Assembly: GCA_937922015.1 (NCBI GenBank)
Contig: CAKZVB010000302.1
Span: forward strand, 1 to 33,421
Reading direction: 5' to 3'
Length of the DNA stretch: 33,421 nt
DNA from: an uncultured Granulosicoccaceae bacterium
GTDB lineage: Bacteria > Pseudomonadota > Gammaproteobacteria > Granulosicoccales > Granulosicoccaceae
How positions within the stretch are numbered: the first letter of the stretch is position 1; every line of letters begins with the position of its first letter. This document shows, one piece after another, positions 1 to 33,421 of the stretch. Position numbers and translations under genes: made by a program. Under the pieces are notes generated by a model. It made no database searches. It worked only from the letters and a program-made list of their open reading frames with translations, and had not been told where the DNA came from.

Positions 1-225
1 TACGTCCGTTTTTATAATTGTATGCTGAGTGGAAGTACGATGCTTCCGCGCAAGGGTATCGGCTGACGGATTGATTTACTTAGTGACCAGGTGGTTGCTT
101 TTGGTGTATTTGTTATGTTGATCGCAAAGCAAGGCGCAGGAGGGACTGGGAATTCTGACTGTAAAGTAGCAGGGGGCTGCGGTGGTATGCGTTTGATAGA
201 AGCAATTGGAAAGACCAATGTGACA

Positions 226-258
226 CTCGGAGAGAACCTAATCGGGTTCTCTCACGAG
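226..258 (-). terminator. Hairpin at 3' end of DUF302 gene
   Basis: An inverted repeat pairs 226-229 with 255-258 and 230-238 with 245-253, with one bulged base (254) and a six-base loop. It lies just past the stop codon of the leftward DUF302 gene. A run of four T follows on the plus strand; there is no clear U-tract on the minus strand, so it may stabilise the 3' end rather than be a classical terminator. Positions 1-225 hold no gene I can support. Confidence 0.45.
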
Positions 259-268
259 TTTTGCGGTA

Positions 269-721
269 CTACTTAGAAGTTGCAGCAGCTGCGAAATTGC
301 CGAGCGCGCCGGTAACTTTTTTCAGTACCTCTTCGCAGCCTTTCATGTCGTGGCGGGCAGCAAGATAGGCGGGGTCATTGTAGGTCAGCCAGACCTGACC
401 GGATTCATCCTCCCACACCAGCGCCTTTTGCGGGAGGTCTATCGCCATGGTTGGAGCACAATTCATCAGCGGCGTACCCACCTTGGGGTTTCCGAAAATC
501 ACTACTTCAGTCGGGGACAGTTTCATTCCTGCGGCTTCGGCGCCACCAGCATGATCGACGCGACCAAAAACATTCATGCCCTTGGATTTGAGCACAGTTT
601 CGAGCTTGTCTGCGGTAGCTTTGACATCATGTGCGCTTTTGACGCTTATCAAGCCGTTGTCTGCGAAGCTGTTTGTAGACAAAATGGCCATTAAACCCAG
701 TGTGCCCAGTATTTTTTTCAT
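269..721 (-). CDS. Secreted DUF302 domain protein
   Basis: About 150 residues. The first ~20 residues (MKKILGTLGLMAILSTNSFA) form a Sec signal peptide, so the mature protein is expected in the periplasm. The rest is a DUF302 domain (TTHA1732-like fold). The typical stretch is visible: PTMAIDLPQKALVWED, then WLTYNDPAYLAARH. The family has no established biochemical role. The start at 721 is chosen because it gives the signal peptide; an in-frame upstream extension to 832 would bury it. No operon partner is evident; the next gene upstream on this strand ends at 850. The hairpin at 226-258 closes the gene. Family call is confident, function unknown. Confidence 0.85.
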   Translation of the reverse strand: MKKILGTLGLMAILSTNSFADNGLISVKSAHDVKATADKLETVLKSKGMNVFGRVDHAGGAEAAGMKLSPTEVVIFGNPKVGTPLMNCAPTMAIDLPQKALVWEDESGQVWLTYNDPAYLAARHDMKGCEEVLKKVTGALGNFAAAATSK

Positions 722-849
722 CGTTTCTGTCTCTGTGTGGATTGTGGTTTCTGAGACATGTCCCGGCGGAATTAGTTCTGATCTATAAATTCGGTATTTG
801 CGTTTGCGGGGACAAGGCAGTAGTTGATGCAACTGCTTTTGAACGCAAT

Positions 850-1755
850 TCAGTCTATGCCATCAATCAGCAGATTGTCCAGAACACTCCTTTCGAATTT
901 GAAGCGCCGGCCTGTTTTGTCCATGGCGATTACAGGATATTTCCTGTTACTGATCTTAAGACCGGTGAGCTGGAACTCCGTGCCATTGACGCTGAACTTA
1001 CGATGGTAATCCTCTGGTTTCAAATTGAAAGCCGCGGCTATTGCTGCGAACTCTATGCGTTGCGGGTCTTCTCCATCGATTTCGGGCACCTTGAAAGTCA
1101 GCGTAATATCGCATTCCCGGTCTGAGTATCTGCCTTTGGTCTGCGACAGGGTCAAACCCTGGGCAGATACAAACTCATCAATGTGGGCCAATAGTTTTTC
1201 CTTGAATAGAACAACTGACTGTGGATCAAAGCGGGTTACAGGCTGCAATGCCTGCGTTGATTGTGTTGCGCCATCTGTCGCTTGCCCGACTGTAGAGGCG
1301 CGGATTTCAAGCATGCCGTAGGTGTCGGTCTTGCGGCCACGGATCCATACGTCGGACCAGTTTCGCTTTGGCCTTTTATAGTAGGAGCGAAAAACTTCAC
1401 CAGTCTCGCGATGCACCAGCACCCAGGGGGCGGCGGGTTGTACGACGTCATGGTCAAAGCAGGCCACTGGTCGGGCGCCGATTTCAACACAGATTGCTTT
1501 CCAGCGCTTATCATGTCCGCAATTCTCATTGTGGCGCTGCCATGCCAGCGCGTGGGCAATTTCATGAAGAATAGTGTCGCGTACTTCATCATCGCTATTC
1601 AATTCACACAGAGGTTTACTGATGCTGATGTGTTTTTTACCGATGCTGCACAGGCCAAACCGTCGCCGTGAGTTGTCCAGTCCGCCGGTCCAGTCGGACA
1701 GGCCGTGGCTAATGAGGGACTTATTTAGCAGATCGAGTGCGTCGGTGATATTCAT
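850..1755 (-). CDS. SprT-like metalloprotease homologue with extra C-terminal domain
   Basis: About 301 residues. The N-terminal ~100 residues resemble the SprT/Spartan zinc protease domain: HEIAHALAW at 64-72 gives the HExxH pair (H64, E65, H68), with a candidate third ligand H81 in NENCGHDKRW. Residues ~111-152 (WVLVHRETGEVFRSYYKRP...) look like the zinc-ribbon segment of SprT proteins, but the expected cysteine pairs are absent. After a Thr/Gln-rich linker (~155-175), residues ~180-301 form a second domain ending in a GLKISNRKYPVIAMD type motif that I associate with uncharacterised and phage-borne proteins. SprT relatives act near DNA or on crosslinked proteins, but substrate and function here are unknown. 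Start 1755 follows an AGAG stretch; two in-frame Met codons lie upstream (1803 and 1791). Confidence 0.72.
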   Translation of the reverse strand: MNITDALDLLNKSLISHGLSDWTGGLDNSRRRFGLCSIGKKHISISKPLCELNSDDEVRDTILHEIAHALAWQRHNENCGHDKRWKAICVEIGARPVACFDHDVVQPAAPWVLVHRETGEVFRSYYKRPKRNWSDVWIRGRKTDTYGMLEIRASTVGQATDGATQSTQALQPVTRFDPQSVVLFKEKLLAHIDEFVSAQGLTLSQTKGRYSDRECDITLTFKVPEIDGEDPQRIEFAAIAAAFNLKPEDYHRKFSVNGTEFQLTGLKISNRKYPVIAMDKTGRRFKFERSVLDNLLIDGID

Positions 1756-1968
1756 GTTCTCTATTGTATTGTCACAGCAGGGAAATTGCATAATCGTGAG
1801 CACAACTGCCCTGGCCAGGCGGATCTTTGTATCTGATAATTAACAAATACCCTTGCGAGACGATACAGAGTCGACTAAAAATACGCGCCGGAAATTGATC
1901 GATGTAATGCCTAAGCCGGCGATATGACTGGTGTATACTATTATTTATCTTTTGTGCCGAAGTGAAAA

Positions 1969-3312
1969 GTGTCTGGTATGGATAGAGCCTCTCTGGATAG
2001 TCTTATTGCAGCGTATGGTGTAGCACCATCGTCTGATCTGGCGCTGGTGATAAGCCTTGAGCTGATTCAGTCGTCCGGTATCGATGAAGCGTTGCCTTTT
2101 GTAGCGAATATAAAAGCACCCGTAGATGATGATCGGGCGGTTCGATTGTTCGATGCGTTGCTTGACAGTGGCCATCACAACGACGCCCGATCCTTCCTTG
2201 ATGAGTCGCGTCCGTCCCAGCAGATTTTGTTAGCCCGTTGTGCTCTGATGGACGGAGATACGGAAGCTGCGCGAAAACTGTATGTAGCCGCAACCAAAGA
2301 CTCTCCTGATCTGGCCAGTAGTGAGCTGGATAATTTATATTCGGTGCAGCGTATGGCAGCAGACGGGAACCCGAAGAATCAAAAAGTAAAACTGCGCCTG
2401 GTTGAGAAAGCCGAAGTGGTGGAGCTTGCCACGTTTGTACAGCCTGAACAAAGCAGCGTTAATTTTGACGATGTGGCGGGACTGGTCGACGTCAAAAAGC
2501 AAATTAACAAAAAGATAATACTGCCTTTTCAAAAGCCCTCTATCTATCAGCGCTTTAAAAAGAAAATCGGTGGAGGTGTTCTTCTCTATGGACCGCCCGG
2601 GTGTGGCAAAACACTTATTGCCCGCGCTACTGCAGGGCAGTGTGGAGCCGAGTTTCTGAATGTCGAAATTTCTGATGTGCTTGATATGTACATTGGCGAA
2701 TCAGAGCAAAAGCTCCACAGGCTGTTTGAAAAAGCCCGTGCCAGTACACCCTCGGTATTATTTTTCGATGAGCTTGAAGCACTTGCGGGTAAGCGCGAAC
2801 ATGGCAGAAACAGCTCTGGCGCGAATATTGTCAGTCAGTTTCTATCGGAAATGGATGGCTTTGCGCAGAATAATCAAGGGGTATTAACGCTGGCATCGAC
2901 CAATACCCCGTGGGCCATAGACTCAGCGTTTCTGAGGCCCGGAAGATTTGACCGGATGTTTTTTGTGCCGCCACCGGACAAGCTGGCCAGAGCTGAAATT
3001 CTGCGGCTTGAGCTTGCTTCAAGGCCCTGTAGTTCAGATATTAATAAAGATGTTATCGCATCGAATACCTCCGGCTTTTCGGGTGCAGACATAAGCAATC
3101 TTGTCGAGACGGCGGCAGATGAAGCTATCGAAGAATCTCTCGAGCAAGGTGGGGACGTGCCAATCTCAATGGCGCACATTAAGCAGGCTCTGGCGGAAAT
3201 TAAGCCAACCACGATTGAGTGGCTGACAACGGCAAAAAATTACGCGCGATACGCAAATGATGCAGGTCGTTACAACGATGTTCTGGACTTTATCAATAAG
3301 TTCGGCAAGTAA
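1969..3312 (+). CDS. Classic AAA ATPase with helical/TPR-like N-terminus
   Basis: 447 residues from a GTG at 1969; an ATG three codons later (1978) is equally possible. Residues 1-130 are helical with a TPR-like repeat (~85-125). Residues ~163-412 are one AAA module: Walker A GPPGCGKT (208-215), Walker B VLFFDE (263-268), sensor-1 N312, and the arginine-finger stretch RPGRFDR (323-329). The loop DMYIGESE (239-246) matches the aromatic pore loop used to thread polypeptides in Cdc48/Vps4-type ATPases. There is no protease domain, so a remodelling or unfolding role is inferred. It heads a tight three-gene unit with two membrane proteins (16 bases to the next gene), suggesting the substrate or anchor is at the membrane. 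Family is certain; the biological role is not known to me. Confidence 0.85.
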   Translation: MSGMDRASLDSLIAAYGVAPSSDLALVISLELIQSSGIDEALPFVANIKAPVDDDRAVRLFDALLDSGHHNDARSFLDESRPSQQILLARCALMDGDTEAARKLYVAATKDSPDLASSELDNLYSVQRMAADGNPKNQKVKLRLVEKAEVVELATFVQPEQSSVNFDDVAGLVDVKKQINKKIILPFQKPSIYQRFKKKIGGGVLLYGPPGCGKTLIARATAGQCGAEFLNVEISDVLDMYIGESEQKLHRLFEKARASTPSVLFFDELEALAGKREHGRNSSGANIVSQFLSEMDGFAQNNQGVLTLASTNTPWAIDSAFLRPGRFDRMFFVPPPDKLARAEILRLELASRPCSSDINKDVIASNTSGFSGADISNLVETAADEAIEESLEQGGDVPISMAHIKQALAEIKPTTIEWLTTAKNYARYANDAGRYNDVLDFINKFGK

Positions 3313-3328
3313 ATAACAGAGAACAGCT

Positions 3329-3736
3329 ATGACGTCTGCCGGGTACCAGATCATCGATGAGCCGAAGCCGCGCTTCACCAGTAATTTAATAGTGCAGCCA
3401 TTTATTATTCTGCTTGCGTGTATGCTGGTGCCAGCCCCGTTTCGCTACCTAATGGTAGTCTGGTTACTATTCAATAGCTGGTGTCTTGGAAGCCCCACAT
3501 TGGTAAGAGAATGTCTGTACGCATTGGCAGCCTTTGCTATTGTCATGCTCAGCTTTGTTGTGGTGGGTTTTCTGATGCAGGCGAATGTTCCGGGCTTTCA
3601 GTCAACAGCATTTGGGCCCTATTTGCGAATATATACCTCGGCGATATACCTGACTTTTTTGTATTTAATCTATCTGCGTCAGATGCCGGTTTACGAATTG
3701 TGGCGTTACATCCGCGAACAGCAGGAGCAGGGATAA
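3329..3736 (+). CDS. Small membrane protein of AAA/TPR trio
   Basis: 135 residues, mostly hydrophobic, with about four membrane segments (roughly 22-37, 39-52, 60-82, 98-117) and a charged C-terminal tail (ELWRYIREQQEQG). I do not recognise a family. It starts 16 bases after the AAA gene, behind an AGAGAAC ribosome-binding stretch. Its TAA stop overlaps the next ATG (TAATG), so translation of the TPR gene is probably coupled to it. The arrangement suggests a membrane partner of the AAA ATPase and TPR protein. This role is inference from position only. Confidence 0.75.
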   Translation: MTSAGYQIIDEPKPRFTSNLIVQPFIILLACMLVPAPFRYLMVVWLLFNSWCLGSPTLVRECLYALAAFAIVMLSFVVVGFLMQANVPGFQSTAFGPYLRIYTSAIYLTFLYLIYLRQMPVYELWRYIREQQEQG

Positions 3737-4662
3737 TGAGCGCAAGTCATCCTCGCTTTTCTCTGGCCCTCGATCAGTTGAGGCGAAATCAGCCTGACGC
3801 GGCAATAGAAAACCTCAAGATCCTGTTAGGTGAAGACCCGAACAGCGCCATGTATCATGCGGCTCTTGCCAGTGCACTGATGTCCAGATTTAGATTAGAG
3901 GCAGCTGAACACGAGTGCCGTGTCGCCGCCTCCCTCGATCCAACTGATCCCTATGTTCACTATATCCGGGGCTCACTGCATTTGTTAAAGAACAAGCCTG
4001 CCGAGGCTTTGTTATCCGCTGAGCAGGCGATACAATTTGATCCTGAAGACGAAGAACTATTTTTATTAAAAGCTCGTGCTTACGATGCGCAGGGAAAGCA
4101 GGGCCAGCGCCTGCAGGAAATAAAATCAGCACTGTCACTGAATGCACAATCGTCAGAAGTGTTCGGAGAGTTGAGTGAATATTATCTGGACAATGGCAAT
4201 CAAAAACAGGCGCTGGTGCATGCGCACGAAGCGCTTGAACTAGACCCTGTAAATACCGATATGCATGTGCTTCTGGGCAGAATAGCATTGATGTCAGGTG
4301 ATCTTGAGCAGGCTCGGGAAAAAGCCGCTTTTTGTATTTCGCAGAATCCTGATGACCCGAAAGCTATCATGTTGTTTTGCGATATTAAAGCGCAACAGAA
4401 CCGGTTTATCGGCTGGTGGTGGCGATTTAATGCTTGGTTAACCGGTATGAATCAGTCGCGGCAAATAGCCGTGTTGATTGGTGCTTACGTTTGTTTTACC
4501 TTGTTGGCCAGAGTGCTGCTCGATCTGGGATTTGCCAGTATGTCGCGAGTCACATCACTCGCTTGGCTGGCACTGGTGGCGTACAGTTGGTTTGCCATTC
4601 CCATCTATACCAATATGCTGAAAAAAGAACTGTCGAAATTCCAGTTTAATACAAATTACTAG
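3736..4662 (+). CDS. TPR-repeat protein with C-terminal membrane anchor
   Basis: 308 residues. Residues ~1-225 are a run of about six tetratricopeptide repeats with the usual spacing; repeat ends such as DPTDPYVHY, DPEDEELFL, DPVNTDMHV and NPDDPKAIM are visible. Two hydrophobic segments follow (~243-263 and ~270-290) and a short polar tail. The TPR face would be a protein-binding platform attached to the inner membrane. The ATG at 3736 is preferred to longer in-frame starts because it overlaps the previous stop (TAATG) and begins the first repeat cleanly. Its stop falls at the base of the hairpin at 4661-4702. It is likely a scaffold or adaptor for the AAA ATPase two genes upstream; partner and substrate are unknown. 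Confidence 0.85.
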   Translation: MSASHPRFSLALDQLRRNQPDAAIENLKILLGEDPNSAMYHAALASALMSRFRLEAAEHECRVAASLDPTDPYVHYIRGSLHLLKNKPAEALLSAEQAIQFDPEDEELFLLKARAYDAQGKQGQRLQEIKSALSLNAQSSEVFGELSEYYLDNGNQKQALVHAHEALELDPVNTDMHVLLGRIALMSGDLEQAREKAAFCISQNPDDPKAIMLFCDIKAQQNRFIGWWWRFNAWLTGMNQSRQIAVLIGAYVCFTLLARVLLDLGFASMSRVTSLAWLALVAYSWFAIPIYTNMLKKELSKFQFNTNY

Positions 4663-4702
4663 GGGTCTGCGCAGTAGCAGAGGTTCTGCCGCGCAGACTC
4701 CT
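4661..4702 (+). terminator. Nested hairpin after the TPR gene
   Basis: A 12-base-pair outer stem (4661-4672 with 4691-4702, one G-U pair) encloses a five-pair inner stem (4677-4681 with 4685-4689). It begins within the TPR stop codon and ends 20 bases before the HD-domain gene. There is no long U-tract behind it, so it may be an attenuator or mRNA-stability element separating the trio from the HD gene. Confidence 0.55.
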
Positions 4703-4722
4703 GCTTTGAAAACGGAGCAACA

Positions 4723-5154
4723 ATGTCTACCCTTGAACGCGCAATCGAGATCGCAGCACATGCCCATGCGGGTCAATTTGATAAGGCGGGTCAGCCGTAT
4801 ATTCTGCACCCGATTAAAGTCATGCTGCGGCTGAGCGGTGAGCATGAGCGCATGGCAGGGGTACTTCATGACGTGGTCGAAGATACCCCGGTTAGTATCG
4901 AAGATTTGATCAGTGAAGGGTTCCCGGAGCCTGTTGTTACAGCCGTGGTTGCACTTACAAAACTTGCAGGTGAAACCCGAATGGATGCTGCGAAAAGAGC
5001 GGCCGCAGATGCGGTGGCATGCGCGGTGAAGCTGGCGGATAACGCAGAAAATATGGATCTTTCACGTATTCCGAATCCAACAGATAAAGACTTTGCACGG
5101 GTTGCTGAGTACAAGCAAGTACGTGAGTTGCTGTTGGCTTCTTGTCATAGTTGA
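4723..5154 (+). CDS. HD-domain phosphohydrolase, SpoT/MESH1-like
   Basis: 143 residues, a stand-alone HD domain like the hydrolase half of SpoT/RelA and the small enzyme MESH1. The metal-site residues are in order: H29 (PYILHP), H49-D50 (VLHDVVEDT) and D106 (KLADNAENMD). The ED pair at 53-54 is also conserved. Such proteins can hydrolyse (p)ppGpp or related 3'-phosphorylated nucleotides; there is no synthetase domain here. Databases often label such short proteins GTP pyrophosphokinase, which would be misleading. A GGAG ribosome site precedes the ATG. It lies downstream of the AAA/TPR trio but is separated by a strong hairpin, so shared transcription is uncertain. Substrate is inferred from family. 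Confidence 0.85.
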   Translation: MSTLERAIEIAAHAHAGQFDKAGQPYILHPIKVMLRLSGEHERMAGVLHDVVEDTPVSIEDLISEGFPEPVVTAVVALTKLAGETRMDAAKRAAADAVACAVKLADNAENMDLSRIPNPTDKDFARVAEYKQVRELLLASCHS

Positions 5155-5284
5155 CCAGCCGCCAGAGTTAACTGAAGCAGGCTCGAAGCAGGGTTGTAGA
5201 TAACCGCTCTGTGTTACATCACTATTATAATAGTGCTGCCGGGTTTGCTTTTATTTTGGATAAGGCAGACTGAGTGTGTCAGCA

Positions 5285-5308
5285 ACAGTGACCTGATCAG
5301 GCCACTGT
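5285..5308. terminator. 24-base palindrome between convergent genes
   Basis: Two 12-base arms, centred on TGATCA at 5294-5299, match except for one A/C mismatch. It lies between the 3' ends of the rightward HD gene and the leftward small membrane protein gene, so a bidirectional terminator is plausible. On the plus strand a T-rich stretch (TTGTTTT) follows. The nearly perfect symmetry could also suit a DNA-binding protein. Confidence 0.4.
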
Positions 5309-5326
5309 CATATTGTTTTCGTCCGC

Positions 5327-5548
5327 CTATTTTTTTGGTTTGCGAATACATTCTTCCCAGATATCATACAAAACCATACACATCACGATAACGGTTATGA
5401 TTGCAAATGGCAGTCCTCCTTCAAAACCCGCGAAACCGGTAGAGATGCTGTAGGACAGCCCGAATACAAAAGTCGCCACCAGAATAAAGCCGATGATGGC
5501 TGAGGTCAGTCGGATCGCTGGCGAGGTTTTAGATGATTCTTTTTGCAT
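5327..5548 (-). CDS. Small two-pass membrane protein
   Basis: 73 residues with two membrane segments (approximately 13-36 and 43-62) and a basic end (IRKPKK). I recognise no family. The ATG at 5548 sits behind a good AAGGGAT ribosome site, which favours it over an upstream in-frame Met at 5578. It is the last gene of the leftward TRAP transporter/amidase run, 30 bases after the amidase stop. It may be an accessory of that transporter, but this is only a guess from position. Confidence 0.65.
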   Translation of the reverse strand: MQKESSKTSPAIRLTSAIIGFILVATFVFGLSYSISTGFAGFEGGLPFAIITVIVMCMVLYDIWEECIRKPKK

Positions 5549-5578
5549 AATATTATCCCTTGTAGTTCGACGCGGCAA

Positions 5579-6919
5579 TTAAGCCGGGTGCGTGGGCGGG
5601 TCGTCTCGCAGTTGTCCGAGCAGCCAGCGTGCGCTGCGCAGCAGGCGATCGTCCTGGTTGTAAGCACCTACGAGTTGTACACCGATAGGCAGATTATTAT
5701 TGCCGCTTAAAAGTGGCATTGTCAGTGTTGGCAAGCCGCATAGCGTCCATAGCGTGCAGCAAATCGGGTCTCCGGTGCCATTGCCGAATTTTGGCGGTTC
5801 GCCTGTTGCGGATGGTGTCACGATGGCATCGTAGTCGTGGAAGAATGTCTCGAACCAGTCATTGGCGGCGCGTTGAATTTCCAGCGCCTCGGCGTAGGCT
5901 TCATCGCTGACCATGGCTGCTGTTTCCATGGCGGCCTGAGTGGTCGCACTTAGTTTGTCTGCATGCTGCGTACGCTCGGACTCCAGACATCGATAAATCT
6001 CATAGTCATAGATTGTTTTGTGGCAGGCGGGCAGGGCGGCGAAGGATTGCGGTGCGGGTACACGTTCTATGTGGCTGCCGATTGCACTGATCAGTTCATT
6101 AAAGCCTTCGGTAGCATCGCTTGTATAGCGGTCAGCGTAGGGCAGGTCTATCCAGACAAATGCAGGTTCAATCGGAACCTCTGACAGATAACCCGCAAGT
6201 TGGTGTGGGCGTGGTTTCAGGTAACTGGCATCGTCTGCCGGGTCGTAGCCTGAGATACAGTCGGTTAGCAACGCAAGATCACCAATGTCTCTTGCAAAGA
6301 CGCCAACATGATCCAGATGCTGTGATGTTTGCAGTACCCCATTACGCGAGATGATACCGCGTGACGGTTTGTAACCGTACACGCCGCAAAAAGAGGCGGG
6401 CCGGATTACAGAGCCATTGGTCTGGGAGCCCAGTGCAAGTGGTACATGCCCTGCGGCAACGGCGGCCGCCGATCCGCTTGACGAACCGCCGGGGCTGTAT
6501 TGGTAGTCGTGCGGGTTTCTGGTCTCAGTCGGATGCATGTAGGCGAATTCGGTGGATGCCGTCTTGCCCAGTATGACTGCCCCGGCTTCCTTTAGTTTGT
6601 CCACCACGGTAGCGTTTACATCTGGATGATGGTCTTTGTAGATAGGGCTGCCGTATTCCGTCGGCATATCTCTGGTGTCAAAGATATCTTTGAGCCCTAT
6701 CGGTATGCCGTGCAAGGCACCAAGTGGCCCGCCGCGACGCCTGATGTCGTCAAGTGCTTCGGCCTGAGCCAGCGCAGACTCCTTGTCCAGATGTTGCCAG
6801 GCATGAATGGCTGATTCAGTTGCTTCAATACATTGAAAGCAACTTTCCACCATTTGCACCGAGGTGAGTTTGCCCTCGGCGATTAGTGCGACACACTCAC
6901 GGATGCTTAGATTATCCAT
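5579..6919 (-). CDS. Amidase-signature family amidohydrolase
   Basis: 446 residues, the normal length for the amidase signature (AS) family. These enzymes hydrolyse amide bonds with a Ser-cisSer-Lys triad. All three are visible: K77 (GIPIGLKDIF), S146 in SPGGSSSGSAAAVAAG, and S170 in GSQTNGSVIRP. There is no signal peptide, so it is cytoplasmic. It begins 12 bases after the TRAP permease gene dctM, so it is almost certainly co-transcribed with the importer. An amide-bearing or carbamoyl compound brought in by the TRAP system is therefore a reasonable substrate class. The exact substrate cannot be read from sequence. The GatA subunit is excluded by context: no gatB or gatC lies nearby. Confidence 0.92.
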   Translation of the reverse strand: MDNLSIRECVALIAEGKLTSVQMVESCFQCIEATESAIHAWQHLDKESALAQAEALDDIRRRGGPLGALHGIPIGLKDIFDTRDMPTEYGSPIYKDHHPDVNATVVDKLKEAGAVILGKTASTEFAYMHPTETRNPHDYQYSPGGSSSGSAAAVAAGHVPLALGSQTNGSVIRPASFCGVYGYKPSRGIISRNGVLQTSQHLDHVGVFARDIGDLALLTDCISGYDPADDASYLKPRPHQLAGYLSEVPIEPAFVWIDLPYADRYTSDATEGFNELISAIGSHIERVPAPQSFAALPACHKTIYDYEIYRCLESERTQHADKLSATTQAAMETAAMVSDEAYAEALEIQRAANDWFETFFHDYDAIVTPSATGEPPKFGNGTGDPICCTLWTLCGLPTLTMPLLSGNNNLPIGVQLVGAYNQDDRLLRSARWLLGQLRDDPPTHPA

Positions 6920-6931
6920 TGACGATTGCTA

Positions 6932-8296
6932 CTACGGTATGTACTCACCAAACAAATAGTCCGGGAACCACAGCGCAATGCCAGGGAAGATATACATGAG
7001 CACCATACAGAAAATAACTATTCCTAAATACGGAATAATCCCCTTGAAGATCTGCATCAATTCTATTTCATCTTTGAGTACGCCTTTTAAATAGTAGGCG
7101 GACATCGCCATCGGTGGTGTCAGAAATGACGTTTGCAGGTTAAGAGCCACCAGCATCGCGAAAAAGTACGGGTTCACACCGAAGGTGTCGAGCATTGGCA
7201 GAAAAATAGGAACAAAGATGATGAGTATCTCGGACCATTCCAGTGGCCAGCCCAACAGGAAAATAATAAGTTGCACCATCACCAGGAATTGCCATGGCTG
7301 AAGTTCCATCGCCAATACCCAGTGCTCGATAATGTCGTGGCCACCCAGATAGGAAAATACTGATGCAAAGGTCCATGAGCCGACAAACATCCAGCACACC
7401 ATCGCGGTGGCTTTTGCGGTTAAAAATACCGACTCTTTCAGTTTAGTCCAGGTCAGGGATCGGTAGAGTGCGGCGAGGATAAGGCCGCCAAACGCGCCCA
7501 TTGCTGCTGCCTCGGCCGGTGTTGCAAGCCCACCAAGTATTGAGCCCAGAACCAGCATGATTAGTATGGTTAGCGGCACGAATGATATTAGTAACTGGAA
7601 GTAGATATGCGCGCGTGACAAGCCGGGATCAATGACGGGTTTGGGAGCGATAGACGGGTTGATCCAGACGCGTGTAATAACATAGACGATATACATTCCG
7701 GCCAATAGCAAGCCTGGGAAAACGGCGGCAGCATAGAGACGCAGTGGTGATAGCTCGGCGATGGCGGCGTATACAATTAACATAATTGATGGCGGTATAA
7801 GGATACCCAGCGTACCGCCGGCACAGATAACGCCGGCACTAAAGTCTTTGCGGTAGTTGGCTTGCGTCATTGCGGGGAATGCGAGCAGGCCCATGAGCGT
7901 AACCACGGCGCCAACGATACCGCTGGCGGTTGAAAATACCGTACACGTTATCAGCGCGGCGATGGCCATGGATCCGGGTAGATTTCTTGCCGCCAGTTGC
8001 AGCGATGAGAACAATCGACTAACGATGTTGGCGCGCTCGACTACGTAACCCATAAACAAAAACAACGGAATCGCGACCAGCGTGTCATTCTCCATCACCG
8101 AGTAGGTGTTCTGGTTTAGCAGGTAGAAGATATTGTTGTTAAATACGTCGCTAACTGATTCTATAGGGCCGGAATAGTAGGCGTAGTAGCCAAAGCCCAC
8201 CCCCATAGCAAGCAGTGTGAAGGCGATTGGGAAACCCAATAACACCAACAGGATAAACAACGACAACATTAGAATGGCGACTTCTGGATTCGTCAT
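6932..8296 (-). CDS. dctM: TRAP transporter large permease DctM
   Basis: 454 residues, almost wholly hydrophobic, about 12 membrane segments, the standard size of the DctM/large TRAP subunit. The family stretch LGFPIAFTLLAMGVGFGYYAY near the start and GTLGILIPPSIMLIVY in the middle are characteristic. DctM is the ion-coupled translocation channel of tripartite ATP-independent periplasmic transporters and works with DctQ and DctP. It follows dctQ by 60 bases and precedes an amidase gene by 12 bases on the same strand. Subfamily resembles TRAP systems whose binding protein is of the TakP or mannitol/chloroaromatic type. Confidence 0.95.
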   Translation of the reverse strand: MTNPEVAILMLSLFILLVLLGFPIAFTLLAMGVGFGYYAYYSGPIESVSDVFNNNIFYLLNQNTYSVMENDTLVAIPLFLFMGYVVERANIVSRLFSSLQLAARNLPGSMAIAALITCTVFSTASGIVGAVVTLMGLLAFPAMTQANYRKDFSAGVICAGGTLGILIPPSIMLIVYAAIAELSPLRLYAAAVFPGLLLAGMYIVYVITRVWINPSIAPKPVIDPGLSRAHIYFQLLISFVPLTILIMLVLGSILGGLATPAEAAAMGAFGGLILAALYRSLTWTKLKESVFLTAKATAMVCWMFVGSWTFASVFSYLGGHDIIEHWVLAMELQPWQFLVMVQLIIFLLGWPLEWSEILIIFVPIFLPMLDTFGVNPYFFAMLVALNLQTSFLTPPMAMSAYYLKGVLKDEIELMQIFKGIIPYLGIVIFCMVLMYIFPGIALWFPDYLFGEYIP

Positions 8297-8356
8297 GATC
8301 TTGCTCTGTTAGCTGGTACTTTTATGCGGTTTAACTGTGGACTTTGCGGGAGCAGT

Positions 8357-8947
8357 TCAGGGCTGCTTTATGTCAGCATTGATAGGCGGATTGTCAATCA
8401 GCGCGTCTTCCGTCTCACGCACATCGTCAAGACGTTCCATCCACACTCCTGTTCTGATCGCCCGCCAACATCTGACTAGTTCAGAGAGTCCCTGCAGCAG
8501 AAGAAGCGCTGCGGCAAACGGTATGATGGTTTTGAAAAAATAAACCTGAATTCGGGCCGGGCTGTTCCAGCTGACCTCTTTGTAGCGCCATGAATCACTG
8601 GCAATCTCCCAGCCGAACCAGAATAGTGCCAGCATGCCGGGAAAGAAGAATATAAGGTACAGAATAAAATCGATACTGGCCTGCATGCGAACCGGAAAAA
8701 GGCGGTATAAAACGTCGCCGCGTACATGGCTGTCCTGGGCCAATGCGTAAGCTCCGGCCATCATGAACAGTGCGCCGTACATTTGCACCATGGTGTCGAA
8801 GGCCCAGACCGTGGGTTCGTTCAAAACATAACGAACGAACACTTCGTAGGAGACAGAAAGCGTTAATACCAGAATGCACCAGCCAAAGGCCCGGCCAACC
8901 CAAACACTCAGGCTTTCTATGGCGTAGACAAATTTGCTGCTTTTCAC
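8357..8947 (-). CDS. dctQ: TRAP transporter small permease DctQ
   Basis: 196 residues with four membrane segments, as expected for the DctQ subunit that scaffolds DctM. Typical features are YEVFVRYVLNEPTVWAFD after the first segment, SHVRGDVLYRLFP in the second half, and a soluble C-terminal tail. The start is a GTG at 8947 with a strong AAGGAG ribosome site six bases ahead. It lies between dctP and dctM on the same strand. A GC-rich hairpin (8988-9009) separates it from dctP, which would lower permease expression relative to the binding protein. Confidence 0.93.
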   Translation of the reverse strand: MKSSKFVYAIESLSVWVGRAFGWCILVLTLSVSYEVFVRYVLNEPTVWAFDTMVQMYGALFMMAGAYALAQDSHVRGDVLYRLFPVRMQASIDFILYLIFFFPGMLALFWFGWEIASDSWRYKEVSWNSPARIQVYFFKTIIPFAAALLLLQGLSELVRCWRAIRTGVWMERLDDVRETEDALIDNPPINADIKQP

Positions 8948-8987
8948 GCCTGCTCCTTATATATATTTTTAATGGTTGAACATAAAG

Positions 8988-9009
8988 ACGGGAGCCGAGT
9001 GGCTCCCGT
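8988..9009 (-). terminator. Intergenic hairpin between dctP and dctQ
   Basis: A nine-base-pair perfect stem (8988-8996 with 9001-9009) closes a four-base loop 41 bases past the dctP stop. On the minus strand it is followed by CTTTATGTT, only modestly T-rich. It probably acts as a partial terminator or 3'-end stabiliser that raises dctP message above dctQM. Confidence 0.6.
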
Positions 9010-9049
9010 TACAGCGTAAATCAATAGACAATTAAGCTAAACCGGCAAA

Positions 9050-10156
9050 TCAACCGAAGTGGTGTTTGTAAGCCAGCTTGTAGTCTGGTTGATTCAGGTT
9101 CAGGTAGTTCATCACGTCTTTTGCGTAGGCTTTTTGTGACTCAATAACCTTGGCGAAGAATGGATCCTGACCGGAAATACGTTCGACAACGACATCCCAT
9201 GCTTTTAACTGCTCTGCCATTACCGAGTCAGGTGTGCGATAAACGTTAACGCCTTGCTCGTCACGTAGTGTGACTAAGTCTTCTGCGTAGCGCTTGGTGT
9301 TGTGCCAGTAGAAGTTTGAATTCTCAGCTTCTGACGCGTACTTCAGAATTGCCTGCAGTTCTGCTGGCAGCGCATCGTACTTTTTCTTGTTGAAGGTGAC
9401 TTCGAAGAATTCTTGTGACTGGTGGAAGCTTGCCAGGTGATAGTGCTTTGAAACGTCCTGCATACCAAAGTCGCGATCTGAAGTCGGGTTGTTGAATTCT
9501 GCAGCGTCAATCAAGCCTGATTTCATTGCCGGTTGAATTTCACCGCCCGGCAGCTGAACTACAGACATACCCATTTCAAGTAGTACGTCTGCGGCCAGAC
9601 CAACAGTACGATACTTAAGGCCTTTCATCTGGCTGGCGTCTTTGATTTCTTCTTTAAACCAGCCCAGTGGTTGTGCCGGCATGGCGCTGTTGAAAAAACT
9701 GACAACATTCAGACCCAGAGAACCCATGAGCTCGTCGAATAATTCCTGTCCGCCGCCGTAGTGCAACCAACCCAGAACTTCCTGGCTTGACCAGCCGAAG
9801 CAAGGACCGGTGCCGAACAGCGACGCTGCCTGTGATTTGGAGTACCAGTACGCAGGCACGTAGTGAGCAGCATCCAATACACCACGGTGTACGGCGTCCT
9901 GCATCTGGCTTGTCTTGACCACGGAGTTGACGGGAAGCAGCTCGATTTTGAGTGCGTCACCAGCCATGGCGTTTACCCGGTCAACGTAGGATTTTGCGTT
10001 GTCCAGAAAGATTCCACCACCCCAGGCAGCCTGCATCTTCAGTGTAACTGGCGCAGCTTTTACAATCGCTGGCGCAGCCAGGGTGCCTGCGGCCGTAGCG
10101 GTTGCGGCAAGCGCGGAGCCTTTAAGAAATTTGCGTCGATTAACGGTTTCGGTCAT
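9050..10156 (-). CDS. dctP: TRAP substrate-binding protein DctP, Tat-exported
   Basis: 368 residues. The N-terminus carries a twin-arginine signal (NRRKFLKGSALAA) followed by a hydrophobic stretch and cleavage near AIVKAA, so it is exported folded to the periplasm. The body matches the TakP-like (2-oxo-acid or mannitol/chloroaromatic type) DctP family: DAVHRGVLDAAHYVPAYW, HYGGGQELFDE, and GLKYRTVGLAADVL with the arginine that usually binds a carboxylate. A canonical GGAGGA ribosome site precedes the ATG. It is the first gene of dctP-dctQ-dctM-amidase-small membrane protein. The ligand is likely an organic acid, possibly amide-containing given the amidase; this is inference. Confidence 0.93.
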   Translation of the reverse strand: MTETVNRRKFLKGSALAATATAAGTLAAPAIVKAAPVTLKMQAAWGGGIFLDNAKSYVDRVNAMAGDALKIELLPVNSVVKTSQMQDAVHRGVLDAAHYVPAYWYSKSQAASLFGTGPCFGWSSQEVLGWLHYGGGQELFDELMGSLGLNVVSFFNSAMPAQPLGWFKEEIKDASQMKGLKYRTVGLAADVLLEMGMSVVQLPGGEIQPAMKSGLIDAAEFNNPTSDRDFGMQDVSKHYHLASFHQSQEFFEVTFNKKKYDALPAELQAILKYASEAENSNFYWHNTKRYAEDLVTLRDEQGVNVYRTPDSVMAEQLKAWDVVVERISGQDPFFAKVIESQKAYAKDVMNYLNLNQPDYKLAYKHHFG

Positions 10157-10675
10157 TGTTTTTCCTCCACTGGGGGTAACCCCGGAATTTGCGTATATTG
10201 GTTCTGGCTAAAAATACGCAGTGCACAGAACTGTATTGTTTTAGCTAGTGTTTTTGTCGTGATGAGGCAAATTGCATCAGCAGGACGCTATCGTATAAAA
10301 CCACCGTGAATTTACCACTATACCGGGTAGATAACTAGGGAAATTGTGGGCGAGCACGTGTGTCTGGCTATCATTAGTCATAAGGCGACCGGCGAAATTC
10401 GCTATTATGTCTGTGTTTGCAGTGTTCGTAGTAAATTTCGGGTTAATCCTGAAATGACAGAGTGTCTATTCGCGCCAGAGCCAATAGAGCGTCACATCTC
10501 AACCGATCTCCCTCGACGCGTGGCCACGCTTCTCAGGCGATAGGGCGACCTGTTCTGCGCGATTGACTATGCGCGCCGAATCCTCCGGGTAGCTGGCCCT
10601 GATAGTCGGATAATAGCTTACTGAGCGTGTTTTTTAACAGTTGCACTTTGCCAGTCTGCGGTGCGGCAGTCTGTG
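10157..10675. other. 519-base region without a supported gene
   Basis: This lies between the leftward dehydrogenase gene's 3' end and the start of dctP, so it should hold the TRAP operon promoter and regulatory sites. Near dctP a short GGGG/CCCC repeat (about 10171-10182) precedes the ribosome site. I see a weak five-pair hairpin around 10557-10576 and no good terminator, tRNA or riboswitch fold. A 65-codon open frame at 10346-10543 has no recognisable features. Confidence 0.4.
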
Positions 10676-11641
10676 TCAGACAAGTTTGTCTTTCGGTTCA
10701 CCGCCATTGAAAAACGCATCGAGGTTGTCCAGCGCCCGAAATCCCATGGCATCCCGGGTTTCTAAGGTGGCGCTGCCTATGTGGGGCAGGGTGAAGATAT
10801 TTTTGTGGGCCGAGAACTGCGGGTTGCCAAGTGGCTCAGTTTTGAAACAATCGATACCTGCCGCGGCCAATTTACCAGAGCTGATGGCATTGATCAGTGC
10901 TGTCTCGTCAACCAGAGCTCCACGAGCCGTGTTCACTAAAATGGCGCCGTCGGGTAGTTGCGCCAGTGTTTTTTGATTGATGATGTCCCGTGTGGTGTCT
11001 GTCGACGGACAGTGCAGGGACAAAAAGTCAGAAACATTGAGCAGGGACTCCAGTGTGTCGTGATAAGTAGCGCCGCATTCCAGATCGGCCGGCAGGCGGC
11101 TGCGGTTGTGGTAGTGGATGGTCATATCAAAGCCGCGACCGCGTTTCGCCATCACCTGGCCCACCTTTCCCATGCCCACGATCCCAAGACGTTTTCCACT
11201 GACCTGGGTGCCGACCATAAAAGAGGGGCTCCAACTGTCCCATTGCCCGCTGCGCACCAGAGAGTCCCCATCGACGGCGTGGCGAGCGGCCCCCAGCAAC
11301 AGCAACATAGCGATCTCGGCAGTGGCATCTGATAGAACATCCGGTGTGTTGGTGACAGTGATGCCTCGTGCTTTAAGTGCAGTCAGGTCGCAGTGGTCCA
11401 CCCCTACTGAGTGGTTGGCGACAATTTTTAATCTGTCGTCCAGAGAGGCGGCTACCCTAGCGGTGAATTGTTCTGAATGGCAGGGGATAATTGCATCGAC
11501 TTTAGCGCTCATGGCGATGATGTCTTCAGCGCTGCTTAGAATGTCCGTGGGGTTTAAGATAACGTTGTAGTCGCGGGACGCACGGGCTTCCGTGTTTGTG
11601 GAGAGTTTTCTGGTTATCCAAAGGGTTGGTTTATCTTTCAT
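10676..11641 (-). CDS. NAD(P)-dependent D-2-hydroxyacid dehydrogenase
   Basis: 321 residues of the D-isomer 2-hydroxyacid dehydrogenase family. The Rossmann motif GIVGMGKVG (153-161) is present, and the second strand ends HNRSR, where the arginine suggests NADPH preference as in glyoxylate/hydroxypyruvate reductases (GhrB-like). The catalytic trio is complete: R240 (NTARGALVDE), E269 (FKTEPLG) and H287 (LPHIGSAT). It would interconvert a 2-oxo acid and a D-2-hydroxy acid in the cytoplasm. It lies 65 bases downstream of eboC on the same strand, so it may be transcribed with the eboE-eboC pair, but no coupling is seen. Family is certain; the substrate is not. Confidence 0.9.
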   Translation of the reverse strand: MKDKPTLWITRKLSTNTEARASRDYNVILNPTDILSSAEDIIAMSAKVDAIIPCHSEQFTARVAASLDDRLKIVANHSVGVDHCDLTALKARGITVTNTPDVLSDATAEIAMLLLLGAARHAVDGDSLVRSGQWDSWSPSFMVGTQVSGKRLGIVGMGKVGQVMAKRGRGFDMTIHYHNRSRLPADLECGATYHDTLESLLNVSDFLSLHCPSTDTTRDIINQKTLAQLPDGAILVNTARGALVDETALINAISSGKLAAAGIDCFKTEPLGNPQFSAHKNIFTLPHIGSATLETRDAMGFRALDNLDAFFNGGEPKDKLV

Positions 11642-11706
11642 CTTGTGCTCTTTATTTTAAGTCAGGCAACGGCTTTGAGCCGATGATATGTAATTGTTTA
11701 ATCCAA

Positions 11707-12585
11707 TTACGTACCTGACACATAGTTTTGTAAGAATAATGTAAATATAAACGCAGCAATCGCAAATGCCATAATGATAAGGCTGCTTGTCGAGGCAATA
11801 AAGATCGCGTCTACCAATGAGATTCCGGCAATCATTGAAACTACGGCTGTAGGTATATCGCCGGCCTCTTTTCGTTTAATCAGATACAGACAAAAACAAA
11901 CCCAGAGCACAAATATGAGTAGCGGCGCCCACACTTGCGCGTCAGTGTTGGCAGCGTAAATGCCGAAGATGGCTGGCACTGCAATAAAAGCGACTGGCCA
12001 CATGTTTTTAACCTCGCCCAGGTTTTCCTGTTTTGCTGTGTAGGTCAGGCCGATCAGATAGGTCAGTAATACAATCGCGCCTATATACACCATGACAGAA
12101 GGGCTTCTGGTGGCCGTGAAGGCCGCGCACAGGTACACAAACAAACGGCATAAACCCATAATGACCGGGCTGTACGGGTTATTTTTGTGCCACATGTTGT
12201 ACAGCACAATTGAACCGCACAACAGTATAGCCATTGCAGTGGCAATCAGCGCACTGCCGCTGCCCCAGCCCAGTGCTGCAAGCAACGTGAAAAAAATCGC
12301 GCCAACCAGCAACGTGAAGCCTGCAGAGAAAACTTCTGCGGCTTTTATGTGTCCTGCCGGTATCGGTCGTTCGGGGCGTTCCTTTGCATCTATCTCACGA
12401 TCAAAGGCGTCGTTTAAAAACATACCGCCGATATAGGCCATCGACATGGCAACGATGAGGGTTGCTATGTTCCAGTTAAGTGGATTGACGCCCGCAAGCA
12501 CAACCCCTGCAAGTGTGTTGCTCCAGACTGTCGGCAGGTTTGACACTCTGCCCAGCGTTAAAAAGGTTTTGGTATTCCAGCTCAT
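11707..12585 (-). CDS. eboC: EboC, UbiA-family prenyltransferase
   Basis: 292 residues with about eight or nine membrane segments. The first aspartate-rich motif of UbiA enzymes is intact as NDAFDREIDAKERPERPIPAG (N58, D59, D62, D66), which binds the Mg-prenyl diphosphate. The second motif is replaced by YTAKQE, as in the EboC branch as I know it. UbiA enzymes join an isoprenoid chain to an acceptor in the membrane. Its ATG overlaps the eboE stop (ATGA, 12582-12585), so the two are translationally coupled. Acceptor and prenyl donor are unknown; the idi gene in the other half of the cluster makes isoprenoid supply a credible link. Confidence 0.9.
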   Translation of the reverse strand: MSWNTKTFLTLGRVSNLPTVWSNTLAGVVLAGVNPLNWNIATLIVAMSMAYIGGMFLNDAFDREIDAKERPERPIPAGHIKAAEVFSAGFTLLVGAIFFTLLAALGWGSGSALIATAMAILLCGSIVLYNMWHKNNPYSPVIMGLCRLFVYLCAAFTATRSPSVMVYIGAIVLLTYLIGLTYTAKQENLGEVKNMWPVAFIAVPAIFGIYAANTDAQVWAPLLIFVLWVCFCLYLIKRKEAGDIPTAVVSMIAGISLVDAIFIASTSSLIIMAFAIAAFIFTLFLQNYVSGT

Positions 12586-13784
12586 GACAATTGTTGTTTT
12601 ACCCAGTTGAGTTCGCGGCCTATTGCCTGGTCGATGGTTTGGTTTTTATAAACATCGGGCAGAACATTCCAGGTGTAGGTTTCAACTTCGAGATGTTCGC
12701 TGATGGGCTGAACTTTATGCAGTGCCAGGGCTTCGCGAATGAAAAATTGTGTTGAGGAAAAATCGCCCAGATCATCCAGAAATACAGGTACATGAAAATG
12801 AACCCGCCACTCTCTGGGTTTGTTGTCATTGCTGAGTTTTTCAAAGGCTTGTGGCAGATCGGTAAAACGATTGATTTTGCCGTCGTGGTTTTCGACCACC
12901 TGATGCAGATAGACTTCATCGATGAAGGGGCGCAGCAGTTCTGCACTTTCAACGGTTACGTTGTTCAGACGCAGGCCGGCGCTTATTTGTAGCTTGCCGA
13001 TTTTTATTTGTGCCTCTCTCAGAGTGCTAAGGCAAGTAGCTGCATCTTCAAACTCTACCGCGGCGTGGCACAGATCAAGGCAAAGTGTCAGGTGTTTGCG
13101 CAGCAGTTTTTCTGACTCGGAAGCGCTGATATTCAGCTCATTTTGCAGCTGCTTAACGGAGGCCGGGCCGAATAGGCTGTTATTGAAAAAGGTTATCGAT
13201 TCTTCAATGGTTTCCAGAAAGCAGCAGGGCTCTGGTTCCAGCGCCAGCACGATGCACGTGTTTTGTGTTCGATCAAGGTTGGCCAGGTGCGCACAGTGAC
13301 TGACCATATTGGCAGCCATTAAGGCAATATCGTCGTCATTTTGCACGCAGGCCTTAAATGCCCCGGGTACGGTGCTGATGCTGCCGGTTTGACCGGCCGG
13401 CAGAAATTGGCCGAATATATCGGCCAGTTGGTTGGTATAGCGCAAACGTTCCTGATCTTTCCAGTCCGGCAGATAGACATCTTCTTTGACGCGCGTGCCG
13501 TGAAAGGGGCCGTAAGGAAAACCATTGATCGTAAATACGTAGCTTTGGTGATCTGCCAGCAACTGTTTGAAATGTGACATCGCGTCAGGTTTAGAAAGAG
13601 CGGCGGCGGCGGCGGCAGAAAGACGCAGGCCGATGCCGAAATCGCCATCGACTTGAACTTCTTTTCGGACCAGCGGGATGTGTTTTTGCACATTGTGCAG
13701 AACCTCATCCCAGCTTTCGCCGGGGTGAATGTTGGAACAGTAGGTGAGGTGGTCAACCGAGCCGGTGTGATTTTTCAAGCGCAT
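12582..13784 (-). CDS. eboE: EboE, metabolite-traffic TIM-barrel protein
   Basis: 400 residues of the xylose-isomerase/AP-endonuclease-2-like TIM-barrel superfamily, in the EboE branch. The N-terminus (HLTYCSNIHPGESWDEV) is the distinctive opening of this family. Other family stretches are FTINGFPYGPFHG, LALEPEPCCFLE, LCLDLCHAAVEFED and FHVPVFLDDLG; acidic and histidine residues in these (E-x-E, D-x-C-H, H-x-H) are probable metal ligands. It lacks a signal peptide. Its function is known only at the level of the ebo cluster, reported to move a metabolite precursor across the membrane in cyanobacteria. A run of six alanines (GCN/CGG-rich DNA near 13600-13620) is low complexity. A sigma-70-like promoter precedes it at 13827-13855. 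Confidence 0.92.
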   Translation of the reverse strand: MRLKNHTGSVDHLTYCSNIHPGESWDEVLHNVQKHIPLVRKEVQVDGDFGIGLRLSAAAAAALSKPDAMSHFKQLLADHQSYVFTINGFPYGPFHGTRVKEDVYLPDWKDQERLRYTNQLADIFGQFLPAGQTGSISTVPGAFKACVQNDDDIALMAANMVSHCAHLANLDRTQNTCIVLALEPEPCCFLETIEESITFFNNSLFGPASVKQLQNELNISASESEKLLRKHLTLCLDLCHAAVEFEDAATCLSTLREAQIKIGKLQISAGLRLNNVTVESAELLRPFIDEVYLHQVVENHDGKINRFTDLPQAFEKLSNDNKPREWRVHFHVPVFLDDLGDFSSTQFFIREALALHKVQPISEHLEVETYTWNVLPDVYKNQTIDQAIGRELNWVKQQLS

Positions 13785-13826
13785 GTTTTGTTACTTGCTT
13801 TTGTCAGACTGTAGTGTACCGGAACA

Positions 13827-13855
13827 GTTAAAGGTCGCGCGAATGAGTATGTCAA
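13827..13855 (-). promoter_or_regulatory. Sigma-70-like promoter for eboE-eboC
   Basis: On the minus strand TTGACA (13850-13855, consensus -35) is followed after 17 bases by TTTAAC (13827-13832, four of six matches to the -10). The predicted transcript leader is about 36 bases. ACCGGT is repeated on either side of a single C at 13860-13872, immediately upstream of the -35, a possible operator. Confidence 0.5.
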
Positions 13856-13981
13856 TAAAACCGGTCACCGGTAATTCGGAACCGTCCCGTGGTCGTTGAC
13901 CTCAATTATCAGTTGGATGGATCACTGGTAGAGTAACTTGAGTAGTTGCATTAAAACTGTCTGGCTCAGTATGATGGTGGC

Positions 13982-15364
13982 ATGCAGAAAACTCTTGTTA
14001 TTTTGGTGGTTGGGCTCAGCCCTGCGCTGGTCGGGGAACATACACCCCACCTGCTTAAATTGTCTCGCAGGGGTGGGTTGCGGCCACTGACCGCGGTGAC
14101 ACCGGCGGTGACATGTACGGCACAGTCAACCTTGTTAACCGGTGAAATGCCATCGGAGCACGGGATTGTCGCCAACGGCTGGTACTTTCGCGACTTATCA
14201 GAAGTGTGGTTGTGGCGACAATCAAATCGACTGGTGGGTGGCGAGAAAATATGGGAGGCGGGTAAAGCGCGCGATGCAGAATTTACTTGTGCCAAAATGT
14301 TCTGGTGGTACAACATGTATTCGACCGCAGACTGGAGTGCCACCCCGCGACCAATGTACCCGGCAGACGGTCGAAAAATCCCTGACCACTACGCCTATCC
14401 TGCAGAACTTCACGACGAGCTAGACGCCAAATTCGGCCAGTTTCCACTGTTTAAGTTCTGGGGGCCGGCAGCGGATATCACGTCCAGTAAGTGGATCTCC
14501 GATGCTACGCGCCACATGATGGAAACCCGCAATCCAACACTTACGCTCACTTATCTGCCCCATCTTGATTATAACCTGCAGCGGCTGGGTCCGGATCTGG
14601 AACATGCTGACATTCAGCGTGACCTGAAGCAGGTAGATGAGCTATGTGGTCAGCTAATAGAAACCGCAGACGGCCTTGGGCAGAATATTATCGTGGTCTC
14701 GGAATATGGCATCACACCTGTCACTGATGCGGTGCATATTAATCGGGAGTTGCGCAAAGCCGGCTTGTTAAAAGTCAGGGTAGAAAAAGACAGGGAGCAA
14801 TTTGATGCCGGTGCCTCAGATGCATTTGCCGTGGCCGATCATCAGCTTGCCCATGTCTATGTGAATAACCCCGCCTGTCTGGAAAAAACCCGGGAGCTGC
14901 TAATGCGGCTGGACGGCATTGAACATGTTCTGGACGACGAGGGTAAAAAACAATGGGGGCTTGATCATGAGCGTGCCGGTGAGTTGGTGGCTATTTCGCA
15001 GGCTGATCGTTGGTTTAGTTATTACTACTGGCTGGATGATAATCGAGCACCGGACTACGCGCGCACCGTTGATATACATCGAAAGCCAGGTTATGACCCC
15101 GTAGAACTGTTTGTAGATCCGGAAATAAAAGTGCCGATGGCCGCCATTGCATCAAGGTTGGCGAGAAAGAAGATGGGCTTTAGAACGCTGCTTGATGTCA
15201 TTTCGTTGAAAGATACGCAAATTGTCAGGGGCTCGCACGGTCGTCCCACCGACGAGCCGGATCATGGTCCGGTGCTGATCAGTTCGAATGCACAGCATTT
15301 GCCCGAAGGTGAAGTACACTCTGCTGAATTTAAATCACTGGTCTTAAAACACATCTTTGAGTAG
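13982..15364 (+). CDS. eboF: EboF, alkaline-phosphatase-superfamily protein
   Basis: 460 residues related to nucleotide pyrophosphatase/phosphodiesterases (NPP) of the alkaline phosphatase superfamily, EboF branch. The region of the nucleophile is PAVTCTAQSTLLTG, with T44 as the candidate. Compared with NPP enzymes several metal ligands are changed: the first Asp is Val10 (LVVGLSP), the usual SDHG is SEYGI, and the PD..GH motif is LDYNLQR. The final GSHGRP histidine remains. It may be a specialised or inactive member. There is no obvious signal peptide. It reads away from eboE across a 197-base shared region; TATGAT lies just before the ATG, so a very short leader is possible. It is complete and not coupled to the Bat operon downstream (289 bases). 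Confidence 0.9.
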   Translation: MQKTLVILVVGLSPALVGEHTPHLLKLSRRGGLRPLTAVTPAVTCTAQSTLLTGEMPSEHGIVANGWYFRDLSEVWLWRQSNRLVGGEKIWEAGKARDAEFTCAKMFWWYNMYSTADWSATPRPMYPADGRKIPDHYAYPAELHDELDAKFGQFPLFKFWGPAADITSSKWISDATRHMMETRNPTLTLTYLPHLDYNLQRLGPDLEHADIQRDLKQVDELCGQLIETADGLGQNIIVVSEYGITPVTDAVHINRELRKAGLLKVRVEKDREQFDAGASDAFAVADHQLAHVYVNNPACLEKTRELLMRLDGIEHVLDDEGKKQWGLDHERAGELVAISQADRWFSYYYWLDDNRAPDYARTVDIHRKPGYDPVELFVDPEIKVPMAAIASRLARKKMGFRTLLDVISLKDTQIVRGSHGRPTDEPDHGPVLISSNAQHLPEGEVHSAEFKSLVLKHIFE

Positions 15365-15589
15365 CGGGACTGGGCCCGTATATTATAACCCCGGTGTATA
15401 AACCGGTGCTCGTTCCTGTGTGTTTGTCTCTGAGGAAATTCTGATACGACAATCGGAAATAGAGATATCGGCAAGCGCTCCGTCGACTAAGTGCTGTCAT
15501 ACGAGAATGTTTGGAGAAGGTCAGTAGCAACCGGCTTTGCTTGCGTGGCTAAGATAGTAATGATGTCTCTGTGAACAGGAATGTCGTGA

Positions 15590-15617
15590 TTGATATTGTC
15601 TGGTTGTCGTGTATGTT
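15590..15617 (+). promoter_or_regulatory. Possible promoter for moxR-bat operon
   Basis: TTGATA (15590-15595, five of six) is followed after 16 bases by TATGTT (15612-15617, four of six), giving a leader of about 30 bases to the moxR start. A GGAGAG ribosome site follows. Read by eye only. Confidence 0.35.
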
Positions 15618-15653
15618 GTTTAAGCCTTAGCTGATGTATGACCGGAGAGAAAT

Positions 15654-16652
15654 ATGACCGCTGCAGGAGTGGCATTTCAGTCGCTGGTAGAAGCGTTGAG
15701 CGATGCCGTGATCGGGCAGCCGCACCTGGCTGAAAGACTTGCTATTGGATTGCTGTCCAATGGGCACCTGTTGATTGAGGGTGCACCTGGCCTTGCAAAA
15801 ACACGCGCTGTTAAAATTCTGGCCTCGCTGCTTGATGCTTCATTTAAACGCGTGCAATTTACCCCTGATCTGCTGCCGTCAGATATTACGGGTACAGAAA
15901 TTTTCAGACCGGCTGATTCGGCGTTTGAATTTCAACCCGGTCCTGTTTTTAATCAGCTTATTCTGGCTGATGAAATAAACAGAGCGCCGGCAAAAGTACA
16001 ATCTGCATTGCTTGAGGCGATGGCTGAACAACAAGTCAGTGTAGGTAATACCACCTATAACCTTCCAGAACCCTTTATGGTAGTGGCAACGCAAAACCCG
16101 ATAGAACACGAAGGCACCTATGATTTGCCACAGGCACAGCTTGATCGTTTTTTGTTGCAGGTGGTGGTTGATTACCCTGGAGCTGAGAATGAGAATCGAA
16201 TTCTGGAACTCGCTCGCGCGGAGCTTCGCGATGAATATAAATCTGCTGAGCTAACCTCGAATCGTGTTGCGCAGGCATTTATAGACAATGACCTGCTTAA
16301 ACAAGCACGGCTTGAGACCCTTGATGTGCACATGAGTCCGGCAGTGCAAGAGTACCTTGTGCAGTTGGTGGTCGCCACGCGTAATGCGTCTGTCTACGCA
16401 AGTGATACTGCGCAAATAATGGCAGGCGATATTGAACATGGCGCAAGCCCGAGAGCGACCATAGCACTCGATCGATGTGCCCGTGCCAGAGCGTGGCTAA
16501 AGTCCAGAGACTATGTCACCCCGGATGACGTACAGGCGCTGGCGCACGACTGTCTCCGACATCGACTGGTATTGAGCCTGTCGGCCCAAAGTCGCGGGCG
16601 CAGTAGTGACGATGTGATCGATGATTTGTTGTCAATGGTACCGGTAGGCTGA
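15654..16652 (+). CDS. MoxR-family AAA+ ATPase
   Basis: 332 residues. Walker A is GAPGLAKT (43-50) and Walker B is LILADEINRAP (102-112), followed by the MoxR-typical KVQSALLEAMAEQQV. The VATQNPIEHEGTYDLPQAQLDRF sensor/lid stretch is also family-typical. MoxR ATPases act as chaperones with partner von Willebrand factor A (vWA) proteins, inserting metals or remodelling complexes. It is the first gene of a six-gene rightward set (moxR, DUF58, DUF4381, batA, batB-TPR, batD), so it is the ATPase of a Bat-type system. A GGAGAG ribosome site lies eight bases before the ATG. Gap to the next gene is 106 bases, larger than the rest of the operon. Confidence 0.95.
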   Translation: MTAAGVAFQSLVEALSDAVIGQPHLAERLAIGLLSNGHLLIEGAPGLAKTRAVKILASLLDASFKRVQFTPDLLPSDITGTEIFRPADSAFEFQPGPVFNQLILADEINRAPAKVQSALLEAMAEQQVSVGNTTYNLPEPFMVVATQNPIEHEGTYDLPQAQLDRFLLQVVVDYPGAENENRILELARAELRDEYKSAELTSNRVAQAFIDNDLLKQARLETLDVHMSPAVQEYLVQLVVATRNASVYASDTAQIMAGDIEHGASPRATIALDRCARARAWLKSRDYVTPDDVQALAHDCLRHRLVLSLSAQSRGRSSDDVIDDLLSMVPVG

Positions 16653-16758
16653 TCATGCCTGTTTTTACAAAGCCCGGGAGTCTGCGCGGTGCAATTAATG
16701 CGTAGCATGAGCGTGCCATGGCAAGGGCGTTTATTTGCTCATTTGAGGGGCCGCCATA

Positions 16759-17643
16759 GTGTTTAGTCGTGGCAAAAACACCGAAGGCGTGTATGTATCG
16801 ATAGATATGCTTCTGGATCTGCGGCACCAGATTGAAGCTGAGCGACGTCTGGGTTTAAAGCGTGCACAAAGAGGTCTCCCTGGAGAAGTGCTGTCGATGC
16901 ATAAAGGCCCGGGTATAGAGTTTGAAGACATCAGACCGTATTTGCCGGGTGATGATTTAAGGCACGTTGACTGGCGGGTTACAGCGCGTACCGGTCGGCC
17001 GTATACACGCCGCTATACTGAAGACCACGAACACTCGACATTAGTTGTAGTAGATCAGCGTGTGAATATGTTTTTTGGTTCAGGCGACTACTTTAAATCA
17101 TATTCAGCCGCGCTCAGTGCGGCGCGTGTTGCCTGGTATGCAGCTGATAACCGTCATCGCCTGGGTGCTGTGATCGCGTCAGATGCCATTGATATTGTTC
17201 CCCTCGGACATCCGAAACGTTCAATACTGGAACTATGCAAAAAACTCCACGCTTGCAACAATTCACTGAATATAAATTCATCCGGTCAGACGGGCCTCGT
17301 TGATGTAATAGAACGAGTCAGCTTGCAATTGCAGCCGGGAATGCGGGTTACAGTAATTAGTGACTTTAGTGATCTGACTGAGCATGTGGTGACCATGCTG
17401 GGTACTATTGTGAAAAACTGTAGTCTGGAGTTGGTGCAGATCTTTGATCCGCTGGAGGAGAATATACCCGGTAACGCAACTGTTACTGTCAGTAACGGCT
17501 TGAAGATATCACGCGCGGTGCTCAACAAAAAGGCACGGGAGCTGTACCGGAGCAAACGTGCTGAGATAAACCGGCAACTGCAACAGGCGGCCAGTCTGCC
17601 GGGTGTGGTTCTGCTGCGGCGACCCGCAGATTCGGTGGTCTGA
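16759..17643 (+). CDS. DUF58 domain protein of the Bat operon
   Basis: 294 residues from a GTG at 16759 with GAGGGG ahead. The DUF58 hallmark is visible: GPGIEFEDIRPYLPGDDLRHVDWR at ~52-76, followed by TARTGRPYTRRYTEDHE. The remainder is a vWA-like fold with STLVVVDQRVNMFFG (an imperfect metal-site motif). There is no membrane segment, so it is probably cytoplasmic or peripheral. DUF58 proteins consistently accompany MoxR ATPases and are thought to be adaptors. Its stop is one base from the next gene's start, so the pair is tightly coupled. Confidence 0.93.
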   Translation: MFSRGKNTEGVYVSIDMLLDLRHQIEAERRLGLKRAQRGLPGEVLSMHKGPGIEFEDIRPYLPGDDLRHVDWRVTARTGRPYTRRYTEDHEHSTLVVVDQRVNMFFGSGDYFKSYSAALSAARVAWYAADNRHRLGAVIASDAIDIVPLGHPKRSILELCKKLHACNNSLNINSSGQTGLVDVIERVSLQLQPGMRVTVISDFSDLTEHVVTMLGTIVKNCSLELVQIFDPLEENIPGNATVTVSNGLKISRAVLNKKARELYRSKRAEINRQLQQAASLPGVVLLRRPADSVV

Positions 17644-17644
17644 A

Positions 17645-18160
17645 ATGTCAGCGACGCAAAACAGTCTGGAATCTGTGACACAGGAAAATCTGGATAGGTA
17701 TTTACGTGACATACACCTGCCGGATGCCATTGGGTGGTGGCCACCGGCGCCGGGGTGGTGGTTGTTAGCGGCGCTAATAACGGCAGTTGTCGTATGGCGC
17801 TTAACTGGAAAAAAAAGTTCCGCAACAATAACGATCAGTCAGCAATTGGATAATATTTATGATCACCTGCAGGAAAATGGCGACACCGCGCTCTACAGTA
17901 ACCGCCTCTCCAGACTATTGCGTGAGCTGGTAAATGATAGCGCCGCTGGCGCAACGGTGGCGCCACTGCAAGGTCAGCACTGGGTAAACTGGATGGAAGA
18001 GGTTGCAGAAATTGAGTTTAGTCGCGATGCCCGTGCCTTGCTGGCAGACGGGTGTTATCAGGCGACACCTGCTGCGCCGGACAAATCAACACACAGTGAG
18101 TTTTGTCGTTGGGTGTCACGCTATCAAGGTTCAGGCGCTAAAATACGGGGCAGACGATGA
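17645..18160 (+). CDS. DUF4381 domain membrane protein
   Basis: 171 residues. The family signature LRDIHLPDAIGWWPPAPGWW precedes a single membrane segment (~37-52), followed by a basic, mainly helical cytoplasmic part (LLRELVNDS, WVNWMEE). DUF4381 proteins are found between DUF58 and BatA genes in proteobacterial Bat operons, as here. The start at 17645 is one base after the DUF58 stop; an earlier in-frame Met would overlap that gene. Its stop overlaps the batA ATG (ATGA). Role unknown, presumably a structural part of the Bat membrane complex. Confidence 0.9.
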   Translation: MSATQNSLESVTQENLDRYLRDIHLPDAIGWWPPAPGWWLLAALITAVVVWRLTGKKSSATITISQQLDNIYDHLQENGDTALYSNRLSRLLRELVNDSAAGATVAPLQGQHWVNWMEEVAEIEFSRDARALLADGCYQATPAAPDKSTHSEFCRWVSRYQGSGAKIRGRR

Positions 18161-19134
18161 TTGAGTGGCAATGGCCATGGATTGGTTTATTGCTCCCGTT
18201 GCCGTGGATAATACGTAAAATCTTCCCGCCCTGGGATGCACAGCCTGCAGCGATCAGGGTTCCTTTTTTCGAAGACCTGGTGAACTCATCTAAAGGTGTC
18301 GCCACACCAGCTAAGTTGCGTGCTGCCCTGGCGGGCTTAATGTGGGTAATGTTGCTTGTGTGTGCTGCGCGGCCGGTGTGGTACGGAGAGCCAGTCAACA
18401 TTGCCACCAGCGGTCGTGATTTAATGTTGGCGATTGATATCTCTGACAGCATGCGCATTGATGATATGCAAATCAACAACGATCAGGCGATGCGAATCGA
18501 CGTGGTGAAAATGCTGGGCAGTGAATTCATTAATAACCGCAAAAGCGATCGAATCGGTCTGATCCTGTTTGGTCAGCAGGCGTATCTGCAAACCCCCTTT
18601 ACCTTTGATCGTCAGTCTGTTGTTCAACAGCTATTGGAGGCGCAACCGGGCTTTGCAGGATCATCCACAGCCATCGGCGATGCAATGGGGCTGGCAATAC
18701 AACGGCTAAGAGACCGGCCAGCTGAAAGCCGTGTGTTACTACTGTTATCTGATGGGTCCAATACCTATGGTAGTGACCCGCTTGGTGCGACTCAGGTAGC
18801 AGCTGAAGCAGGCATAAAAATTCATGTGATCGGCATGGGCGCAGATATCCATACCGGCCGCGATGTGATTGGCCAAAAGATTGAAGTCAACCCGTCCCGC
18901 GATCTCGACGAGCAAACTCTTGCCGCTATTGCAGTGGCGACCGGCGGCCAATACTTCAGAGCCCGAAGCCCTGATGATCTCGCAATGATCTATTCGACTA
19001 TCGATCAACTGGAGCCCGCCGCTGCAGAAGAGCTGGTGCGCCCGCAACGCAGTTTGCATCACTGGCCATTGTCACTTTCCATGTTATGTGCGGTACTGGG
19101 TATTGCCTTGCAAAGCCGGAGCTTAAATGCCTGA
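18157..19134 (+). CDS. batA: BatA-like vWA membrane protein
   Basis: 325 residues. Two N-terminal membrane segments (~7-20 and ~55-71), a vWA domain (~88-290) and one C-terminal segment. The metal-dependent adhesion site is intact: DISDS (94-98), then TAIGDAMG and LLSDGSN. Bat (Bacteroides aerotolerance) proteins are linked to stress or oxygen tolerance in other bacteria; the molecular role is not settled. The ATG overlaps the DUF4381 stop (ATGA), and its own stop overlaps the next start by eight bases. The protein partners are expected to be the MoxR ATPase and the second vWA protein encoded next. Confidence 0.92.
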   Translation: MIEWQWPWIGLLLPLPWIIRKIFPPWDAQPAAIRVPFFEDLVNSSKGVATPAKLRAALAGLMWVMLLVCAARPVWYGEPVNIATSGRDLMLAIDISDSMRIDDMQINNDQAMRIDVVKMLGSEFINNRKSDRIGLILFGQQAYLQTPFTFDRQSVVQQLLEAQPGFAGSSTAIGDAMGLAIQRLRDRPAESRVLLLLSDGSNTYGSDPLGATQVAAEAGIKIHVIGMGADIHTGRDVIGQKIEVNPSRDLDEQTLAAIAVATGGQYFRARSPDDLAMIYSTIDQLEPAAAEELVRPQRSLHHWPLSLSMLCAVLGIALQSRSLNA

Positions 19135-20998
19135 GAACTGGATTGGCTATTGGCATGAATTTCAGTTTCTCAGGCCGTGGTGGTTGTGGGGGTTGCCACT
19201 ATTGCTAATATGGTTCGTTGTGCAGATGTCATGGCAGCAATCGGCGGGCTGGTCACGATTTATACAACAGGACAAATTGGCGTACTTGCAAATCTCCAGG
19301 GCGAGTACACGCAACTTGTGGTTTTACTTTACAGCATTGTCTATTGGTATTATCGCGTTGGCCGGTCCAGGCAGCGGGTCGCTGCCAGGAGTGAGTGCTA
19401 ATACGGCGCAGGCTCGAGTTTTTATTCTCGATCTGTCCCCGTCAATGCTGGCGCGCGATGTAAAACCAGACAGGCTAACCATAGCCCGTCACAAGCTAAT
19501 TGATCTGTTGCGACTGCAGCAGGATAGTGAATCCGCACTGGTGGTATACGCCGATCACGCCTATCAGGTGACCCCGTTAACCGATGATCCGAATACGATT
19601 GAAGTATTGGTGCCAACACTGCATCCGGCTATTATGCCGGCTTCTGGCAGTAATGTAGAATCTGCTATTGCACTTGCCAAAAAACTGATTATTGATGGCG
19701 GATACACGCAAGGTGAAATGGTATTGATAACTGATGGGTTACATGTCAATGCCGTTGCTACACTCAGCAATGGCTGGTCTGAGGATTTTCGTCTATCGAT
19801 ACTGGCGGTAGGTACACAAGCCGGTGCGCCAGTGCCATTAGACAGCGCAAATGAAGATGCGTCTGCCGGTGATTACCTTTTGGATGCGGAGCAAAACGTC
19901 GTGATAGCGAGCACCAACAGTATTGATCTGGAAAGGCTGACGCAATTTACAGGTGGACGTTTCTCCATGGTGACAGCGGACTCGCAGGATGTTGACCTTA
20001 TCGACTCAGCTCAGGGATGGCTGACGCGGATTGAAAAACAACAATCTCAGAAAAACTTCGATCAACAGCATGACGCGGGCTATTGGTTGGTGCTGCTTTT
20101 GATCCCTATGGCCTTATGTGCTTTTAGAAAAAACGTTCTGTGGGTGTTGTTGCCGATTGTTGTTATTTCTCCTGACGGCCATGCACTCGAGTGGCAGGAT
20201 TTGTGGCTTCATAAAAATCAACAGGCACAACGAGCTTTCAGTCGGCAGGACTACGCGGCGGCCACCCTATTGTTTGACAATAAACAATGGAAGGCAGCAA
20301 GCCATTATCGCAAAGGTGATTTTAGTGCTGCAGCGCAATTGTTAGATTCGCCGGAATATGCAGATGATTTCCACAATCGAGGTAACGCACAGGCGCTGGC
20401 AGGAGATCCCAGGGCAGCGTTAGTAAGTTACCGTATTGCACTGGGGCTCTATCAGACGGATGAATCACGAAAAGACACGCTGCACAATATCCGCGTGTTA
20501 AGGCATTTGCTGGATCAAATGAAAGAGCAGGAAGAGCGGCAAGCCGGTAGTGGAAGTGCCAGTGAGGGCATACAAAGTAATGCAGATGAAACAGCAAGTG
20601 CCCGGGAGAAAACAGCCTCAGGTGGTGAACAGTCGAGTGTTGGTGGCGCCACCGGCAGTGGCAGCACACTGCAACAGCAGGCGTTGCAAGAACAATCATC
20701 CAGTGATTCAGATACTGGTGATTCTGATAAGACAACTGCTGCTGATGCTAATGAGGTTACGCAATTACCGTCGATGCCGGAAATCCAATATAGTAACGCC
20801 AATAGCAATAGCGCAAACGGCGATTTGAGCATTGAAGAGAACAACAATAAGGTGTTATCACCCTACAGTGAACAGTGGCTGAGAGAACTGCCTGCCGACC
20901 CTGGCGGATACCTGCGTCGCAAATTCGGCTTTCAGGCGCAGCGACGAAACGCAGCTGCCCCGGTGAGTAATCAAGCGCCAAAAGCGGTTCGTTACTAA
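19127..20998 (+). CDS. batB: BatB-like vWA protein fused to TPR (BatC-like) tail
   Basis: 623 residues. Two N-terminal membrane segments, a vWA domain with DLSPS (102-106) and LITDGLHVNA, then a membrane segment (~318-345). Residues ~365-465 are TPR repeats (AFSRQDYAAATLLF, GDFSAAAQLL, NRGNAQALAGDPRAALVSY). Residues ~475-590 are low-complexity, rich in Ser, Gly, Gln, Asp and Asn, ending in a basic tail. It thus combines BatB and BatC in one chain. It overlaps batA by eight bases; batD starts 13 bases after its stop. The fusion is common in gammaproteobacterial versions, as I recall, rather than a defect. The TPR part is probably periplasmic or cytoplasmic depending on topology, which I cannot decide. 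Confidence 0.92.
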   Translation: MPENWIGYWHEFQFLRPWWLWGLPLLLIWFVVQMSWQQSAGWSRFIQQDKLAYLQISRASTRNLWFYFTALSIGIIALAGPGSGSLPGVSANTAQARVFILDLSPSMLARDVKPDRLTIARHKLIDLLRLQQDSESALVVYADHAYQVTPLTDDPNTIEVLVPTLHPAIMPASGSNVESAIALAKKLIIDGGYTQGEMVLITDGLHVNAVATLSNGWSEDFRLSILAVGTQAGAPVPLDSANEDASAGDYLLDAEQNVVIASTNSIDLERLTQFTGGRFSMVTADSQDVDLIDSAQGWLTRIEKQQSQKNFDQQHDAGYWLVLLLIPMALCAFRKNVLWVLLPIVVISPDGHALEWQDLWLHKNQQAQRAFSRQDYAAATLLFDNKQWKAASHYRKGDFSAAAQLLDSPEYADDFHNRGNAQALAGDPRAALVSYRIALGLYQTDESRKDTLHNIRVLRHLLDQMKEQEERQAGSGSASEGIQSNADETASAREKTASGGEQSSVGGATGSGSTLQQQALQEQSSSDSDTGDSDKTTAADANEVTQLPSMPEIQYSNANSNSANGDLSIEENNNKVLSPYSEQWLRELPADPGGYLRRKFGFQAQRRNAAAPVSNQAPKAVRY

Positions 20999-21011
20999 TG
21001 GTTGGCAGGTT

Positions 21012-22304
21012 ATGCAACTAAAGGTAATTGTTTTTTTATCGCTGTTACTGTGCTGCCATGGTGCGGTACGCAGCTCTGGTACGCTGCCAGATCTGCTGGT
21101 AAGTCTCGAATTTGATCGAACAGAAGCGTTCATTAAAGAGCAGGTAATTGCCACTTTGAAAATAGGTTACCCACCGGGCGCGTTCGGGATGACCCATTCA
21201 CCATTTAAAGCGAGTAACGCAGATCTTCATATTTTAAAAAAAACCAAATATATAGAAGAAGTCGAGGAAATACCCTACAGCTTTGTGCAGACTCGTTATG
21301 CCTTGTTTGGCAACACTGCCGGAACGATGGATATATCTGCCATTAATTTCAATGCGCTGCTTCCGGTGGCGGCAGGTGGTGTGAACAGTACCGTTAATCC
21401 AACAATCAAAGCGGTGATTCAACCACATTCACTGACGGTACTTGCAGTGCCGGCTCACGACAGTGCGAGCGACAAAACAGTGCGGTGGCTGGCTGCCTCC
21501 GACCTGACAATAAAAGCACACTGGAATCTGACAGATGAAATACTCAGCCCCGGGCTTCCTGTGCAAAGGCAGGTTATCGTAGACATTGTGGGGCAGCACC
21601 CCGCATCAGTGCCAGTCAGGGTTGATTGGAATATGCCTGATGGCATGCGCGCCTACCCGGGTGTGGCGCTCAACAGCCTGGTAAAGTCTGATACGGGTCT
21701 GAGAGGTTCAGTCACGATGCCGGTTCAGGTGGTCGCCAGTCGGGCCGGGAGCTTCCAGCTACCCGAGATAACGATTCCGTGGTGGGACATTAATCAACGC
21801 CAATGGCGTCAATCAACTTTAGCCGCCGAGACACTTGAGGTTATTGCTGGTAGAAAATCATCCGATACCTATTTTTATAAGGGGGCAGTATTGGCGCTGG
21901 GGATGATATGCACGGGGTTGCTTTTGTGGTGCTTCGCACTTTGGCGTCAAGTGTCGATCAATGCCAACAGGCAGTCAGTGCTATCTGAAAGACAGTTGTG
22001 GAAAAAAATTCAAAAAACGATAAAGCGCAGAGAATACCCGCAACTGCGAAAGGATACTTTGCTGTGGGCCAGGGCGTTATATAACGATCCATCAATCGTG
22101 CGGCTGGATCAGTTATATGACTGTCATCCGAAGTTGCAGGGTTTGTTCAGCGAGACTGATAAAGCTATTTATGGCGATGGAAAATACTGTGATTTCCATT
22201 TTGACTCTGATGAATTGGTGGCAGCTTTAACCACGATCAGGAGAGACTATTTTTCACGCCGTGAAGACAGTAGCAAGAGCAGGGGCTTGTATCCGGAATC
22301 CTGA
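21012..22304 (+). CDS. batD: BatD-like membrane-anchored protein
   Basis: 430 residues. An N-terminal Sec signal (LKVIVFLSLLLCCHGAVRSSG) is followed by a periplasmic part of about 270 residues with repeated beta-domains, including YSFVQTRYALFGNTAG. A membrane segment (~294-315) leads to a cytoplasmic, basic tail of about 110 residues. This matches BatD (oxygen tolerance family), the last gene of many Bat operons. A GGCAGG-like ribosome site sits in the 13-base gap after batB. No BatE follows. Beyond its stop (22304) there are 248 bases without a gene before the convergent cytochrome gene. Confidence 0.88.
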   Translation: MQLKVIVFLSLLLCCHGAVRSSGTLPDLLVSLEFDRTEAFIKEQVIATLKIGYPPGAFGMTHSPFKASNADLHILKKTKYIEEVEEIPYSFVQTRYALFGNTAGTMDISAINFNALLPVAAGGVNSTVNPTIKAVIQPHSLTVLAVPAHDSASDKTVRWLAASDLTIKAHWNLTDEILSPGLPVQRQVIVDIVGQHPASVPVRVDWNMPDGMRAYPGVALNSLVKSDTGLRGSVTMPVQVVASRAGSFQLPEITIPWWDINQRQWRQSTLAAETLEVIAGRKSSDTYFYKGAVLALGMICTGLLLWCFALWRQVSINANRQSVLSERQLWKKIQKTIKRREYPQLRKDTLLWARALYNDPSIVRLDQLYDCHPKLQGLFSETDKAIYGDGKYCDFHFDSDELVAALTTIRRDYFSRREDSSKSRGLYPES

Positions 22305-22373
22305 AACTCGCGTCCATGGCGATGGTAGTCATCAATGATTCTCAGGACAATTGAAAAACTATGCTCTTAAAAT

Positions 22374-22392
22374 GTGCGTTGTAATAACGCAC
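22374..22392 (-). terminator. Hairpin between convergent batD and cytochrome genes
   Basis: Seven-pair perfect stem (22374-22380 with 22386-22392) and five-base loop. On the minus strand it is followed by ATTTTAAG, giving a weak U-tract, about 160 bases beyond the cytochrome stop. It could end either convergent transcript. The remaining bases of 22305-22552 show nothing else. Confidence 0.4.
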
Positions 22393-22552
22393 TTGCCCTG
22401 GCGCGTTCGCGCAACGCTGATTTCTACCGTGCAGATTCCGGTGTAGATTAATGGTACAAACGTATATGAAAAAAATCGAACACAACGCCCTTCGACGTTG
22501 CGTGCTTTTCTTTAGCTACATACTTGCTGGCAAAAATAACTTTGCATATCTG

Positions 22553-23299
22553 CTACGGAGAAAATTTCTTACTCAATACATATGCAGTTATCGACTTACG
22601 ATCTTCAAGCGAAAAAACGCTCTTCCATGCAGGCATTTTCCGAAATCCGTTAGTCGTACGGTCAAAAACAAAATCCGCCGTATAAGAAGCTGGTTTTAGT
22701 TTTGGAGCTTTACCCGGGTAGGCTGAGTTGCCATGGCAATGGCGGCATTGTTTGCCCCACAGTTCCCCGCCAGTTGCGATAGCGTTTTCATCGCTGAGAA
22801 ACTCATCGGTGAATGCCGGGTCTTCCTCTTCGTCTGCGGTTTTTACTACAGGTAATACGGCTGCAGCGGCGGCATCTGCCGATACTTCAGTCGCTGATTC
22901 AGGTACATACGCCGGAGAAAACGTAATCAGGAATGACAGCAGGTCTTTGATCTCCTGTTCTTTTTTTAATCCTTCATAACCCATAATGGTACCCGGTACA
23001 TAGCGTGCCGGACCGGCCAGAAATATATACAGGCTTTTTTCAGTCCATAACAACTCGTCTTTAGCGCCTTTATCTTTCATGGCGGGGGAGAAGTTGCTAT
23101 ATCCGTGGGCGGTTCCGGCGATACGGCCGAACACATGGTTAAGTGTTGGTCCGACTCCGTGAACTGCGCCTTCTCCGATGGCATGGCAGGCAACACATTG
23201 TTTAAAAAGTTCTTCGCCTTTGACCGGGTTTGGCGCGGTGGTGGCGATTGTGGAGTAAAACGTAAGAGCAATAACTGCGACGGCTGGAAATAGTTTCAT
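22553..23299 (-). CDS. Di-haem cytochrome c
   Basis: 248 residues with an N-terminal signal peptide (~1-21). Two class I cytochrome c domains are present. The first has CVACH (C35, C38, H39) and a likely axial Met106 (IMGYEGL). The second has CRHCH (C185, C188, H189) and a likely axial Met222 (RKMPAWK). Between them is an Ala/Glu-rich linker (~131-165). It should be a periplasmic electron carrier. It follows the PQQ-type dehydrogenase gene on the same strand, 203 bases on, past a hairpin, and is a natural candidate electron acceptor for it; this pairing is inference. Confidence 0.92.
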   Translation of the reverse strand: MKLFPAVAVIALTFYSTIATTAPNPVKGEELFKQCVACHAIGEGAVHGVGPTLNHVFGRIAGTAHGYSNFSPAMKDKGAKDELLWTEKSLYIFLAGPARYVPGTIMGYEGLKKEQEIKDLLSFLITFSPAYVPESATEVSADAAAAAVLPVVKTADEEEDPAFTDEFLSDENAIATGGELWGKQCRHCHGNSAYPGKAPKLKPASYTADFVFDRTTNGFRKMPAWKSVFSLEDRKSITAYVLSKKFSP

Positions 23300-23452
23300 A
23301 AGAGCGGCTCAAATCAGCAGGTGTTATGTGAGTAGTTTATGTAGTGGTCATCCAGAAACCGGTGGGAGCGAGGATCATTCAGGTGCGTAGGACTTCGCCA
23401 GCCACATGTGAGCCTGGATGGTCACTTAATTAGTAATCTGTCCTTAAACGAA

Positions 23453-23477
23453 AGCTGCCCACGCTCGGTGGGCAGCT
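23453..23477 (-). terminator. Terminator-like hairpin after dehydrogenase gene
   Basis: A ten-pair perfect stem (23453-23462 with 23468-23477) and five-base loop lie 25 bases past the dehydrogenase stop on the minus strand. It is followed by TTCGTTTAAGG, moderately T-rich. It likely ends or attenuates the dehydrogenase transcript before the cytochrome gene. Confidence 0.65.
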
Positions 23478-23502
23478 ACATCACTTACACAAAAAATACA
23501 GA

Positions 23503-24807
23503 TTATTCAGCTGGAACGATCTTATAGATTGTGTCCAGCGAACCTACAGGGCCAGTTGTGATAGAAGTGAGCGCGTAGACTTCGCCGGCAGAATCCTGTG
23601 CAAACGCAAGGATATAAGGGCGATCACCGGGCATGTTAGTTACCTCGGTTTCTGCCATTTCCCAGTTTCCGTCTTCACCTTCGGTGCCAATAAAGATTTG
23701 TCCCTTCATGGAAGCGAATGACTGGCTCCAGTCACCGAATATGTATTTACCATCCCAGTCGCCTACACCACCACGATAGACGTAGCCACCTGTCACTGAA
23801 ATACCTTTGCAGCCGTCAGGCTTGGCGGTGCAGTTGTTGTATTCCATTACCGGGTTTATCAGACCCTCAGTGTCGCATGCAGCCGGATGATCGTCCGGTG
23901 CTGTATATTCGAAGCAATGCGTCGCTTCCATCTTGCGCCAGCCGTAGTTACCGCCTTTCTCGATAACATTGACTTCTTCATAGCTGTTTTGCTGCACATC
24001 GGCACACATCAATTTGCCGTCACCAGTGTCGAAAGAACAGCGCCACGGATTACGTAAACCATAAGCCCAGATTTCCGGCTGTGCTTCTGCGTTACCAACA
24101 AACGGGTTATCTGAAGGGATGCCGTAGTTTTTACCGTTCTCGGATTTGTTTACATCAACGCGTAAAATTTTACCAAGGTGCGTAGTCAAGTCCTGACCGT
24201 TACCTTCAGTAACGTTGTGGCCGATACCCCAGTCATTTGCGTATCCGCCATCGCCCATGCTGATGTAGAGCATGCCGTCGGGTCCGAAATCGATCCAATG
24301 ACCGTTGTGGTTGAATTGTGGCCAGTCAGTGGCAGTGATAATTCGCATAGAAGCGGGGTTGGCTACATTAGGATCAGTTTCAGAAACGGTGAATTCTGCA
24401 ACAGTGTTGGTGTGATCCCACCAGAATTCTTTGCCTAAATCTGCATCGAAGTCCAGGTGTCCGCTGTAGGCGACATAGAACTTACCGTTTGATTTAAAGT
24501 CCGGGTGGAAGGTAAGGCCCAGCAGGCCGCGCTCATCGAAGTCTGAAAATTGTTTGACAATAAGGTTGCGAATGTCCAGAAAAGGGGTTGCTTCAAGTTG
24601 TCCATCAGCGTTGATGACTCGTACACGACCGAATTGTTCAATGACAAACTTTCGATCATCGCCTTCGGGCTGAACCATCGCCAGTGGTGCGTTGACGCCG
24701 GTAACGTATGGCTCAAGTTTGATTTTAACAGCCTCTGCATGAGCGTTTGCACCCATGATCAGGCCGGTAGTTAGTGCAGATGCCAAAAATAGCATTTTGA
24801 AATGCAT
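23503..24807 (-). CDS. PQQ-dependent sugar/aldose dehydrogenase-type protein
   Basis: 434 residues with a Sec signal (cleavage near AHAEA, ~24). The body is a six-bladed beta-propeller of the glucose/sorbosone dehydrogenase (soluble PQQ dehydrogenase, YliI-like) family. The catalytic histidine lies in NHNGH (H167), followed by WIDFGPDGMLYISMGDGG; LGKILRVDVN and YGLRNPWRCSFD are family blocks. The NHNGG of most relatives is NHNGH here, a small departure. Cysteines in the C-terminal third (CFEY, AACD, NNC, DGCKG) suggest disulfides. The start at 24807 has a perfect AGGAGG site; an upstream extension to 25074 is non-coding in character. Electrons probably pass to the downstream cytochrome c. No PQQ-synthesis genes are in the window, so the cofactor is from family knowledge. 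Confidence 0.88.
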   Translation of the reverse strand: MHFKMLFLASALTTGLIMGANAHAEAVKIKLEPYVTGVNAPLAMVQPEGDDRKFVIEQFGRVRVINADGQLEATPFLDIRNLIVKQFSDFDERGLLGLTFHPDFKSNGKFYVAYSGHLDFDADLGKEFWWDHTNTVAEFTVSETDPNVANPASMRIITATDWPQFNHNGHWIDFGPDGMLYISMGDGGYANDWGIGHNVTEGNGQDLTTHLGKILRVDVNKSENGKNYGIPSDNPFVGNAEAQPEIWAYGLRNPWRCSFDTGDGKLMCADVQQNSYEEVNVIEKGGNYGWRKMEATHCFEYTAPDDHPAACDTEGLINPVMEYNNCTAKPDGCKGISVTGGYVYRGGVGDWDGKYIFGDWSQSFASMKGQIFIGTEGEDGNWEMAETEVTNMPGDRPYILAFAQDSAGEVYALTSITTGPVGSLDTIYKIVPAE

Positions 24808-24900
24808 GGTGGTTTCCTCCTCCGAGAATATGTAGTGATGCTTGTGCGATTTCAGACTCGGTGAGTCTGTAGTCTCAAAGCACTGTATTGCAGAGAGATT

Positions 24901-24930
24901 AATGTAAAAATCAATGCAATAGCATTTCAA
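24901..24930 (-). promoter_or_regulatory. Possible promoter and leader of dehydrogenase gene
   Basis: On the minus strand TTGAAA (24925-24930) precedes TACATT (24901-24906) by 18 bases, a plausible sigma-70 pair. The leader of about 87 bases contains a seven-pair hairpin at 24853-24869 with a three-base loop. Both read by eye. Confidence 0.35.
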
Positions 24931-25016
24931 TTTATCACAAGAGGTGATCGTTAAGTAGGTTTTTTTGCATTCGATTGCGCTTTTAAGCGGGGGGATGTGA
25001 TGATGAATATCAGACG

Positions 25017-25604
25017 CTAGCCAAGCACCGCGTTGATCATTTGCCGGTGGTCTTTCATGTAGATTTTGAACCATTCAGTGAAGGTGTTGGGGCGATGTTC
25101 AATTTGTTGCATTATTTCCGGGATGGTAAGCCACTCGACAGCGCCAACTTCTACAGGGTTAAACAGTTCCACATTATGTGATTCATTGTGTTTGCCGTGA
25201 AAGCAGTGCACGTGTTCATTTTCGAACAGTTCGCCGACTTGAGCGGCATAGTCGATTGAGCCGAACAAATTTAATGGTACCTGCCAGCCAAGTTCTTCAT
25301 CCAGTCTGCGCTGAGCGCAATCGACTACGGTTTCGTTCCATCTCGGATGAGAGCATACGGTATTGGCCCACAGCCCGGCTGAGTGGTATTTGGTTTTCGC
25401 CCGTTGTTGCAGTAACAATTTGCCATGGTGAAAAACAAAAATTGAAATAGCAACGTGAGGAATGTTGCTCACGTGTGCTTCGAGCTTGTCTATTGCGTAG
25501 AACCGGTTTGCTGAAAGATTTTCAATAGCGGTAATCTGCTCGTGCAGACCGATGTCTTGCAGTGCGCTTTGAGGCGCTGCACTCTTGTTCGATTGGGTGA
25601 TCAT
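25017..25604 (-). CDS. idi: Isopentenyl-diphosphate delta-isomerase, type 1
   Basis: 195 residues of the Nudix-fold type 1 IPP isomerase, which interconverts isopentenyl and dimethylallyl diphosphate. The catalytic cysteine is C84 in ANTVCSHPRWNET with metal ligand H86, and the catalytic glutamate lies in FENEHVH (E128 or E130). The Nudix-like helix follows as DCAQRRLDEELGW. Its ATG overlaps the eboB TGA (25601-25604), so it is translated with the ebo operon. Gammaproteobacteria using the MEP route do not strictly need Idi, so a gene placed here suggests it serves the EboC prenyltransferase. That link is inference from position. The first ~30 residues are extra relative to the short core. Confidence 0.95.
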   Translation of the reverse strand: MITQSNKSAAPQSALQDIGLHEQITAIENLSANRFYAIDKLEAHVSNIPHVAISIFVFHHGKLLLQQRAKTKYHSAGLWANTVCSHPRWNETVVDCAQRRLDEELGWQVPLNLFGSIDYAAQVGELFENEHVHCFHGKHNESHNVELFNPVEVGAVEWLTIPEIMQQIEHRPNTFTEWFKIYMKDHRQMINAVLG

Positions 25605-26527
25605 TCGATAATTAGATTGCCGGCGTTACGTTTTACAGCGGAGTCCTGCACCAGAGGCTCGCGACCGCCTCGCAGGATTGAATTGCCTTCGTATACCGTT
25701 CGCTGATCAATGGCGGCAGGATTTAACCAGTCGTCTTCCTGCATTTGTCCGCTCTGGCCATAGGCCGACAGCGCATTCTGGTAACACACCAGGCGCACGT
25801 GCTCTTGCGGAATGCCGCGTTCCAGTGCCAGTTTTGCCGTCTTTGCGACGCCCAGGGGTTCTGATATACCCCAGTCGCAGGCTGAATCCACCATAATTCG
25901 TTCAGCGCCATATTCGGCCAGTATGTCAACCATTCGCGCATTGCCCATCTTAGTTGACGGGTAAATAGAAAATGCAGCCCAGTAGCCTCTGTCCAATACC
26001 TCGCGAACGGTTTCCTCGTTGTTGTGATCAACGATGATTTTTGTAGGGTCCATGCCGTGCTCTTCGCAGACGTCCATTGATTTCGTGGTGCCGCGTTTTT
26101 TATCACGATGCGGGGTGTGAATCATGACGGGCAGATCCAGCTCTTTGGCAAGTTCCAGTTGTAGTCGGAAGTACTTGTCTTCGAGTTCTGTTTGTTCGTC
26201 GTAGCCGATTTCGCCAATACCTACTACGCCCTCTTTTAACGCGAAGCGCGGTAGAATTTCCATCACCGCTTCTGCGAGTTCTTCGTTGTTGGCTTCTTTG
26301 GAATTTAATCCTACCGTGCAATAGTGGCGTATACCGAACTGGCCGGCCCTGAAGCGTTCGAAGCCGATTATCGCTGACAGATAGTCAATGTAGGTACCCA
26401 CATGGGTACGGGGTTGCCCGACCCAGAAGGCAGGTTCTATTACCGCGACGACGCCTGCTGCTGCCATGGCTTCATAATCATCAGTGGTACGGGAGATCAT
26501 GTGTGCGTGCGGGTCGATAAACATCAT
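25601..26527 (-). CDS. eboB: EboB, TatD-family metal-dependent hydrolase
   Basis: 308 residues, a TIM-barrel amidohydrolase of the TatD family. Metal ligands are visible in order: the HxH pair H7/H9 (DPHAH), the glutamate in GIGEIGYDE, histidines in MIHTPHRD and VDHNNEE, and the aspartate in VDSACDWG. It is cytoplasmic. EboB is part of the ebo metabolite-traffic set, whose precise chemistry is not known. The start at 26527 is preferred because ATG overlaps the eboA TGA (ATGA, 26524-26527); a second Met follows directly. The stop overlaps the idi start in the same way. Residues after ~270 (QMQEDDWLNPAAID...) belong to the EboB-type extension. Confidence 0.92.
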   Translation of the reverse strand: MMFIDPHAHMISRTTDDYEAMAAAGVVAVIEPAFWVGQPRTHVGTYIDYLSAIIGFERFRAGQFGIRHYCTVGLNSKEANNEELAEAVMEILPRFALKEGVVGIGEIGYDEQTELEDKYFRLQLELAKELDLPVMIHTPHRDKKRGTTKSMDVCEEHGMDPTKIIVDHNNEETVREVLDRGYWAAFSIYPSTKMGNARMVDILAEYGAERIMVDSACDWGISEPLGVAKTAKLALERGIPQEHVRLVCYQNALSAYGQSGQMQEDDWLNPAAIDQRTVYEGNSILRGGREPLVQDSAVKRNAGNLIIE

Positions 26528-27417
26528 GCGCTGGTACCTGAGTCTTGCAATTGTTGTTCGGCAATAGCGTCCCACGTTATTGCGCCATTGGCAATGCTGG
26601 CGGCTGTTTCCGGGTAACGTTCAACGATTGCGGCGGCTCGTGGATCGCTGCATTGCGTCAGTGCCAGCACCCCTGCCTGGTGTTCGGTTAGCACATTTGA
26701 TTCGGCAACGCGTTGCAGATCTTCGATCATTGAACCCTTTGCGAAAGGGCCAACGCAGCGCCAGAGTTCGGCGGTAACAACGCGCCCGGCGGCCCAGCGC
26801 TCATGAGCATAGTCACGTAGAATTGTGGCAAGTTCGGCATTGGCACGCTTGTCGAGTCCCTGAATAGGTGACAAAGTGCTGTCGATAAAAAGCGCTTTCA
26901 GCACCATGTGATTCCAGCGGTTTTCATCGAAGTGGATGGCCGGGTAGAGGTTATGATGCGCGATGGCTTCAAACACGGCGCGCATGTTGGTGCGCAGTCC
27001 TTCGCCAATTTGTCTGGATAGTTTTTCACTATGCGGATACAGCGCTACCCCGCTGTACAGTGCAATTGACTCTGCCAGATCTGCGTTTCGACATAGATCA
27101 ATAATCGTATCGCTGAATGTTGCGGGGTCTTTTTCTGCCAACCGGCACAACACCGCAATTCTAGCCGCGGTATCTATGCTCCAGCCGGTGGGGTTCCAGT
27201 CTGGCAAAACGCTGTTGGCGTCGGCAAGTTCGGTGGCAGTGGGGTTGAGGTCGGTGCGACCCAGCTTGCGAGGGATCAGTCCCAGGGTAATGTGTAATTC
27301 ACGGTCTGAATTGGACGTCAGCACTTTGTGCAACCGGGACTGAAACCAGTCCTGGTGTTCGTCGTTGAGGCGACGCTCCAGCCATTGCTCTAATAGTGCA
27401 GCTGCTGTGCTTGTCAT
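26524..27417 (-). CDS. eboA: EboA domain protein
   Basis: 297 residues, mostly alpha-helical, no membrane segment and no recognised catalytic motif. It corresponds to EboA, the family-defining protein of ebo clusters: the block ALYPHSEKLSRQIGEGLRTNM, then IAHHNLYPAIHFDENRWNHMVLKALF is characteristic. Function is unknown; a scaffold or carrier role has been considered only from its company. It starts 37 bases after eboD without a strong ribosome site and overlaps eboB by four bases. Together with eboB, eboD and idi it forms one leftward operon. Confidence 0.9.
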   Translation of the reverse strand: MTSTAAALLEQWLERRLNDEHQDWFQSRLHKVLTSNSDRELHITLGLIPRKLGRTDLNPTATELADANSVLPDWNPTGWSIDTAARIAVLCRLAEKDPATFSDTIIDLCRNADLAESIALYSGVALYPHSEKLSRQIGEGLRTNMRAVFEAIAHHNLYPAIHFDENRWNHMVLKALFIDSTLSPIQGLDKRANAELATILRDYAHERWAAGRVVTAELWRCVGPFAKGSMIEDLQRVAESNVLTEHQAGVLALTQCSDPRAAAIVERYPETAASIANGAITWDAIAEQQLQDSGTSA

Positions 27418-27454
27418 AAACGTGGGCCTTAGGGCGCGATAGAGCGCTGCAGTA

Positions 27455-28678
27455 TCAGGAACGTCTCAGTTTAAGCCATTCTATGCTTTGCGCAACCAGT
27501 GTGTCATCCATCTTGTGTACCTCGATGCCGCGTCCAAGGGCATCGAGTAAGGTAATGGTCAGTGCTCCGCCCAGATGTTCACGAAACTCGGTCAGGCCCT
27601 TTAGTACTTCCAGCTGGCCGTCTGTGGTGGTTGATTCAAGTGCTGCGTGCCATAACTTAAAACCGAGGTGTTCAAGCAGAAAGCATACTCGTTCATCGGC
27701 ACCCTCAGGCAGTAAACCGCACAACACTGAATAACGGGTATCCAGAGCCAGCCCGATCGCAACTGCTTCGCCGTGGCGCAGGTGATAACGCGTTATAGTC
27801 TCCAGCTTGTGGGCTGCCCAGTGGCCGTAATCCAGAGGTCTGGCGCTACCTGATTCGAAGGGGTCGCCCCCATGTGCTATCTGTTGCATGTGCAGTTCTG
27901 CACACCTTTTGATCATGTACTGCATGGCGTTTTCGTCAAAAATGGCCAGATTGTCGGCGTTTTGTTCAAGCCATTCGTAGAATTCGGTATCGCGAATCAG
28001 TGCGACCTTCACTGCTTCTGCCATACCGGCTATCTTGTCGCGTTGTGAAAGAGAGCGAATGTAGTCGTAGTCATTCAATACGGCGAATGGCGGTGCAAAA
28101 GTGCCGGTATAGTTTTTCTGACCAAACAGGTTGACGCCGTTTTTAACGCCTACGCCTGAGTCATTCTGAGACAATACGGTGGTGGGTATACGAATATGCC
28201 TGATGCCGCGGTGCGATGTGGCAGCTGCCAGGCCCACAGCATCCAGTAGCGCACCGCCGCCAATTGCAATAACGTATGAGTGTCTGTCAATATGGTAGTC
28301 GGCAATGGCTTTTTGCATTTGTTCTATAAAATGCAGCTCGGCCTTTATTTTCTCGCCGGCGGGCATAGCAATTGGCGGGGTAACCAGCTCAATTGAATCG
28401 CTGTGATAGTTTATATAGCCTTGGATTTCAGTTGGCAGTTGAGGCCTGACTTCCAGTAGCCCACTGTCAACAAAAACAATCACCCGGTGGCGTTTGTCTG
28501 ATTCCAGATGTGTCAGGGTTTGCAGTAAGACTTTGTTTTCAGGGGCAAACAGATGATCAGTGAAATACACAGGGTATTCAAAGGGTACTGAAAAACGCTG
28601 CCATGAAACGGTACCATTGGTGCTTGCTGCACTGATGGCGGCTACCCCGGCTTCTTTTTGTTGATCTTTTTCTGGCAT
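27455..28678 (-). CDS. eboD: EboD, 3-dehydroquinate-synthase-like sugar-phosphate cyclase
   Basis: 407 residues in the 3-dehydroquinate synthase/sugar phosphate cyclase superfamily. Visible motifs: GGGALLDAVG (NAD binding), RIPTTVLSQNDSGVGVKNG, GMAEAVKVALIRD, and RHGEAVAIGL with the metal histidine. The QNDSGVGVKNG form, rather than the usual DHQS version, marks the EboD or EVS-like branch. The housekeeping AroB is therefore not implied. It is the first gene of the eboD-A-B-idi operon. The start at 28678 begins the conserved part; an extension to 28801 would overlap the promoter at 28712-28741. Confidence 0.92.
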   Translation of the reverse strand: MPEKDQQKEAGVAAISAASTNGTVSWQRFSVPFEYPVYFTDHLFAPENKVLLQTLTHLESDKRHRVIVFVDSGLLEVRPQLPTEIQGYINYHSDSIELVTPPIAMPAGEKIKAELHFIEQMQKAIADYHIDRHSYVIAIGGGALLDAVGLAAATSHRGIRHIRIPTTVLSQNDSGVGVKNGVNLFGQKNYTGTFAPPFAVLNDYDYIRSLSQRDKIAGMAEAVKVALIRDTEFYEWLEQNADNLAIFDENAMQYMIKRCAELHMQQIAHGGDPFESGSARPLDYGHWAAHKLETITRYHLRHGEAVAIGLALDTRYSVLCGLLPEGADERVCFLLEHLGFKLWHAALESTTTDGQLEVLKGLTEFREHLGGALTITLLDALGRGIEVHKMDDTLVAQSIEWLKLRRS

Positions 28679-28711
28679 GATTACAATCGTGCTTCTGGAT
28701 ATTGTATCTTT

Positions 28712-28741
28712 AGAATAATAACTGCGCGGAGTTGCTGTCAA
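28712..28741 (-). promoter_or_regulatory. Sigma-70-like promoter for eboD-A-B-idi
   Basis: On the minus strand a consensus TTGACA (28736-28741) is followed after 18 bases by TATTCT (28712-28717). The predicted leader is about 27 bases. The same perfect -35 hexamer precedes the other half cluster (eboE-C). Confidence 0.5.
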
Positions 28742-28857
28742 CACGAAGGCACAAGGAATATGAAAATTCGCCCACCTGTGCACGTTCTGCCACCCTTGCA
28801 CTTATCGTAGTATTGTCTACGTTGCTTACACATCGTTACTGGAATTCAGGAAATAAT

Positions 28858-29226
28858 ATGCGCCTTTTAAATATAATATTGTGCTTGATTATGATGTTGT
28901 TTATAGCGGTGCAGTTCAACGATCCTGACGGACCCATGTGGATGGCAATTTATGCCATACCCGCTGCATGGGCTGCGATTGCAGCTTTGCGTCCTCAATG
29001 GCTTTCGCTGAGAATAGCTCATGTACTGTTGCTGTTGTGTCTTTTTGCGGCGGTTAGCGGCATGATTTATTACTGGCCCACCACACCCGGTTGGTGGCGG
29101 CAGGAAATATGGTGGGAAGTGGAAACCGCACGTGAGGGCATGGGAATGATGATTGTGGCTATTGTTCTTTTAGTGGTCTGGTTTAGTCGACCACGCCGGA
29201 ATCTCATTGTAGATTCGACATCTTGA
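28858..29226 (+). CDS. Transmembrane protein, Transmemb_220 family
   Basis: 122 residues with four membrane segments. The first loop has VQFNDPDGPMWMAIYAIPAAWA, the signature of the Transmemb_220 family (unknown function). The WWEVETAREGMGMMI stretch in the third part also fits. An AGGA ribosome site precedes the ATG at 28858. It diverges from eboD and is followed four bases later by the DUF2927 gene. It may be a regular membrane component unrelated to ebo; role unknown. Confidence 0.85.
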   Translation: MRLLNIILCLIMMLFIAVQFNDPDGPMWMAIYAIPAAWAAIAALRPQWLSLRIAHVLLLLCLFAAVSGMIYYWPTTPGWWRQEIWWEVETAREGMGMMIVAIVLLVVWFSRPRRNLIVDSTS

Positions 29227-29230
29227 TCTG

Positions 29231-30055
29231 ATGCGGGTTTTACGCGCGGTGGTATCGTTCGCACCAGGCCTTGTGTGTTTACTATGGGTTGCATTCTTTT
29301 ACAGCGAGCAGGTGTCTGCGGACAACCGTAGTGTTGACACCGATGCAAAGTTGTTGACTGCATCCGGGAAAGCCGCAATACAAGAGCAGGCAATCCACAT
29401 ACTTGGCGGCAATGTCAATGTTACCAGCAGGTGGATCACACCGGTGCGTTTTGCCGTCGTAACAGATCCGGGTGAGATAAAAACCACGAGTAGCATAAAC
29501 GATACCGCGCAGAAAATAATGCGTGATGTTGCAAGTATTACATCGTTACCTCTGTCTTTTGTCAGCTTTGAATATCAGTCTTTGTCGTTGTACCTGGACT
29601 CACTGCGGCGGTCAAAGCCGTATCAACTGTTACCTTGCGACGAGGTTAACGAGTGTGCGAATCTTGTTGTCGTAGTAACCAGTCCAGCTATCATGAAAGA
29701 GATTGTACGAGCGGTTCCACTGGGAGATGTATACCAGGAAATGCTCGGTCGGTCGGACCATGCAATTTGTTTTTTTGCACCTTTTCAGAAAGCCTCGGTC
29801 ATTCGCCAGGCAATGGTGTTTGTACGAAGTGATTTATCACCAGCGATGGTTCGAACCTGCCTGCAGGAGGAAATCTATCAGTCCTTCGGATTGTTTAGTG
29901 ACTATACCGATTCGGATTATTTTTCATTTAATAACAGGGTGGAAAGTAAATCGATTACTCGCTACGACCGTGCTTTGTTGAAAACGGTCTACCAGTTTCC
30001 AGCTGGTACTGCTGCTTTTGTTATTGTGCGTGAATTTATGGCCGGCATCGAATAA
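29231..30055 (+). CDS. DUF2927 domain exported protein
   Basis: 274 residues. An N-terminal hydrophobic segment (~5-28, ending near VSADN) looks like a signal peptide or anchor. The family-typical C-terminal block is MVRTCLQEEIYQSFGLFSDYTDSDYFSFNNRVES, in which the C-x-x-EE and GL..D pattern recalls a degenerate protease-like fold; no HExxH is present (QEEIYQ takes its place). Function is unknown. It starts four bases after the stop of the Transmemb_220 gene, so the two are a likely operon. Confidence 0.82.
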   Translation: MRVLRAVVSFAPGLVCLLWVAFFYSEQVSADNRSVDTDAKLLTASGKAAIQEQAIHILGGNVNVTSRWITPVRFAVVTDPGEIKTTSSINDTAQKIMRDVASITSLPLSFVSFEYQSLSLYLDSLRRSKPYQLLPCDEVNECANLVVVVTSPAIMKEIVRAVPLGDVYQEMLGRSDHAICFFAPFQKASVIRQAMVFVRSDLSPAMVRTCLQEEIYQSFGLFSDYTDSDYFSFNNRVESKSITRYDRALLKTVYQFPAGTAAFVIVREFMAGIE

Positions 30056-30116
30056 AGCATCACCAGATTATTGTTGCTGCCCTCTTAAGCGTTGTTGTTG
30101 CAGCACATAGCCGTAG

Positions 30117-31625
30117 TTAATCTGTCCGTGCGACTGCCGGGACTTTCTTAAAAAAAGCACCGTAGACGCTGCCAATGATAGTCATTGCGCCAGCGATTAA
30201 TAACCCCAGAGCGATAGGTCTGCCCAGGAAGCCGCTAAATTCAAAATGCAGCATTTGCATAGCTTGTGCAAAGGTTTGCTCGCCGATTTTTCCAAGGATC
30301 AGTCCCAACACAATTCCTGCGACCGAATAGCCTGAGCGACGCAGGAAGAATCCCGCAACACCGGCGACAAACATAACGATCACATCAATGGTCAGGCCAC
30401 GCACTGCATAGGCACCAACCGTTGCAAGCAACAGGATCATCGGGGCGAGAAACTGAAATGGAATGCGCAACAGATTGACGATGGTTTTAGCTTCAAGGAA
30501 GCCGACCAGCAAAATAGAGACGTTAGCAAAAAACATCGCAGAAAATACCACCCAGACCAGGTCGGGGCTGTTGATAAAGACCAGTGGACCCGGTTCCATA
30601 TCATGCATTTGAAATACCCCGACCATCATCGCTGTAAGCGCGCCACCCGGCAGACCCAGTGCCAGCAGCGGAATCATGGCGGCTCCGGTAGCTGCATTGT
30701 TTGCGGTCTCTGATGAAATCACACCTTCTATCTCGCCTGTGCCGAACTTCTGTTTGTTTTTTGACCAGCGCGCCGCCTCGTTGTAACCCATAAAGGCCGC
30801 CAGGGTAGCGCCAATGCCCGGTAGTATGCCGCAGAAAAAACCAATGATTATCGATCTGATAACGGCGATTTTTTGCATCCAGAGTTCTTTAAAAGTCGGA
30901 AAGTCGACGCTTAGCTTTGGTGCTTTGTAGGCGCCGGTGGCTTTTTTCTCCGCCTGTATGAATATTTCCGACACGGCAAAAAATCCCAATATCGTAGGGA
31001 TAAAGTGAATGCCTGCAGCAAGGTATGGCATATCAAAGTTGTAGCGTTCAATGCCACCAACAGGGTCAAGCCCGATAACGGCGATCATCAGTCCCGCCAT
31101 GATGGACAACCAGCCCTTCCAGAAGGTCTTGGCACCAACGCTTGCCGCCACTGCCAGACCGAAAAACACCAGCGCAAAAATTTCTGGCGGACCGAAGGCG
31201 GAGATCGCCCAGCCTGCGATAGGGGCGGTTGCAAACATCATGATCACGCAGGACACCACGCCACCAATGGCAGAACACATGACAGCAGCACCGACTGCTT
31301 TGCCAGCTCTGCCATCGAGGGTCATGGGGTATCCGTCGAAAGCGGTGGGGGCGTTTTCAGGTGCACCGGGGATATTAAATAAAATGGCTGTTATCGCACC
31401 GCCATAAACGCCTGTACAGTAAATAACAGAGAACAACATGATGCCGTGCTCGGCGCTAAGGTGGGCGGTAAACGGCAACAGGATCGCTGCAAGCGTTAAC
31501 ATGCTGACCCCGGGAATAGCGCCAAAAAGCATTCCGCCTATGACGCCACCGAAAAAAATTAGAATACCAACCGGGTCGCTAAAAAGCGTGGTGGTACCTG
31601 TTAGAAAATTGTTGAAGGTATCCAT
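30117..31625 (-). CDS. tctA: Tripartite tricarboxylate transporter permease TctA
   Basis: 502 residues, about 12 membrane segments. The two inverted family motifs are visible: GAIPGVSMLTLAAILLPFT and FNIPGAPENAPTAFDGYP in the first half, then GILPGIGATLAAFMGYN and SSETANNAATGAAMIPLLALGLPG in the second. It is the main channel of a TTT importer, working with TctB and the periplasmic TctC (Bug) protein. It follows tctB by six bases. Substrate is not deducible; known members take citrate, tartrate, terephthalate and similar acids. Confidence 0.96.
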   Translation of the reverse strand: MDTFNNFLTGTTTLFSDPVGILIFFGGVIGGMLFGAIPGVSMLTLAAILLPFTAHLSAEHGIMLFSVIYCTGVYGGAITAILFNIPGAPENAPTAFDGYPMTLDGRAGKAVGAAVMCSAIGGVVSCVIMMFATAPIAGWAISAFGPPEIFALVFFGLAVAASVGAKTFWKGWLSIMAGLMIAVIGLDPVGGIERYNFDMPYLAAGIHFIPTILGFFAVSEIFIQAEKKATGAYKAPKLSVDFPTFKELWMQKIAVIRSIIIGFFCGILPGIGATLAAFMGYNEAARWSKNKQKFGTGEIEGVISSETANNAATGAAMIPLLALGLPGGALTAMMVGVFQMHDMEPGPLVFINSPDLVWVVFSAMFFANVSILLVGFLEAKTIVNLLRIPFQFLAPMILLLATVGAYAVRGLTIDVIVMFVAGVAGFFLRRSGYSVAGIVLGLILGKIGEQTFAQAMQMLHFEFSGFLGRPIALGLLIAGAMTIIGSVYGAFFKKVPAVARTD

Positions 31626-31631
31626 GAGCGC

Positions 31632-32345
31632 CTATTGCAGCAGTGTGACAATCCAGTTGCCAAAGTTATAAAACGGGTTAATGTTACCGGTGGGTAGACC
31701 CACATAAAGCAGAGCTACAAAAAACAATAACAACAGGCCGTAAATTAGCGGCATTACCAAAGCCATTCTGCTGACTCTGCGTTCACCCATAAGTATCATT
31801 ACGCCAACAATGAACAATGGTGCCATGGCGTAGAAGCCCATGTCCTGAAGAACGGCTGCAAAAAATATGGGCAGCGCGAGTATAGCGCCAACATGATTGC
31901 GCCAGCCTAATATCAGGTACAAAATAAAAAGTCCGGCAGCGCACATCAGCTTCATATTTGCCAGAGTTTGTTCGCGGGCGTCTTCTGCTACATTCATTGA
32001 GCCGGTGATATATTCTGGCAGGTTCATGTAGACAAACGGTATGGCCAAAATGATTGCCGTGCTGGTGTACCAGGCAAGACCGCTATGTTCGGGGTTGGCT
32101 TCTGGCTCTTCATGAGCGGCTGCCATTTTGCTGCTTGATGTGGTATCACCGTTTTTATATTGATCGATAAGTTGACCAATCGCGGCAAGTGCCATAAGAA
32201 ACAAAATAGTACGCGGCCAAAGTGTGGCCCCGTATTTATAGATTTCGATTTCTTTGTTGAATTCAAATGAGTAGGCAAAAAAGATTGCTACCAGGGTCAG
32301 CCAGAAGGCAGCTTCTACGATATGGCTGGTTTTAAGCCTGCTCAT
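31632..32345 (-). CDS. tctB: Tripartite tricarboxylate transporter small permease TctB
   Basis: 237 residues with about four to six membrane segments, longer than the typical ~150 by a hydrophilic insert (~62-85, NGDTTSSSKMAAAHEEPEAN). The N-terminal block IEIYKYGATLWPRTILFLM is family-typical. The start at 32345 is preferred; upstream in-frame Met codons would lie under the hairpin at 32390-32419. It lies between tctC and tctA. Confidence 0.9.
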   Translation of the reverse strand: MSRLKTSHIVEAAFWLTLVAIFFAYSFEFNKEIEIYKYGATLWPRTILFLMALAAIGQLIDQYKNGDTTSSSKMAAAHEEPEANPEHSGLAWYTSTAIILAIPFVYMNLPEYITGSMNVAEDAREQTLANMKLMCAAGLFILYLILGWRNHVGAILALPIFFAAVLQDMGFYAMAPLFIVGVMILMGERRVSRMALVMPLIYGLLLLFFVALLYVGLPTGNINPFYNFGNWIVTLLQ

Positions 32346-32389
32346 AGGTTTCCAGGGTCGGGTTGAATTAGCATGGAATTGTTGTGTTA

Positions 32390-32419
32390 AAAAGGCCGGC
32401 GTGAACACGCCGGCCTTTT
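32390..32419 (-). terminator. Strong stem-loop between tctC and tctB
   Basis: A 13-pair perfect stem (32390-32402 with 32407-32419) with a four-base loop and GC-rich core starts 19 bases past the tctC stop; TTTTTAA follows on the minus strand. It has the form of an intrinsic terminator. As tctBA follow directly, it should allow partial read-through and give more binding protein than permease. Confidence 0.8.
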
Positions 32420-32438
32420 GGAGCGTTATGGAAAATTA

Positions 32439-33421
32439 CTATTTAACTTCCAGCCCCATCTCTTTGTATACCGCACGATAAGTGGCGACCGTTTCGTTGA
32501 TTAACTCTTTGCTGCCGTCGGTATCGCGGAAGCTTTCAATCAGGTTCATGTACTTGCTTTCGTTGTAGGCCTGATAGTCTTCCTGACAGTATGCTTTCTG
32601 GAATGCCCACTGCAGCCATTTTACGCGGTCTTCAGGGGTGCCGGCTTTGACAAAGAAACCACGGAAGCGAAACAGCGGATCAAAGTCCAGACCTGCGTCG
32701 GTCAGGCTGGGGACGTCTGCAAATGCCTCTGGCGCTTCTTTGAGGATAGTCAGAATGGGTTTGAACATGCCTGAATCAAGAAACTTGCGTACGTCACCGG
32801 GTTGCTCAAAAAGTGCATCTACCTGGCCGCCCGCTAACGCGCCATAGCGCGGAGCCCCTTTGTCAAAAGAGATCTGCTGGATCTGCATGCCTGTTGCATC
32901 AGTGATGAATTTCATCGTTATGCGTTCCATTGAGCCTTCTTTTGATACATTGGCAATAGTCGCTTTGCCGTCCTGCGCTTTTACCCATTCTACGAATGTT
33001 GGCCAATCGCTAAAGCGATCTTCCTTGGTGCGAATGTAGATTTGAGAAAAAGTAATTTGCGAGGTAACCAGCGGGATAAGGGCCTCGGCAGGGTTTGGTT
33101 TGGTCGAGTCCAGCGCATGTGCACTTGAGGCGTCGTCTATGTGTTCCAGTACCGTGTAGCCGTCAGCAGGTGTGGCCATGTAGGCCGTCATGCCGACAGT
33201 ACCTGAGCCGCCAGGCTTGTGATCACGGTTGATGGACACCTTGGTCAGGCCGGTAACCGCTTCCGCCATTGCCTGTGCAACCTGGCCGGAACCGCCAGCC
33301 GGGCCGTAAGGTACGATCATTGACAGCGCGCGTGCAGGGTAGCCATCAGGCCGTTCCATTTCAGCAGGCAGATTGTCAGTTGCGCACTCAGCGTAGGCAC
33401 TGCCAGCCGTAATAAAGGCAG
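32439..33421 (-). CDS. tctC: Tripartite tricarboxylate receptor TctC (Bug family), 5' partial
   Basis: At least 326 residues; the start lies beyond the window. Reading on past the Met at 33359 gives a signal-peptide end (AFITAGSAYA then ECATDN), so 33359 is not the start. The mature protein begins with YPARALSMIVPYGPAGGSGQ, the Bug-family ligand loop, followed by HKPGGSGTVG and further family blocks. It binds an organic acid in the periplasm and delivers it to TctAB. First gene of the leftward tctC-tctB-tctA operon. Substrate unknown; the tail (ESFRDTDGSKELI) offers no hint. Confidence 0.94.
   Translation of the reverse strand, partial: AFITAGSAYAECATDNLPAEMERPDGYPARALSMIVPYGPAGGSGQVAQAMAEAVTGLTKVSINRDHKPGGSGTVGMTAYMATPADGYTVLEHIDDASSAHALDSTKPNPAEALIPLVTSQITFSQIYIRTKEDRFSDWPTFVEWVKAQDGKATIANVSKEGSMERITMKFITDATGMQIQQISFDKGAPRYGALAGGQVDALFEQPGDVRKFLDSGMFKPILTILKEAPEAFADVPSLTDAGLDFDPLFRFRGFFVKAGTPEDRVKWLQWAFQKAYCQEDYQAYNESKYMNLIESFRDTDGSKELINETVATYRAVYKEMGLEVK

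Follow-up and report, generated by a model that had tools for sequence, protein, structure and literature searches.

Genes for isopentenyl-diphosphate (IPP) isomerase recur inside the ebo gene clusters of several groups of Alphaproteobacteria and Gammaproteobacteria, and the isomerases found there are of two types, type-1 and type-2, which have unrelated folds. The adjacency is thus not confined to the lineage in which a sequence-only reading of one stretch of DNA had drawn attention to it. That stretch, called the window here, is the whole of the 33,421 nucleotides analysed, in which the isomerase gene, idi, overlaps eboB. Judging from the sequence comparisons given below, we consider it fairly probable that idi works for the ebo pathway, either as a source of DMAPP or by raising the prenyl diphosphate available to EboC.

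The ebo locus of the window

The window corresponds to contig C302 of G000, a draft genome of 5.03 Mb in 332 contigs that is 80.6% complete and whose closest named relatives are Granulosicoccaceae. On its minus strand, eboD, eboA, eboB and idi run in a single direction from 28678 to 25017, with spacings of +37, -4 and -4 bases. The eboD gene (28678..27455) encodes a member of the sugar-phosphate-cyclase/3-dehydroquinate-synthase family (Pfam DHQ_synthase and DHQS_C); we chose the ATG at 28678 as its start, and the open frame extends to a GTG at 28801. The product of eboA (27417..26524) scored 160 with the NCBIfam model EboA_domain (cut-off, 50) and 234.8 with EboA_family, below the cut-off of 320. 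The eboB gene (26527..25601) encodes a TatD-type metallo-hydrolase of 308 amino acids (Pfam PF01026), and idi (25604..25017) a Nudix protein of 195 amino acids. Both ATGA overlaps described in the sequence-only reading were confirmed: bases 26524-26527 are common to eboA and eboB, and bases 25601-25604, which read TCAT on the plus strand, hold the TGA stop codon of eboB and the ATG start codon of idi. Among the 16 Chromatiales-order loci in which idi immediately follows eboB, eight have an ATGA eboB/idi overlap with an in-frame idi start, and one other has GTGA. A scan for sigma-70 promoters picked out bases 28741-28712, upstream of eboD, as a 10-of-12 match, and the six matches found in total do not exceed the number in shuffled sequences (4.3, standard deviation 2.3).

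All six ebo genes, eboA to eboF, are present in the window, and they are not contiguous, eboF lying 9.7 kb from idi and eboE 11.8 kb from eboB. The minus-strand genes eboE (13784..12582; a TIM-barrel protein scoring 456 with NCBIfam TIM_EboE, cut-off 250) and eboC (12585..11707; a UbiA-family prenyltransferase by Pfam UbiA) also share an ATGA overlap, and eboF (13982..15364, plus strand) encodes an alkaline-phosphatase-superfamily phosphodiesterase (Pfam PF01663). The halves of the cluster are parted by a MoxR-ATPase/DUF58/VWA block (about 15.6-22.3 kb) and by a minus-strand pair of genes for a glucose/sorbosone-dehydrogenase-type protein (GSDH; 24807..23503, Pfam GSDH) and a c-type cytochrome (23299..22553, two Pfam cytochrome families). 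Because relatives such as L049 have the same order in compact form (eboD-eboA-eboB-idi-GSDH-cytochrome, a reversed eboF, and eboE-eboC), the MoxR/VWA block looks like an insertion in the window.

The operon eboABCDEF (eustigmatophyte/bacterial operon) was defined by Yurchenko et al. (2016; PMC5133447), passages of which describe insertions as well as split and reordered clusters, and accept split clusters as ebo. Clusters of this kind occur in many bacterial groups, some algal plastids and one symbiont, and the cited papers, in the passages that concern the cluster, name no product. The window resembles the ebo clusters described there and by Klicki et al. (2018; PMC6282210) in carrying all six genes, and differs from those descriptions in the idi gene that overlaps eboB and in the recurrence of an isomerase in other lineages. 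The word "isopentenyl" is absent from the main texts of both papers, and our search of the main texts of open-access papers found none tying an IPP isomerase gene to ebo.

Recurrence of isomerase genes in ebo clusters

Within the family, EboB was searched at E 1e-20 in 36 genomes (G000-G035) and was found in 34, with no match in two non-family genomes examined alongside. Window-type idi, defined by 48% identity or more, is present in 25 of the 36 and ebo-linked in 20 of these 25; it adjoins eboB in 19 and eboA in G020, where eboB lies on a different contig from idi and eboA. In G004, G024, G027, G033 and G035, idi stands amid carotenoid or photosynthesis genes, as judged by similarity and inspection; in profile scans, a pufM hit exceeded its cut-off, and hits to crtC and prenyl synthase fell short of theirs. 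When the 25 idi genomes were searched for PufM, it was detected in exactly these five, on the same contig as idi in four and on a separate contig in G035. Linkage to ebo was therefore seen in 20/20 genomes without PufM versus 0/5 with it (Fisher's exact test, 1.9e-5, uncorrected for relatedness or missing sequence). Three further genomes (G016, G025 and G029) have PufM, lack window-type idi and fall outside the 25. The window genome has no PufM match and carries its idi in ebo, whereas in related phototrophs the orthologous gene has crtC-like, prenyl-synthase-like or puf genes as neighbours, in a photosynthesis or carotenoid cluster.

Beyond the family, EboB was used as the bait, so that the selection of loci was independent of idi, and genes were counted from a tblastn map because longest-ORF picking mislabels genes in GC-rich loci. 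An isomerase lay within the stretch in 21 of 80 EboB-selected loci (type-1 in 20, type-2 in one) and none did in 59. By order, assigned from NCBI ranks, the counts were 16/26 in Chromatiales, 3/6 in Hyphomicrobiales and 2/17 in Rhodobacterales, with no isomerase in the stretch in Oceanospirillales (0/13), Betaproteobacteria (0/6), Rhodospirillales (0/4), Geminicoccales (0/2) or others (0/6). Two Hyphomicrobiales loci (L056 and L066) have the order eboB-VTT-idi, VTT being a membrane-protein gene discussed below, and in the third (L116) idi is convergent with eboB; in Rhodobacterales, a type-1 idi is found 4 kb from eboB (L079) and a type-2 isomerase gene directly after eboB (L081).

A class-wide sample of 385 alphaproteobacterial genomes, not selected for idi, contained EboB in 11. 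The genome at the centre of the sample (G419; order eboA-eboB-type-2 isomerase) had been picked for its type-2 isomerase and was left out; seven of the remaining ten have an isomerase gene in the ebo cluster, type-1 in four and type-2 in three. The type-1 genes occur as idi-eboA-eboB in G636 and G730 and as eboF-idi in G580 and G765, and the type-2 genes as isomerase-eboF-eboD-eboC in G643, G736 and G808. Scores of the ebo type-2 isomerases with TIGR02151 were 352.3, 349.2 and 366.1, and 354.5 for G736, with a cut-off of 281.3; those of G643, G736 and G808 are all above it. The three genomes without a linked isomerase are G682, with idi on another contig, G733, in which none was found, and G536, which has no isomerase match genome-wide and was counted as without, its contig ending at eboB (L173 and L227). 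Of the nine isomerase genes detected in these ten genomes, seven sit in an ebo cluster. With the cluster taken as 20 kb of 2.9 Mb, the probability of that placement by chance is about 3e-14 when counted by gene, and about 3e-6 when we collapsed the cases to three of five lineages.

Linkage was sparser in the other samples. EboB was present in 14 of 369 gammaproteobacterial genomes, including the window's, and two of the other 13, G020 and G128, show linkage; in G128 the order is idi-eboA-eboB and the IDI is above the cut-off. In nine of these genomes a type-2 gene was sought in the ebo stretch only, and some stretches are cut by contig ends. In G438, also gammaproteobacterial, idi is divergent from eboF. 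A phylum-wide sample of 398 genomes added two ebo genomes, neither of them linked, and the isomerase of the window was the sole ebo-linked one in it. On plasmids, an isomerase was absent within about 9 kb of EboB in all 15 regions viewed, out of 51 matching records; these regions come from Alpha- and Betaproteobacteria, Actinomycetota, Cyanobacteriota, Bacteroidota, Deinococcota, Gemmatimonadota and haloarchaea. Many of the sampled assemblies are drafts with sequence missing, and members of one lineage do not count as independent cases. The survey of ebo clusters that the sequence-only reading had called for thus yields an adjacency that recurs, in most of the ten alphaproteobacterial genomes, and is missing from most of the gammaproteobacterial genomes and of the 80 loci and from every plasmid region viewed. 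Because, a few groups apart, an isomerase is lacking at most ebo loci examined, we regard it as an accessory part of ebo. The earlier suggestion that the pathway consumes an isoprenoid diphosphate and needs a balance of DMAPP and IPP is partly supported: an EboC homologue uses farnesyl diphosphate (FPP; see below) and the isomerase recurs, and against a general need are the 59 of 80 loci without one.

Other genes also recur beside ebo. A GSDH-type protein is encoded at 31 of the 80 loci (26 at 50% identity or more) and a c-type cytochrome at 28; the two recur in alpha-, beta- and gammaproteobacteria, and in G636 and G730 GSDH, cytochrome, idi, eboA and eboB lie in that order on one strand. From this recurrence, periplasmic oxidation may be tied to ebo. 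A VTT-domain (DedA/TVP38 family) membrane protein is encoded at 22 of the 80 loci, in 18 of them within 100 bases after eboB on the same strand; it follows eboB in many alphaproteobacterial clusters, and the two proteins scanned (L056 10938-11606 and L074 10930-11568) match Pfam PF09335. No homologue with a solved structure was found for the VTT protein. A passage in PMC10127716 describes some DedA proteins as flippases of undecaprenyl phosphate. A TMEM220-family gene, which in the window is divergent from eboD (28732..29226, plus strand; Pfam PF15071), is present at 34 of the 80 loci. A tripartite tricarboxylate-type transporter lies near ebo in the window (30117-33359; TctA and TctC by Pfam) and in L042, L043, L046, L098, L188 and L189, and a ferritin-like gene with an adjoining hypothetical gene was seen near ebo in L184, L186 and L187 (plasmids of Mycetohabitans, Gloeothece and Aureibacter).

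Isoprenoid supply, origin of the linkage and identity of the isomerase

We examined whether isoprenoid genes in general gather at ebo. Queries for dxs, HMG-CoA synthase, HMG-CoA reductase and mevalonate kinase had no match in 120 ebo stretches (2.0 Mb), in which L170 comes from the same genome as L081. One query each was used for dxs, the sole MEP-pathway gene in the query set, and for the mevalonate genes; the queries recover their own source loci and, for all but dxs, for which only its own locus is known, related loci as well. A polyprenyl synthase was found in one of the 120 (L163 4654-5601, beside eboC in G208; 53% to a further protein of polyprenyl-synthase type). With 0/120 for dxs and the mevalonate genes, we reject the idea that isoprenoid genes cluster at ebo in general; the independent samples and this control lead us to reject chance adjacency of idi and ebo as well.

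A housekeeping enzyme merely parked at ebo, serving quinones, cell-wall carriers and pigments with no special tie to the Ebo proteins, is the most serious alternative, although we think it unlikely. It would suit the phototrophic relatives, which keep the orthologue amid photosynthesis or carotenoid genes in all five genomes with idi and PufM, and it would suit G000 itself, in which neither IspH nor a type-2 isomerase was matched in the 80.6% complete assembly, so that its IDI may be the only isomerase there. IspH yields both IPP and DMAPP. It was matched in 17 of the 20 family genomes with ebo-linked idi (the exceptions being G000, G001 and G010) and in all 13 of the other linked genomes; because it makes both products, a separate isomerase is not strictly required in the IspH-bearing genomes, which speaks against a housekeeping role. 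G001 has a type-2 copy in a mevalonate-type operon (HMG-CoA synthase above its cut-off, reductase and kinases best matches below theirs) in addition to the type-1 idi beside eboB, so the ebo isomerase is not its sole one, and G736 has a second type-2 gene elsewhere in the genome. A parked housekeeping gene also sits poorly with the arrival of two unrelated isomerase families at ebo clusters. As a separate observation, G001 (L214, identified by profile) and G021 (L215, identified by similarity) each have a mevalonate-type operon that includes a type-2 IPP isomerase gene and gave no match to IspH, whereas most relatives searched have IspH; this is perhaps a pathway swap inside the family of the window.

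Repeated linkage might instead reflect one block, inherited or moved horizontally, and hence a single accident. EboB of the window is 83-87% identical to that of the alphaproteobacterial loci L056 and L066, the IDIs of which group with those of Granulosicoccaceae in the tree, and the type-2 isomerases of G643, G736 and G808 are 78-87% identical to each other, as a shared block would predict. A tree of 54 type-1 sequences, however, requires six changes of ebo linkage (gains or losses; 6-8 in bootstrap replicates), five of which are forced by well-supported branches. The type-2 enzymes, with their different fold, themselves form two groups: that of G419 shares 52-57% identity with enzymes of carotenoid clusters and 39-42% with the G643 group, and because it is nearer to the former, the sequences suggest two type-2 arrivals at ebo. 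Moreover, the isomerase gene occupies at least four different positions in ebo clusters. We therefore regard a single block as highly improbable.

The protein of the window contains a Nudix domain by Pfam, and all 12 PDB sequences that it matched are IPP isomerases. Its scores are below both curated NCBIfam cut-offs for IDI (91.5 versus 105.8 and 96.4 versus 127 bits), which are naming thresholds and describe no chemical property. In a comparison with E. coli Idi (1nfs), nine of nine positions are kept (H25, H32, C67, H69, E87, Y104, E114, E116 and W161), and the same nine are kept in the other 16 IDI sequences compared; Cys67 and Glu116 are catalytic in the E. coli enzyme, and metal ligands are also among the nine. 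On sequence grounds, divergent type-1 IPP isomerase is the most fitting name for the product: it shares the Nudix family and the nine active-site positions with the E. coli enzyme and differs in belonging to a divergent clade that scores under the curated cut-offs. Those low scores could be read as the mark of a Nudix hydrolase acting on the ebo product, which we disfavour as very improbable, since the nine positions, including Cys67 and Glu116, are not matched by the other Nudix protein of the genome, and since other ebo clusters hold type-2 isomerases and type-1 isomerases (G128, G438 and G730) above their cut-offs.

EboC, the putative ebo product and its meaning

The first Asp motif of EboC, NDxxDxxxD, is invariant at N58, D59, D62 and D66 in 14 of 14 EboC-type proteins from bacteria and archaea in our alignment. 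The second Asp-rich motif of UbiA enzymes is DxxxD; in the EboC of the window it is replaced by a KQEN-type sequence, and across the 14 proteins only a Glu in this region is kept at 90% or more. With the EboC equivalog model NF035940, the window protein scored 120.8, below the curated cut-off of 250, yet this was its best match, and it is 27% identical to EboC of Aureibacter, the one Bacteroidota EboC compared. In PMC9235831, Ubi-297, which is the Maribacter EboC, is reported to transfer farnesyl from FPP to 8-hydroxyquinoline-2-carboxylic acid in membrane fractions, and three homologues (Maribacter, Zobellia and Algoriphagus) to transfer farnesyl with Mg2+ present. The Bacteroidota EboC is thus active, the state of the second Asp motif in this family notwithstanding. 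Because these three farnesylate in membrane fractions, as described there, prenyl diphosphate is a real substrate of the EboC family, and the sequence-only reading is not undone by homologues that bind none. Like these enzymes, the window EboC, a predicted prenyltransferase, belongs to an ebo cluster and has the first Asp motif; its 27% identity to the Aureibacter protein marks the difference.

As to the donor, a passage of PMC6092422 suggests octaprenyl or undecaprenyl diphosphate for EboC in Phycorickettsia, and concerns precursor supply rather than an isomerase gene. Because no chain-elongating synthase recurs at ebo, either DMAPP or a housekeeping FPP-type pool is allowed. As to the acceptor, an isoprenoid-cyclitol product was already proposed by Yurchenko et al. 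(2016; PMC5133447) and a prenylated lipid carrier for periplasmic transport by Klicki et al. (2018; PMC6282210), in the passages on ebo function, and others have shown that the scytonemin precursor reaches the periplasm only with the ebo genes. The prenylated cyclitol- or sugar-type carrier of the sequence-only reading was therefore in large part anticipated by these proposals, and the acceptor data weigh against it: in the relevant part of PMC9235831, the best EboC acceptors measured are quinolines, not cyclitols, and no cyclitol is among those tried. On the cyclitol side, inositol-3-phosphate synthase is encoded in four of four Streptomyces (L185, L192, L193 and L194) and two of two haloarchaeal (L190 and L195) ebo-like plasmid regions viewed, confirmed by Pfam in the three of the six that were scanned, and an EboD match is absent from all six. 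A second cyclitol-forming enzyme in the role of EboD would fit a cyclitol product, as far as sequence can tell. The word "inositol" is absent from the main text of PMC5133447, and no record of such a replacement in Streptomyces or haloarchaeal clusters was found in the main texts of open-access papers. L185 and L192 also hold a gene annotated as ScyD/ScyE family.

Based on these comparisons, we propose that the ebo-encoded isomerase would interconvert IPP and DMAPP at the time and place of Ebo protein synthesis, and that EboC would thereby get enough allylic prenyl diphosphate, or DMAPP to prime it. EboD would form a cyclitol-type head group, if the acceptor is a cyclitol, and EboC would join the prenyl chain to it; EboA, EboB, EboE and EboF would trim or present the product, which may act at the membrane or in the periplasm as a carrier or cofactor. 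A more specific scheme is possible but, in our estimation, rather doubtful: ebo would build a dedicated, recyclable prenyl-cyclitol carrier or cofactor, primed by an isomerase of either fold, with its head made by EboD or inositol-phosphate synthase and joined by EboC; a DedA/VTT-type protein, where present, would return it across the membrane, and its users would be periplasmic proteins of the beta-propeller or cytochrome-linked kind (GSDH with cytochrome c, or ScyD/ScyE-like proteins). If this scheme were true, ebo would provide a lipid carrier or cofactor separate from the undecaprenyl phosphate system.

The repeated placement of a gene for isoprenoid building blocks inside the ebo cluster suggests a prenyl lipid as product or substrate of the cluster. 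Independently of UbiA homology, the recurrent isomerase, whichever its fold, is evidence that ebo draws on the IPP/DMAPP pool, and its recurrence points to bacterial groups, and to deletions of single genes, in which one may look for an ebo-dependent prenyl lipid.
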